Source: Aphrocallistes beatrix (taxonomy: Eukaryota > Porifera > Hexactinellida > Sceptrulophora > Aphrocallistidae). Taken from it: 64,000 bases of DNA. Of the stretch, positions 1 through 64,000 are shown piece by piece. The notes under the pieces were generated by a model. It was given only the letters and a program-made list of their open reading frames with translations, made no database searches and had not been told where the DNA came from. The stretch spans positions 1,116,001 through 1,180,000 of the forward strand of contig OY725488.1 in NCBI GenBank assembly GCA_963281255.1. Reading direction: 5' to 3'. A program made the position numbers and the translations under genes. Numbering within the stretch: the stretch's first letter is position 1; each line of letters starts with the position of its first letter.

Positions 1-684
1 TTACTTGCAATATGCAGGTGCCTGAGAGAAGAATTAACGGCGTGATTTTTTCAAAGACAAAACAGAACAAATTAACTGTGTTCCACACCTGACACTGGAC
101 TGTAATGAGCAGCGATAAAATAGTCCTAAGTAGACTGGATTGAGAGTACTTTAATTACGAATTGTCAGAGGTATTTAAAATTTGATTGAAACGCCACAAA
201 CCGCTAAATTAGGGACAATATACTAGAGAACACGTTTGTATCATCTAATTATTAATAGAAAAATTCTTTCATGGAGAAGCATTGTACATCATATATGTTA
301 TGGGCTATGTTACAAAAGTGTGAAATCGTTGTGCGCCTTGATTAAATTGATATGGAAACTTACAAGAATTGATCAATATATTCATTTATTAATTAAGAAT
401 CGAATATAACCAACTTCATTAAATTACACTAGGCCCTACTTAAATAAATGAAAGAAAAGTTTAATATTAACATAGATTTTTTTTTGTTTGAAAAACCAAT
501 TCATGTATAAGTTTATAAACATATAGCATATATGTACGTTATTATATTTGGATTTTTCTTAAACCGAAATATTTGATCGATATCAAAATAACTAGGCCAA
601 ATTCTTGATAAGAAAGGATCAATCCAAGTGTATAAATTTATAAGAATATTTAAGGTTAAATTAAATATTAACTAATAAACTTAC

Positions 685-3600
685 CGAATGGAGTTTGTAA
701 TACAGCCCACAGGCATTGCACACCACTTGTCCCTCCTTCCTCCTCCAGAGCGATGTTACCGTCGTCCCACAGTTCGAACAGGATATCCCTTGCCTCCTGC
801 TTGGCGTTGTCTAAAAGCAGAAGGAATGTAACATAATAATTTAATAAACCGTCAGAAATGAAGTATTTTGTGACATTCTTAACCAATAAGGAATTCCATT
901 GGGATCAGATTACATCTAGAAATGTGATGCCCAACAAGTGGAAACTGAATCAGTTAGGTAGTGCATTGAGAAACATTCTTTTAAGAATGCGATTAAATTT
1001 GACTTCTTACATTTCGAAACAGTATTTTTAGAAAAATGTCATTACCTACAATGGCATCTCCCTTAACAAGAAGAGAGATAAAATTCTAAAAAAGTTCATC
1101 ACTATGCAATTTTTGTGCGTAATCAGCAAAGAAACATATTTTCTCTAAAATGGATTATTAAAATTGAAAGGCAATATTTGTAGTTACGAGAGAAAAGATT
1201 GGCAAATCAAGTAACCTTATCTTTTGTTTTTAAAGTTAATCGCTGATAATAACTAGGTTGGCTATGTTTTGAGTTATAACCAGCTGAAAGGAGAAAAATG
1301 TCGTAGAACTAAAAACTTACACTCTTCTTTTTTCTCTGAGCTGGACGGTCAATCCCGTTTGAACGTTTATAAAGTCCACAGGCATTGCAGAGGTAATTTC
1401 CATCAATAGTTTTTCTCCAGAGAGGTGCATACATTGCACCACAATTAGTGCAAGCTCGAGCTAAATGGGTACAAATTATCAATCAAAGGCTTATTTTAAA
1501 ATAATATTATAGATATGATGATGTGATAACTTACATTCACTCAATGCATAGTCAAATTTGACGAGACCATGACTCCCAATACCGTTGAAACCATGTACAG
1601 TTTGCTCCTGAGATAGTTGTGATTTCATTGCCTCTCTGGCGTCGAAAGTCTTTTTGAGCAGATTGGCGTCTACTGCATGTTGCTGCGCTGGAGCTGCCAG
1701 TGGGTAATTGTACGGTGGCATTGTGTTGTACCAGAACTGTGGTAGGGTAGACGAAGGAGTGTACACCGGACTCTCTGCAGAATCTGAAATAAAAATTATC
1801 TCATAGAAGTAGCAAGAAATTCTTTGCATTTTTGCAGAATTAATATTTGAAAGATTCTGAAGCTCTTCAAGACTTTATGTAAATTCGAATTAATTAGATG
1901 AAATACCTTTTCTCATTGAAGGAGCTTCTATTTAGTGACAAAGTCAAAAGTTAATAAAATAGATGGGAACAAGTTTTAGCATTGATTCATAATTATGCTA
2001 CTGAGGAAAATCAGAAAAAGTGTAGAATGAGTGTACAACTAGCTTAATAACTACAAGTTTAACAACTAGACTGAAAAAAAAAGTTGCTTCCTTTATTGGG
2101 AAATTAGCAGCAATTAAAATAAATTGGCTTGAAAAGGAAGCCAAGATGAATAAAATTATAAAGTTTTGCAATTGCTGATGCGTTTATTTGTATTAGGGCT
2201 TCAAGAGGAGAATATCGGTGGCGCTACCAGATGACAAAAATCTACGATCGCGAAATGTAGCATAATATTTTAATAAAAGTCGCACCTAGTTACTAGAAGT
2301 GAGAGTGAATATCAAGCCATGATATCAATGTCAACGTGATCGAGTCTGATTGTTAGTGAAGCACACTTAATCATTTTCGCATCTAGTCTGAACAATTAAT
2401 TGGATGGATTACAGCATCGCAAATATTTGGTAGCCAGTTGTAGAATAAAGCAAAAGGTTAAGTTATGGAGCAGAATACGTCCATTCGCATAATAAGAGAG
2501 AAGTTACATTAAATGCAAATCTATGCATCAAGGAACTTGTGAGACGGATGAATTAAAAATAGCTTAACAATCAACGGGCAATAAATACATTCATGACATA
2601 CATTTATTGCGCAAGACACATAACTCAGGTTTTTAGTCCTTCCCATAAGCGAGGCAAATATGATAGTACACTTTCACTTATACCAGTGTTCTTGCATGAC
2701 AATGCACCTGCATTTTAAGACGAGCCTAATTCCTATCAGAATGTAAATTTTAAACTTAACACTGGCATTGTAGGAAAGTAGAGGTAGTATGGCAAATGGA
2801 TTGCGTTAGTTACAAGTTGGTGAGAATTGCCAATCCATGTTGTTCAACCTAACTTGCAAGGATATTCAATTATTCAGATACTACAACTTGTTCCTGCACG
2901 TATATAACCATAAACTTGATTTCAAACGAAATGATACAGCCATATCAGAAAAAAATATTTTAGAATCATGTTGAAAAAACGAAACAGTTCGATATATGAA
3001 TATCAAAGAGGATACAATTAAACAAGAATTTAACCGGGAGAGAAATAAGGATATAGTTAATATAAAGGTTATATAACAAAGAACTTGAAATTTAAAGGAA
3101 ATTAGGATTATAATTATTATTCGGATTGTGTTTGTTTTACTTTGGAGAGCGGAATTTATTAATTAACGAACCGCATGACGTAATTTAATCTAATTGAAAA
3201 CAAACTTAATGCAATTATTCTAAAACATGAGAGAGAGCTACAAACACCTGGAAAACTAAACTGTGATGCAAACTAAATAAAGAATTGTGTCTAATCATCG
3301 CTAGTGCTTTAAAGTGGGATCTTATTCTAAGTGGTATTCGACCACAAATGAATACGCGAAAGTACATGATACATTGGCACAGTCATGATTTCTACGTAAA
3401 TATTTAAAAGAATGTTTTTCAAGGAATATTTGCTCTATAAGTCTGCAGACACAAAAAACAACATAGGTTGATCAGGTGGGAAGGAAATGCGTAATAAAAC
3501 AGTTTCAACAAACTGAATTATTATTCATGTATGTGAAGAATGCTCAAATTACCCAACAATAATATATACGTATATACGAAATAAATGAAAGACAATTTAT

Positions 3601-5733
3601 TCGAATTCAACATGTTAATACTTTCGACGCGTAGAAAACTATTTAGGATTATTCTGAGTGCATTTTGAAGGCTTAAATAAGCTATTTTAAACTAATAATT
3701 TGTGGAATCGCGATAAAATATCTATTGAAGCCGTGTCCAAATACGCTTTCTAATAGCAAAATCAATCATTAGTGGAGCTAAATGGGGATTTTCAACAAGC
3801 AATGATGGTACTAATAGATAGTATTAATAGTTATGATTAATCTTGAATTAACAAACTTTCTTCCTTTCTAATTGATTTGATATTAACGATATTATTCATG
3901 ATTAAACAGGTAATTAATATCAGTAGAGTTAAGTTGAAAATGAATTAGTATAAAATCCCGCAAAATCTTGATTAGAAACTTTAAGGTCTTAGCTTAAGTG
4001 TAAATACATCCTGACGCGCGCTGAAGAGATTCAGGCAATCGAATGCTCATCTTGCCAGAATAGACAATAAGACAATAGAATCAATACTCGAAGCAGATAA
4101 GGGTTTGTATTATCGCCGAGATATCAAGTCGAGCAGGTGATAGAGAAAAGTGTCGAGGTGATAACGAATATAAATTACACTGTACTCGTACTAGTGCACA
4201 TAACAGGTAGAATAAGACAATTAAGAGCCAATAAGAAGCATTTCTCAAGTGATTAATACTATTTTTTGCATAGCATAGCTAAAATACGAGTTTTAAAATA
4301 TTACATTTGCCCCTAAATTAGGTTAAAATTGAGAAACGATAGATAAATTGATTTTGTGCGTAGAATAACTCTTTTGTGTAATATAATTTCACTAACGGCA
4401 CTTAATTTTTTATGATTTCTAAAAAAATGACTGGCTGAATATCATTCAAATTTGTAAAAGGGAAAAAAGGATTTTAAAAGTAATTCATCAATGCAAAGAA
4501 GAAGATTATTAAAATAACTTGAATAACAATGAGAAGAATGTTAAATACAAATAAAAGCATGTGCTTTAAGAAATTTGATTCATTATACAATTCTTATATT
4601 CGGTTGATATAATTAATAATATCTGAAAACCCATAAAAATCAGAAACCAGATTATAATGCTACAGAATTTTTGTTAGCATTACTAACACATAACAATAGC
4701 TTCTTTATTTTACATCATAATTCATTTTATAGAAATGAATATCAAAAGTTAATATGTTAATAAGGATATTTCAGGTACAATTTCTGAACCATAAATGCAT
4801 ATATGTATATTATTGCAACACAAGTGTAGTAGCAGTCTAGAATTGCACATGAAATTCCAAAATTAGTGAACAACTATTACAAGAACGTATCACAAACGTA
4901 TGCATAAGTGAAGTGGACCTCGTACCAGGCAATGGGTAGTTTAGGGACGAACTAGCTGGGAAGTAGAAAGTCCAAGACTTCCTTGTAGTTAACTCCTAAG
5001 CGAACTCGTGGATATAACTTTTCTACGTTGCAAACCCAATTATAATTTTTCAAGTTTTAAGATTCTTATTGATGAATAGGATCGCCAAAGAAAGGAAAGA
5101 CATCGATAACTAACAACGTATTTATCTAAAACTATTCATTTTCTCCTAATACTCAAATAGTGAATATTACACCTAATCGCACGGACATTCACTTGTTCGA
5201 GAAACTGGTCAGATATGCAAGATCTTAAACCGTAATCTATTCATACGTATGCTCTATTTGATGTTCTTTAATTGTAATTCCTGCATCCGCTCGCATTTAT
5301 TAGTTAATTGCAATTTAGTTCAAATATTATATGTAAATACAATTTAAAAGGAGCGAATAGGAAAATGTAGATTATGTTAAATCCATTTGAATCGATTAAA
5401 CCTATAAATTCAGAGAGTAGGTCCGTACGCATACATACACATGCATTAATATTGTGTATAAAATAGACTTTTTAAAACGAATAAAAGCGCAAACTCACCA
5501 CCAGGGGAAAGGTATTGTTGCCAATGTGCAGCGCTGTGACGTTCAATGGCGGTAGGTGTTTGGCTTTGCATTGTAGGCGTTTCTGACATCGATGCAGCTG
5601 GAGTTTGAATGTAATTGACGATGTTGACAGTTGGGAAGAATGTTTGTGGGCGAGATAACGAGTCTGACACAGAAAGAGGAGGCTGAGAAGTTGGGGAAGT
5701 CTGTAATGAATTGGCAACACAAGGACTATCCAT
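685..5733 (-). CDS. GATA-family transcription factor, 5' four coding exons (3' end outside the window)
   Basis: Sequence-specific nuclear activator or repressor that binds WGATAR sites. Four phase-consistent exons are visible: 5499-5733 (starts [10 protein letters not shown], Ser/Thr/Pro/Gln-rich), 1535-1783 (low complexity, [16 protein letters not shown]), 1321-1460 and 685-810. Together they give 250 codons. Exon 3 carries the N-finger ([12 protein letters not shown] ... [16 protein letters not shown]) followed by a basic RKKK run. Exon 4 carries the C-finger ([14 protein letters not shown] ... [12 protein letters not shown]). Both are C-x2-C-x18-C-x2-C or close to it, and the short linker between them is typical of animal GATA proteins. 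All junctions are GT-AG. The reading stops at a donor directly after the C-finger, so the basic tail and C-terminus must lie left of base 1; bases 1-684 are intron. The paralogue class (GATA1/2/3 or 4/5/6 type) cannot be decided. The start codon is the first ATG of exon 1; an upstream 5'-UTR exon is possible. Confidence 0.93.
1784..5498 (-). other. First long intron of the GATA gene (3.7 kb)
   Basis: This AT-rich intron separates the two N-terminal coding exons of the GATA gene. I see no coding exon, no bounded transposon and no RNA gene in it. Long first introns of developmental regulators often hold enhancers, but no specific site can be claimed from the sequence alone. Confidence 0.6.
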
Positions 5734-8700
5734 ATATTCAAAGAAGTCGTTGATGCTTGTGTGTATTTATTGTTTATGAAAAATAGTTGATAAGTTGTCC
5801 AAATCTTGAAACTTTGACTTAATAAGTATTTGTGGTCAAGAGTTTATGATAATAGTTATCAATCATTAGCCTCGACATTTATAGAAATCTGCGGACTCGA
5901 ATCAATGAGAGTAATCCAGTACATACGTATTATTATTGTGTATATTGCAAATGCAATTTGTACTATGGATAGGCAGTAGTTGCATAAAGAAGACATAGTC
6001 CAAGCTTGAGAAGTGCAAAGAATACCTCACTGCATTCCATTAATTTCATTTGATGGTGGTGTATGACTACTATCTACATACGTGTAACTCACACTACATA
6101 GGAGGTGTGGCTTGTGTGCTGTGTGTGTTGCTTTGATAATTCTATTTTACTTGTGGGAAGTTAGAAAGGATAAATGTTCTATAAAATACAGGTAATAGAG
6201 ATTATCCCTGGAATGGAACAATGATTTTCCAAATGCGATTCTGAAAATAAAATCAAAATCTAACATATTAAAATCTTGTACAAGCTGTACAAAATAAATA
6301 CAATAAATACAGGCAAATACATTGATAATTATTATAGTTAAATGGAGGCAACTGGAAATAAGGAAGTAAACTTTGGACAAACCAATTAGTTAAAAAATAA
6401 TGAACATTGATAATCAAGCCCTATCCATCAATTAAAAAATAAATTCTTAAATAATTAATTAATTTGAAAAAATTAGTATATGATTCAACAATTATCATAT
6501 TTAATTGCTCTCATTAAGCAGACTAAGTAACCTCATCCCGACTCAAAGATAAAGAAGAATGAAAATGAATAATGTCTGGTTTAAAAGATATCCAATAAGA
6601 CTGTTTGTGTCATCGTGTAGAATGGCACTTTAACTTATCTAATTAAACTGATATTAAATTTCATCCAATAGGATTATTGCCCAAGTATTTAGATTACTAT
6701 AAGAAGAGATTAAACGAAAGGAGAATACTAGTTTTTTTAAATATTATAGTTTAAAGATATCGCTTGATCTGTTGTCCTTGAATGAAGACGATCTATTCGA
6801 CAAAACTAATGGTGGGAAGTGAAATCTTCATGTTGTGATTCCTTTTATTAAATTATTAAATAACTTCACTGACTAATTGAATTCAAATGGTGTGTGATCC
6901 CTAAACTACTATAACATAATTGGAGCTAAATCAATTATTATAGAATGTTTATATTCGTTATGGCTATACTATACAGTCTATCTAAAATTCAAGCAAGTAT
7001 AGATTGTTTATCAAAAAATATTAACGGTGTTAACAATTATAGAAATTATAAATTCAAAATAAGTAGTCAAATGTGCTAGTGACCCCGGCACAAGTGAAAT
7101 TTCAAAGCTGGAGGAAAGAAGTCAAGGAGGAAGAAAAAAAAACATCAAACTGCCCAAATTCCTAAACAAGGCAAGTAGGCAATTTGAATAAATTAGCACA
7201 TTTATGACGAAAAGTGTACTGCAGCAGGCTGCAAGTATTACTCGTACGAATTAACTTCATTGAAAGTATTTCTATGAATGAAACATGATCTAAATGCAGA
7301 TGTCTGAGGATTATTAAAAATAATTTAGGGTAGGCTTTGCTGCATATTTGGTGTTTGGTTGTGAATTTAAACCAATTCAGAAAATATAGCATAAATATCT
7401 TGTTAATACCCACTGCTCGTGCATGTCGAGAGAACATTTGGCTAAAGAACCACGCTTGAATGGAATGAGTAATTAGCCGAAATAGTGCATTAACACATAG
7501 GTGAAATAAATGAGAAAATAATTAATGAAACACCCAATGTCAATGCGGTCAATACAAAAATTGTATTATCCCATCAAATCTTCAACTCTATTTCGGCTAG
7601 AATCGAGACTGCACCTGGACAATGCAACAAACAAACAGACTTAAAGCGTGGCTAATAACAATAATTGAATAATTGTACCTGTATAATAATGACGTTGGAA
7701 CAACGATGTATGAAAAGTGATTCTCAACTAGGCTAGAGAGTAGTCGTGAAATTTTTTCAAGCTATCTATATAGAATTACATGTAGTATTTCGAAACATTC
7801 GTCCGCTACCACCTACGAAACAATCATTCTTTAGACCATAAAATATGCTGAAGGAGTCAAAATGAAATTTAATTGAGCTATAATGGATCATCTTCATAAG
7901 TGAAGAAAATGAGAAAACGTTAATTAACTCACATTCCAGTTTTCTCTGATCATTTGATAGAAAACTAGAAGCCGGGTTGAAAATTGAAAGATTCCTTCAA
8001 TATCCAATGAATAATACTTTAGAAAAGTGACTGCATTATAGTGTGTGGAATTTCATAAGTTAAAAAATGACCTGATCCACAGTCAGGTTAGTATTTCTGC
8101 AATTGTATAAGTATAATACCAATTACGTCCATGATAAACCAATGAGCATGAAAATGCATTAATTATAGGTGTGGTCTTGACCATTTAATTCTAGAGTACA
8201 GAGAATATCTTATGTTGCAATATTCTCCAATTACAATAGATTTGATCAGATAAGAAGTACGCAAATGCTAAACATGCTATGCCAGTCTTGTGAAAGAACT
8301 ATCGTTGAATTGATGACATCACATGACTAGTGAACAGAGGTGTGGTTGAGGTCCATAGACACTACAGTCACTCAATATCTCTGATTATTTATTAACAACA
8401 GCACAAGGCTACCTAGTGCTACAGAAGAGTATATAAATCAAAAGAAGAATTAGGTTGGAAGCATCCAGGGACAACCCATGAATACATGTCCCAAGTTGAT
8501 AAAAAGTAAATTGGTAAAAGTGTTAATACCATGTTCAGATCTTTAGAAAACAGTAAACATTAAGTTGAAATATTACACTATATATAATTCGGGAATTTAA
8601 ATTGGTTCATTCGTTCATTTACTTTGTGTTACATCTGAAACACTAATCTTTGAAATATTACTAGGAATTGCAAATATGTAAAGTGCAGGGAAGTTGTTCT

Positions 8701-9308
8701 TTTGGGGAAATAACTTGAGGCGTCCCTGAACTGAGGAAGCAAGGTAGAAAATGGAAATCCATGTAAAAATGTATGTACGCGTGCTCACGCAAATATGGAA
8801 GGCGGGTAAACATACTAGGTATGTAAAAAATGAGGGAGTACAATTTTCAAGTCGAGGCTAAGTAGGTTAAATATTTGAACAAATCAGTAGAGGGACAGTG
8901 CAAATCTAATGCAAAATACTGTAGAGAGTACTTGTAAGTTTAGCGTATGATTCATACCTACAAATAATTTATTTAAATTAATGCATTTAAAGTTTGCAAA
9001 TTTTTTGCTGTAGCAATTGCAAATACAATTTGATAAAGTAATAGTTATTAATTCTAACAAGCAAGATAGAAGGAGCAGTTATCATTAAAACACTGCTTAT
9101 TCTAGCTTCGAAATTTCACGGATACTCTCAATTTTCAAATGAAATGGAAGCTATCGTCTCAGCATATAGGTATTAAATGAAGCATTAGCATTTTTAAATG
9201 ACCCAATTACATCTCCAATTGCAAATATAAAAGGAAGGAAAATCAGAGAACTCATCAACATAATATTTAACAACAAAGTGAATGAAATAACATTGCAATT
9301 AAAATTAA
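5734..9308. other. Intergenic region between the GATA start and the NBAS 3' end
   Basis: This 3.6 kb of AT-rich sequence lies upstream of the GATA first coding exon and downstream of the NBAS stop. Short open frames here have no recognisable domain and are ordinary for this base composition. It is free of the terminal-inverted-repeat elements that crowd the rest of the window, which makes it a candidate cis-regulatory region for the GATA gene (inference). Confidence 0.5.
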
Positions 9309-12300
9309 TCACAGTTTCTCATGTTTGCTAATCCATTTCACGACAGAATTGAAAGATATAAATCGAGAGGGGAGCGTAGTGTAGCTGTTAATCGCAGCGG
9401 ATTCTAGCTTGTATCCGGCTTGATAGAGCTGGGAACATAAAGCTTCGATAGGAGATATCTCACTTGAAATTACTAAGTGTTTATTATTCACGATGCGGCC
9501 TATTTCAGTCAGGGGGAGTTGAGGGAATCCTTGAACATAGGCCAGAAAGTTACTCCATATCTTGCTTTCTAAAATGAAAGGTGCTAATTCATTCAAGAGA
9601 ATTAATTCGTAGATATGATGCTTACTATCAAATTCGTTTATATTATCAGCTAAGAAGGGGATGGCTGCTTCAAGGGCTTTAATCATTAAAACATTGTGTG
9701 GTGTAGCTAATATATACATTAATTGGAAAAGAGGATTAGTAGAAGTGAGTATGTTGGCTATCATATCATCCTGGGCTTCACTGAATTCCAGTTCGAACCT
9801 AGCACTAGCAAACTCTACGATATCAGAGATTTGAGATTTACTCCAAGACAGCATCAAAGAAAACCAATAATCGCATAGAGACCGCTTTGAACCCGGTAAG
9901 AAGGTTAGTATGGCGTGTACGTCAGGGTAATGTTCCCCTTTCGCTATAAGGTATGTAACGAGTGTAACCTGGTTAGCATGGGATGAGATATCCATACCGC
10001 TAATGTCAAAATCCCAATAGAGACCAATAATAGCTTTTATTTTTAACTTTATTATTGTCCAATCTTCAGAAGAATGAAACAATTTTGATATGGAGCTTTT
10101 TAACTCAGGCAATAGTTCAGACAAATTCATAACTTCTTGTAGTAAGTCAGAGAGGAAATTTGATGTGATATATTTTGAGATATCTTGGTGACATTCCAAT
10201 GATTCGAATATTAGCATCATTGTTTCAAATGAAGGAAATTTTATTTTTGGAGAGGTTTCTTGTTTTTCAGAAATAAATTCTTTCTGGAAATCGAAACATA
10301 GAGAAATAACGACGTCATGAAAAGCGCCAGTTATATCAAAAATCTGTTCGCATACAGATGACGCAGCTGTCAACACCTGAGCAATAACTTGCACAGAAGT
10401 ACCAGACTTCAATGAGTTGGAAAGTAAACTTGAAATAGAGTTGGGCTCAGATGTAGAAAGATAAAAGTTATTCTTGAGCTCAATCATTGGAAGTCCTGAA
10501 ATGGGAGGAGAGAAACAAACATGCAAATGCTTCGAAAAGAGTGAAATTTGTAAGTGGAGTTCTCTTTTAATTGCATGAGAAGATATTTGATTGAGAGCAG
10601 TGCATATAAACTGAAATTTGAGTTGAAGCTCTGTAGGAGACATGGAGAGGGATTTGAGGGAGAAAAGAACCTCTTTGTAAAGTCTAACAATTTGTTCAGT
10701 TGATAAGTGATTCATGGCTGAAATTAGTGCCGAATTATCAACTTCCATTGCATCAAACGTAGGTTTGTACTGGTCTGTCTGATGACAACAGAATGCCCAG
10801 TAGAGATCACTCTCAGTTATAGGTACTTGGTTTGAAGTCACAACTAAAGTGTCTACTTCTGACAATTTAGGAATATTTTCAAATGTCAAATGCTGCTTCA
10901 AAACGTAAATTGGATTTGGACACTCAGTAAATGCTTTGAAATCCATTGCAGGTACAGCTTCACTGATAAATACAATCAGCTTAGATAATTCCTTGCAAGA
11001 TAGCTGGCTGTGAGGGATAGCATAGATAGGATCTCCTATAGCACCCTCACATTCTGAAAATAAGTAGAAACAAAACAATATTTTATCGTAATCAGTCCCT
11101 GAAATGTGTGGGTAGATCTTATCCTGAATAGTTTCAAAGAAAAACATAGGGCATTCCTTCAAACAGTCTGTCGCGCCTTTATCTACTAATAAGGCTTGAA
11201 GTTGATCAAATTTCAGCTGAGAATTGAGGAGTTGGTAATTAAGCAGTTGTATAAAAATGACTTCACGCCTTATGTCATGATAGCCGGCAATCGAGAGGGC
11301 AAAGTCAAATGTATTGCTATTTTCTGCCAACTTTTTTATTAATAGTTTTTGATAGTTATGATCAGTGAAATAAGAGTCTACATCAAAGTGAAAACTAATT
11401 TCTTGAAGATAGCTTGTTTCCCAAATAGCTTGCAAATGATGCCGTGCGTAATCGAATTCAGAAATTAGATCTAAGACATCGCTGTAATCTTGACTTAACC
11501 TTTGAAAAAAATGACGTTCAAAGGACTGAACAAATTCTAGTGGATTCGTGAATAACATACTACTAATTGCAACATGCTGCTTTAGCACGTGCGAGCAGAT
11601 GAGGATAGCAAGATAATAGAGATAGAGCTCTGAGGTAAGTTTATGCCGTGATAACTCCAATAAGGAATTCCATACGAGGGCTCTATTGTGAATCTCAAGC
11701 AGATATCCTATGAAAAGTGAAGTATCAGAACGGATGGAAGTTTTGAGGCATGCGACCAAGTAGGTATTGAGATTAGAAATGAAAGTTGAATCATTCAGCA
11801 ACTCCTGTAGAGTATCTTTTTCTTGTAAAATTGAATATGTTTTAAACAAAAGAACATGAGAATTGGTTAATTGGTTACAAGTTGAGTATCGATTTGAATT
11901 GTTGTCATAGAAGTGGTGTTTGCTAATTGAGAGCGTAATGGCGTGACTGGTAGCTTCAGATTCCGCATCAGTACTTCTTTGTGTGAAACCACTGAGATAA
12001 GAGATATTCCCGAGACCAGTCGTCTTCAGAGCTTTGCCCATTATCCGCGATACTTGATGGATCACCTGACTGCTCGTACTTGTTGCCGTAGCTGTTTCCA
12101 ACATTTGAATTGTGATATATGTTGAAGTAGCAAGGATGGATGCCAGTTCCTCTGGAGGGCAATTCTCTATAGAGTATCCAATGAGTGTTTTACGACTTTC
12201 TATGTTGAAAGATTCGACAGCTCCTAGTTGGTGACACACCCGCCATGCATTCAGATAATGAGAACGCATAAGTATGTAGCAATACTCTTCACAGGTTCTC

Positions 12301-15300
12301 CAGTCCTCCGCTTCTAACGCCTTCTCAGCTATAAATAGCATTAATTCGTAATACTCAATTGTTCCACCTCTCTCTGGTTTCGTTGATAGCTGCAATAGAG
12401 TTGTCAGCTTCTCAATCTTTTGCTTTTTCCGGTAGTTATCAGGTCGTGCGGCAATCACTCGCTTTACAAGCTTAAACCGGTCTTCACATGCTCGTAACTG
12501 GGCGGGCATTATCTCAAACATGAAATCGTCAAGAATGGATAAAACAGCGATCAAGTTAAGCTCTTCTTGTAATGCATCGGGCGGGGGTTGCATCAGGTGT
12601 AAACAGCTGCGAGCTAGCTGCATGTCCTGGTCCATGAAGTGGCTAGACGCGTTGAAATACTCCCGACTAGCATGTAGGACCACTTGCACGGACTCATCGT
12701 AAGAGAGATGGCATTTCCATACCTCACTCGTGTAGGTTTCGTTCGCGAGTCTACTCAAACCTCCTGGATCTAATCTGAGTAGAGACGAGGCTAGTTGGAC
12801 CCCCTCGTTACACTGTGAGGACATGAGGGTGCGAGAGAACAGGAAGTAGCAGGAGCTAACTGAAAGCTGAGGGAACACAGTCTCTCTCAAGCTGAGGATG
12901 TCTAACAGTAATTGTTCCCAAACTCTCTGGGAAGGAAATGTCCTCTGATTGGCGAGTTTATGAGCTAGTCTCAGGATTAATAAGCGGACTTCTTGCTCCT
13001 CTCCTTTCTGGTGGTCTAGCACCTCATTCGGACAGAGAAATATCGAGTAATTCTGTAGGATGGAAACAGACTTAAGAACCATTTCTAGTTGGTTTAGTTG
13101 AGGTGCTAGGGTTTCGATAGCAAGTTCCTCTCTGGAAGGGAGACACTCAAATATACTGAATGCGTTCGCAAGATGGGCCGGAATCTCGCAGGAGTAAATG
13201 CAGTCAATAGCAAGTTGGGCCATTTCCAAGGATGAAAGGAGGGACTGCTTGTCTACAAAACACCTCTGAAATAGGACTTGGCATAGAGGAAGATTCTCAT
13301 GAGCTATTTCCAATAAAAATTCTTTCATCAAATCGAATTTATTTCCTTGTTCAGAAATCTCATAGAACTCGAGTATAGGCTCAATATACTTCTTAAATCT
13401 CTCGAAAAAGTTCGAAACTACAACTCCTTCTAGCACGAATTGAATCCGCTCCAATTTACTCATTTTTTCCACGTCACTTAGCCCGATTAGCTCAGAGCTG
13501 GCGCCTCTCAGCTCTTCAACCGCCACACTCAAGAACCAAAGGTCATGTCGTATTGGAAGCAGTCTGGGGACATTCTCAGTGGTTGCATAATTAATCAGCC
13601 ACACAGCAAACCTGTACTGACCTGATAGATTATCAATCTGCCGTGCTCTGAAAATGAACCAATCGCTCAAACAATCTTCATTTGAGAGGTCCGAATTCCT
13701 GAACTTATCTAGCCCCGGATGAGTGGCATAGAACTCTAATTCACCTAAGTCACCATGTTGGCATTCAAAGTCACTGCCCTTATATGGTATAGACCCACCG
13801 GTTGGTAGGAGGGACTGGTAGTTGGAAGGGTGCTCGATTTCAGGAATGAAAATCAGGATGGCTAGCAAGTGTGGGCGAAGTTGTACATAAAATCGGCTAT
13901 AGAGAACCTCTAAACACAAATAGTTTCTCTCAATCGCGAGGAGGGACATCAAGTGGAGCAGAGGGGTTGAACACATTTGATTGAATATCTTTGGTTGAAA
14001 CCGCGAAGAATTAAAAATGCTGGAATAGCAGTCCAGCATTAGTCTCATCCTCATCAATCTTGCGTGTTCTTCGTCAAAGTTTTGATCTGTGAGAATCAAA
14101 TCTTCTTGCTCGCAACGACAATCCTAAAATAAGTTCTTAATTGATAGTACTCCAGAAATAATTAAGTTAACATTCGATTGTTCAACATGTTGACCGAAAT
14201 TCACGACTACTTGTGAAAACCTAAGCAATACCTCCGTGACTCTGTCTAGTAACTCATCCGAGCTATTTGATTAGTCGATTCTCCGCCCAATGGCTAGAGC
14301 ATAGACAACATATGTATTAGGTGCAATTACGTATCGCTACAACCATCTGACTAATTCAAGATAAGGCTAAAAGGATGCTCCAGCCTTCTTGTCTACGCCA
14401 CAAATTTAAAATAATGCAATTAACCATTAATAATATGGAAGTGTCCATTATGTAAAAAAAAGCAAAACAAATCAACTTTAACACAATATAAGGTTAAGTG
14501 AGTACGTTCCTGTCAATAGGATTAAAATTGAAAAAGGAATGAGCAGAAAATCACGGATAACGTTGCGTGGCCTGTTAGAACTAAAGCACCTGAGAATGGT
14601 GTAGGAGTAACATTCAAGCGAAGGAGATTCTCATACTGGTGTGAAATATTCAAAATAGCCCACCAGTTCATGAAACTGTTGTAATGGTTAGGTTCCCACT
14701 GGAGCGATTAAATAACGAATGGACATCCTAATCGCAGTCGTGCTAATTGTGCAAACAAACTGTCTACGCAGAATGTGGTACAGCATGCAAATCACACTTT
14801 CACCAATCTTTTTTCTCTTCAGCAACTAGTCATATTGACTGACTTGAGTTACAAATTCTGCTATGTGAATGAGAATAAACTAATATTGAAATTGATTATT
14901 TTAAATTTTCTATCACACTCTAATGCCAAGTTTATGGAGGGAATGGAAATCTGCGTCCAAGTGCTAGATATAGCAAATGTTCGATAAGAACTACATTATC
15001 TAAGCACATTCTCGCGAAAAGCATAAAATTAGACAGAATATATAAATCAATACATTCTACTTGGTACATGCAGATAAGACACGAATAGATAACGCGCTGA
15101 TTTAGCGAAATACTGTACGTATTCTCAATTGTATTGCATTTAAGTATATAAATCAACCTAAACCATTGATTTGATTTTTAATAGGTATTAATCAAAAAGT
15201 ATTGATTCCGCGTTTTCAACGTCTGATACGTAGTTTCGAGGATATATTTAATTAATAGAGAAATCCTTATATGGAATTACAGTAAATTAAGACAGAAAAT

Positions 15301-18300
15301 ACCATCAGTCCACTCACTCCAGAGTGATTAATTTTATTAACATTTTGCTCTCATAGAAATGGTCCAAACCTCGCATGTATTTTGCTGGTCTGACTCACCC
15401 ATATGGTGTAATAAAGCAGGTACCATGGATAAATTGATTTACAGTAGAACCCCGTTATTAAAACAAATACCAGGGGACGGTCGAAATGTGTTCGTATTAT
15501 CCGGAATTCGTATTAACCGAAATGGTTCACATGCATTTTTTGATAAAATATATGTTCGTATTATTCGGAGGTTCGTATTAAAGGTTCTACTGTACTAAAA
15601 TGAAAATGGAAAATCGTCAGGAAGTAGGTATGAGATAACCCGATACTGGTATCCTGTGAGCAGGTTTCAGTCGATACGTCAAATGTTAAATAAAAGTAGC
15701 GCAGAATAGGAAAATTAAAACAACCAACCTGAACACGAGACAGTCCCATTTCAATGATCCCGTGTGCGCTATCTACGTCCGGAGCACTTACTTGCAGACA
15801 CTGCTTCAAAACGTATCTCGCATCACTGACCTGTGAGAGATAGAGAGAAATGTCCTCTACTGAGTGAGAAGAAGACTCCCATTGACTTTGGTAGAGAAGA
15901 TTGATATCCAAAGAAAACTCTTTCGCGAGATTTAATGCCTCTTGGTAAAACTTCTGCGATATCTTGCGTTTATATAGACCAAGCGGTGAGATTTGTTTCA
16001 ATAGAACTAAACTGTAATCGCAAGCGAAATTTGATACTTCGAATTGCTGGAGAGATTGTATTCCAGTCAAAGCAAATACGAACTGAGAAAACCTCTCCTT
16101 CAAATCCATAGCATTTGTGTGAACAACCACTTCATTAGTTAATTCTTTATAACTAATGGCGAAAACAGAATTATCAGTCGAGAAAGTTGTCAGGATGACA
16201 GGTGTATCTATCCCTCTGTCTTCCTTCAATACATTCAGTTCTGTCTGTAAATTAAAAATATCCAAACGACCAGATGTGTAACTAGTCACCACATCTCCTT
16301 CAGACCACCAAGCGAGAGACAGGAGGCGATCGGACTTGGATCTCCTCTGAGTTTGAGGGAGTATTTGTTTGTATATCGTAAGGGAAGGTATGTGCCAGAT
16401 GGCAAGAGTACCATTCAGGTGTGAAGTCAACAACAGCTGATTGTTAGAGTTAATAGACATGTCAGTGACGTCATACCCTCTCCGAGAAGGAGATGGAGTC
16501 GGCTGTCCCACAACATGATGCACCTGTATAACGACAATACATATTCGTATCTACTAACTGAGTATTATATACGTGTACGCACTTAGGACTAGGGATTCAC
16601 TGATAGATTCAAAATAGTTAACCAAATATTGTCGTGATGGAATTTGTTTACTTTTTGGATTAGATATAATACAGTGGAGTCTCCCAAACGAACTCCGAAA
16701 AGCGGACAACCCCTCTACAACGGACAAACCTCGTGGAACTGAATGCATTAACCATCTACGTATTTAATAGTTAAGCAATCCCGAGAAGCGGACATCTCTC
16801 TACAACGGACAAAAGTCATGTCCCAATGTGTCCATTATTCGGAGACTCCACTGTAATATTACATTCTAGCTGCCCTATAAATAATTCTCGAAAAATATTG
16901 AATATTTTTTAATAAAATAGAAATACTTTTTAAGATTATTAATGTACTTCTTGGGTAGTGAATGCACTTAATCTATGAAACCCTGAACCTCTTTATCGTG
17001 TCTTTTCATTACAGACACTCCACTTAACTGAGACACATGTCTGGAGTTCTGGGATTTAGTTCTGATTGTGTTCTCAATCAACCGATATGATGCCTTCCCC
17101 AGTCTTAGTAACGAAGGATAAACTACAGTCGACTCAACTTAGTCGGAACACATCGGCTCTCGATAGTTTGTCCCGATTAAGCGGAGTTAACCGATGAAAT
17201 TTTGTATCATATCTTCGATGTATATACACTATTCCGTTCCTAGACAATTGTCCCAATTAATTAAGCGGGGCCAACTGTAATTGATCGAAATAGATGTTTG
17301 GTATTTATGATTATATTTGTTTTTGCCATTTCACCAGGTTAATTATATAAAACTGTCGGATCGTTACAAAACATCAGAATCATTTTTAGCCCAAATTATT
17401 GCGAAAGTTCGTGTAATTCGCGTAATTTACGTAAAATCTTAAATTATTCGTTCTCAAAGTATCCGTATCCTTCGGCTAATCCGCTTTGATGACAGTGATC
17501 TAGTTAATTTGAATAATTTCATACAAATCGCTGAATATCTACGGTATTTCGATATATTAAAGTATTTCTTCATTCTAATATTCAAGTAATAATATAAAAC
17601 TATTATTTTCGGGTAATTGGAAACCCCGCACAATCGGGACAAAATATCTGGGACCAAAGTTACGATTAAACAAAGTCACCTGTAATACAAAAACACATAT
17701 ACTACATACATACAGGGCGACCAACTAATTCTGTCCCAAGCTTAATTAGGAATAAAATTTCTTATACTCAAACAATCTTAGTTATTATGGTCTTTAGAGA
17801 TTATATTTCGAATAGTTTCAATGATGTTAAAAGATTTTTCGAGTCTAAGACTTAGAACTGTGTTTTGTAGGGTGAATTTTTTTGAAAAAAAAATGTGTCC
17901 TGACTCGCAGCCAAAATCGCGAATCAGGGCCCAATGCTTCTGTAAAAAATGTCTTTATAATCGATGTTCCATGACGATTTAGCACCAGATACCTTTCATT
18001 GACCATGGAAATATTTCACAAATCCACTGAATTCATTATCAGAAATGAGAAAAAGTTATTCATTCACAATTCAAATTAGGTACATTTTGCAAAATAACCC
18101 AAAATAGCACATCACAAAAACTCTGATCCAACTGGTTCTCAAAATGCACTGATCTGAACATTCTATACTTCTACAAATTTAGAGTGTTCGAAGAAAATGT
18201 GTGAGCTAATTTTTCCTGAGTACAATAAATTTTATACCTAATCAAGCTTGGGACAGGACTTATTGGTCACCCTGTAGATACTGTATGTACACAATTCGTG

Positions 18301-19140
18301 CATTACCTGCATGAATCCAGGATCCTCCTCCACAACTCTCCAAACAGAAATCGTACTCCTCAGTGTGCTCAGATTCCCGCCACTCACAATCCCAGACCCC
18401 CCCAGGTAGAGGAGCTCTCCCTCTGAATGAAACCGCATAACACAGACACCTCGTGGATCTCCCAACTCTATCCTATGAGACAGCTCTCCTAGCTCGCCAC
18501 TGTTTCTTACACTGAACCAGTGCAGGCAGCCAGTACGAGACAGGATGAGACACCTGTGGATCATCTGGTGAGGACCACACCCTACTATCAACACCTGGCA
18601 AGGATCTGATATCTCGTGGAGAGACAAGTCTATGTCACCGATTTTATTCGCTCTAGTATCAAATACCATGATGCGAGGGGAAATAGAGGGAGTCAGTACA
18701 ACCGTGTACTTGCTGTCCATAGACCAAACAATTTGGAAGGGAGAGCCATGTTTCAGAATGACGTCATCAGCAAGAGAGTATATATATCCGGACTGGCGAG
18801 AGAAGAGAGGGGAATCTAGTGAAGCTGGTTTAGCGTTCCTGACAAGTATGAGGAGGGAGGAGGGAGTTAGGACAGCCAGGTATCTGTGGCAGGGGGAGAT
18901 TGTAAGGGAGAGGGGAGAGTGAGAGGTAGGATGCTTCTGTCGGGACCTGGAGATTAACTTGTGAGGTAGAGTGAATAGCAAAACGAAGGGAAGGATAATG
19001 GAATATAAAGTGAGATAAAGGAACTTAATGATAGAGTTTGTGGGGTGTGTCCAGCGATGTGACTCGGTGTGAAGCATATAGGTATCTCTCCACTTGTCGT
19101 ACTGGATGACGTCATAGAGGATTTTCTCACTTGAGGCCAT
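9309..19140 (-). CDS. NBAS: NBAS (Neuroblastoma-amplified sequence; Sec39-type subunit of the NRZ tether)
   Basis: NBAS holds the NRZ (NBAS-RINT1-ZW10) complex on the ER membrane for Golgi-to-ER vesicle tethering, and in animals it is also linked to nonsense-mediated decay. Three exons join in phase 0 with GT-AG borders: 18307-19140 (ATG, MASSEKILYDVIQYDKW; first WD-like blades), 15729-16523 (second half of the propeller, LNGTLAIWHIPSL, then the start of the Sec39 domain at GLYKRKISQKFYQEALNLAK and LLYQSQWESSSHSVEDI) and 9309-14123 (helical remainder to the stop). The product is about 2147 residues, against about 2370 in human. Resemblance to the family is clear over the Sec39 start and the VLHASREYFNASS segment. 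The last exon is 4.8 kb of unbroken coding sequence, an extreme intron loss for a gene with dozens of exons in vertebrates. The two introns contain several small DNA transposons, listed separately. Confidence 0.95.
14124..15728 (-). other. NBAS intron 2
   Basis: This 1.6 kb intron joins a CAG/GT donor at 15729 to a TTTTAG acceptor at 14124. It holds one bounded pogo-like element (15442-15592). The rest is AT-rich with nothing recognisable. Confidence 0.8.
15442..15592. mobile_element. pogo/Tigger-like miniature element, 151 bp
   Basis: Terminal inverted repeats CAGTAGAACC / GGTTCTACTG are flanked by TA on both sides, and an internal GTTCGTATTA motif recurs in both orientations. It is non-coding and non-autonomous. 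TA duplication and CAG termini fit the Tc1-pogo superfamily. Confidence 0.85.
16672..16853. mobile_element. pogo/Tigger-like miniature element, 182 bp, in NBAS intron 1
   Basis: Terminal inverted repeats CAGTGGAGTCTCC / GGAGACTCCACTG lie between TA dinucleotides. An internal repeat of the type 'AGCGGACA..CTCTACAACGGACAAA' occurs twice. Non-coding. Confidence 0.85.
17126..17277. mobile_element. Tigger-like element of the 'CAGT(C/T)GACTCCGCTTAAT' family, 152 bp
   Basis: It starts CAGTCGACTCAACTTAGTCGG and ends GGCCAACTG, flanked by TA. It shares the internal 'GTCCCGATTAAGCGGAG' and 'CTATTCCGTTCCTAGA' segments with copies at 20326, 21927, 29015, 38871 and 43802, so this is one family with at least six members in the window. 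Confidence 0.8.
17713..18274. mobile_element. mariner-type non-autonomous element, 562 bp, abutting the NBAS exon 1 donor
   Basis: Imperfect terminal inverted repeats of about 50 bp begin CAGGGCGACCAACTAA and end TTATTGGTCACCCTG, each flanked by TA; CAGGGTG termini are common in mariner/IS630 elements. No transposase frame survives. Its right end is only about 30 bp from the NBAS exon 1 splice donor at 18306. Confidence 0.85.
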
Positions 19141-19242
19141 AATCAGGAAATCTTCGGTAATAATAGCTAGTACTACTGTAATGCATTATTCCCAGTAGTA
19201 ACACAGTGAAGGAGATAATACATATGTTAAGGGATATCATAT

Positions 19243-19440
19243 GGCATGCCTAATTTCCGGGACGGGACGGGATCCCGTCCCGGAAATTAGGTATCTTAAC
19301 CCTTCCCGTCCTGGAAATTAGGTACCTTTTCTGTCCCGTCCCGGAGATTAGGCATCTTGACTCGTCCCGTCCCGGAAATTAGGTACCTAGATTTTCCGGG
19401 ATGGTTCCGTCCCGTCCCGTCCCGGAAATTAGGCATGCCC
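19243..19440. mobile_element. GC-rich foldback-type repeat with 9-10 bp target duplication
   Basis: Four to five copies of a unit built on TCCCGTCCCGGAAATTAGG, in direct and inverted orientation, lie between inverted ends GGCATGCCTAATTTCC / GGAAATTAGGCATGCC. The flanks GATATCATAT (19233-19242 and 19441-19450) match and look like a target-site duplication. It fills most of the spacer between the NBAS start and the calaxin 3' end. A 9-10 bp duplication suggests a Mutator-like or Foldback mechanism (inference). Confidence 0.75.
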
Positions 19441-19635
19441 GATATCATATGGGATTAAACTGAAGCGATATAATTAACACACTTAACCTAACGATATGCC
19501 AATAACTGTACTTGCACCAGTGAAGTTTAATGACGCTACATAATACAGTGTATTTGTGAGGTGAGTACAGTGATATAATAAGTAAACTCTTTCTCAGTTC
19601 TGAAAGAGGGAGAGTGAATTGATCAGGTCGCCGTA

Positions 19636-20226
19636 TCAATGCAGCTTTCTTGAGAAGCGCTGCACACTATCCCAAGGAGGTAGGCAGGGTCCAAACGCCT
19701 CAAGCAACAACGGCTCGGCTTGTACAGAGCTCTCGAAATCATTCGTACTCAACTTTCCGTCGCGATCCAAGTCCATTTTCTTGAGCATGAGTTCGATCAG
19801 ATCTTTGATTCCCTCTTCAGGATCTTCTTCCGTCGGCTGCTTGATCATGGAGGTCTTCAGCATGTGGAACATTTCTTCTCGCGAAATATAAAAGTCATTA
19901 TTGAGGTCGTACACATAGAAGCAGTACTTGATCTTTTCATCGATCGTACCACGAAGGAAAATGGAGAGTCCTTTGACCCATTCCATCTCATCTATAAACC
20001 CATCGTTATCTGCATCGAATGCTTTGAACACACGCTCCATGAAGAAGAGAGTGGTCATGTCAAAGTCGTTGTGCAGGATCTCCTTGAAAGTGGGCCTGTC
20101 AATCCTGTTGGTAGTGATGCCATAGAAGATATGCAGCAATTTCTCCGTTTCTTGCTTGCTGAAGTGAGTTACGGTGCATAACTGCTCCGCCTGCTTGGCA
20201 AGAGCTTTCTTCTCAGTGATGTTCAT
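19636..20226 (-). CDS. CLXN: Calaxin (EF-hand outer-dynein-arm regulator), single exon
   Basis: Calaxin (EFCAB1) is a neuronal-calcium-sensor-like protein that binds outer arm dynein and adjusts ciliary and flagellar beating to calcium. The product is about 196 residues from ATG at 20226 (MNITEKKALAKQ), which aligns with the usual start; an in-frame open stretch extends to 20280. Loop 1 (DADNDGFIDEME) and loop 3 (DLDRDGKLSTND) are canonical calcium loops. Loop 2 (DLNNDFYISREE) has Phe where the sixth-position Gly normally lies, so it may bind calcium poorly. Diagnostic stretches are GLSIFLRGTIDEKIKYCF, EEMFHMLKTSMIKQP and LLLEAFGPCLP. It lies head-to-tail between NBAS and SLC25A38 on the same strand, with no sign of co-transcription. 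Its presence implies motile cilia in the host. Confidence 0.94.
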   Translation of the reverse strand: MNITEKKALAKQAEQLCTVTHFSKQETEKLLHIFYGITTNRIDRPTFKEILHNDFDMTTLFFMERVFKAFDADNDGFIDEMEWVKGLSIFLRGTIDEKIKYCFYVYDLNNDFYISREEMFHMLKTSMIKQPTEEDPEEGIKDLIELMLKKMDLDRDGKLSTNDFESSVQAEPLLLEAFGPCLPPWDSVQRFSRKLH

Positions 20227-20325
20227 ACTATCTACCATCCTCAAGCTAGCTGTGTGAGTTAGAATCAGCTTTAGTCTCACTCCGTTTGCAATTGATCAAC
20301 CAAGGTTTATGGTTGAAAACAAATG

Positions 20326-20467
20326 CAGGTGACTCCGCTTAATCGGGACACTTTGGCCCCAATTAACCGATGAAATGTAGTATTAGCTTTTATGTATGGG
20401 AACCATTCCGTTCCTGGAGACTTGTCCCAATTATGCGGTTTTCTCGATTAATAAGCGAAGTTGACTG
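20326..20467. mobile_element. Tigger-like miniature element, 142 bp, upstream of calaxin
   Basis: Termini CAGGTGACTCCGCTTAATCGG and GCGAAGTTGACTG belong to the family described at 17126. It lies about 100 bp upstream of the calaxin start, where it could affect the promoter. Confidence 0.75.
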
Positions 20468-20681
20468 TAATTACACAATCGATCGAAATTTATGGGTTTG
20501 CAATTGATTTTGGGAAGGGGATATATTCGGAAGGGGGCTTAATGGCACTTATGATAAGAAATGGAGCACTGAGCACAAACAGGGTATACAAAATTGATGT
20601 AGAAAGTCGCAACAGAAGTGATAAAATGATTAAGCTAAACATACAAAATCAAGATAAGTGTGAACGTAAAAAGAAGTTGAT

Positions 20682-21542
20682 TTATACATAAAGCTTGACC
20701 TGTCTTGAGATATTTTCGTAGAAAGTCCAGTTGAAAGCACTGACCAACATTTTACGTACCATCCTTACAGTCAGACCAGTCATCATCCCCCTGGCACCGC
20801 CCTCTCCAAGGATATGGGCGACTGTTTTGAACAGGTCAGTGCGGATGGCGTTCACTTGAATCCTAGTTTTGATCACATCGAATGGGTGAGTGAGAACTGA
20901 GGCTAGAAACCCACTTGAAATTCCACACCCGAATGTTACAAAGAAAGGGATTTTCTTCTCACCGCCCCATGATTCAGCTGCATGTCGCTTCATTTCGAAG
21001 TAAAAGAGTACGAATAATCCTGCATAAGGGGCATCCCTTAGAACTGTTGCCAAGCCCCCGGAGAACAGTCCCCTGATCCCTTCCCGACTGCTTACCTCCG
21101 TGAGGGCGTGGGGTACCGAACGGTAAGCGAACCAACCACTCTCGAAGCGAGTTTTCACTATTGTGAGTGGGAGCGTGATTACACTGCCGATTCCTCTCGC
21201 ACTAAAGCCGATCAGCAGGTTACTCACCATGGACTCAGGCCTGCCCGGTTTAGCCATAACGCCCCGTAACAGCTCGATAGAGGAAAAGTACGCCCCCAGA
21301 CCAGGGATGCAGCGATATAGAGAAGGGGCTGTACCTCTCCAAAGTGAAGAGATACGCATTTCTCTCTTCTTAACCGCGGCGAGGATGCTAACAACATTCT
21401 CGTAGGATTTTCCTACTGCTACATTGTGGGGAGTTTTATGAAGCTGAGGGAGCTGCCTTAGAGTTTTGATTGTGTCGAGTGGTTGTAGAAGCAATACCGT
21501 GCAACACCCACTCACACTTCCTGCCAAAAAGGAATCTACCAT
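20682..21542 (-). CDS. SLC25A38: Mitochondrial glycine carrier, SLC25A38 type, single exon
   Basis: Inner-membrane carrier that imports glycine for the first step of haem synthesis. About 286 residues from ATG at 21542 (MVDSFLAGSVSG); codons upstream of it read open, but from TTG. Three Solcar repeats are visible through their signature motifs: QPLDTIKT, LPLTIVKTRFESG and HPFDVIKTRIQ. The segment GLFSGGLATVLRDAPYAGLF is characteristic of SLC25A38 rather than of other SLC25 members. Length is close to the human protein (304). Six membrane helices are expected from the family. It sits on the same strand as calaxin and the 22.2 kb gene, with spacers of about 450 and 700 bp. Confidence 0.92.
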   Translation of the reverse strand: MVDSFLAGSVSGCCTVLLLQPLDTIKTLRQLPQLHKTPHNVAVGKSYENVVSILAAVKKREMRISSLWRGTAPSLYRCIPGLGAYFSSIELLRGVMAKPGRPESMVSNLLIGFSARGIGSVITLPLTIVKTRFESGWFAYRSVPHALTEVSSREGIRGLFSGGLATVLRDAPYAGLFVLFYFEMKRHAAESWGGEKKIPFFVTFGCGISSGFLASVLTHPFDVIKTRIQVNAIRTDLFKTVAHILGEGGARGMMTGLTVRMVRKMLVSAFNWTFYENISRQVKLYV

Positions 21543-22227
21543 AAGCAGTTTAAAAGGATAGTAACTAGTCAAAAAGAATTATCAATAAAAGTTTATTACT
21601 TAAGTATTACATAGTTTTAGTCAATGCCAATTCTCTAGAAAACATTGGCATGTTGGACCATCCGATACCGGGCATTCACCCAGTGGGCAGGTGGGTGATT
21701 AACTGATGCGCTATCTAGCTAATGTCGTGTGCTAACTAAAATATTTTAAGACGATGTGGCCCGCTTTCAGAATTTTTGCCGGGGCCGTTTTGCTTGCCCA
21801 ATCCGCCACAGGGTACAAATTCCGTTCTGGAAATTACTTATGTTGAAATGCGTGCCGTTTCAGATTGCTTTTCACCCTTCTTGTACTTGGAGAGGCTCTT
21901 CTTATCTTAGTCGACAAACTTTAATACAGTCAACTCCGCTTAATCGGGACATCGATTAAGTGGTTGTCCCGATTAAGCTGAGTTGATTGTACTTAGTATA
22001 GGTTTTCAAATAATCTAATTGGAAAGTGATGGGTGTACTGTAGTGTGGGTATGTAAGCTTGAATAGGTATTGTATCGTTAGGATTATATTGGTTCAGTTT
22101 AAGCTCATCAATCGTCAATTTTGCAACTAACCATTAGTATTTGGAATTTAATTTCGAGTATACAAATTAATTTAATAAAACAATTTAAACATTATCAGGG
22201 GAATAACAGACAATTAAACTATCTAAA
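21543..22227. other. Spacer between SLC25A38 and the 22.2 kb gene, with a 63-bp Tigger-like remnant
   Basis: The only structure recognised is a short terminal-repeat element at 21927-21989 (CAGTCAACTCCGCTTAATCGG ... GATTAAGCTGAGTTGATTG), flanked by TA. It is a maximally deleted member of the family described at 17126. The rest shows nothing. Confidence 0.7.
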
Positions 22228-22959
22228 CTACCAATCAGGGAGTACGTCCCAGAAGTCGTAATCCCCGATCGCCCAGACTACCTCATCCGTGGGTTTGAGA
22301 GTGTAGTCCCGCTGTTCTTCCGGAGGGTTCTTTATCAGGAAGGCGTGCATCCACTTGTTGGAGTTTCGGATTTTCGCACGAACCATCCACTTCCCATCCT
22401 TGGTGATTGGGTCTATTTGCCGCCCTTTAAAGGTGACCCAGAAGAGACCGTCAGGACAGTCGACCTCCCACTTTTCTCTCAACTCCTTGATTTTATAGTT
22501 GAGCATGGTCTCCAGGATGTGCCATGTCTTCGGTGGTTCGTCTGGGACGTCATGGTATCCCTTCTCCATCAGCGACCAGAGATCTTCCTTCTTGGCGGGC
22601 TCTTCAGCCTTTGGGCGGGGAAAGACCTCACAGTCAGCTGGTATCTGAGCCATCAGACGTTCAAACTTTGTCAACACCTTTACTTCCTGCTTGGGGGTGC
22701 CCTTGGAGGATCTGAAAGATGTGGAGAGAGGTCTCGAGACAGGCGCGGTTTTGCTGGTCTGAGGTTTTTCTTTAGCAGCTGTGCGGATCGGGGTCCTCGG
22801 GGGATTGGGAGTTCTTTGGGAAGAGGACTTTACTCTGGGGGCGGCGGGTTGGGTAACGGGGGTAACGGGAGTAGTTCGAGGAGTACGGGGGGAGGTGGAG
22901 GAAAATTTGCCTTTACTTGTAGCAGTGCTCTGCATAAAAGAAGGTACTTTTGTTGCCAT
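22228..22959 (-). CDS. Unrecognised protein with Pro/Thr/Ser-rich N-terminus and a Trp-rich C-terminal domain
   Basis: A 243-residue single-exon frame from a good ATG (MATKVPSFMQSTATSKG). Residues about 15-95 are low complexity and basic, with repeated T-P and R-T-P motifs (TPRTTPVTPVTQPAAP), so probably disordered and a possible proline-directed kinase substrate. From about residue 96 the composition becomes globular: KFERLMAQIPADCEVFPRP, then a Trp-rich end (KTWHILETMLNYKIKELREKW, GLFWVTFKG, GKWMVRAKIRNSNKWMHAF) finishing DYDFWDVLPDW. I do not recognise the family. GC content and third-position use are higher than in the flanks, which supports real coding. No signal peptide or membrane helix is visible. 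Confidence 0.8.
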   Translation of the reverse strand: MATKVPSFMQSTATSKGKFSSTSPRTPRTTPVTPVTQPAAPRVKSSSQRTPNPPRTPIRTAAKEKPQTSKTAPVSRPLSTSFRSSKGTPKQEVKVLTKFERLMAQIPADCEVFPRPKAEEPAKKEDLWSLMEKGYHDVPDEPPKTWHILETMLNYKIKELREKWEVDCPDGLFWVTFKGRQIDPITKDGKWMVRAKIRNSNKWMHAFLIKNPPEEQRDYTLKPTDEVVWAIGDYDFWDVLPDW

Positions 22960-25276
22960 TTTATTTTGTTGTTGTTATATTGAAATGATTTGAATATCTT
23001 TTCTTTACACTTTTATACTTATTAATTTGTTACAATTATGCAAAATATGGTTGTGTAATGTCTATCGTGGTTTCATCATCAGATACGTATATTTGTGTCA
23101 GTATAATTATAAGTTAATTCAGAAAAACTTGTTGTTCGATTTGGACATTGTCGACAAATTGACTATACTACCGCTGCACCTGCACTTTCTATGGAAATAG
23201 AATATACGTCTTCCTAAATTGCTGACCTAACGTAAATCAGTAAGTTCAATCATTATTTATTTTGTCTGGCATTTGGACTATGAGCATTTTTCACTTGGTG
23301 TAAAAAATGATATCCGTCCCACAATGATATATCGTCATTACAATAATGAGAAAATTACAACTAAACTCTCTGTCACATGCGCCCGCAAAATAATTCAATC
23401 ATTTGAACAAAGTTTTGTGAGTAACATTTCATATTAGCTGAGGCGTAAGCTTCGTGTTATCTGCACTCCTTCGATTTTGGGAGAAGTTGGAAAATGTGGA
23501 CAAATAGAGACAAGCAGTTTACCAGAAATACTAAATCAGTTTAATTGTGGCATACTAGTCAAAACATTTTAAAATAGTATATTTTACTCACTTTGTTAAG
23601 TATGGTTTGAGTGCGTTCAAAGATTAAATACAGGAGATATTGGATATAGTGATAATTTGATAAAAAATTCCCCGTCCCCGGCACTACCACTATATCCAAT
23701 ATCTACTATAATTAGTTGGGTAGCAATTCTAACCCTGCATCAATGTTTCTCTGCCAAAAGGTAAAAACTCGCATTCGGGGAATCCAACCCTATACTCATG
23801 CTAAAATATCTAACTCGAAATTCCAGAATATGACGAACTAACTTGAAGTGCTTGGGATATTGAAATGAAAAACTCATTCCAACGTCTAACCAAGTTTTAT
23901 GGACATCATGTAGGAAGGGTGCTAGGTTAGTTTTGTCGTTTGGATATTTCTACTAAACTTAGAGGCCTTATTTCTTTAAATTATTGTTGAATGTCAATTT
24001 TAATGATACAATTTTCAAGCAAATTGAACCACTGATCAGACATTAAATATAATTGACATTTTGATACTTTTCCCAACCATTTTCAAAAATTTGGGAATAA
24101 GTTATGTGAATTACTTGAAAAATTGGCTGTCATCATCCGATTAGTATCTAAATATGAGGACCAGTCAACTCATCTCAAATACCAATTCGTCCCTATTTTT
24201 TGGTCAATTCGTCCCAATGTTGGGGTTTCAGTTGTAATATTTTATAAAATAGGCTAGAGGCTGGCTTCCAACGGTTGACATGGGGGTTTTAGGGGTTTAT
24301 ATTTAGAATATTATATTTTCGGATCTATATGAGAAATTATTCGTTAACTTTTGTTTACAATATATATAAAGTAAAAAAAATCCCAAAATAGGTTAGATTG
24401 AGTAACTGCAGGCGCCCGCAGGGCGATTCTGCGGACACACAGTGTCCGCAAGCCTCGCACCGCTAGCAAGCGAAGCGCTTGATATATACGTATATATCTG
24501 TAACGAATTGATTGAAGAAACTGCCAGGCACAGAAAGCTGATTTTTGGCATGTTGGAGTCTTTTGGCTATGGCTCCACTAAGTTCTGACCTCAGACCAAA
24601 ATGTCGGCTCATCATAGAATTATGACGTCATTGTCACCTTTTTATAATTAGAAATTTCAGTTTTTCGACCATTACTCAGCCATTTTAGGTGATAGAAGGC
24701 TGAAATTTTAATAGAATGTGTTTATTATAATTATTCGCATATGATACAACTATCATCAAAAAATGATGACTAATCACTCTGTTATGACGCCATCATTACG
24801 CATCAAAAATTTTAAAATTGACAAATTTTGTGATTTTCGAGTGATATCGATTATAATAGTAAGGCAGACGTATTTAGAGATGTTATCTACCTTATAATTA
24901 ATCAATGTGAGCCTAGGCGCCCAAAGGGCGCCTCCGGCGAACACAAAGTGTCCGCCAGCCGCGCAGCACAAGCAAGCGAAGCGCGCTTGTGTAAATAAAA
25001 TATTTCCACTCAGGAACTATCACGCTAAACTAACGAATAAATAAAGACAATATCTTTTCAATGGGATATAATAAAGTTAACAGTTACAGAGACAGTTACA
25101 AGAGAAGAGAGGTGATCATATACAGTCAAACAAGAGCGTATCAGAGAGTAAAATGTTCTGATACCACTAGCATTTGAGTTATTGGAACCCTAGTAAGCAT
25201 AATTAAATTAACGTTAAACTATCATAAGTGACCGGGTGTATACAGGTGTGAGTCTTGACTCTTGAGAAAGGTACCA
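22960..25276. repeat. Intergenic tract with an unclassified dispersed repeat (24250-24990)
   Basis: No gene is visible in these 2.3 kb. From about 24250 to 24990 there are two consecutive units, each ending in the GC-rich palindromic segment 'GCAAGCGAAGCGC(GC)TTG' preceded by 'GCGGACACA(C)AGTGTCCGC'. Related units occur at 28020, 29330, 30105 and, inverted, at 37170 and 38656. The body motif 'GGCTAGAGRCTRGCTTCCAAC' and 'AACGAATTGATTGAAGAA' link them. A 3' hairpin is Helitron-like, but no consistent CTRR end was found, so I leave the class open. Confidence 0.6.
23631..23708. mobile_element. 78-bp miniature inverted-repeat element (GATATTGGATATAGTG family)
   Basis: Inverted ends built on GATATTGGATATAGTG / CACTATATCCAATATC flank a 40-bp core ending CCGTCCCCGGCACTAC; a TA dinucleotide lies on each side. 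The inverted copy at 63245 shares ends and core, so this is a dispersed family, not chance. Confidence 0.75.
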
Positions 25277-25828
25277 TTACTTTTTCTTCTTCACAGCCAT
25301 GTGCTTACAAAGCCACTCCATGCCACATTGTACCCCCTCTCCTGTGAGCGCGGAGCATGGCTGAATCTGCCACTGCCTATCACGGATGTTACAGAGGCTG
25401 AGTTTCTCCGCAATCTCTCCCACAATTCTTGCGGCGGGATGGTCTTGCTTGTTTGCGAATATAAAGAGCGGCACCCCTACAAGCTTCTCTTCCTCCAGCA
25501 GGGTGTATAGCTCTTGAGAAGTCTCAACGAACCGAGCTTCATCTGTGGAGTCTATGACATAAATCAGCACGTCTGTGTTCTCAAAATAATTCCGCCAGTA
25601 AGGACGTATCTCACGGTTCCCACCGATGTCCCACACATTCAGTTTGAAACCCTGGGACTGCACCGACTTCACGTTGAACCCGATGGTAGGCGTGACCAGA
25701 CTCACATCCTCGGAGGCCAGCTGCTTCAGGAGCGTCGTCTTGCCAGCATTGTCTAGCCCCAGCAGCAAGATACGCATCTCCTGGCTGGGGGAGCTGCGGA
25801 GCTTTCTAAGCAGAGCGAGTAATCCCAT
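25277..25828 (-). CDS. ARL3: ARL3-like small GTPase with Asn in place of the catalytic Gln
   Basis: ARL3 is the ciliary Arf-like GTPase that releases lipidated cargo from PDE6D and UNC119. The product is 183 residues from the second ATG at 25828 ([17 protein letters not shown]), which matches the family start; the first ATG adds three residues. G motifs: GLDNAGKTT (P-loop), TPTIGFN (switch I; ARL3 usually has TPTQGFN), WDIGGN (switch II), NKQD and [24 protein letters not shown] is diagnostic for ARL3. Residue 71, the Gln that positions water for hydrolysis, is Asn (codon AAC). This should slow intrinsic or GAP-stimulated hydrolysis, or shift the balance towards the GTP form (inference). Ends in a KKKK tail. 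Single exon. Confidence 0.92.
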
Positions 25829-26654
25829 CTTCCACACGAATGTTAAAATACTACTAGCGTACTGATGGCAGAGTTAAAATTAGTCCATGCATATTATTGT
25901 CACCATTAGCAGATGTATCAAATTAAATATAATATTTGAGATAAACGCAATTCCTAAAAGGGATATATCCGAATAAACAAGGACCATCGCACGACCATTA
26001 ATAGTCATAACCAGTGCCGGATTTAGGATTGTGGGGGCCCTGTGCGAGTGCGATTGTGGGAGCCCTGGCATCTAAATTTTTTTTAAAAAATGATTATATT
26101 TATTATTATAATTTTATTAAAATTTTAAAATGAAAATGAAAAATGAGATTTGCTGCATACAATATTCATATTAGTGAGAGTATTTCATTAGAAAAACAAG
26201 TACATATAATTTATGTCAATTTGTGGGGGCCCCGAAAATGTGGGGGCCCTGTGCGGCCGCACACTCCGCACACTCCTAAATCCGCTACTGGTCATAACTA
26301 ATACTTAAAGTAGGAACATTTGATAGTTTACAGATTACACGGACATCCCAATGATTAGCTAGATATCTTTTGTGAAAAAAAACCCCGCAATTCTCAATTC
26401 GATCGTGTTTATGATCAAATTCGGAACGTCAAATATATCATATCGAGCTTAACCGATCAATGATTATTGACTCTTAATGCCCCATACAATATTGGCAAAA
26501 ACAAGGCTAACAGTTAGTATGTTCTCGTCACCATCACCTAGCTCAATATCAATTAATTTAATAATTACCTAGAATAGTAGTCTAAAGGGAATTACATTCG
26601 CTAGGAGCTAACTTCTACTCTAACACAACAGTGCTGCCTAGTGAGAGCATGCGC
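25829..26654. other. Spacer between ARL3-like and RPL18
   Basis: Contains one sharply bounded hAT-type element (26012-26290, described separately). The remainder is AT-rich without recognisable features. Confidence 0.7.
26012..26290. mobile_element. hAT-type non-autonomous element, 279 bp, with intact 8-bp duplication
   Basis: Ends CAGTGCCGGATTTAGGA / TCCTAAATCCGCTACTG are inverted repeats. They are flanked by the perfect 8-bp duplication GTCATAAC (26004-26011, 26291-26298). Internal GTGGGGGCCC blocks occur at both ends. The perfect duplication suggests a fairly recent insertion. No transposase remnant. Confidence 0.92.
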
Positions 26655-27221
26655 CTAAGCCTTGTACGCACGACTCTTCCTACGGCCCCGAGCCCGCTCG
26701 AACTTCCGGCCTTTAGAACGGATGTACGGTTTCGAGTGGCTGTGCGGGACTCCGGGCGGAGGCCCGAAATGCTTCACGGCTTCCCTCGCTCTTCTCGGTC
26801 CCTGGAGCAGGATAGTCTGTTGACCTTTTGGCGCCTGAAGAGCCAGCTGATCAAATGTTATCAACTCGCCTCCTGACTTGACGATTCTTTCGCGCGCCTT
26901 CTCGGTGACCCGCAGAGCACACACGCGTAATTTCGGCACCTCAAACAACCGCACATCATTGGTGACACATCCCACCACTACCGCAATCTTGTCCTTACGG
27001 TCCACGGGCCTCATCTGTCTGGCTACTCTGGCGAGAGAAATGGGCGGGCGATTCATGTTACTCATCACGAGACGCTTTAGAATGATTTTGTTGAAACTTG
27101 AGTTAGTTCTCCGGGTCAGGAATTTGTACAGCTTCACCAAGAGATGGAGGTAGACATTGTGAGACTTGGGAGAGCGCCGGACTACTTTACGTTTATGTTT
27201 CTTGTTGATGTCAATGCCCAT
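26655..27221 (-). CDS. RPL18: 60S ribosomal protein L18 (eL18), single exon
   Basis: Structural protein of the large cytosolic ribosomal subunit, 188 residues as in human. Starts [20 protein letters not shown] and ends [15 protein letters not shown]. Diagnostic stretches include [48 protein letters not shown] and [18 protein letters not shown]. Codon choice is markedly GC-richer than in the neighbouring AT-rich genes, as expected for a highly expressed gene. Ribosomal protein genes usually carry several introns in animals; this one has none in the coding region. It could be a retrocopy that replaced the original, but the frame is intact. Confidence 0.97.
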
Positions 27222-27312
27222 ATCAACGTATTAGGTTATCTTCTAATTCAATCCTGATCAGATGAAATTATTCTCAAATCTAAATTATAAACACTCGATC
27301 TTTGTTTGTACT

Positions 27313-27800
27313 GGGATACCGACAGTTCGAGACGCGACAGTTTGATACCGACAATTCGAGATGCCGACATTTCGATATGCGACGGTTCGATACGAAACAG
27401 TTCAATACTACATTAAACGAAATGTAAGTGTAATAAGACGAAAAGATAACTCAAATTTAATGATTTTAGCTATTCTAAAGATACGTATCTAGTAATAAGT
27501 TTGGATGTAATGCAAATGAGAATTATATTTGGGTACATAAGTTCGGATCTTTGTTACTAATCTAAATCCAATCCAATATGATGCGCTATACCACGCAAGA
27601 AATCCATGGGTTGACAGCAGTACCTTCAGTAATATTTATCAAGCCCGAGTCTATTTGTCACTGATTTATATGAATTCACATTTTATCAAATTTTGGATAT
27701 TCTCACATCAAACTGTCGACTATCGAACTGTTCCGTATCGAACTGTCGCGTATCGAAAAGTCGGCATCTCGAATTGTCGGTATCAAACTGTCGGTATCCC
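27313..27800. mobile_element. Foldback-type element, 488 bp, with 9-bp target duplication
   Basis: Long inverted ends (about 70-100 bp) begin GGGATACCGACAG and end CTGTCGGTATCCC. The flanks are GTTTGTACT at 27304-27312 and 27801-27809, a perfect 9-bp duplication. The arms themselves consist of degenerate ~15-bp direct repeats (A[C/T]GCGACAGTTTGAT, ACCGACAATTCGAG and similar), the architecture of Drosophila FB elements. The middle is AT-rich and non-coding. Confidence 0.9.
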
Positions 27801-28240
27801 GTTTGTACTGGATGGGCCAAAGGTTCTGCAACAAAGTTTGTTCTCATGTAATTTTATTGACACATACTAGATCTAACATCAGATTCAGATACGTACTTTT
27901 TTCTCTTAAAAACTTTATATATTTAATTATTCCTATATTTATCAACAGAATACTTGATTGGAACTGAGATTCATGGAATTCAGTTCCAAGAAACTCAGTT
28001 TCATGGAACTGAAGTTGACAATTATATTTAAACAAGCGTGCTTCGCTTGCTTTCGCTGCGCGGTTTGCGGACAGTATGTGTCCACAAAGTCGCACCGCGG
28101 GTGAGGGATATCAAAGAAACGGTTGATAGTTTTCTTCGAACTCTCTACTAAAAAACGTCATTATCTACGGTGAATCACGAATTCAGAACTCATTTAATAT
28201 AGCAAATACGATATTCGAAATCTATACACCTGAAACCCCC

Positions 28241-28748
28241 ATATTCATCGTTAGAAGCTAGTCTATTTTGCCTATTTTGAGAATTTGTTTACTTTATGTG
28301 CCTATAGTAAACAAAAATATTATATAGTTATTATATAATTATTATACAATAATTATATAATAATTATATAATAGTAATATAATAATTATATGATTATTAT
28401 ACAATAATTATATAATAGATATTATCTAATAATGGTATAATAATTATATAATTATTATTTAATTATTATACAATAATTATATAAAACTATATTCATCGTT
28501 AGAAGCTAGTCTATTTTGCCTATTTTGAGAATTTGTTTACTTTATGTGCCTATAGTAAACAAAAATATTATATAGTTATTATATAATTATTATACAATAA
28601 TTATATAATAATTATATAATAGTAATATAATAATTATATGATTATTATATGATTATTATACAATAATTATATAATAGATATTATCTAATAATGGTATAAT
28701 AATTATATAATTATTATTTAATTATTATACAATAATTATATAAAACTA
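28241..28748. repeat. 248-bp tandem duplication containing an AT palindromic tract
   Basis: The segment starting ATATTCATCGTTAGAAGC at 28241 is repeated from 28489, with a short extra ATATGATT in the second copy. Each copy ends in a long run of ATAATTATATAATTATTAT that is almost entirely self-complementary. The duplicated part belongs to the dispersed repeat seen at 24250 and 29820. Confidence 0.85.
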
Positions 28749-28749
28749 T

Positions 28750-28970
28750 ATGCTCAAATTATGCTCAAATTATGCTCAAAATATGCTCAAATTATGCTCA
28801 AAATATGCTCAAAATATGCTCAAAATATGCTCAAAATATGCTCAAATTATTAATGACGGGAAATTAACACATTATGTTCAAACTTTTTATGACGGGAAAT
28901 TAACATTATGTTCAAATTATTTATGACGGGAAATTAACATTATGCTCAAATTTTTTTATGACGGGAAATC
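28750..28970. repeat. Two adjacent minisatellites
   Basis: About eleven copies of a 10-bp unit ATGCTCAAA[T/A] run to about 28850. They are followed by three to four copies of a ~35-bp unit, TTTATGACGGGAAATTAACA plus TTATGTTCAAA. The second unit contains the first one's core (ATGTTCAAAT), so one probably grew from the other. Confidence 0.85.
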
Positions 28971-29014
28971 CTTACTATTAAAACTCGATTAATGTTTGTG
29001 TATATATGTATATA

Positions 29015-29329
29015 CAGTTGACTCCGCTTAATAGGGTCACATCGGTCTGAGGACATTTTGACCCGATTAAGCGGAGAACCCTATTAACCGAAAATATTTT
29101 GTATTAGCTTCTATGTGTGATAGCTATTCCGGTCCTGCCAAAAGTGGCCCGATTAAGCGGCTGACCCATTTAAACAGTGGCCCTATTAATAATATCCCTT
29201 GAAAGCATTTGGGATTTTTCTATTTATAGTAGTAACCCCAAACTTGTATGGCTTCCCATTGAAAATGACTTAAACCGGAAATGACGCAACACATTCCTGT
29301 GGCAAGCGTGGGTTAAGCGGAGTCGACTG
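29015..29329. mobile_element. Tigger-like element, 315 bp, the longest family copy here
   Basis: Starts CAGTTGACTCCGCTTAATAGG and ends GCGGAGTCGACTG, flanked by TA. It shares the 'ATTCCGGTCCTGCCAAAAGTGG' core with 38871 and 43802, plus about 140 bp of extra sequence near its right end. It is non-coding. Confidence 0.82.
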
Positions 29330-30300
29330 TATATATATCTCTGTAACGAATTGATTGAAGAAACTGCCGCCAGCCGCGGCGCAAGCAAGTGAAGCGCGCT
29401 TGTTATATCTTATATATTAAAATGTTAGGATTTTGTGTGTGTGTGTGTGTGTGTTTGTCCGAATTGATTGAAGAATTGGGAAGTCATAGAGATGTGAAAA
29501 TTGGCATGTAGGTGTCAAATGATATGACTACGATTAAGTTCTAAGATCTAAGCGAAATGTTCACACCTCTGCAAAAAAAATGGAAAACAATTTTTCGCAC
29601 CTTTTCTATACAAAATAAATGACTACACTATTACAATAGAAACCATTGTACGACACTACAATATATCGTCATTGTTTTCAATACTTCAAAGCCACAACTT
29701 TTGTTTGATGTCTTAAATATATTATAGTGCATGGCAATAAAAAAGATTATGTGCATATTTTCACACCTTTATATACATATTTTCGCACCATTTGACGAAT
29801 TTTGAAAAATGTGCTAGAGACTAGCTTCCAACGGGTGACATGGGGTTTTTAGGGGTGTAGATTTCGAATATCATATTTTCGAGTAAATTTGATAATTAAT
29901 TTGTTTACTTTTGTTTACAATAAATACATAAAGTAAACAAATTACAAAAATAGGCTAGAGACTAGCTTCCAACGGTTGACGGTTTTTAGTACTGTAGATT
30001 TCGAATATTATATTTTCGGATCCATTTGAGAAATTATTCGTTAACCTTTGTTTACAATATTTATATAAAAGAAAACAAATCCCAAATTGGTTAGAATGAG
30101 TAACTCCAGGCGTCTGCAGGGCGACTCTGCGGACACGCAGTGTCCGCAAGCCGCGTAGCGGAAGCAAGCGAAGCGCGCTTGTACTATTACAACCTCCCTT
30201 CGCTTTTTTGCGCTGCGCGGCTTCCGCAAACTGCGTGTCCACTGATTTACCCAGTGAGCGCTTAGGGATATTAGAGAAACAATACGTCACTTTCTTGTTC
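29330..30300. repeat. Dispersed GC-ended repeat units, direct and inverted
   Basis: A short unit (29335-29402) and a long unit (29404 to about 30183) both end GCGAAGCGCGCTTG. The long unit begins TCTTATATATTAAAATGTTAGG followed by a (GT)n run and CCGAATTGATTGAAGAA. From 30184 a unit in the opposite orientation begins, so the two GC-rich ends face each other. The long unit contains the 'CTAGCTTCCAACGG' block twice (29820 and 29950). An inverted relative of the start lies at about 38656-39260. Class unknown. Confidence 0.6.
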
Positions 30301-30655
30301 TCTACTAAGTATGCTGAATTGCCATTTGTCTGCAGTTACTTTAATTAAACCAGAACTGTAGAAGAAAATTTAGGTTCGTGATAAATAGAATTTACTTCGT
30401 ATTAATTAAGTCAACTAGTCCTGAATGTAAGGTCAATTTGAATCCACTGCGAAGGGCCTGCAGCAGCCTAAAACGACAAATCTACCAGGGCCTTGGCTAC
30501 GCCCTTACTTGAGACTTCAGATTTTTCTCTCAAAACTGATAGACTTCTGGTGATAATCCTTCGTTGAAATTATTCTTACTGAATTGTATTTACATTTTTT
30601 TAGTCTACTTTTTTCCGTATCTTATGCATCCTCGATGCTATTAACAATCGTTTCT

Positions 30656-31060
30656 CTACTCTTCCCTAAACTTTTGAATAGCTCTTCTAGCCTCCAATGT
30701 TTTCTCATACCTTTCCTGTATCCTGACAATCTCTGCTAACAGAATCTGTTTCCTCTTACTCACTCCCCTTTCTATCTCCTCCAATCTACGCAACCAACAG
30801 AGAGAATAAACAAGTTATCTCGTATCTTGCTATCAGTTGGTCGAGTTATGTCATTATGATTTATTATTATTCTCTTACATTTTAAGTCTATCATAAATTG
30901 ATATTCTGTTATTACAGTAATCACAAATGTATATCAAGTTTTCCGAGTCAAAATCTAATCCATGTGGATCGTTGAATTCGGTGTCTATACTTCCCAACTT
31001 CGACTTGTTTCTGGAATGTTCCATCACATTTTAATTTGGATAGTTTGATACTCTGCTAAT
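30656..31060 (-). pseudogene. Degraded fragments of a TRIM/NHL-like gene
   Basis: Two minus-strand coding-like segments are visible. At about 31050-30890 one frame reads GSIDTEFNDPHGLDFDSE then NLIYICDYCNNRISIYDR, an NHL beta-propeller repeat (F-x-x-P-H-G-L-x-x-D ... I-Y-I-C-D ... N-N-R-I), but the matching upstream part (KCDGTFQKQ) is in another frame. At 30785-30656, after a plausible acceptor, a frame of 43 residues reads LEEIERGVSKRKQILLAEIV then RIQERYEKTLEARRAIQKF and stops; this is coiled-coil-like. NHL and coiled coil occur together in TRIM proteins, but here the order is reversed and frames are broken. Probably a relic; a short real 3' exon of an unknown gene is the alternative. Confidence 0.45.
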
Positions 31061-31089
31061 CTATAACAAAGATAGAATAATCTCTTTAA

Positions 31090-31190
31090 CTGTAGAATGC
31101 CCAGCATTTATATGGCTTCAGTGCCATAGCAAATGGCTGGGAGACATCCGCGATATCGGGGACACTGTGTCCCCTCTGGGCATTCTACGG
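31090..31190. mobile_element. piggyBac-type miniature element, 101 bp
   Basis: Inverted ends CTGTAGAATGCCCAG / CTGGGCATTCTACGG lie directly between TTAA tetranucleotides (31086-31089, 31191-31194), the invariant piggyBac target. An internal palindrome 'CGCGATATCGGGGACACTGTGTCCCC' is shared with the copy at 37663. Confidence 0.88.
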
Positions 31191-31843
31191 TTAAAGATAT
31201 TCACTCCTACAGGAATGTTGAACACACTCTAGGTTCAGATCTACAAGACAACGAACTGTCTCACTATTACAGATCTGAAGGCTGTATCCCAGACGGGAAA
31301 ATAGTTAGTGTGTCTTCTCTGGTGTTTATTAATTAATTAACATATGAAATTCAGTTAAAATAATTAAAAGGAAGGATTGTTAATAATTATCACCAGAAGA
31401 TACACTATCTATGTTCCCGTTGCCCCTCCGTCCCCCTCCCCCGTCCCCTGATGCGAGTGAGTCCGGGTTTGACATCAGGAAAATCTGGCAACCCTAAAGA
31501 GTACAAATAATTAATAAAGCCTCACTCGGATTCCCCCCTAAAGGTTCCCTAAAATTAATCGGCCCAACTACTATTGGTCGAGGATACGGTATTAGGTGAG
31601 AATGACGGAATACACAGCGAGTCATTTGAATTACTTCACTGGACACCGACACTACCCTGCTAGTCTAGGGAATTGAGTACAGGCCTCTCAACCTGTAATT
31701 TAAATAAATCCTGAGATATGGTAAAATAGTACTACGGACAGTGGTTCTAAATCGTGAGACACACAGCGAGATTATGAGAGTTGAGAGACCTGTGAATATT
31801 CTACCATGTCCAGCATAAGATGGTAATACTATATTGTTGCTAG

Positions 31844-37071
<5,228 letters not shown>

Positions 37072-37193
37072 TGTGATCAACTTGCTATGGTTAAACTTTA
37101 TAACTTGTTTGTCATTTTTTCTGTCCAAATTAATATAATGATTGCAAATGTAATGGGCTTTTAATTGTAACAACGCGCTTCGTGCACTTGCGT

Positions 37194-37605
37194 CAGGGAT
37201 TCCAGAACTGGCAAAAAAAGTTGTGCGGATTTTCTTTCGCTAACCGTTTACTTGCTACTTTATTTTTTCCTCCAATTTAGATTTAGTTTTATTCACACTA
37301 CTTTTTTTTTACATGCTACTTATTTTTCCCGGCATTTAGTTGGCGTGAGGAGAAGAAATTATTGATCGTGCACTATAAAACCGAAACGAGTCTTCATCGA
37401 GCGATTTGCAGAAATATTTGAGCATTTCAGAATCAGAATTTTCTTAATTTAAACATGTCAGTTTCATCAGGGTATCCGGGAAATTTACTTGCTACTTTAT
37501 TTTACTCGCCATCCAGAATATTTACTTACTACCTTTTATTTTCCTCCAAAAAAATAAAAAGGTAGTAAGTAGCAAGTGAAAAAAAAAGTAGCAAGTAAAT
37601 CCCTG
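37194..37605. mobile_element. hAT-type non-autonomous element, 412 bp, perfect 8-bp duplication
   Basis: Ends CAGGGATT / AATCCCTG, with subterminal TTTACTTGCTACTTTATTTT in both arms. The flanks ACTTGCGT at 37186-37193 and 37606-37613 match exactly. It is inserted into the GC-rich end of the dispersed repeat ('AACGCGCTTCGTGC|..|AGCGCGGCTAGC'), so it is younger than that repeat. Confidence 0.92.
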
Positions 37606-37662
37606 ACTTGCGTAGCGCGGCTAGCGAATACTTCGTGTTCAGAGTCAAAAATTATCAATTTA

Positions 37663-37766
37663 ACTGTAGAATGCCCAGCATTTATATGGCTTCAGTGCCA
37701 TATAAAATGGCTGGGAGACATCCGCGATATCGGGGACACTGTGTCCCCCCAGTGGGCATTCTACGG
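37663..37766. mobile_element. piggyBac-type miniature element, second copy, 104 bp
   Basis: Same ends and core as the 31090 copy, between TTAA at 37659-37662 and 37767-37770. The two differ at a handful of positions and by a 3-bp length change. Confidence 0.88.
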
Positions 37767-37864
37767 TTAAGATTGAAAACTTTTATTCGGAATCTACATC
37801 CTTAAAAACCCCAGGTCAACAGTTGATTCGAAAATACGATATTCGGAATCTACCCCCCTAAAAG

Positions 37865-38135
37865 CACTATTTTATAATAATTATATGATTATTGTATAAT
37901 AATTATATAATTATTATATAATAATTATATAATAATTATATAATAATTATATAATTATTATATAATTATTATATAATAATTATATAATAATTATATAATA
38001 ATTATATAATTATTATATAATTATTATATAATTATTATATAATAATTATATAATAATTGTATAATAATAATATAATAATTATATAATTATTATATAATTA
38101 TTATATAATTATATTATAATTATTATATAATTATT
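37865..38135. repeat. Self-complementary AT tract
   Basis: About 270 bp made of ATAATTATATAA and TTATTATATAAT units in shifting orientation, able to fold into many cruciforms. The same tract type ends each copy of the 28241 duplication. It is attached to the dispersed repeat ('TGTAAACAAAAGTAAACAAAT'). Confidence 0.85.
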
Positions 38136-38181
38136 GTTTATGTAACTATTGTAAACAAAAGTAAACAAATAATTTATCATA

Positions 38182-38655
38182 CACTCCCTGGACAAAAGTA
38201 TTCGTGCACCTCAATATTTTCCATCCATATTCTTTTAATACTAATCCATTTGTCAAGTCAATAACATTTAATCAGTAACAGATACGGTAAATCTGGCTTA
38301 AAATTCGTTTCCTTCACATTCAAATTACTCACTTTATATGCATTCAACTTAATTATTCTCTTTCAAGATTAAGTATTATCGGTATTTGCTACCATACGGC
38401 ACATATCACGAGTTATCACCATTGTATATGATGACATTAGTTGTACTAGGTAGCACAGTTCGAAAATGTACAACCTTGTGGGAGAGTAATCGAGTGTAAA
38501 GATCATGTGAGTAATTCGAATGTGGAGAATTCAAATCTGAAGTTAAATTAGCATATCTCTTACAAGTTAAATGCCCTTGACTAGATAAATAGCTAGTATT
38601 ATAACTATTTGTATGCTAAATTTTGAGATGTACGAATAGTTTTGTCCATACAGTG
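38182..38655. mobile_element. Tc1-type non-autonomous element, 474 bp
   Basis: Ends CACTCCCTGGACAAAAGTATT and AATAGTTTTGTCCATACAGTG are inverted, TA on each side. The middle is non-coding. Tc1 ends of the pattern CAnT..CTGGnCAAAAGTATT are common. Confidence 0.82.
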
Positions 38656-39260
38656 TATAGCTTACAAAATATGATATTCGAAATATACACCCCTAAAACA
38701 TCCATATTAATTAACCGTTGGAGGCTAGTCTCTAGCATATTTTTTAAAATTCGTCAAATGGTGTGAAAATATACACATAACCTTTTTATTGCTATACATA
38801 AAATTACTATATTTATATAAGTTATCACTTTGAAGTATTCATAACAATGACAGTCTATTGTCGTCATATACAGTCGACTCCGCTTAATAGGGTCACTGTT
38901 TAATCGGGCCACTTTTGGCAGGACCGGAATAGCTCTCACACATAGAAGCTAATGCAAAATATTTTCGGTTAATAGGGTTCTCCGCTTAATCGGGGAAAAT
39001 GTTCTCTGACCGATGTGACCCTATTAAGCGGAGTCGATTGTATATATAATGATTTCTATTTTGAGAGTGAAGCAATATATATTGTATAGAAAAGGCGTGA
39101 AAAATTGGTTCCTATTTTTTTGCAGAGGTGTGAAAAATTTCACTTAAATCTTCGAACTGATCATATACTCATCATTTGACACATATATGCCAATTTTCAT
39201 ATCTCTACGACTTGCCAATTCTTCTCTCAATTCAGACAAAAACAAAAAAAACTAAAAACA
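38656..39260 (-). repeat. Inverted copy of the dispersed repeat with a Tigger-like insertion
   Basis: Read on the minus strand this repeats the 29450-29830 unit ('GAATTGAGAGAAGAATTGG', '(CACACCTCTGCAAAAAAA)', 'GACTAGCCTCCAACGG'). The Tigger-like element at 38871-39040 (CAGTCGACTCCGCTTAATAGG ... CCTATTAAGCGGAGTCGATTG, TA flanks) is nested inside it. Confidence 0.7.
38871..39040. mobile_element. Tigger-like miniature element, 170 bp
   Basis: Near-perfect inverted ends CAGTCGACTCCGCTTAATAGG / CCTATTAAGCGGAGTCGATTG between TA dinucleotides, inside the dispersed repeat. Shares its core with 29015 and 43802. Confidence 0.88.
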
Positions 39261-39676
39261 AATTTTATTTCTTATCCAGAAACATGTCTCAACGGAATGG
39301 TATGTATCCATAATATTTTCTAAGAGGAAGAAACGATGTAGAAATATCGTTTGTTCCTTTGGAAGTAGAACAAGGTAGATGATGCTATATTATCAATATA
39401 CAGCCATATACATTTAAAATAACAAAGTACATACAAAATTACCAAATATACAATGAAATGTATTATGATATACTGATATGGTATGGAATGTGTCATGTGT
39501 ATTTTCTTACAAAATTGTACAAAAGTGAAGAAATATATAACATTTACAAAGTACTTCATGCAGAGCTATTCCCTTTATTTGAATTTGAAAAGTTAAAAGG
39601 CTTGCTAAATCCATCAGTTTAGAAAAAGGAGGAGTAAAGCTTGAAAAAGATAGTAAAAATATCGTGATAGTGTCCG

Positions 39677-42600
39677 TTATAGACTCAGTTTGCCCCCTTG
39701 GTTCGAGTTGGAAATGTCGATGCCATTCAATTTTCTTGAGCATCGGTTTAGTAAGCAGAACATCAATCCCCCGCACGTGTAGACCACCGGCATCATTGCA
39801 AAGAAAAGAACGAACAACGGCCAGACCGTGAAGGCTAATTAGAGAGTTGATTATAGAAGTAGTTATGACTCATGAGTATGTGACAATTACATAGCGAATT
39901 TATATAAACTTTGTAGTTCTAATCTTACCTGATTGTACAAAGTCACATCTAGTTGAAGGAGTCGTTATCTCTGTCCCGGATGAACAGTTATCGCAAGATA
40001 CAGAATAATTGGTGCTGATTGAGGGAGCTGTGGTGGTACTAACGGGTTGGTTGTACGTGTTGAATACCAGCATTCCTGTGGACACGTGAGGAGATCCGTA
40101 GAGGTTGGGGTAAACGTTAATCAAGTTGTCTTTTTCGTGTTTAGGCAATTTGCATAGAGAAGTGAGGTTCTTACACTATATTCATATGTATTGTACAGTT
40201 TACGATTATATTTAAAACTCAATCGAATTACTTAGTACGTATATACAATTCATTAGTTTACTATACCATCGGGTATCCTGTGTTTCCACTGGCACTCTCT
40301 CCGTTGGGTGGGGTGGACTGGCATAGACTAGGTTGACAGTGCAGGTATGAATTGTCTAGCAAGATAGCTTTCCTAGAATCAACCAGGAACGGTTCGAGAG
40401 AGTTGATTAGTGACAGCTCTAGAGCAAGCTCCTCAGTGAGATAAGAATTTATAGATCTGGCCGTTATCTCGAAGAGGCGCCCTTCTCTTGTAGGACAGCT
40501 ATTGGAAATGATATTTTATGTACTTACTGCTGGCAGATACGTAGAATGAAGAAAAGCCATACCTTGTTTTGATTATTTGCATAATTGCATGCTGAAAGCC
40601 AATTGATTCTCGTGGGCTGGAGCTAGAGGTGATGTAGCATGAGAGGAAGAAAGGCTGCATACCAGGAGGCACTGGAGATAATAAATCACTGTAATATTAG
40701 TATTAAAACCAGCCTGGGAAATATTTACAAGGCCATCAGCCCGAGTTTTAGTAAATCCACGGTTGCTCACTATGTCCCTCACTTTATTTTGCTGCCGACG
40801 GACTTGTTTTGATATTATAGGAACTCACCATCGCCAATCTTAACACTTGTACTGATAGATGCACCACTCCCAATGTAGGTAGGGTAGCTAGTAACTGGAA
40901 TGTTGTTGTTTATTACTTGTATCGAAAATTTACTAGGAGGTAGGAACGTGGGGGGATCAGGTGTGCTAGTACAACTCAACACTCCGACACTCCCGAGGAA
41001 TCCCTGGAGGGTTCTTGCTCGTAGCGTTGGAGATTCTGGAAGTGACCTAATAATAGTATGAAAATGATATAATCATATTAGTGTGTTGAGTCAGTACAAT
41101 CGTGTTGTAACGCTACATTACCTTCTCTCTAAAGGCGGCAGACTATCTGATGAAGATATCGTTTCGAGTCTCACCTAATGGAAATATACGTACTCAGGTA
41201 GCAATTCAAATATACATCCAAAATCTATTAAGATTAGCAATCACTCCTATGTAGGATCTCATGTCCAATTACTCGGGTTTAATTAACAAGAGTTCAGCTG
41301 GTTTATCTAATTATGAGGATTAGATAATATCGAACCTCAGTTGAATACTCCCTGATCTGTTGCTGATTGCTGTTGCCTCTAATTTCGTGGCAATTCCACA
41401 GCGGATTGGTGAGGTTGTTGGAAGCACGTAGAGTACAAGGCAAGCGATATCTAAAGCATTAATAAGGATTGTTTAATCGCTAACTGCTCAAGTTCTTATC
41501 ACAAAAGTGAGTAAAATACCGACAGTTTGTAAGTGTATGACAAAGTATTAAATTAATAAGGGAAATTGAAGTAGTGAAATTTCATAGTAATGTCATTATC
41601 AATCTTATTAAGCTCAAACGTTGACATTGATAAGTAATTTGAATAATTCGATTTGTGAATACCAAAGTCGGTCAGGTCGATTAAAACAAGTCTTTGCGAC
41701 GGGCGGCAAGTCATAGACTGAACAACTTTAAATTTATTAATCAGAATCCTTATTAGCTATGATTTAATGGATCTCGCTCCATCTAGAATGAATTGGTAAT
41801 TAGCATTTAAATAAAAATTATAATCATTATGGATTAGCATGCCGAAACTCACCCATCAGAATTTCTACATGAGGTGTAATTAGAAATTCCTAGCTGATAG
41901 GAATATACGGCCAGAATATCGGTAGCAGATTTCTTTAAGCAAAACATGTACGAGTCTGAAGTACAATGCTCAAACACGATCGTGTCCATCAGGAACTGGT
42001 GAAAGGTGTAGTTCGTCTCAGTCATTGAATCTATGGAGAAAGTATATTTCAGTTTTTTCAAAAAAGAAATTTTAAATTATAAGGAACAAGAATATTCATC
42101 TTGATGAGGTCAAGAGGAACTTAGCTATCAACTTAGTACGCACCAATGAAATCAATAGTAATTTCATCAGGCACCTCTGCGTTGAGAAACAAATTGACAT
42201 GATCGTAGGCTGCCTTGAGTTGTTCTAACAGAGTGTCGGGGTTGTTGGAGAACTGAGAACCTGCAAGCGTGGTCATGTGCTCCAGTGGGTCAGAGATAAT
42301 TTTTGCTTCAGAATGATCGCTTATCTAAAATCAATTGATAGACTGTCAATAGATTTTACAAGGTTGCGACGAAAATCTCAAAATTCTCCCCCTTTTCTGC
42401 AATGTAATAATACGCCCTGGCATAACATGCAGTTACCTTAATGTTGAGATAGAGGTCTTGAAATCCTATTTGATAAATATTCCAAATGATGGAGCCAGTA
42501 GAGAGAAGTACGAGGTCAATTCTCTGATTCGGAATCTGATTGGCGATAAGATAGAAATCCACTTCTGGCTTGGCATTAGCAAAACCAAAAGGATTGGAAC

Positions 42601-45600
42601 TCTGTTCTGTTGTGTTTAACAGGGCACCAATGACCTAAACATCATAATAAGATTATTTTAATTCAACTGTTAGATCGCGAATTGAAATAAAATAGTAACC
42701 TCACCATGGAATTCCCAATTCCATCTTGGAAACCATCAATGCACCCAACGGCTTGGTTTTCTATCTCACTACTCCTGTCGTACACCTTGAGACGCTGACT
42801 GATGAAGAGATTCGCAGGTGCGTTATTGATTACAGATACTAAATCTTCACAATTCTGAACCCCAATAGCAGTGAACTGAGTATCTAAGAATTTTAATATT
42901 ATAAGTTATTCTGTTTTATAGAAAATATAGAGCTAACTCACTTTTCCCCAACTGCAGCAGGATATAGTTTCCAGGAGAGGAGGTAGCTGCTAGTGTGAGG
43001 CTGGTGAGGAGCTGAGAGGCAAAATGTAGGCTCTCAGCGAAGTTAGATGGAATAATTTGAGGATTCAGAGAGATTCCGAGTGGAGCAGTAACTGATGAAG
43101 CCCGTGAGAACTAGCGAGTTTATAATTAATTAGGTATTTCCATAGCATACAAAACACATAAAAACACATAATACTTACGAATATTTTAATATTTTGCAAT
43201 TCTGTGACATGATGTGCCCTGATGATCCAAGTTACAGGCTGAGAAGTTGACAGGACGATGCTAGCATTATTACTGAATGTTCCTTTGATGAAGTAGGGTT
43301 GGAGGTCAAGCTACAGCAGTATACAAAATATTACGAGTCCACTCATACTAGTCTAGTGTTTCAAGCATCATAAACCTATTCTCACGAATATGAACATACA
43401 TAAGATAGTATAAATGAAATGAATTATTCTTAATGAGTTTCCTATTTACTTAACTAAATTTAATTACACTTGAACTAATTATGTAACAGAAATATATTGT
43501 GAGACACATGGCAATCATTCTTGTCGAAAATTGAATAAAACATACCGTTATTCGAAAATTAATTAGATTGTTTGAAGTTACAGATTTTGAATCATGGTTA
43601 GTTAATTTTAGGTTAGAAACATTGTATTATCCTTTCTCATAGGCGCGACTAGGTTCTGATCGCTGGGTGGGCAACTTGGCATATTGCTTAATATAGCTTA
43701 GCAGTGGGGTTGCCAGGTGTCCGGTTTTGATGTAATTTTGTTCGGTTTTAGGTTTTCATGTTTGAAACGTATCTAGCAAATTTAGAATTGATATAAAGTT
43801 ACATTCGACTCTCCGCTTAATAGGACCAGCGGTTAATCGGGCTAACTGCTTAATCGGACTACTTCTGGCAGGACCGGAAAAGTTCTTACACATAAAAGCT
43901 AATACAAAATATTTTCGGTTAGTTCTCGACTTATTCGGGCCAAAATGTCCTCTGACCGATGTGGTCCTATTAAAGCGGAGTCGACTGTATATATATTTAA
44001 AATATTTTAGCGCATAGGCTAGAGCAGGGGTCGGCAACCCAAGGCACGCGAGCACTAAATTGATGGCACGTGGAGTTTAAAATAAATGTGGGTCGACAGA
44101 CCGACATTTACGTAGATTCAGGGTCGGCAACTCTATGCAAGCGTGCCACTGGCACGCAAGGTCATAAATATGTTGATATTATAAGTAAACTGGCACACTT
44201 CATTCAAAAGGTTGCCGGTCCCTACTCTAGAGTATCTAACCCACGTACTGAAATGCTGCAGCGGATATGTTCAAATATGTTTGCATATAGGTATATCTTA
44301 AATCAATGTGTCATAGGATTAACGCATCTAAGAATCCGTCTATAATGATCTCAAAGATGAAATTTTATGTGTCCGGTTCTGATCATTTCTAAATCTGGGA
44401 ACCCTACTTAGCAGGGTGGGCAAGTGCCCACCTAAAATGAATATATAGTTGCACTCATGTCCCTTCTAACTACTACTAGTAGTAGTATAAGAATAAAAGC
44501 TATTCGGAAACAACTATTTTAATCCTTCTCAAGCCTCCACTTGTCCTCATCCTTGTATATCTTCTTTTCTTTCTCCAGCTTATTGAGGTGGTGCACTAGA
44601 TTGTCTCTTGCTATTGGTATCAAATCCTTTGCCACACCACTGTACACACTATTGAAGATATCGTCAGTAAGGATAGGGACTGTTGCCTTTTTCAACACAT
44701 CCACTATCTGATCTTCTCGAGAATTTCTGTGCTTTATGTACTCAGTTATCATGGCTACTCCATTCAGTATTACCGTACCATGTCCAGGATAAAGTTTGTC
44801 GGGGTTGAAACTTTTGATCAGTTCTAGGGACTTCATGTATGAAGAGAGGTCTTCAAAAGTAGTTGATCGTTGCCCTAGCAGATTATCACCGCAAAAAATT
44901 GCATTTTCTTCTTTCAATAGGAAACAGAGATGATCATCGGTATGGCCAGGAGTGTGTATGACACGGAATGTTGCTCCTTCTATCTCGAACTCTTCTCCGT
45001 CTTGCAAATATTGGTAAGAATAACCAAAAGGGAGAGCCTCGTTTTCAAAAGAGACATCTATACTCTTGTGCTTGAGAAGAGGTGGGACTGTGCCTAGGAC
45101 TTTACACACATCCTTTATTCCTCCGATATGATCAGAATGTCGATGCGTTAGCAGAATTTTCTCAATTGTCGTTTCGCTCTTTTCTAATACGTCTCGAAGC
45201 ACAGATTGATACTCGGAGATGTTTGGATCTCCGGTGTCAATTAGCACCCGTTTCGGTCCCGTCCCAACAAGATACGTGTTAGTTCCTTGCAAGGTCTTGG
45301 GTCTTGGGTTCATCCCTAGGATCCGAATGACTCGCTTTGAGAGGTGAGTAACAGCTTCAATGTGATCGAGTTGTTGGAGAAATTGAGGAACCTTAGATGC
45401 CATGTTCGCATATTATGTACCCAATTTCCCTACTAATATACTGTTAACAAACACTAAATATTCGGATTTATTAACTTCCCTAGATTTACTGAACTAAATT
45501 TGATTGTGGGTGTTTCTGAATACTTCAATCCTAAAATTAACCATCATTTAGCTCGCATACGAATTCATGTGGTATAAACCGAAGTAGTATTTCAACTTGT

Positions 45601-47687
45601 TTAACGCTAAAATGAGAAATTATTCTGACTTCTTCCTCTATAGTTAGGTATATTAAAAACAGACCCATAGCCATGGGGGGGCCTGGGGGGGCCTTGCCCC
45701 CCCAAAATAAATAAATCACTTTGAAATTTGAAATTTGATCTAAATAATGGCCCCCCCCTAAAATATATCTAGCCCCCCCAAATAATATTCGGTCGCTACG
45801 CCCATGCCCATAGCTATCCCATAACCACACATCTGCTGTGGACTATTCGATGTATGCACATGGGTGGTCGCAGGAACTCAACAAGCCCAGAGTGAGGCGG
45901 GGCCAAAGAAAAATATCCGGGGTCCTTACTATGATTTGGCTTAGGTCGATCCAATGAAATCCGGAGCCACAGAATCAAACTCAGGGCAAATGCACCCCCC
46001 CTCCCCCCCTGGGACCGCTCCTGTGTATACATAACATATTTAAAGGGAGAGGAGGGAATATGTTGTTTAGCCTGTTTTATAATGTAATTAATTAATAATT
46101 TAAAGTTGATGATGCCACCAGTTCCTAACTGCAATACCAAATCATGTCTTAACCCGAGGATTACTTGGGGTCAAAGGTATAAATAGAAATGACCCAGCTT
46201 TCACTTTCATTTTCAGTTTACTTTCAATTAACTTTCACTTTCAATTCAACATTCCTGGACGTGCTCGGGTTAATATAATGTGTGTAAAGTAACTACTATG
46301 ATAATGTGGACATTATTTTCTAAAAAAGAATTAAGCCTAGTACTTCAACTAAACATTAATTAGACAATTAAGTAGTTTCAAGTGGACTCAGTACTTATTG
46401 AGTTGAATCATGTTCTGGTTACTAAGTTGATCAGGTTACAGGTACTAGCTGCAGCAGACATCTTTACGCTATAATTAGAACGTGTTCCTAAATTTGCGAT
46501 GAAGTAAAAAAATGGGATTCTATGACTAATTTTTCTTATATATTAAAACGCTAGGATTTTTTTGTAAGAAGTATATAAAATGTTTTAGTTTGTATAAATT
46601 AGGCTAGCTAGTGAGTATACTTCATGATAAACATATTTTATAAATTGAATCAACAACACCTCCTTTGCAATTGAATCCAAATGTTTTTAAAAATTAATTT
46701 CATAACATTTATTGTTGTATTATCCAAGTTTTTTAATGAATAAAGAATAAGGTTAGACATAATATTTAATTATTAAAATACTAATACTATTAGTGTATAA
46801 TGCAACAGGAGGTGATAAATAGATGTAGACAAACCAACCTTGACTAATTGCGTGCCAGATCTAACATCAATGTGCAGTAAGTAATTGTTTACAATGTCAC
46901 CATCAGAAGACTCGCATCCATTGTAAGTGATAAAAGTTCCTTTAGCTAGGCTCACCTTTTCCAATGGGAATTCTTGCAGTGTGCAGCAACTGGCTGTAAA
47001 GAAAATTCAGTAAATGATGGATCCATCATCTTCTATGCAATTGTGACTGCATAGTATATACACAACATAATAGTTTATTAATCAAATTAATAACCAACGT
47101 ATTATACATCACGCAACTGGTTTGGGTATGATTCTACTCTAAATTGAATTAACAAATCTCTTTAATCATGTTTTATCATACAGTACGTGTTTATGTATAT
47201 TTGTAAGGAAAATGTAGTTCTAAATTCGTATGTTCAGACACTGCTGACGATTCTATTGAGAATATTCACAGTAGTAACTAGGTATTTGTTTGAGAAATTT
47301 AATGAAAATACCCCATTAAATAGAATTTTTCGTTTCCTACAGACGAGTACAGTGCAGCATGATGCACAATATTTATAAACAGTGTCTTCAGAGTGAGGGA
47401 TTATGCAGAATAAACTTCTTGTGTAGAAAAGAGACGAATGGAAGGGTAGAAAACACCAAATTACTGACATATTTGTCTAAAACTGGACATATGATTGGAA
47501 TGCGATTTATCCGTAAACTAATTGTCTATACCAAAATACTACTTGACTACTATTTGACATGATTAATTAATCATTAACACATATTGAACGTAATTATAAT
47601 TCATTAATGAAGAAGTACTTTACCTTCAAACGTAAACAAGCACAGGGCAGTGAAATATATGAAGAATGATATCCCAAACTCTCTCAT
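39677..47687 (-). CDS. Betaglycan (TGFBR3)/endoglin-like ZP-domain membrane protein, fifteen exons
   Basis: In vertebrates betaglycan and endoglin are co-receptors that present TGF-beta family ligands. Exons: 47624-47687, 46839-46993, 43179-43310, 42942-43110, 42705-42883, 42437-42634, 42144-42324, 41853-42030, 41336-41450, 41122-41174, 40829-41046, 40563-40671, 40267-40498, 39929-40175, 39677-39834. All borders are GT-AG and phases sum to 796 codons. Layout: signal peptide (MREFGISFFIYFTALCLFTF); orphan-type domain 1 (ITYNGCESSDG, LDLQPYFIKGTFSNNASIVL, QPVTWIIR); domain 2 (EVDFYLIANQIPNQRIDLVL, GSIIWNIYQIG); ZP-N from about exon 8; ZP-C (VLSCTSTPDPPTFLPPSKFS, PFFLSCYITSSSSPRESIGF, SCPTREGRLFEI, YLHCQPSLCQ, CKNLTSLCKLPKHEK); one helix (WPLFVLFFAMMPVVYTCGG); a ~22-residue tail ending KLSL, possibly a class II PDZ ligand. 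Many N-x-S/T sites. The CYI..SSSSPRES and later SCPT order matches betaglycan's ZP-C. Ligand binding is inferred only. Confidence 0.82.
43802..43987. mobile_element. Tigger-like miniature element nested in a hAT element, 186 bp
   Basis: Starts CATTCGACTCTCCGCTTAAT and ends GCGGAGTCGACTG with TA on both sides; core shared with 29015 and 38871. Confidence 0.82.
44025..44224. mobile_element. hAT (Charlie-like) miniature element, 200 bp, nested
   Basis: Ends CAGGGGTCGGCAACC / GGTTGCCGGTCCCTA are typical of hAT-Charlie elements. The flanks GGCTAGAG and CTCTAGAG match at 6 of 8 positions, consistent with an aged duplication. GGCACGC motifs repeat internally. Confidence 0.78.
44519..45403 (-). CDS. 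LACTB2: LACTB2-type metallo-beta-lactamase-fold endoribonuclease, nested in an intron
   Basis: LACTB2 is a mitochondrial single-strand RNA endonuclease of the MBL superfamily, close in fold to glyoxalase II. 294 residues, one exon, ATG MASKVPQFLQQL. Metal ligands are complete: H87, H89, D91, H92 (THRHSDH), H154 (TPGHTDDH), D173 (CGDNLLG) and H208 (YPGHGTV). Diagnostic: NPRPKTLQGTNTYLVGTGPK, RVIHTPGHTDDHLCFLL, ENAIFCGDN. The C-terminal winged-helix part (VHHLNKLEKEKKIYKDEDKW) is present. No clear mitochondrial presequence beyond a weakly basic start. It lies wholly within intron 2 of the betaglycan-like gene on the same strand, so a host transcript must splice across it. Being intronless, it could have arrived as a retrocopy, but no poly(A) tract or flanking duplication is evident. 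Confidence 0.95.
   Translation of the reverse strand: MASKVPQFLQQLDHIEAVTHLSKRVIRILGMNPRPKTLQGTNTYLVGTGPKRVLIDTGDPNISEYQSVLRDVLEKSETTIEKILLTHRHSDHIGGIKDVCKVLGTVPPLLKHKSIDVSFENEALPFGYSYQYLQDGEEFEIEGATFRVIHTPGHTDDHLCFLLKEENAIFCGDNLLGQRSTTFEDLSSYMKSLELIKSFNPDKLYPGHGTVILNGVAMITEYIKHRNSREDQIVDVLKKATVPILTDDIFNSVYSGVAKDLIPIARDNLVHHLNKLEKEKKIYKDEDKWRLEKD
45672..45806. mobile_element. hAT-type miniature element, 135 bp, perfect 8-bp duplication
   Basis: Ends CATGGGGGGGCC and GCTACGCCCATG, flanked by CCCATAGC at 45664-45671 and 45807-45814. Runs of seven or more G or C give strong hairpins (GGGGGGGCCTTGCCCCCCC). Confidence 0.85.
45859..46023. mobile_element. hAT-type miniature element, 165 bp, 7/8 duplication
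   Basis: Left end CATGGGTGGTCGCAGG and right end CCTGGGACCGCTCCTG are imperfect inverted repeats. The flanks TGTATGCA (45851-45858) and TGTATACA (46024-46031) differ at one position. Confidence 0.78.
46994..47623 (-). other. Intron 1 of the betaglycan-like gene
   Basis: 630 bp between the signal-peptide exon and exon 2. AT-rich; short open frames on both strands show no domain. Confidence 0.7.
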
Positions 47688-48220
47688 AATGTCTGAATAT
47701 GTTCAAAGATCACTAAAATATTCTTGATTTGATCCAATTTATCAGTTAGAATGCAACTTGCATATCAATTACCATTTGCTCGAATAACAATTAGATATAT
47801 ATAATCTTCTAAAGCTCTCTGCAACCAAGTCATAGTTCTACCTACTAACATCATCAATGCAGAGCCTAATTGGCTAATTTTATTAGGACTGCTATCTTGG
47901 TTGGAGAGAATAAGAATGGTGACTAACCTTGCATTTTATGTAGAAGCCAGAAAGTCTAGCTTGAAAATAATTATTGCTCCACATTTAATGTGGTATGCAC
48001 CTGGATCTCGTGGCAGCTCATTATGTATTGTGGCCATTTTCACCGACTTGAAGAATCCTATTCTATCTTGTAGCACAACAAGCGCATACGTAGAACATCT
48101 TAGATCACTAGCATTTCCAAGCTCTTAATTAATGTCACATACACTGTTTGATATGCTATCCTAAAATTCATCAATTTATGATTATAATTACAAAGTATTA
48201 ATATAGTTGTAATATATCCG
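47688..48220. promoter_or_regulatory. Divergent intergenic region shared by the betaglycan-like and BTB genes
   Basis: The two start codons face away from each other 533 bp apart, so any promoters for both must lie in or near this stretch (unless upstream untranslated exons exist). I cannot identify specific sites. Confidence 0.4.
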
Positions 48221-49210
48221 ATGAAAAAGTCTCTATCAAAATGCCGGGGTAGCAAGAGTAAAAAGTGTTTATCTCACAAAAACAGCAACAAGGGAGCAGA
48301 TCAGGACATACAGCTGGCACTGGCTCTCTCCATTTCTATGCTACCTCAAGTGCAAGACAGCCACATCACACCCCGGCAGAAAGAGCCAGGATTTGAAGAG
48401 GCCACTCAAGCAGCAGCTATTAAGAGAAAACGAGTGCGTCTCGATGAGACAGAAGTACCGACACTCCTTGTCACCTCTGATCAAGACTATTCAGCTTCAG
48501 TATTGCGGAGAGCTCATAACCTCCTGGATGTCTCTTCTTACGGGACACCTGCTGACTCGAATTCAACAAGCGAAGATCACCAAGATTGTTCTCTCTGGAA
48601 TCTAGCTTCCCTCTCAGAGCTAGAACTAGATCAGGAGTTTGTAGTCGAGCTCTTGAGAAACTCGCTGCCTATAGATACTGCCCAGAAACCTGACATTACT
48701 GCGGACTCCTGCACTCTACTCTACAATAGTGGGTTGCCTATCATGTCTTCAATCCTCTCAAACTATCTCTTCAATCCTTTTCTAAGCGACACCGTTCTGG
48801 TAACGAAGGATTCTCACAAGATCCCGTCCCACCTATTCATTCTGGCGGCTCACTCTGCTCTGATTAGAGACCTGATAGCAGAACGATACAACATGAAGAG
48901 GATACTGATGAGGGGGCACGAAGTACACACGGTCGTTCCTCTCCTAGAGTTTATGTACTTAGGGAAATTTCAATTTGAAAGTATTCATCTCGAGGTGATA
49001 AAGAAACTGGCTAGCACATTACAGATGGATGCCTTCCTCACTTGCTTAGAAGAGCATCAGAGAATTGCAAATCCTGTACAGAAACAAGAAAGTTTTGTTG
49101 AAGCTCAACTCAGTCAGGAAAATGTTCATACTGAATCAAAACCTCCAACTTCACTGCCAGAATTATTTTCTAAAGTGAAAAAAGATTGTTCTGCATTTGA
49201 AATAAGCTAA
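48221..49210 (+). CDS. BTB/POZ-domain protein with a UIM-like helix
   Basis: 329 residues, single exon, from ATG MKKSLSKCRG. The N-terminus is basic (possible nuclear signal SKCRGSKSKKC). Residues about 28-40 (DQDIQLALALSISML) fit the ubiquitin-interacting pattern of acidic residues, then hydrophobic-x-x-Ala-x-x-x-Ser. The middle is acidic and Ser-rich. Residues about 185-285 form a BTB fold: NPFLSDTVLVTKDSHKIPSH, LFILAAHSALIRDLIAER, VVPLLEFMYLGKF, IKKLASTLQMDAFLTCLEEH. There are no Kelch, BACK, MATH or zinc-finger partners. The combination of an LALALS-type helix and a BTB is reminiscent of SLX4 (BTBD12), but the UBZ and SLX1-binding parts are absent; I give that low weight. Confidence 0.82.
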   Translation: MKKSLSKCRGSKSKKCLSHKNSNKGADQDIQLALALSISMLPQVQDSHITPRQKEPGFEEATQAAAIKRKRVRLDETEVPTLLVTSDQDYSASVLRRAHNLLDVSSYGTPADSNSTSEDHQDCSLWNLASLSELELDQEFVVELLRNSLPIDTAQKPDITADSCTLLYNSGLPIMSSILSNYLFNPFLSDTVLVTKDSHKIPSHLFILAAHSALIRDLIAERYNMKRILMRGHEVHTVVPLLEFMYLGKFQFESIHLEVIKKLASTLQMDAFLTCLEEHQRIANPVQKQESFVEAQLSQENVHTESKPPTSLPELFSKVKKDCSAFEIS

Positions 49211-49737
49211 ATTGTAAGATTTATTCGTTAGGAATTTTATCACTTGTGTAAAGACTTGTTTTAATTTTATGCCAAAATTCACTTCAATCTTGCATAACTA
49301 ATTCCTTCATTGAAGTAGTTTTATTTATTGGTGCAGTTCCTGGATGTGAGACACTAGGATTACTCATAAAATTAACCGGAATTTAAATATAATTCGTAAC
49401 TGGTATGATATCTTACTATGGTCAGCCGTTACTTTGTCAAATTCAAATTTTTATGAAATATCTTTTTATAAACATTGTATTAGTTTAAAGATTGATTTTG
49501 ATATGAATATCGTGATAATTAAGTTCGGACCTCCCAGGGTCAGGGAGGGTCATTATTTGAGAAAATGTTTATTAGTTATATGGGATTCAGGGGAGGGGGG
49601 AGGGATTCAACCATATTGTACCACCAAGGTTATGTTTCTACCTGTGGTTCAACTAATTGATTATATTAGATACTACAAATCCCAATTACCTAACGAATCT
49701 ACTGTAATATTAAATTTAGAGACTATTAATTTAGATT
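49211..49737. other. Spacer upstream of the first TPR-SET gene
   Basis: 527 bp, AT-rich, with a GGAGGGGGGAGGG run at about 49592. No bounded element or coding exon is recognised. Confidence 0.6.
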
Positions 49738-52134
49738 ATGATGGCAGACTTTGGACAGCTTTTCAATTTAAAAATGGAAAACTTTGAACACCAATTCCAT
49801 TTAAAAATGGAAGAATATTGTGAAAATGTGCCAGAAGATGATCAACGTATCCTTAGAAAATACTTTGTTGTCGTTGGGATGACATATAAGGACATAAGAA
49901 CGACCCGAATCGGGGCTGTTAAATCAGAACAAGAGGTATTCATGGAGGCATTCAAACAGCATTGTGGTGACTTGCCGGAACGTCGATTTAAGAAGGCGTT
50001 CAACATATTAAAAAAAGCACATTTATTCTGCGAGCCGTTGTACCATAAAATATTAGGCCTAAACCACGTATCATTCCAGAATGATGCATTTGTACATGGA
50101 AGCAAATGTCATTACAAAAAGGAATACTTATTGGAAAGAATCTCCAATAAACCTGACCCATCCATGCGCCTCATGCTCAATAACACTGCACAAGATACAG
50201 TAGGAGCTTGCAAAGTGGTAACTTCTGTTGATTTTGATAGATTTGAACAAATGAAGATAATTGAGTTAGAACCAGGAAAAATACATACAAACAAATGTAT
50301 AAAAGCTACTCTTATTGACGATGGTTTTAAGATGACAGCCTATCATACTGTAATTGAGGATATCCATGGTCAATGCGCTAAGCTGTGCATCTACCATATT
50401 ACCCCCCTTTTGCTCAAATCACTCAAAAAAGGTGTGAAAATAGCTCTTGTCAATCCTCATTATAAATTAGGGGACCTGGATGGGCATTATTTTATCAGGA
50501 TGGAATCTCCTGAAGAGGTGATTGTAATACAAGAGAAGAAACAAGGAAATATTTTGGACCAAGAAAATTCGAATGTAGATAAATCTAGTGATGATTACAG
50601 AATTGAAGGGAACAAGTTTTTCGCATCAGCTCAATACAGTGAAGCAATTGCTTGCTACACTTGTGCAATTGACAGAGACGCGTCTAACCCCATTTATGTA
50701 GGCAATCGAGCTCAATGTTACCTCAAGTTGAAGTTGTACGAAGAAGCTCTTTTGGATTCAGAAGCAGCTGTAAAATTGGATCCTAACACGGACAAGCATC
50801 AGTATAGGTTGGCCATGGCATGGTCTGGATTGGGTGATCACGGAAAAAGTTGTGAAATCTTGAAAAATCTCAAAAAGGAAAATTCTGATGTCAAATCTGC
50901 TTTAGCTAGAGAGAGAAAGCTACTTGCTAACAACAAAGGGGAATTCGATTTTAATTTGATAGAAAATTTATCAAAAGAAGGGAGAGAGTTAGAAATAGGT
51001 GATTACATAGGCCCAATTACCATAGACATCTCCAGCACACATGGACATGGTGTCTACGCGACCAGAGATATCAAGAAAGGAGAACCAATTGCCATCTGTA
51101 AAGCTTTAGGATTTTCAAGGGACAATAAAAATAATTCAAATTTATTAATTGAACATGTCACAATGGGAAAATCTTCAACGAAAAATACTCGGGAACTTAT
51201 TGACTCTGTAACCGCCAAAGTAACTCAATCCAAATTAACAGCTTTTCAAGTTTTCAACTTAGCTCTCAAGCATCAACATCAGGAGCAGATACCAATAGAA
51301 CTCTACACTAGTAAAGGTTTTGAATACGTCAGAGAGAAATCGAAGCCACCTTACCAAATCGAACAAATACGAAAGATTATCCAAGATAACGAGTTTGGTT
51401 TTTTACCAGGTATGAATGATGGCCCTAGTGGATTTTGGCCGATTTTATCATATTTTAACCACTCATGCCTCTCAAATTGCACACCTAACTTCTTTGGAGA
51501 TATTTGTGTCATTCGCGCTTGTACCGATATTCCTAAAGGAGTTGAAGTATGTTCTAGTTTTTTTTCAGTTTTCGGCAAGACATCTCTTGAAGAACGTAAA
51601 GCCGCATTACTGGAAAACTGGAACTACGTTTGCAGTTGTGAGATGTGTCGTTTCGAATCAGATCCTAAAAACAAGAATCTGCTCGAGCGAGGAATTCAGC
51701 TCATGAATCGTGCAAAGAAGATTTCATCTCCTGAATACAACCAGAGTGGAATGATACAGCAATCTCATTTCAAGCTATTGAACGAAGTCTTTACTGTTGC
51801 TAAAGAGATGAACTTAGGCCGGACAAGATTCAATTCATCAATTTGGAGAGCTATTCACTATTTAACTAATATCGGAATTGATCTGAAGGATCATGAGCAG
51901 TATTATGAAGCTTTGATGCAGGCGAGACCTTTCCTTTGTGAGTATGATCTTGAACATGAGCTATTTTATTGGATTAAGTGCAATGGATTCGTGAAGATGT
52001 GTCGAGCAAATGTACCAGAAGAATTCAAAATTGAGAGTCAAATGAATTTACACCAGATCGAAATTCTAATGAAGTCAATCGATGTAGGCTATGCTGATAA
52101 GCGTTTTAAATATGCATGGTCTAATACCTACTAG
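49738..52134 (+). CDS. TPR-SET protein of the SMYD4-like group, lacking MYND, copy 1
   Basis: 798 residues, single exon, starting MMADFGQLFNLKMENF. Regions: helical N-terminus (about 10-100); a beta-rich region (about 155-270: IHTNKCIKATLIDDGFKMTA, KLCIYHITPLLLKSLKKG, VKIALVNPHYKLGDLDG) like that preceding TPRs in plant and animal TPR-SET proteins; TPRs (about 280-410, GNKFFASAQYSEAIACYTCA, NPIYVGNRAQCYLKLKLYEE); SET from about 440 (GHGVYATRDIKKGE) through N574-H575-S576-C577 and the post-SET cysteines C632, C634, C637. The zinc-binding MYND finger that SMYD proteins carry inside the SET is absent. The catalytic Tyr expected about ten residues after the IPKG turn is Phe608/609 (GVEVCSSFF), so methyltransferase activity is doubtful (inference). 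The N-terminus carries an 11-residue duplication (FNLKMENF / FHLKMEEY) missing in copy 2. Confidence 0.85.
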   Translation: MMADFGQLFNLKMENFEHQFHLKMEEYCENVPEDDQRILRKYFVVVGMTYKDIRTTRIGAVKSEQEVFMEAFKQHCGDLPERRFKKAFNILKKAHLFCEPLYHKILGLNHVSFQNDAFVHGSKCHYKKEYLLERISNKPDPSMRLMLNNTAQDTVGACKVVTSVDFDRFEQMKIIELEPGKIHTNKCIKATLIDDGFKMTAYHTVIEDIHGQCAKLCIYHITPLLLKSLKKGVKIALVNPHYKLGDLDGHYFIRMESPEEVIVIQEKKQGNILDQENSNVDKSSDDYRIEGNKFFASAQYSEAIACYTCAIDRDASNPIYVGNRAQCYLKLKLYEEALLDSEAAVKLDPNTDKHQYRLAMAWSGLGDHGKSCEILKNLKKENSDVKSALARERKLLANNKGEFDFNLIENLSKEGRELEIGDYIGPITIDISSTHGHGVYATRDIKKGEPIAICKALGFSRDNKNNSNLLIEHVTMGKSSTKNTRELIDSVTAKVTQSKLTAFQVFNLALKHQHQEQIPIELYTSKGFEYVREKSKPPYQIEQIRKIIQDNEFGFLPGMNDGPSGFWPILSYFNHSCLSNCTPNFFGDICVIRACTDIPKGVEVCSSFFSVFGKTSLEERKAALLENWNYVCSCEMCRFESDPKNKNLLERGIQLMNRAKKISSPEYNQSGMIQQSHFKLLNEVFTVAKEMNLGRTRFNSSIWRAIHYLTNIGIDLKDHEQYYEALMQARPFLCEYDLEHELFYWIKCNGFVKMCRANVPEEFKIESQMNLHQIEILMKSIDVGYADKRFKYAWSNTY

Positions 52135-52797
52135 TAATTACCTCGGATTCAGAATTGAAAATATTGTATCCCATTTAGGTCTAGGTTCCATTGTAGTTTT
52201 GTCTTGAACTCCATACGTTTGTATTTTGTATGCCTTTAAATTTGCTAGTAGTATGCATAGCCAAGTACTTAGGGCTAATTAGGTTTTATATATTTGAACT
52301 GTATACCATGTAATTGTGGTGTTTTCTCTTTTACTTTTAGTTTGCCAACTACTACGTATACTAGTGGCCAACTTCTGAAATTAGTGGCTATAATATTTTT
52401 TTAGTTTGCCGACTACGAATGGCCAGACCGGGTGTGAACTCAGAACCCATGAATGCAACCGTACAATTTTTGACCCTTAATTAAGGTACAGAAGACAATT
52501 TTAACACCTGTAGTTGCAGATTTTTTCTATAACATAATTTCTAACTCATTGAATTAAATAACATTTACATTTACTATTTTTCCCGTGCTTTTAATGTTTT
52601 TTCGTGTGTTTTTTCGTGCTTTTCACTCCGGGAACCTGGTACTTCCCACCACTCTTACTCTCTTTCTTGAATCCCTGCTCGAGTTCTCCCTCTCCAAGCC
52701 TTCTACATCTAAGGAGATTACCTTACCTCTAGTGTTTAGGACAAATTCAATTTTATATTTTGATTCATGAATAATCACCAATCAACGGGAATGCTTC

Positions 52798-53336
52798 ATT
52801 TTACCAACAAAATCAATGCAAATTACCTACAGATTTTCGACTGGCATTTTACCAACACATTTTGCCATTTTACCAACAATAGACGTTGCTCTCGTTGGTA
52901 CTGTGTCTATTAAATGAACTAATGGATTCGTATACTAACAATATAGTGCTTGTATAAAAATACCATTTGTTCCATTGATTTTCTAATTTATTGCAGATTT
53001 GGAATCGGGTCGACTTTCAGAACCCGAACGATTCCAACCCTGGTTTATTGTGAGCGCGAAACAAGGCTTTTTGCAAGATATCCTTGTAAGAGCAAAGTAA
53101 AAGTGAGCATTTTCAGTTTGGAATTAATTGAATTTTCAAGTGAATTTGGGCATATGTGTTGGTAAAATGACAACATATATTAGTAAAATGAATTGATAAT
53201 TTCATCCAATTTACCAACAATAGAAATTCCATTGTTGGTAAAATGACACAACATATGCTGGTAAAATGACAACATATGTTGGTAAAATGACAGTCGAAAA
53301 TCTGCTGGTAATTTGCATTGAATTTGTTGGTAAAAT
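52798..53336. mobile_element. Foldback-type element, 539 bp, perfect 9-bp duplication
   Basis: Arms of about 90-110 bp start ATTTTACCAACA and end TGTTGGTAAAAT. The duplication GAATGCTTC is exact (52789-52797, 53337-53345). Each arm contains repeated CATTTTACCAACA units. The middle includes GGAATCGGGTCGACTTTCAG but no domain. Same architecture as 27313 and 19243 but unrelated in sequence. Confidence 0.9.
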
Positions 53337-54170
53337 GAATGCTTCTCCAATCAACACTGTAAATGTTATTTAATTTATTTCCATTCCTGGTTAATTGTTG
53401 TGATATGATTTACAAATTAAGCGAAAAACTAAAAGTACACATAACCACATCGATATTGAAATGGCTTTTATATCTAATGAAGCTTGTAACAAAACTTATG
53501 GCCCATCCTGTAGTTACCTATCTGGCATAATGGCATGCGTATCCTTAGAACTAGTAAAGTGAATGACTTTCCTCAATACGCAGTTGTAGTGGTTTGCACT
53601 GATATGGTCAGGATATGATTGAGTAGGTTCTAGTAAAGCATGCATATAATTGTCTATATAAATACTATAGTTTACGTATTTTGAATATTATTGCATATGA
53701 TAATTCAAAATTCATGTATTATTATTTTGATATTCAAGCTAATAGGCAACGACACTTAGATTGATATCTGTCTGTAAGTTTCATATACCAATACATGATT
53801 ATTTGTACAATGTTAAATTTCAATAATGTTGATTGTATAATTGTGGCTGTTTTAAAATATGATGATATCTGAAGTTCGGACAATTTTTCTTTAGAGCCCC
53901 CCTCATTTAATTTATCATAATCAATCAATTCTCAACCTTAGTACGTATATAATTTTTACTGGAAGTTAATCACCCTATGGGAATGTTGAATTCGTCCTAC
54001 GTGTAAGTTGTAGATTAATGGGGAAGATCAGCATTTATGGGAGGAATGAAGCCCAAAATTGGTTTGAAAGAGATTTGTAGGGTAAGAAATAAAAATAATA
54101 ACGTGCTTATGTGATAAATAAAATCTGGATACACATTTCCACGGGAAAGCTGAATTTATCCTAAGAAATA

Positions 54171-54776
54171 CACTGCCTGGCCAAAAGTATTGGAACACAT
54201 TCTAATGTGTACCACTTTTGCCAAAGTGGCACAACCTGGGCTTCATCTAGCCTTCGCAAATATGCGCACCCAAAAGTGCGTGAAGTCTTCAGCCGCGCAC
54301 CCTAGACATCTAGTCTCATAGTGCACTTGCTAAATTAGGCGCACCATCTCAAAATTTTCCTAAATTCGCACACCCTTAGTGTGTTGCTTTTTCCTGGCTG
54401 CACCCAATTTTCCTAAAATACTTATACGTATATACAAATTTTACGCGATCCGCACATTTTCGTGCACCTTCATTACGCATTTCTGGGTGCGCATTGTGCA
54501 CCCATAATCTGGGGGCACAGTGCGCACTACTTTGGATACGCACTATGCACTTCTGGGTGCGCATTGCGCACCCAGATGAAGGCTTGGGCACAACCCATTG
54601 AATACAATATTAAACAAGTGTAAACATTGTGATATCAATAGAAACTGTCCCTCCGACCTCTTCCACTAAACTTTTGTTGATTTCCTTCAATGGGCTCGTT
54701 TCCCTGCCACCTGTGACACTTATGGCACATGGTGGCACACATTATAATGTGTTCCAATACTTTTGGCCAGGCAGTG
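54171..54776. mobile_element. Tc1-type non-autonomous element, 606 bp including a nested insertion
   Basis: Ends CACTGCCTGGCCAAAAGTATT / AATACTTTTGGCCAGGCAGTG are perfect inverted repeats with TA on both sides, extended by GGAACACATT. About 355 bp of it is the hAT element at 54237. Confidence 0.92.
54237..54587. mobile_element. hAT-type element nested in the Tc1-type element, 351 bp
   Basis: The 8-bp duplication GCACAACC is exact (54229-54236, 54588-54595). Ends TGGGCTTCATCTAG and AGATGAAGGCTTGG are inverted. The interior is a dense array of GTGCGCA and TGCGCACCC motifs in both orientations. Confidence 0.85.
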
Positions 54777-55140
54777 TATATATTGTAGGACAAATTCTGG
54801 ACTCGAAATTTCCATAGGACAAATTCCAGTACTTTCGTGAGACAAATTCCGGCTACTCAATCATATAGTTACTAAGTGTTCCTGATTAAATTAGGTATTT
54901 CCATCGCCTAGCTTGGGATATTATATTCTTATCGAAACGAATTATTTTATAAATTTCTTCAAAATGTGTGCTTAAAAGTTCGTGTCTCCATCATGTGTTT
55001 AGAATTTAGCCGTCTACTTTTGACCCTATATATATGTACAATCTACCTGGTAAATATAGGATTTACATCCCTTTCATGGTTAAATACCAGCTTATATTAA
55101 ATCAATCCGACTTTTCGAGTTTAATAAAATTATCTGAAGC

Positions 55141-56204
55141 ATAGCCTACTCTAATAATGCCTCACAGTAGACTGAAAATCATGGACTAGGGATGAAGTAG
55201 TAGCCGAATGGATTAATACACGATTAGCCTAAAATCGTTAACCATGTAGAATAGTCATTAAGAATGTATTACCAACATATATAAACATGGTATCAAAGTA
55301 CACATATCCGTTGTTAAAATTTCGATTAGTCATCATATCATTGCGCAACAGGTCATTCTAAGGACAATTTTAGCGATTTTCTAAGCTGTTTTAACCCTAT
55401 TTCTAAATGGTATTAAGGTGTGATTTTTGTGTAGAACCAAGATTAGTACAAGGTGATTGGAATAATTTAGAAATTTTCAATGGAATGTCGTTACATTCCT
55501 ACGTTGCTATGGTAAAGCATTTTGGTCAGTTTGGGCCATTTCATGCAAACTGTAATGATTAGAGCTCCAAATTTGATTGTGTTTGATAGGCAATGGACTA
55601 CTTCCTATTAGGTAATAATACAACTTGAACTTCTAAATTCAAGTAGTTTTGAGTTATGGGTTGATTTTAAGATTGTGACCAAACACTAAATTGTCGCATA
55701 ACTCTGTGGTCTGTGAATTTAGAAGTAAAATTTGTATTATTACCTAATAGGAAGTAGCCAATTGCCTATCGAATACGATCAAATTGTAAGACCTAGTTCT
55801 TACAGTTTCCATGAAATGGCCCAAACTGACCAAAATGCTTTACCATAGCAACGTAGGAATGTAACAACATTCCATTGAAAATTTCTAAATTATTCCAATC
55901 ACCTTGTACTAATCTTGGTTCTACACAAAAATCACACCTTAATACCATTTAGAAATAGGGTTAAAACAGCTTAGAAAATCGCTAAAATTGTCCTTAGAAT
56001 GACCTGTTCCGCAATGATATGATGACTAATCGATATTTTGACAACGGATATATGTACTTTGATGCCATGTTTATATATGCTGGTAATATATTCTTAATGC
56101 CTATCCTACATGATTAACGATTTTAGGCTAATCGTGTATTAATCCATTCGGCTATTACCGCATCCTTGGTTATTTTACTGTGAGGCATTATTAGAGTAGG
56201 CTAT
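55141..56204. repeat. Giant inverted repeat (about 500-bp arms, ~70-bp loop)
   Basis: Left arm 55141 to about 55642 and right arm about 55715-56204 are reverse complements over nearly their full length with few mismatches (for example ATAGCCTACTCTAATAATGC / GCATTATTAGAGTAGGCTAT at the tips and TTAGGTAATAATACAA / TTGTATTATTACCTAA near the loop). Flanks ATCTGAAGC and GTCTGAAGC agree at 8 of 9 positions, as a target duplication would. It ends 172 bp upstream of the second TPR-SET start codon. Probably a foldback transposon; a transcript through it would be a long hairpin RNA. Confidence 0.92.
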
Positions 56205-56376
56205 GTCTGAAGCTTTACTGATATGTACCAAAAGCGTATAAAGAATTTTTATGTGAGATATTTGTTATCAAAAGTTCTACTGATATTTAAGTAGAATTTT
56301 CCAGTTCTACATCTTGTTAATGAAATTTGACCACTTTTGATCGCTTTTAGTATACTGTAGATAACTTACGTAGATA

Positions 56377-58712
56377 ATGGCTGCTGAATTTGGTTTAAAT
56401 TTCGCTTTAAAAATGGAAGAATATTGTGGAAATTTACCTGAAGATGATCAACGTATCCTTAGAAAATACTTTGCTGTCGTTGGGATGACATTTAAGGAGA
56501 TAAGAGCGACCCGAATCGGGGCTGCTAAATCAGAACAAGAGGTATTCATTGAGGCATTAAAGAAGCATTGTGGTCATCTGCCAGAAAGTCGATTTAAAAA
56601 AGTGTTAAACGTATTAAATGAAGCACATTTATACTGCGAACCGCTATTCATTCAAATGATGAAAGATCCAAACAATTTGTCATCCCAGAATGAGATATTT
56701 GTACACGGAAGCAAATGCCATTACAAAAAGAACTTCTTGCTAGAGAGAATCTCAGACATATTTGACACTTCAATGTCTTCTTTCCTTGTCAAGGAGACAG
56801 TACAAGATACCCTAGGAGCTTGCAAAGTAATAACTCCTGTTGATTTTGATAGATTTGAACAAATGAAGATAATTGAGTTAGAACCAGGAAAAATACATAC
56901 AAACAAGTGTATAAAAGCTACTCTTATTGCTGATGGTTTTATGATAACAGCCTATCATACTGTAATTGAGGATATCCATGGTCAATGCGCTAAGCTGTGC
57001 ATCTACCACATTACTCCCCTTCTACTCAAATCACTCAAAAAAGGTGTGAAAATAGCTCTTGCCAATCCTCATTATAAATTAGGGGAGAAAGATGGATATT
57101 ACTATATCAGAATGGAATCTCCTCAAGAAGTAATTATTGTAAAAGACAAAATGAAAGAAAATGTTTCAAATAAAAAGGATGAGAAATTAAATAAATCTAG
57201 TGATGATTACAGAATTGAAGGGAACAAGTTTTTCGCATCAGCTCAATACAGTGAAGCAATTGCTTGCTACACTTGTGCAATTGACATAGACGCTTCTAAC
57301 CCCGTTTATGTAGGCAATCGAGCTCAATGTTACCTCAAGTTGAAGTTGTACGAAGAAGCTCTTTTGGATTCAGAAGCAGCTGTAAAATTGGATCCTAACA
57401 CGGACAAGCATCAGTATAGGTTGGCCATGGCATGGTCTGGATTGGGTGATCACGAGAAAAGTTGTGAAATCTTGAAAAATCTCAAAAAGGAAAATTCTGA
57501 TGTCAAATCTGCTTTAGCTAAAGAGAGAAAGCTACTTGCTAACAACAAAGGGGAATTCGATTTTAATTTGATAGAAAAATTATCAAAAGAAGGGAGAGAG
57601 TTAGAAATAGGCGATTATATAGGCCCAATTACCATAGACATCTCCAGCACACATGGACATGGTGTCTACGCGACCAGAGATATCAAGAAAGGAGAACTAA
57701 TTGCCATCTGTAAAGCTTTAGCTTTTTCAGAGCATGTTAATGATGGGGATCCAGATCTCTTCATCGAGCATGTCACAATGGGAAAATCTTCAAAAAGAAA
57801 TACTCGGAAGCTTATTGACTCTGTAACCGCCAAAATAGCTCAATCTAAATTGGCAGCTTTTCAAGTTTTAAACTTAGCTCTCAAGCATCAACATCAGGAG
57901 CAGATACCAATAGAACTCTACACTAGTAAAGGTTTTGAATACGTCAGAGAGAAATCGAAGCCACCTTACCAAATCGAACAAATACGAAAAATTATCCAAG
58001 ATAACGAGTTTCGTTTTTCATTTAATAACAATAATGAACCAAGTGGATTTTGGACGATTTTAGCATATTTAAACCATTCCTGCTTGTCAAATTGTGCTAT
58101 GAGTTACTTTGGAGACATTTGTGTCATTCGCGCTTGTACCGATATTCCTAAAGGAGTTGAAGTATGTTCTAGTTTTTTTTCAGTTTTCGGCAAGACATCT
58201 CTTGAAGAACGTAAAGCCGCATTACTGGAAAACTGGAACTACGTTTGCAGTGTGAGATGTGTCGTTTCGAATCAGATCCTAAAAACAAGAATCTGCTCGA
58301 GCGAGGAATTCAGCTCATGAATCGTGCAAAGAAGATTTCATCTCCTGAATACAACCAGAGTGGAATGATACAGCAATCTCATTTCAAGCTATTGAACGAA
58401 GTCTTTACTGTTGCTAAAGAGATGAACTTAGGTCGGACAAGATTCAATTCATCAATTTGGAGAGCTATTCACTCTTTAACTGATATCAAAATTGATCTGA
58501 AGGATCATGAGCAGTATTATGAAGCTTTGATGCAGGCGAGACCTTTCCTTTGTGAGTATGATCTTGAACATGAGCTATTTTATTGGATTAAGTGCAATGG
58601 ATTTATAAAGATGTGTCAAACTAATATACCAGAAGAATTCAAAATTGAGAGTCAAATGAATTTGCGTCAGCTGCAATTTCTATGGAATAAGATTCATGAT
58701 CTTTTTCTGTAG
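56377..58712 (+). pseudogene. TPR-SET paralogue, copy 2, interrupted by a 1-bp deletion
   Basis: Homologue of the 49738 gene in the same orientation, intact from ATG (MAAEFGLNFALKMEEYC) through the helical, beta, TPR and SET regions, including GHGVYATRDIKKGE and the NHSC motif. At 58250/58251 it lacks one T relative to copy 1 (TGCAGTGTGAG against TGCAGTTGTGAG). The first post-SET Cys is kept, but the next residues shift into VRCVVSNQILK and the frame ends at 58320 (647 residues). The original frame continues undamaged to 58712. As it stands the protein would lose the post-SET and C-terminal helical part. Everything else is under no visible decay, so a very recent lesion, an assembly error or a truncated functional product are all possible. 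Similarity to copy 1 is patchy: blocks near identity alternate with diverged ones. Confidence 0.75.
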
Positions 58713-59190
58713 AAAAATAATCCTTAATATATACTTATTTCTATGCTCATAGCATCTGCTCGTTAGGCCTTATTCATCCATAAACAGAATAGTTACATCC
58801 TTATAGTTCAATTTGTCATTAGGTGATAATTTAGTATTTATTCTTTGTACTTAGTTTTGTTGTGTGAAATGTCAGTTTACTATTAATAAAGGCTTCTAAA
58901 ATAACTTATTTTGAAAGTTATTCTATTAGTTACGAACTATTTAATGATTAGTTAAATCATAGCATTCTATACACAAAGGCAATGGTGCTCCCTAATTTTT
59001 CAGGAATTGGTTAGTATATTAGATTTATTCTCATCACTGATAAAATTTCTTCTCCTGTGCAAGATCATTGAAATTTATTACGTACCAGCATATATAAACA
59101 ATATATAAAAGTGCATACAATTCTACTGCATCCTTGGTTTATTAATACGTACAATTAATACTATCACTCGAAATTCTACGCAACAGGTCT

Positions 59191-59289
59191 AGGGCGAAGA
59201 CCCTGGAAGCTGACAGTGTTTATCTTAAAATATACTCAGAGTTTTTCCAAGAGGGAGCATTGCCCAAGGAGTGGCGTCGCCCGAAGTAA
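59191..59289 (+). pseudogene. Possible LINE reverse-transcriptase remnant
   Basis: A 32-codon frame reads RAKTLEADSVYLKIYSEFFQ then EGALPKEWRRPK and stops. 'I-F/Y-x-x-x-x-x-x-G-x-x-P-x-x-W-K/R' is the segment before the first catalytic block in jockey/CR1-type LINEs. The piece is short and no other LINE sequence surrounds it, so this is tentative. Confidence 0.35.
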
Positions 59290-59934
59290 AATACTGGGTC
59301 CACAAACTGGAGCGTACAGTAATTTTATACAAGAATAAAAATCGTGGGGGGTGGAGGTGAATTCACGTTGCAACCCGCAAACAATGCAGAGTACGCCCCT
59401 GAGTTTGAGACAACTTGAGATTATAAATATTCAACGTTTCTTATTCTACAAATTACAAACGATCTCCCTCATTACGTGGTGAGAATCCCAGGAAAGTCAT
59501 CTGGATAGGAATAAGACCCTTCGTCGCCAAATACTTGGAGGTGTGGCGTCAAACTGCTGGGCCAGAGATCATATTTTCAACTCTTGGTTTTGTGGGATCT
59601 GCGAATTGAGACAACTTTGAGACAAGATTGGGATATTTAGACAAGATTGAGACTTTGAGATTAAATTTGTACAATCGACAGACATCCGTCTAACCCCATT
59701 TATATAGACAATACAGTTCAATGTTTCTTCAACTCTATTTTTGAAGGAAATTGAATGGTTCTTGTTTCAAACAATACCATTTGACATATATCTGAACTGA
59801 ATAAAATGAAATTTATCAGTCCATGACTACCTAATTTATGGATTTGTAAGGAAAGATCTCAGCGCGAATGCGGGTTTTACTATCCCTAATTAGGGTCAAC
59901 GGGTTTCGACCTTAATCTGCGAATCCCTTGGGAC

Positions 59935-60135
59935 CAGGGGTTTATCTAGGTGCTCGGCCGGCACTTTTAGGTACCAGCCTGGTATCGTCCGAGGAGCCAA
60001 GGTGTTTGCAGATTCGATTTTGGCCCCGGGTTGCTATCACACCTGGAATTACAAGATAAACCACTGTTTAGGTGCCAGATAAATTTTATCACCTTCAAAA
60101 AAGTGCCGGCTTGGAAAATCCTAGATAAACCCATG
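59935..60135. mobile_element. hAT-type miniature element, 201 bp, perfect 8-bp duplication
   Basis: Ends CAGGGGTTTATCTAGG / CCTAGATAAACCCATG are inverted. CTTGGGAC flanks both sides (59927-59934, 60136-60143). GCCGGCACTTTT and its inverse recur inside. Confidence 0.9.
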
Positions 60136-60275
60136 CTTGGGACCCATGAGCATTGTTGCATCTTAACAAATTTAAAAGTTAAATTGCTGTAGTATACGTA
60201 CTACATAGTATTTTTTTATTTGTTGTCAGTGACAGAATAAGTACGTAGAGCTGTTAAGTAAAACTTATCTGAAGA

Positions 60276-61292
60276 ATGTCTTACTTCAAAGGGCAACAGT
60301 TTTTCGTTTGTTCTTGCTTCTTTCGTCGCAACATATTCCTCAAAGAGTTCAAGCGACATGTTGAGTATGAAGAAGAAAGCAAATTTGTGTCCCAATACAA
60401 ATCTGAATTCTTTAACAGGTACGGAGTCAGTGAGGAAAAGTTGAAAGAAGGAATCCTTCCATTGGTGAAGTCTGAAGTAGATAAGCGTAGAAAGAGAGGC
60501 CAGTTGTACCTAGAGCGATGCCTGTTTGTTGAGCAGAATTACACTCCTTTGCACCCACAAGTCTACTCACTGGATCCTATTTTCCTAGATCCTATATTCA
60601 CTAAGGTTGCACACTACGCTAAGTCTGCTTGCGCTACTCGAGAAGGCCTCTTGTCTCTGATTAGCGAGGAGAGTCCTGATAGGACGTTCTCTCTCCCTGT
60701 GTTCACTCAGGACTTTTGTAAGTTATTGGTGGAAGAACTTGAGCACTTCGAGGAATCTCCTATGCCCAAGGAGCGTCCCAACACTATGAACAACTACGGG
60801 CTACTGTTGAGTGAGGTTGGATTTGACCAGGGCTTTATGAATGCCTGGAGAGAACAGTACCTCCAACCAATTGCCCTGCTCCTCTACCCAGAATGGTGCA
60901 GGGGTGGTCTAGACTCTCATCGAGTGTTCGTTGTGAGGTATAAAATAGGAGAAGATTTGGAACTGGCCAGACACTTTGACAACGCAGAAGTGACAATGAA
61001 TGTATCTGTTGGAGATGTTTTCGAGGGAGGTACTCTATATTTCGGACGAATGAACCAGGAAGGTTCGGCTGGACCACCAGAAGACTACAAGTGGTTTCAA
61101 CACAAGTTGGGAACTGGACTGATCCACAGAGGACAACAATACCATGGTGCTCTTCCCATCAAGAGTGGTACTCGTTATAACTTAATCATGTGGATGCGCT
61201 CCTCTCAAATCCGAAAAGAAATGTGTCCCATGTGTCAGGCAGCCCCGAAACTTGTAGAAAATATCGGATATGGAGATGGATTTGTAAAGTAA
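60276..61292 (+). CDS. OGFOD2: OGFOD2 (2-oxoglutarate/Fe(II) dioxygenase domain protein 2)
   Basis: Member of the prolyl-4-hydroxylase-like 2-oxoglutarate oxygenases; the substrate is unknown. 338 residues, single exon, starting MSYFKGQQFFVCSCFF. Diagnostic of OGFOD2: LLVEELEHFEESPMPKERPN, TMNNYGLLLSEVG, LDSHRVFVVRY, and a C-terminal CPMC. Iron ligands H233 and D235 (ARHFDNAEV) and H290 (QQYHGALP) are present, as is R300 (SGTRYNLIMW), which holds 2-oxoglutarate, so it should be active. The core is unusually well conserved next to the diverged N-terminal 110 residues. An AATAAA signal lies about 70 bp after the stop. Confidence 0.94.
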   Translation: MSYFKGQQFFVCSCFFRRNIFLKEFKRHVEYEEESKFVSQYKSEFFNRYGVSEEKLKEGILPLVKSEVDKRRKRGQLYLERCLFVEQNYTPLHPQVYSLDPIFLDPIFTKVAHYAKSACATREGLLSLISEESPDRTFSLPVFTQDFCKLLVEELEHFEESPMPKERPNTMNNYGLLLSEVGFDQGFMNAWREQYLQPIALLLYPEWCRGGLDSHRVFVVRYKIGEDLELARHFDNAEVTMNVSVGDVFEGGTLYFGRMNQEGSAGPPEDYKWFQHKLGTGLIHRGQQYHGALPIKSGTRYNLIMWMRSSQIRKEMCPMCQAAPKLVENIGYGDGFVK

Positions 61293-61791
61293 ACCTTTTA
61301 TATTCTCATTGGTCTGTTTTTATGTGACTTGTTTGCTCATATCAACTTGAGTCTCTTCAGTTTTGAATAAATGTATTTGCTGAATAATATTATTTTGGTA
61401 GTACATTACAAGAATCGACCAACTTACATGATATATACTATGTACGAAAAATTCCATTAGATTTATTAATAGGCTTTATCGAGCAATCAAACGAGAGCCA
61501 TAGCTATCACTTAGTTTTATCGGTAGTTCAGGAGTTCATTCTATATATATTAAAAGTATTCTCGTATTTGCTATACTCCCTTAGTCCACAGGTATTTACA
61601 CCTCATTATCATAACTGAGCATAGCAAACCAACTCGTGTTATCACGAATACTTGTACTACTTCTTCAAAAGTATGTCTAAAATGCGCCTATTGTCGCCTG
61701 ACTAGTTATTAATTAATTAATAAAGGTTGCTTACTACTTATTGCGAGTTTTTGTGATACATTATTAGCACAAATCCTGTATAAAATTGCAT
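61293..61791. other. Spacer between OGFOD2 and the caspase homologue
   Basis: About 500 bp, AT-rich, with no bounded element. It must contain the promoter of the caspase homologue. Confidence 0.55.
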
Positions 61792-62847
61792 ATGACCCTA
61801 TCCTGTTCCTGTCCCCGATTCTCTAAGAATCACTACCCAATCAAGCGAAAAGGCCTTCACGGAACTTCTGGTCTTGGCATCATCTTACCTCTCCTCAATC
61901 CAGCTGAGAATGATGTGAAATTAGTGCGAGAACTCTTTCAACAGATGACTCTACGCGCTCACACCTTACCTGCCATTCATTCATTAGACCAGCTGGAAAC
62001 GATTCTCAATGAGTTGGCTCAAGGACGAAATTGCTCGCATAACATGCAGATCAGCGGAAGAGACAGTATTTTCGCCGTTTCTATCTTATCTAAAGGGAAT
62101 GACAAAGTAACATTACTCCCTGACGGACACGTCATCTCAGATGTAGACATAGAGAGGTATTTCGATCAGCGTCACTGTCCGATTTTGAGAGGCAAGCCTA
62201 AACTACATTTCTACCATAAAGATTGGTTAGATCCAGAATCTTATCCCTCCAGCCCAATTCAAATAACTCCAATAATCACACCTGATACGTCTGTTATCGA
62301 TAATAATGCCGTCTGGACTACAACTAGCTCCAACACTCTAGCATTCTACACATTTGGTTACGGTACAGCAGTGCCTAGGACAATTGACTCCGGCTATCTG
62401 GTTCTATCTCGACTCCTTGCTGCCTATGACCAGTATGGCGGAGATCAAGATATTGTCAGCTTTCTGACCAAATTCAATGATGAGATTTCAGAATTTATCA
62501 ACATTCTTCCCCGAGGTTCAGCATGCCCCTGCATGATTGGGAGAGATCGATTGAGATATAATCTCTATTTCCTCAAGCCTCGACAGAATTCCTTCGAGGA
62601 ACAAGAATCGGAGTTGTATAATAGTTTTCGAACTTTTGAAATTACTCCTCAAAGTCTCTCCCCTCAGCTCGATTTTCCCCGCGATTCGAGGAGAAGATAT
62701 TCCAGTTACCATCTATGGAGAAAAAAGAGGAGACGCAAAAATCGAAAAAAACTTCCTGATCACAGATCAAGGCCTGTCTATTGGAGTATACCTCCTCCCA
62801 TAACTGGGATTTTCTCCGCAATTTCTGTTTTCAAATCCATTGATTGA
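61792..62847 (+). CDS. Caspase-fold protein without catalytic His and Cys (pseudocaspase)
   Basis: 351 residues, single exon, from ATG 61792 (MTLSCSCPRFSKNHYPIKRK); the frame is open a little further upstream but from TTG. The p20-like part is recognisable: GLGIILPLLNPAENDVKLVR, ELFQQMTLRAHTLPAIHSLD, then DSIFAVSILSKGNDKVTLLP and DIERYFDQRHCPILRGKPKL. In active caspases these would read ILSHG (catalytic His) and GKPKLFxxQACRG (catalytic Cys); here they are ILSKG and GKPKLHFYHKDWL. The p10-like part follows: SGYLVLSRLLAAYDQYGGDQ, DIVSFLTKFNDEISEF and a final beta strand LRYNLYFLKP. The Arg-containing loop near the start of p20 is shortened. No DED or CARD prodomain. The C-terminus is strongly basic (RRKKRRRKNRKK type), a possible nuclear signal. 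By analogy with c-FLIP it may regulate active caspases (inference). Confidence 0.82.
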   Translation: MTLSCSCPRFSKNHYPIKRKGLHGTSGLGIILPLLNPAENDVKLVRELFQQMTLRAHTLPAIHSLDQLETILNELAQGRNCSHNMQISGRDSIFAVSILSKGNDKVTLLPDGHVISDVDIERYFDQRHCPILRGKPKLHFYHKDWLDPESYPSSPIQITPIITPDTSVIDNNAVWTTTSSNTLAFYTFGYGTAVPRTIDSGYLVLSRLLAAYDQYGGDQDIVSFLTKFNDEISEFINILPRGSACPCMIGRDRLRYNLYFLKPRQNSFEEQESELYNSFRTFEITPQSLSPQLDFPRDSRRRYSSYHLWRKKRRRKNRKKLPDHRSRPVYWSIPPPITGIFSAISVFKSID

Positions 62848-63566
62848 TTGATTGAATCCCTTTCCCTTAATATAATTAATTATATTCATTTTCTCTAATA
62901 TTTGTTATTTGAAAATGACTCATTTCGTGCATGATTAAGTTTAAAAAATAAAAAACTTGCTATGCAATTCCAGTTACTTGCTATGGGAAACTATGACAGG
63001 AGGGCTGGTCAGGTTTTAACTTAATCCCATCTGAGTCTTAGTTATGGAACTATGTCTTTCTCCTTAAACTTAATCGAACTCATTTATTCTAAATCGAGTA
63101 TCAGATATAACAAACGGTGTAGAATCTATTTCCTAAGATTATTTTTCTTGATTCATTTTCACCTTTTTCTTATAACGATAGAGATTGTCTCAAATAATCT
63201 TGTTTCGAATTCAATGAATCTTATTCCAATACCATTATTGAATACAGTAGATATTGGATATAGTGATAGTGCCGGAGACAAGGAATTTTTAGTCAAATTA
63301 TCACTATATCCAATAAACTTAGTGTGGAATGTCATCGGCTGGGCACCCCAAACCCAACAAACATATCACTATATCCAATATCTTAATTTTGACAGTTTAA
63401 TTAAAAGTATGAATTAGGATCCAGTTCATTCAGAATTAAGCATTTAAATATAAATACTTAGAATGTACTTATTTAAACAGATGATTGCATATGCAATAGA
63501 CACTAGTTAAATATTTAAGTCAATTTTAAACTTAAATACGAATTTAGTGACTACATTTCCTTCTCA
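62848..63566. other. Spacer containing a GATATTGGATATAGTG-family element (63245-63383)
   Basis: The element has the unit seen at 23631, followed by a third inverted end about 60 bp further on (CACTATATCCAATATC), so it is either a longer family member or two overlapping copies. A spurious 121-codon open frame crosses it. No other feature is seen. Confidence 0.7.
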
Positions 63567-64000
63567 ATGGCCTCAGAAGTTGGTCATGAAATCTTCGAAT
63601 CAGATAAAAACGAACCCAACATTCCTGATCAGAACCTAGCCAAGGCAGAAGTCAATGGCTTAGAAGATGAGCCATTAATCGTGTACAGAGAGGCTGGCCC
63701 CGTTACTCTCGACATCCCACAGGCCTTGTTAGAGGGCGTAACTTATCGCACACCTGTACAGTATAGGGATTTGATTACACACGGTGATGACGAAGAGGAG
63801 AGAGGAGACAACGCTCACGTTGTATCTCCGTTAGCTCTCCAGATGGATATGGATAAACCAGATAAAGACATACGGGATATTCTGAATATCGTGAGTTTTA
63901 ATTCATCAAATCCAACAGTTGTATTTTTCTAAGTTTCCCTAGATCAAATTAGTGAAGGACATTACTTAGACTTTCTCAAGGATTGACCAAAATTGGGAGG
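63567..64000 (+). CDS. First exon of an unrecognised gene, running off the right edge
   Basis: ATG at 63567 (MASEVGHEIFESDKNEPNIP) opens 108 codons to a GTGAGT donor after 63890, phase 0. The sequence is acidic and hydrophilic (THGDDEEERGDN) and ends DMDKPDKDIRDILNI. In the remaining bases the only acceptor that leaves the frame open is TTACTTAG at 63969, giving TFSRIDQNWE up to the edge; this exon is tentative. The family is not recognised. The read-through frame past 63890 stops at 63932 and is not the likely product. Confidence 0.65.

What the first reader, a model, noticed from the sequence alone, without database searches (positions are those of the whole stretch)
39677..47687. Betaglycan/endoglin-like co-receptor in what appears to be an intron-poor, possibly early-branching animal
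Seen: fifteen phase-matched exons encode signal peptide, two beta-rich extracellular domains, a bipartite ZP module, one membrane helix and a short tail. The spacing and local motifs (QPVTWIIR, GSIIWNIY, CYITSSSSPRES..SCPTREGRLFEI) follow betaglycan from end to end. Known: betaglycan and endoglin are TGF-beta family co-receptors studied mainly in vertebrates. Inference: if the host is a sponge or another non-bilaterian, the complete orphan-domain plus ZP architecture is far older than usually stated. Conventional domain searches may see only the ZP part, and perhaps not even that, because short exons hide it.
Basis: partly seen in the sequence, partly recalled or inferred. Interest (0 to 1): 0.85.

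Follow-up and report, generated by a model that had tools for sequence, protein, structure and literature searches.

The report
Betaglycan/endoglin-type receptor in glass sponge
A glass sponge carries a gene that looks like a relative of two human helper receptors for TGF-beta growth factors (betaglycan and endoglin), which suggests this helper receptor may be about as old as animals themselves.

The parts
47624..47687 (-). exon 1: start codon and signal peptide (residues 1-21), ends phase 1
46839..46993 (-). exon 2 (22-73): N-terminal stretch with C25 and C48; F42 aligns with zebrafish betaglycan F49
43179..43310 (-). exon 3 (74-117): orphan-domain repeat unit, QPVTWIIR; ends phase 0 within 2 columns of ENG intron 3
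42942..43110 (-). exon 4 (118-173): rest of that repeat unit; ends phase 1 at ILLQLGK|N, same column as ENG intron 4 ILLRLGQ|A
42705..42883 (-). exon 5 (174-233): C185 and C221
42437..42634 (-). exon 6 (234-299): second repeat unit, GSIIWNIY; ends phase 0 within 2 columns of ENG intron 6
42575..42604 (-). loop QSSNPFGFAN (residues 244-253), counterpart of human betaglycan loop PNSNPYSAFQ
42144..42324 (-). exon 7 (300-359): end of orphan domain; ends phase 1, 2 to 6 columns from ENG intron 7 by alignment mode
41853..42030 (-). exon 8 (360-418): linker and start of putative ZP-N (C382, C390, C414)
41336..41450 (-). exon 9 (419-457): putative ZP-N (C424, C439)
41122..41174 (-). exon 10 (458-474)
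40829..41046 (-). exon 11 (475-547): ZP-C, C500
40563..40671 (-). exon 12 (548-583): ZP-C, CYITSSSSPRES (C559)
40267..40498 (-). exon 13 (584-661): ZP-C, SCPTREG (C585) and C-x4-C (C638, C643)
39929..40169 (-). exon 14 (662-741): juxtamembrane stalk, ends phase 1 just before the membrane helix
39677..39834 (-). exon 15 (742-793 and stop): membrane helix about 743-763 and a tail of 30 residues

Best explanation
It is a single-pass cell-surface protein of the betaglycan/endoglin (TGFBR3/ENG) family in a glass sponge, most simply the orthologue of the ancestor before betaglycan and endoglin separated (no tree was built). Supported here: the gene model, the host group, the homology of the orphan domain and of some of its introns, a membrane helix. 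Probable: a ZP-C domain. Inferred: the orphan domain embraces the finger edge of a TGF-beta-type dimer through the loop QSSNPFGFAN and F42, the juxtamembrane ZP-C adds a second contact, and the captured ligand is handed to type II and type I kinase receptors, so that the protein raises sensitivity to scarce ligand. A likely partner is the ligand with the TGF-beta-type CC doublet on the same contig (C1:2836473-2836778). The protein has no SGXG glycosaminoglycan site, so it probably is not a proteoglycan. The confidence given is for family membership; for a working TGF-beta-family co-receptor I put it near 0.65.
Confidence: 0.85

Rival explanations
1. A sponge ZP-domain surface protein unrelated to betaglycan (matrix or adhesion role); the N-terminal likeness is chance or composition.
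For: Only ZP-C is seen by Pfam, below cut-off; no family member of the PDB by phmmer; hhalign probability 20%.
Against: Shuffle tests with and without fixed Cys; intron positions and phases, which the alignments did not use; loop SNPF in the place of SNPY.
Confidence: 0.08
2. Family member by descent that does not serve TGF-beta-family ligands in the sponge; a structural or adhesive cell-surface protein. This lies within family membership, as the other share of it.
For: Interface leucines not clearly kept; no SGXG site; K97 and E99, which betaglycan ZP-C contacts on TGF-beta, are V and N in the sponge TGF-beta-type ligand (alignment with the numbering of PMC11865472, placed on it by eye).
Against: Long binding loop and F42 in a betaglycan-like state; ligand and MH1 genes present.
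Confidence: 0.25
3. Two genes wrongly joined: exons 1-2 belong to another gene, since intron 2 is long and holds an intronless lactamase gene.
For: Intron 2 is 3528 nt and contains the 45403-44519 gene; its donor GTTGGT departs from the usual consensus (consensus recalled).
Confidence: 0.07

Closest known systems
Betaglycan (TGFBR3), vertebrates and echinoderms
   Same: Orphan domain, then (probably) ZP module, one membrane helix; cysteines, long binding loop (SNPY in human, SNPF in sponge) and F49 counterpart; zebrafish orphan domain is the best match of the three tried (69 of 310 aligned positions identical).
   Different: No SGXG glycosaminoglycan site (0 of 4 SG); much shorter linker between orphan domain and ZP (88 residues in human); ZP match weak; the 30-residue tail ends in KLSL.
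Endoglin (ENG)
   Same: Same order of domains; intron positions and phases 3, 4, 6 and less surely 7; similar lengths of exons 1-4 and 7 (ENG exon 2/3 limit recalled); no glycosaminoglycan sites (endoglin: recalled).
   Different: Endoglin lacks the Phe and the loop that the sponge shares with betaglycan; the ZP introns are not shared, apart from a phase-1 intron before the membrane helix.
TGFBR3L
   Same: [quoted passage not shown] passage of PMC11865472).
   Different: Recalled as lacking the orphan domain; not compared here.
Generic ZP proteins such as uromodulin
   Same: ZP-C domain.
   Different: No orphan domain and forming filaments (both recalled); not compared here.

Membership tests
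TGFBR3/ENG family | Orphan domain homologous along its whole length | tested here: met
   [not shown]
TGFBR3/ENG family | Orphan-domain fold (two subdomains, duplicated) | not testable with these tools
TGFBR3/ENG family | Shared exon-intron structure of the orphan domain | tested here: met
   4, 3 and 3 of 6 introns by alignment mode; random as good 0, 21, 43 of 200000; against ENG only, TGFBR3 limits not held
TGFBR3/ENG family | ZP-C domain | tested here: inconclusive
   [not shown]
TGFBR3/ENG family | ZP-N domain | tested here: inconclusive
   [not shown]
TGFBR3/ENG family | Signal peptide and single membrane helix, type I | tested here: met
   hydropathy over 1.6 only at residues 4-27 and 738-770
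Betaglycan proper (proteoglycan) | Glycosaminoglycan attachment sites (SGXG, recalled motif) | tested here: not met
   0 of 4 SG dipeptides are SGXG; so not filed as betaglycan proper
Betaglycan proper | TGF-beta-binding loop and F49 | tested here: inconclusive
   QSSNPFGFAN against PNSNPYSAFQ and F42 in the F49 column speak for it; the F250 and D253 columns hold A and K
Betaglycan proper | Interface leucines 208, 210, 213 | tested here: inconclusive
   the two alignment modes disagree
TGFBR3/ENG family | Ligand binding as co-receptor | not testable with these tools
   needs protein
Hexactinellida (host) | mtDNA: atp9 kept, one coding strand, AGR read as Ser, TGG avoided | tested here: met
   atp9 by Pfam ATP-synt_C E 2.6e-12, and 9 of 9 scanned genes plus COX1 on the + strand; of 16 aligned AGA codons in COX1, bovine has Ser 5, Ala 4, Gly 3, Asn 2, Lys 1, Arg 1; TGG 0; set of traits from passages of PMC2267718

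The most novel reading that the evidence does not exclude
[quoted passage not shown] The long binding loop and the Phe would be ancestral, and endoglin's BMP9 mode would be the derived state.
Probability: 0.55. Interest if true: 0.78.

Novelty: new member of a known kind. Interest (0 to 1): 0.62.

Why it matters
Betaglycan and endoglin are studied mainly in vertebrates, and betaglycan has been handled in the sea urchin. A sponge member would date the co-receptor to the root of animals, beside the ligands and kinase receptors that a survey of glass sponges lists without it (passages). It gives an outgroup for asking which of the two vertebrate binding modes is older. It comes from a group reported to lack Wnt ligands (passages), so TGF-beta-family signals may carry more of the patterning there (inference).

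Tried and rejected
Considered and rejected: chance likeness (shuffle and intron tests); bacterial or non-animal origin of the contig (a TGF-beta ligand and an MH1 hit also lie on C1); a bilaterian host (atp9 on the mtDNA; that bilaterian mtDNA lacks it is recalled). A scan of prokaryote genome contigs with the sponge protein found no relative. The protein search of the own genome shows no second full copy at E 10; the one other place, C4:2017094-2017260, is a fragment of exon 2 with a 2-base insertion and flanking intron (by eye). Wnt family: 0 hits, in keeping with glass sponges, but the tool says absence is not shown. The same caution holds for the own-genome ZP search and Activin_recp search, which rang nowhere. 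NCBIfam: no family. Profile-profile comparison with only 3 or 2 family sequences was too thin to decide. The 18S search did not complete, so the host rests on mtDNA.

Literature: the searches were made; of each I saw a listing of at most 20 titles with abstract starts (searches found none). 'betaglycan' with 'sponge' gave 47 papers, 20 listed; 'betaglycan' with 'Nematostella' 5; 'endoglin' with 'Amphimedon' 1, irrelevant. Papers seen as passages only: PMC13187141, PMC10280926, PMC5684314, PMC2267718, PMC2832003, PMC11239237, PMC10381214, PMC8432115, PMC2701415, PMC8070971, PMC10048779, PMC4731080, PMC11276621, PMC5722932; PMC11865472 by passages and sections 8, 9, 14. Automatic database annotations of invertebrate TGFBR3-like proteins may exist; no such database was at hand.

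Full report
Gene model. Reading the minus strand from 47687 gives 15 exons that splice in phase into 793 codons and a stop ending at 39677. Every intron is GT..AG; 11 of 14 are 58-161 nt long, the others 402, 630 and 3528. Exon G+C is 0.441 and intron G+C (intron 2 left out) 0.305. Read-through meets stops in 13 of 14 introns; intron 3 has none, but its length breaks the frame. Intron 2 holds a separate intronless gene (metallo-beta-lactamase plus winged helix; LACTB2-like is recalled).

Host. The window lies in a 100.5-Mb assembly of 28 contigs. Contig C28, 17,996 bp, is mitochondrial, with COX1 in a frame where TGA is read through. Nine further ORFs were scanned: atp9 (ATP-synt_C, E 2.6e-12), cox2, atp6, cox3, nad3, nad5, nad1, cob and one more Proton_antipo_M protein; all lie on the strand of COX1. 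In COX1 aligned to bovine COX1 from the PDB, 16 AGA codons face Ser 5, Ala 4, Gly 3, Asn 2, Lys 1, Arg 1; 12 of 14 TGA face Trp and TGG is not used. PMC2267718 (passages) reports this set for glass sponges: atp9 kept, all genes on one strand, AGR read as serine and not so in demosponges, TGG rarely if ever used. So the host is most probably a hexactinellid. The 18S search did not complete, and the species is not identified.

Domain searches. Pfam sees only ZP-C, below its cut-off (0.0026, 18.3 bits for the whole protein; 6e-4, 20.4 bits for residues 366-688). Human betaglycan in the same library gives ZP-C, ZP-N and one chance hit, nothing for its orphan domain. Human endoglin's ZP region reaches only ZP-N at 24.1 bits, under the cut-off of 24.7, so a weak score does not speak against membership. 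phmmer against the PDB finds no family member at E 10.

Introns. Human ENG exon limits were taken from passages of HHT papers: 67/68, 360, 524-689, 690-816, 992-1134, 817; 219/220 is recalled, 523 and 991 follow from their neighbours. Residue numbering was checked by eye against published changes such as p.Trp261Arg and p.Arg93*. Alignments were made from proteins alone. Intron 1 (phase 1 in both, at the end of the signal peptide) lies outside the alignment and was not counted. Introns 3, 4, 6 and 7 agree in phase; their offsets are -2, 0, -2, -2 columns (L-INS-i), -2, 0, -2, +5 (E-INS-i), -2, 0, -2, -6 (G-INS-i). Intron 2 agrees in phase but lies 6-12 columns off; intron 5 agrees in neither. 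With a tolerance of 2 columns, 4, 3 and 3 of 6 coincide and random placement does as well in 0, 21 and 43 of 200000; with 6 columns, 4, 5 and 4 of 6, and 7, 0 and 17 of 200000. Intron 4 is the clearest: ILLQLGK|N against ILLRLGQ|A, phase 1. In the ZP half I saw by phase only one likely match, the phase-1 intron before the membrane helix, which is common (recalled).

Binding surface. PMC11865472 (sections 8, 9, 14) shows that betaglycan grips TGF-beta through a loop (PNSSSAFQ in zebrafish, two residues longer in tetrapods and cartilaginous fish) and F49, and that F49A, L210A, L213A, F250A or D253A abolishes binding (D253A perhaps by disturbing the fold). The sponge has QSSNPFGFAN at the loop, with the longer form, and Phe (F42) in the F49 column; endoglin has neither. 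The F250 and D253 columns hold Ala and Lys, with Phe one place earlier; the leucines are unclear. This is suggestive, not proof.

Pathway. The same genome holds 5 TGF-beta ligands over the cut-off and 3 MH1 hits; PMC5684314 (passages) counts 5 ligands and 3 Smads in Aphrocallistes. One GS motif passes its cut-off. The ligand on C1 has a CC doublet and is nearest to TGF-beta 3 in the PDB; of the contacts E99, L101, S102, N103 named in PMC11865472, L and N are kept (alignment, numbered by eye). The words betaglycan and endoglin do not occur in the main texts of PMC10280926 and PMC5684314.

Prior work. Betaglycan is known in sea urchin and other echinoderms (PMC11239237, PMC10381214; passages). 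I found no report for sponges in the searches named in Tried and rejected, of which I saw listings, in a limited library.

Conclusion. A TGFBR3/ENG family member in a glass sponge (0.85); a working TGF-beta-family co-receptor is the best reading of its function but rests on inference (about 0.65).

Noticed in passing
window 45403-44519 (-): Intronless metallo-beta-lactamase/winged-helix gene (LACTB2-like by recall, Pfam) nested in intron 2 on the same strand as its host; perhaps a retroposed copy.
   Followed up: partly
G000:C4:2017094-2017260 (L022): Broken copy of exon 2 with flanking intron (2-base insertion), next to sequence that by eye resembles the region downstream of the gene (about 38660-39240); a small duplication.
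   Followed up: partly
window 38866-39045 and 43811-43973: Two copies of a short element (CTCCGCTTAATAGGG; inverted repeat in the first), one downstream of the gene and one in intron 2; looks like a non-autonomous DNA transposon.
   Followed up: no
window 49735-52134 and 56374-58320 (+): Tandem pair of closely similar genes by eye (the first scanned: SET and TPR); the frame of the second departs from that of the first before its end.
   Followed up: no
window 48188-49210 (+): Single-exon BTB/POZ protein.
   Followed up: no
L002 8806-9646 (mitochondrial contig C28): cox3 seems split: the first frame covers only positions 1-149 of 258 of the COX3 profile and an ORF in the next frame follows; glass sponges are reported to use programmed frameshifts in mtDNA (PMC2267718, passages).
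   Followed up: no
window 28241-28969 and 37869-38135: Arrays of an 11-bp unit ATTATATAATA at two places, and ATATGCTCAAA beside the first.
   Followed up: no
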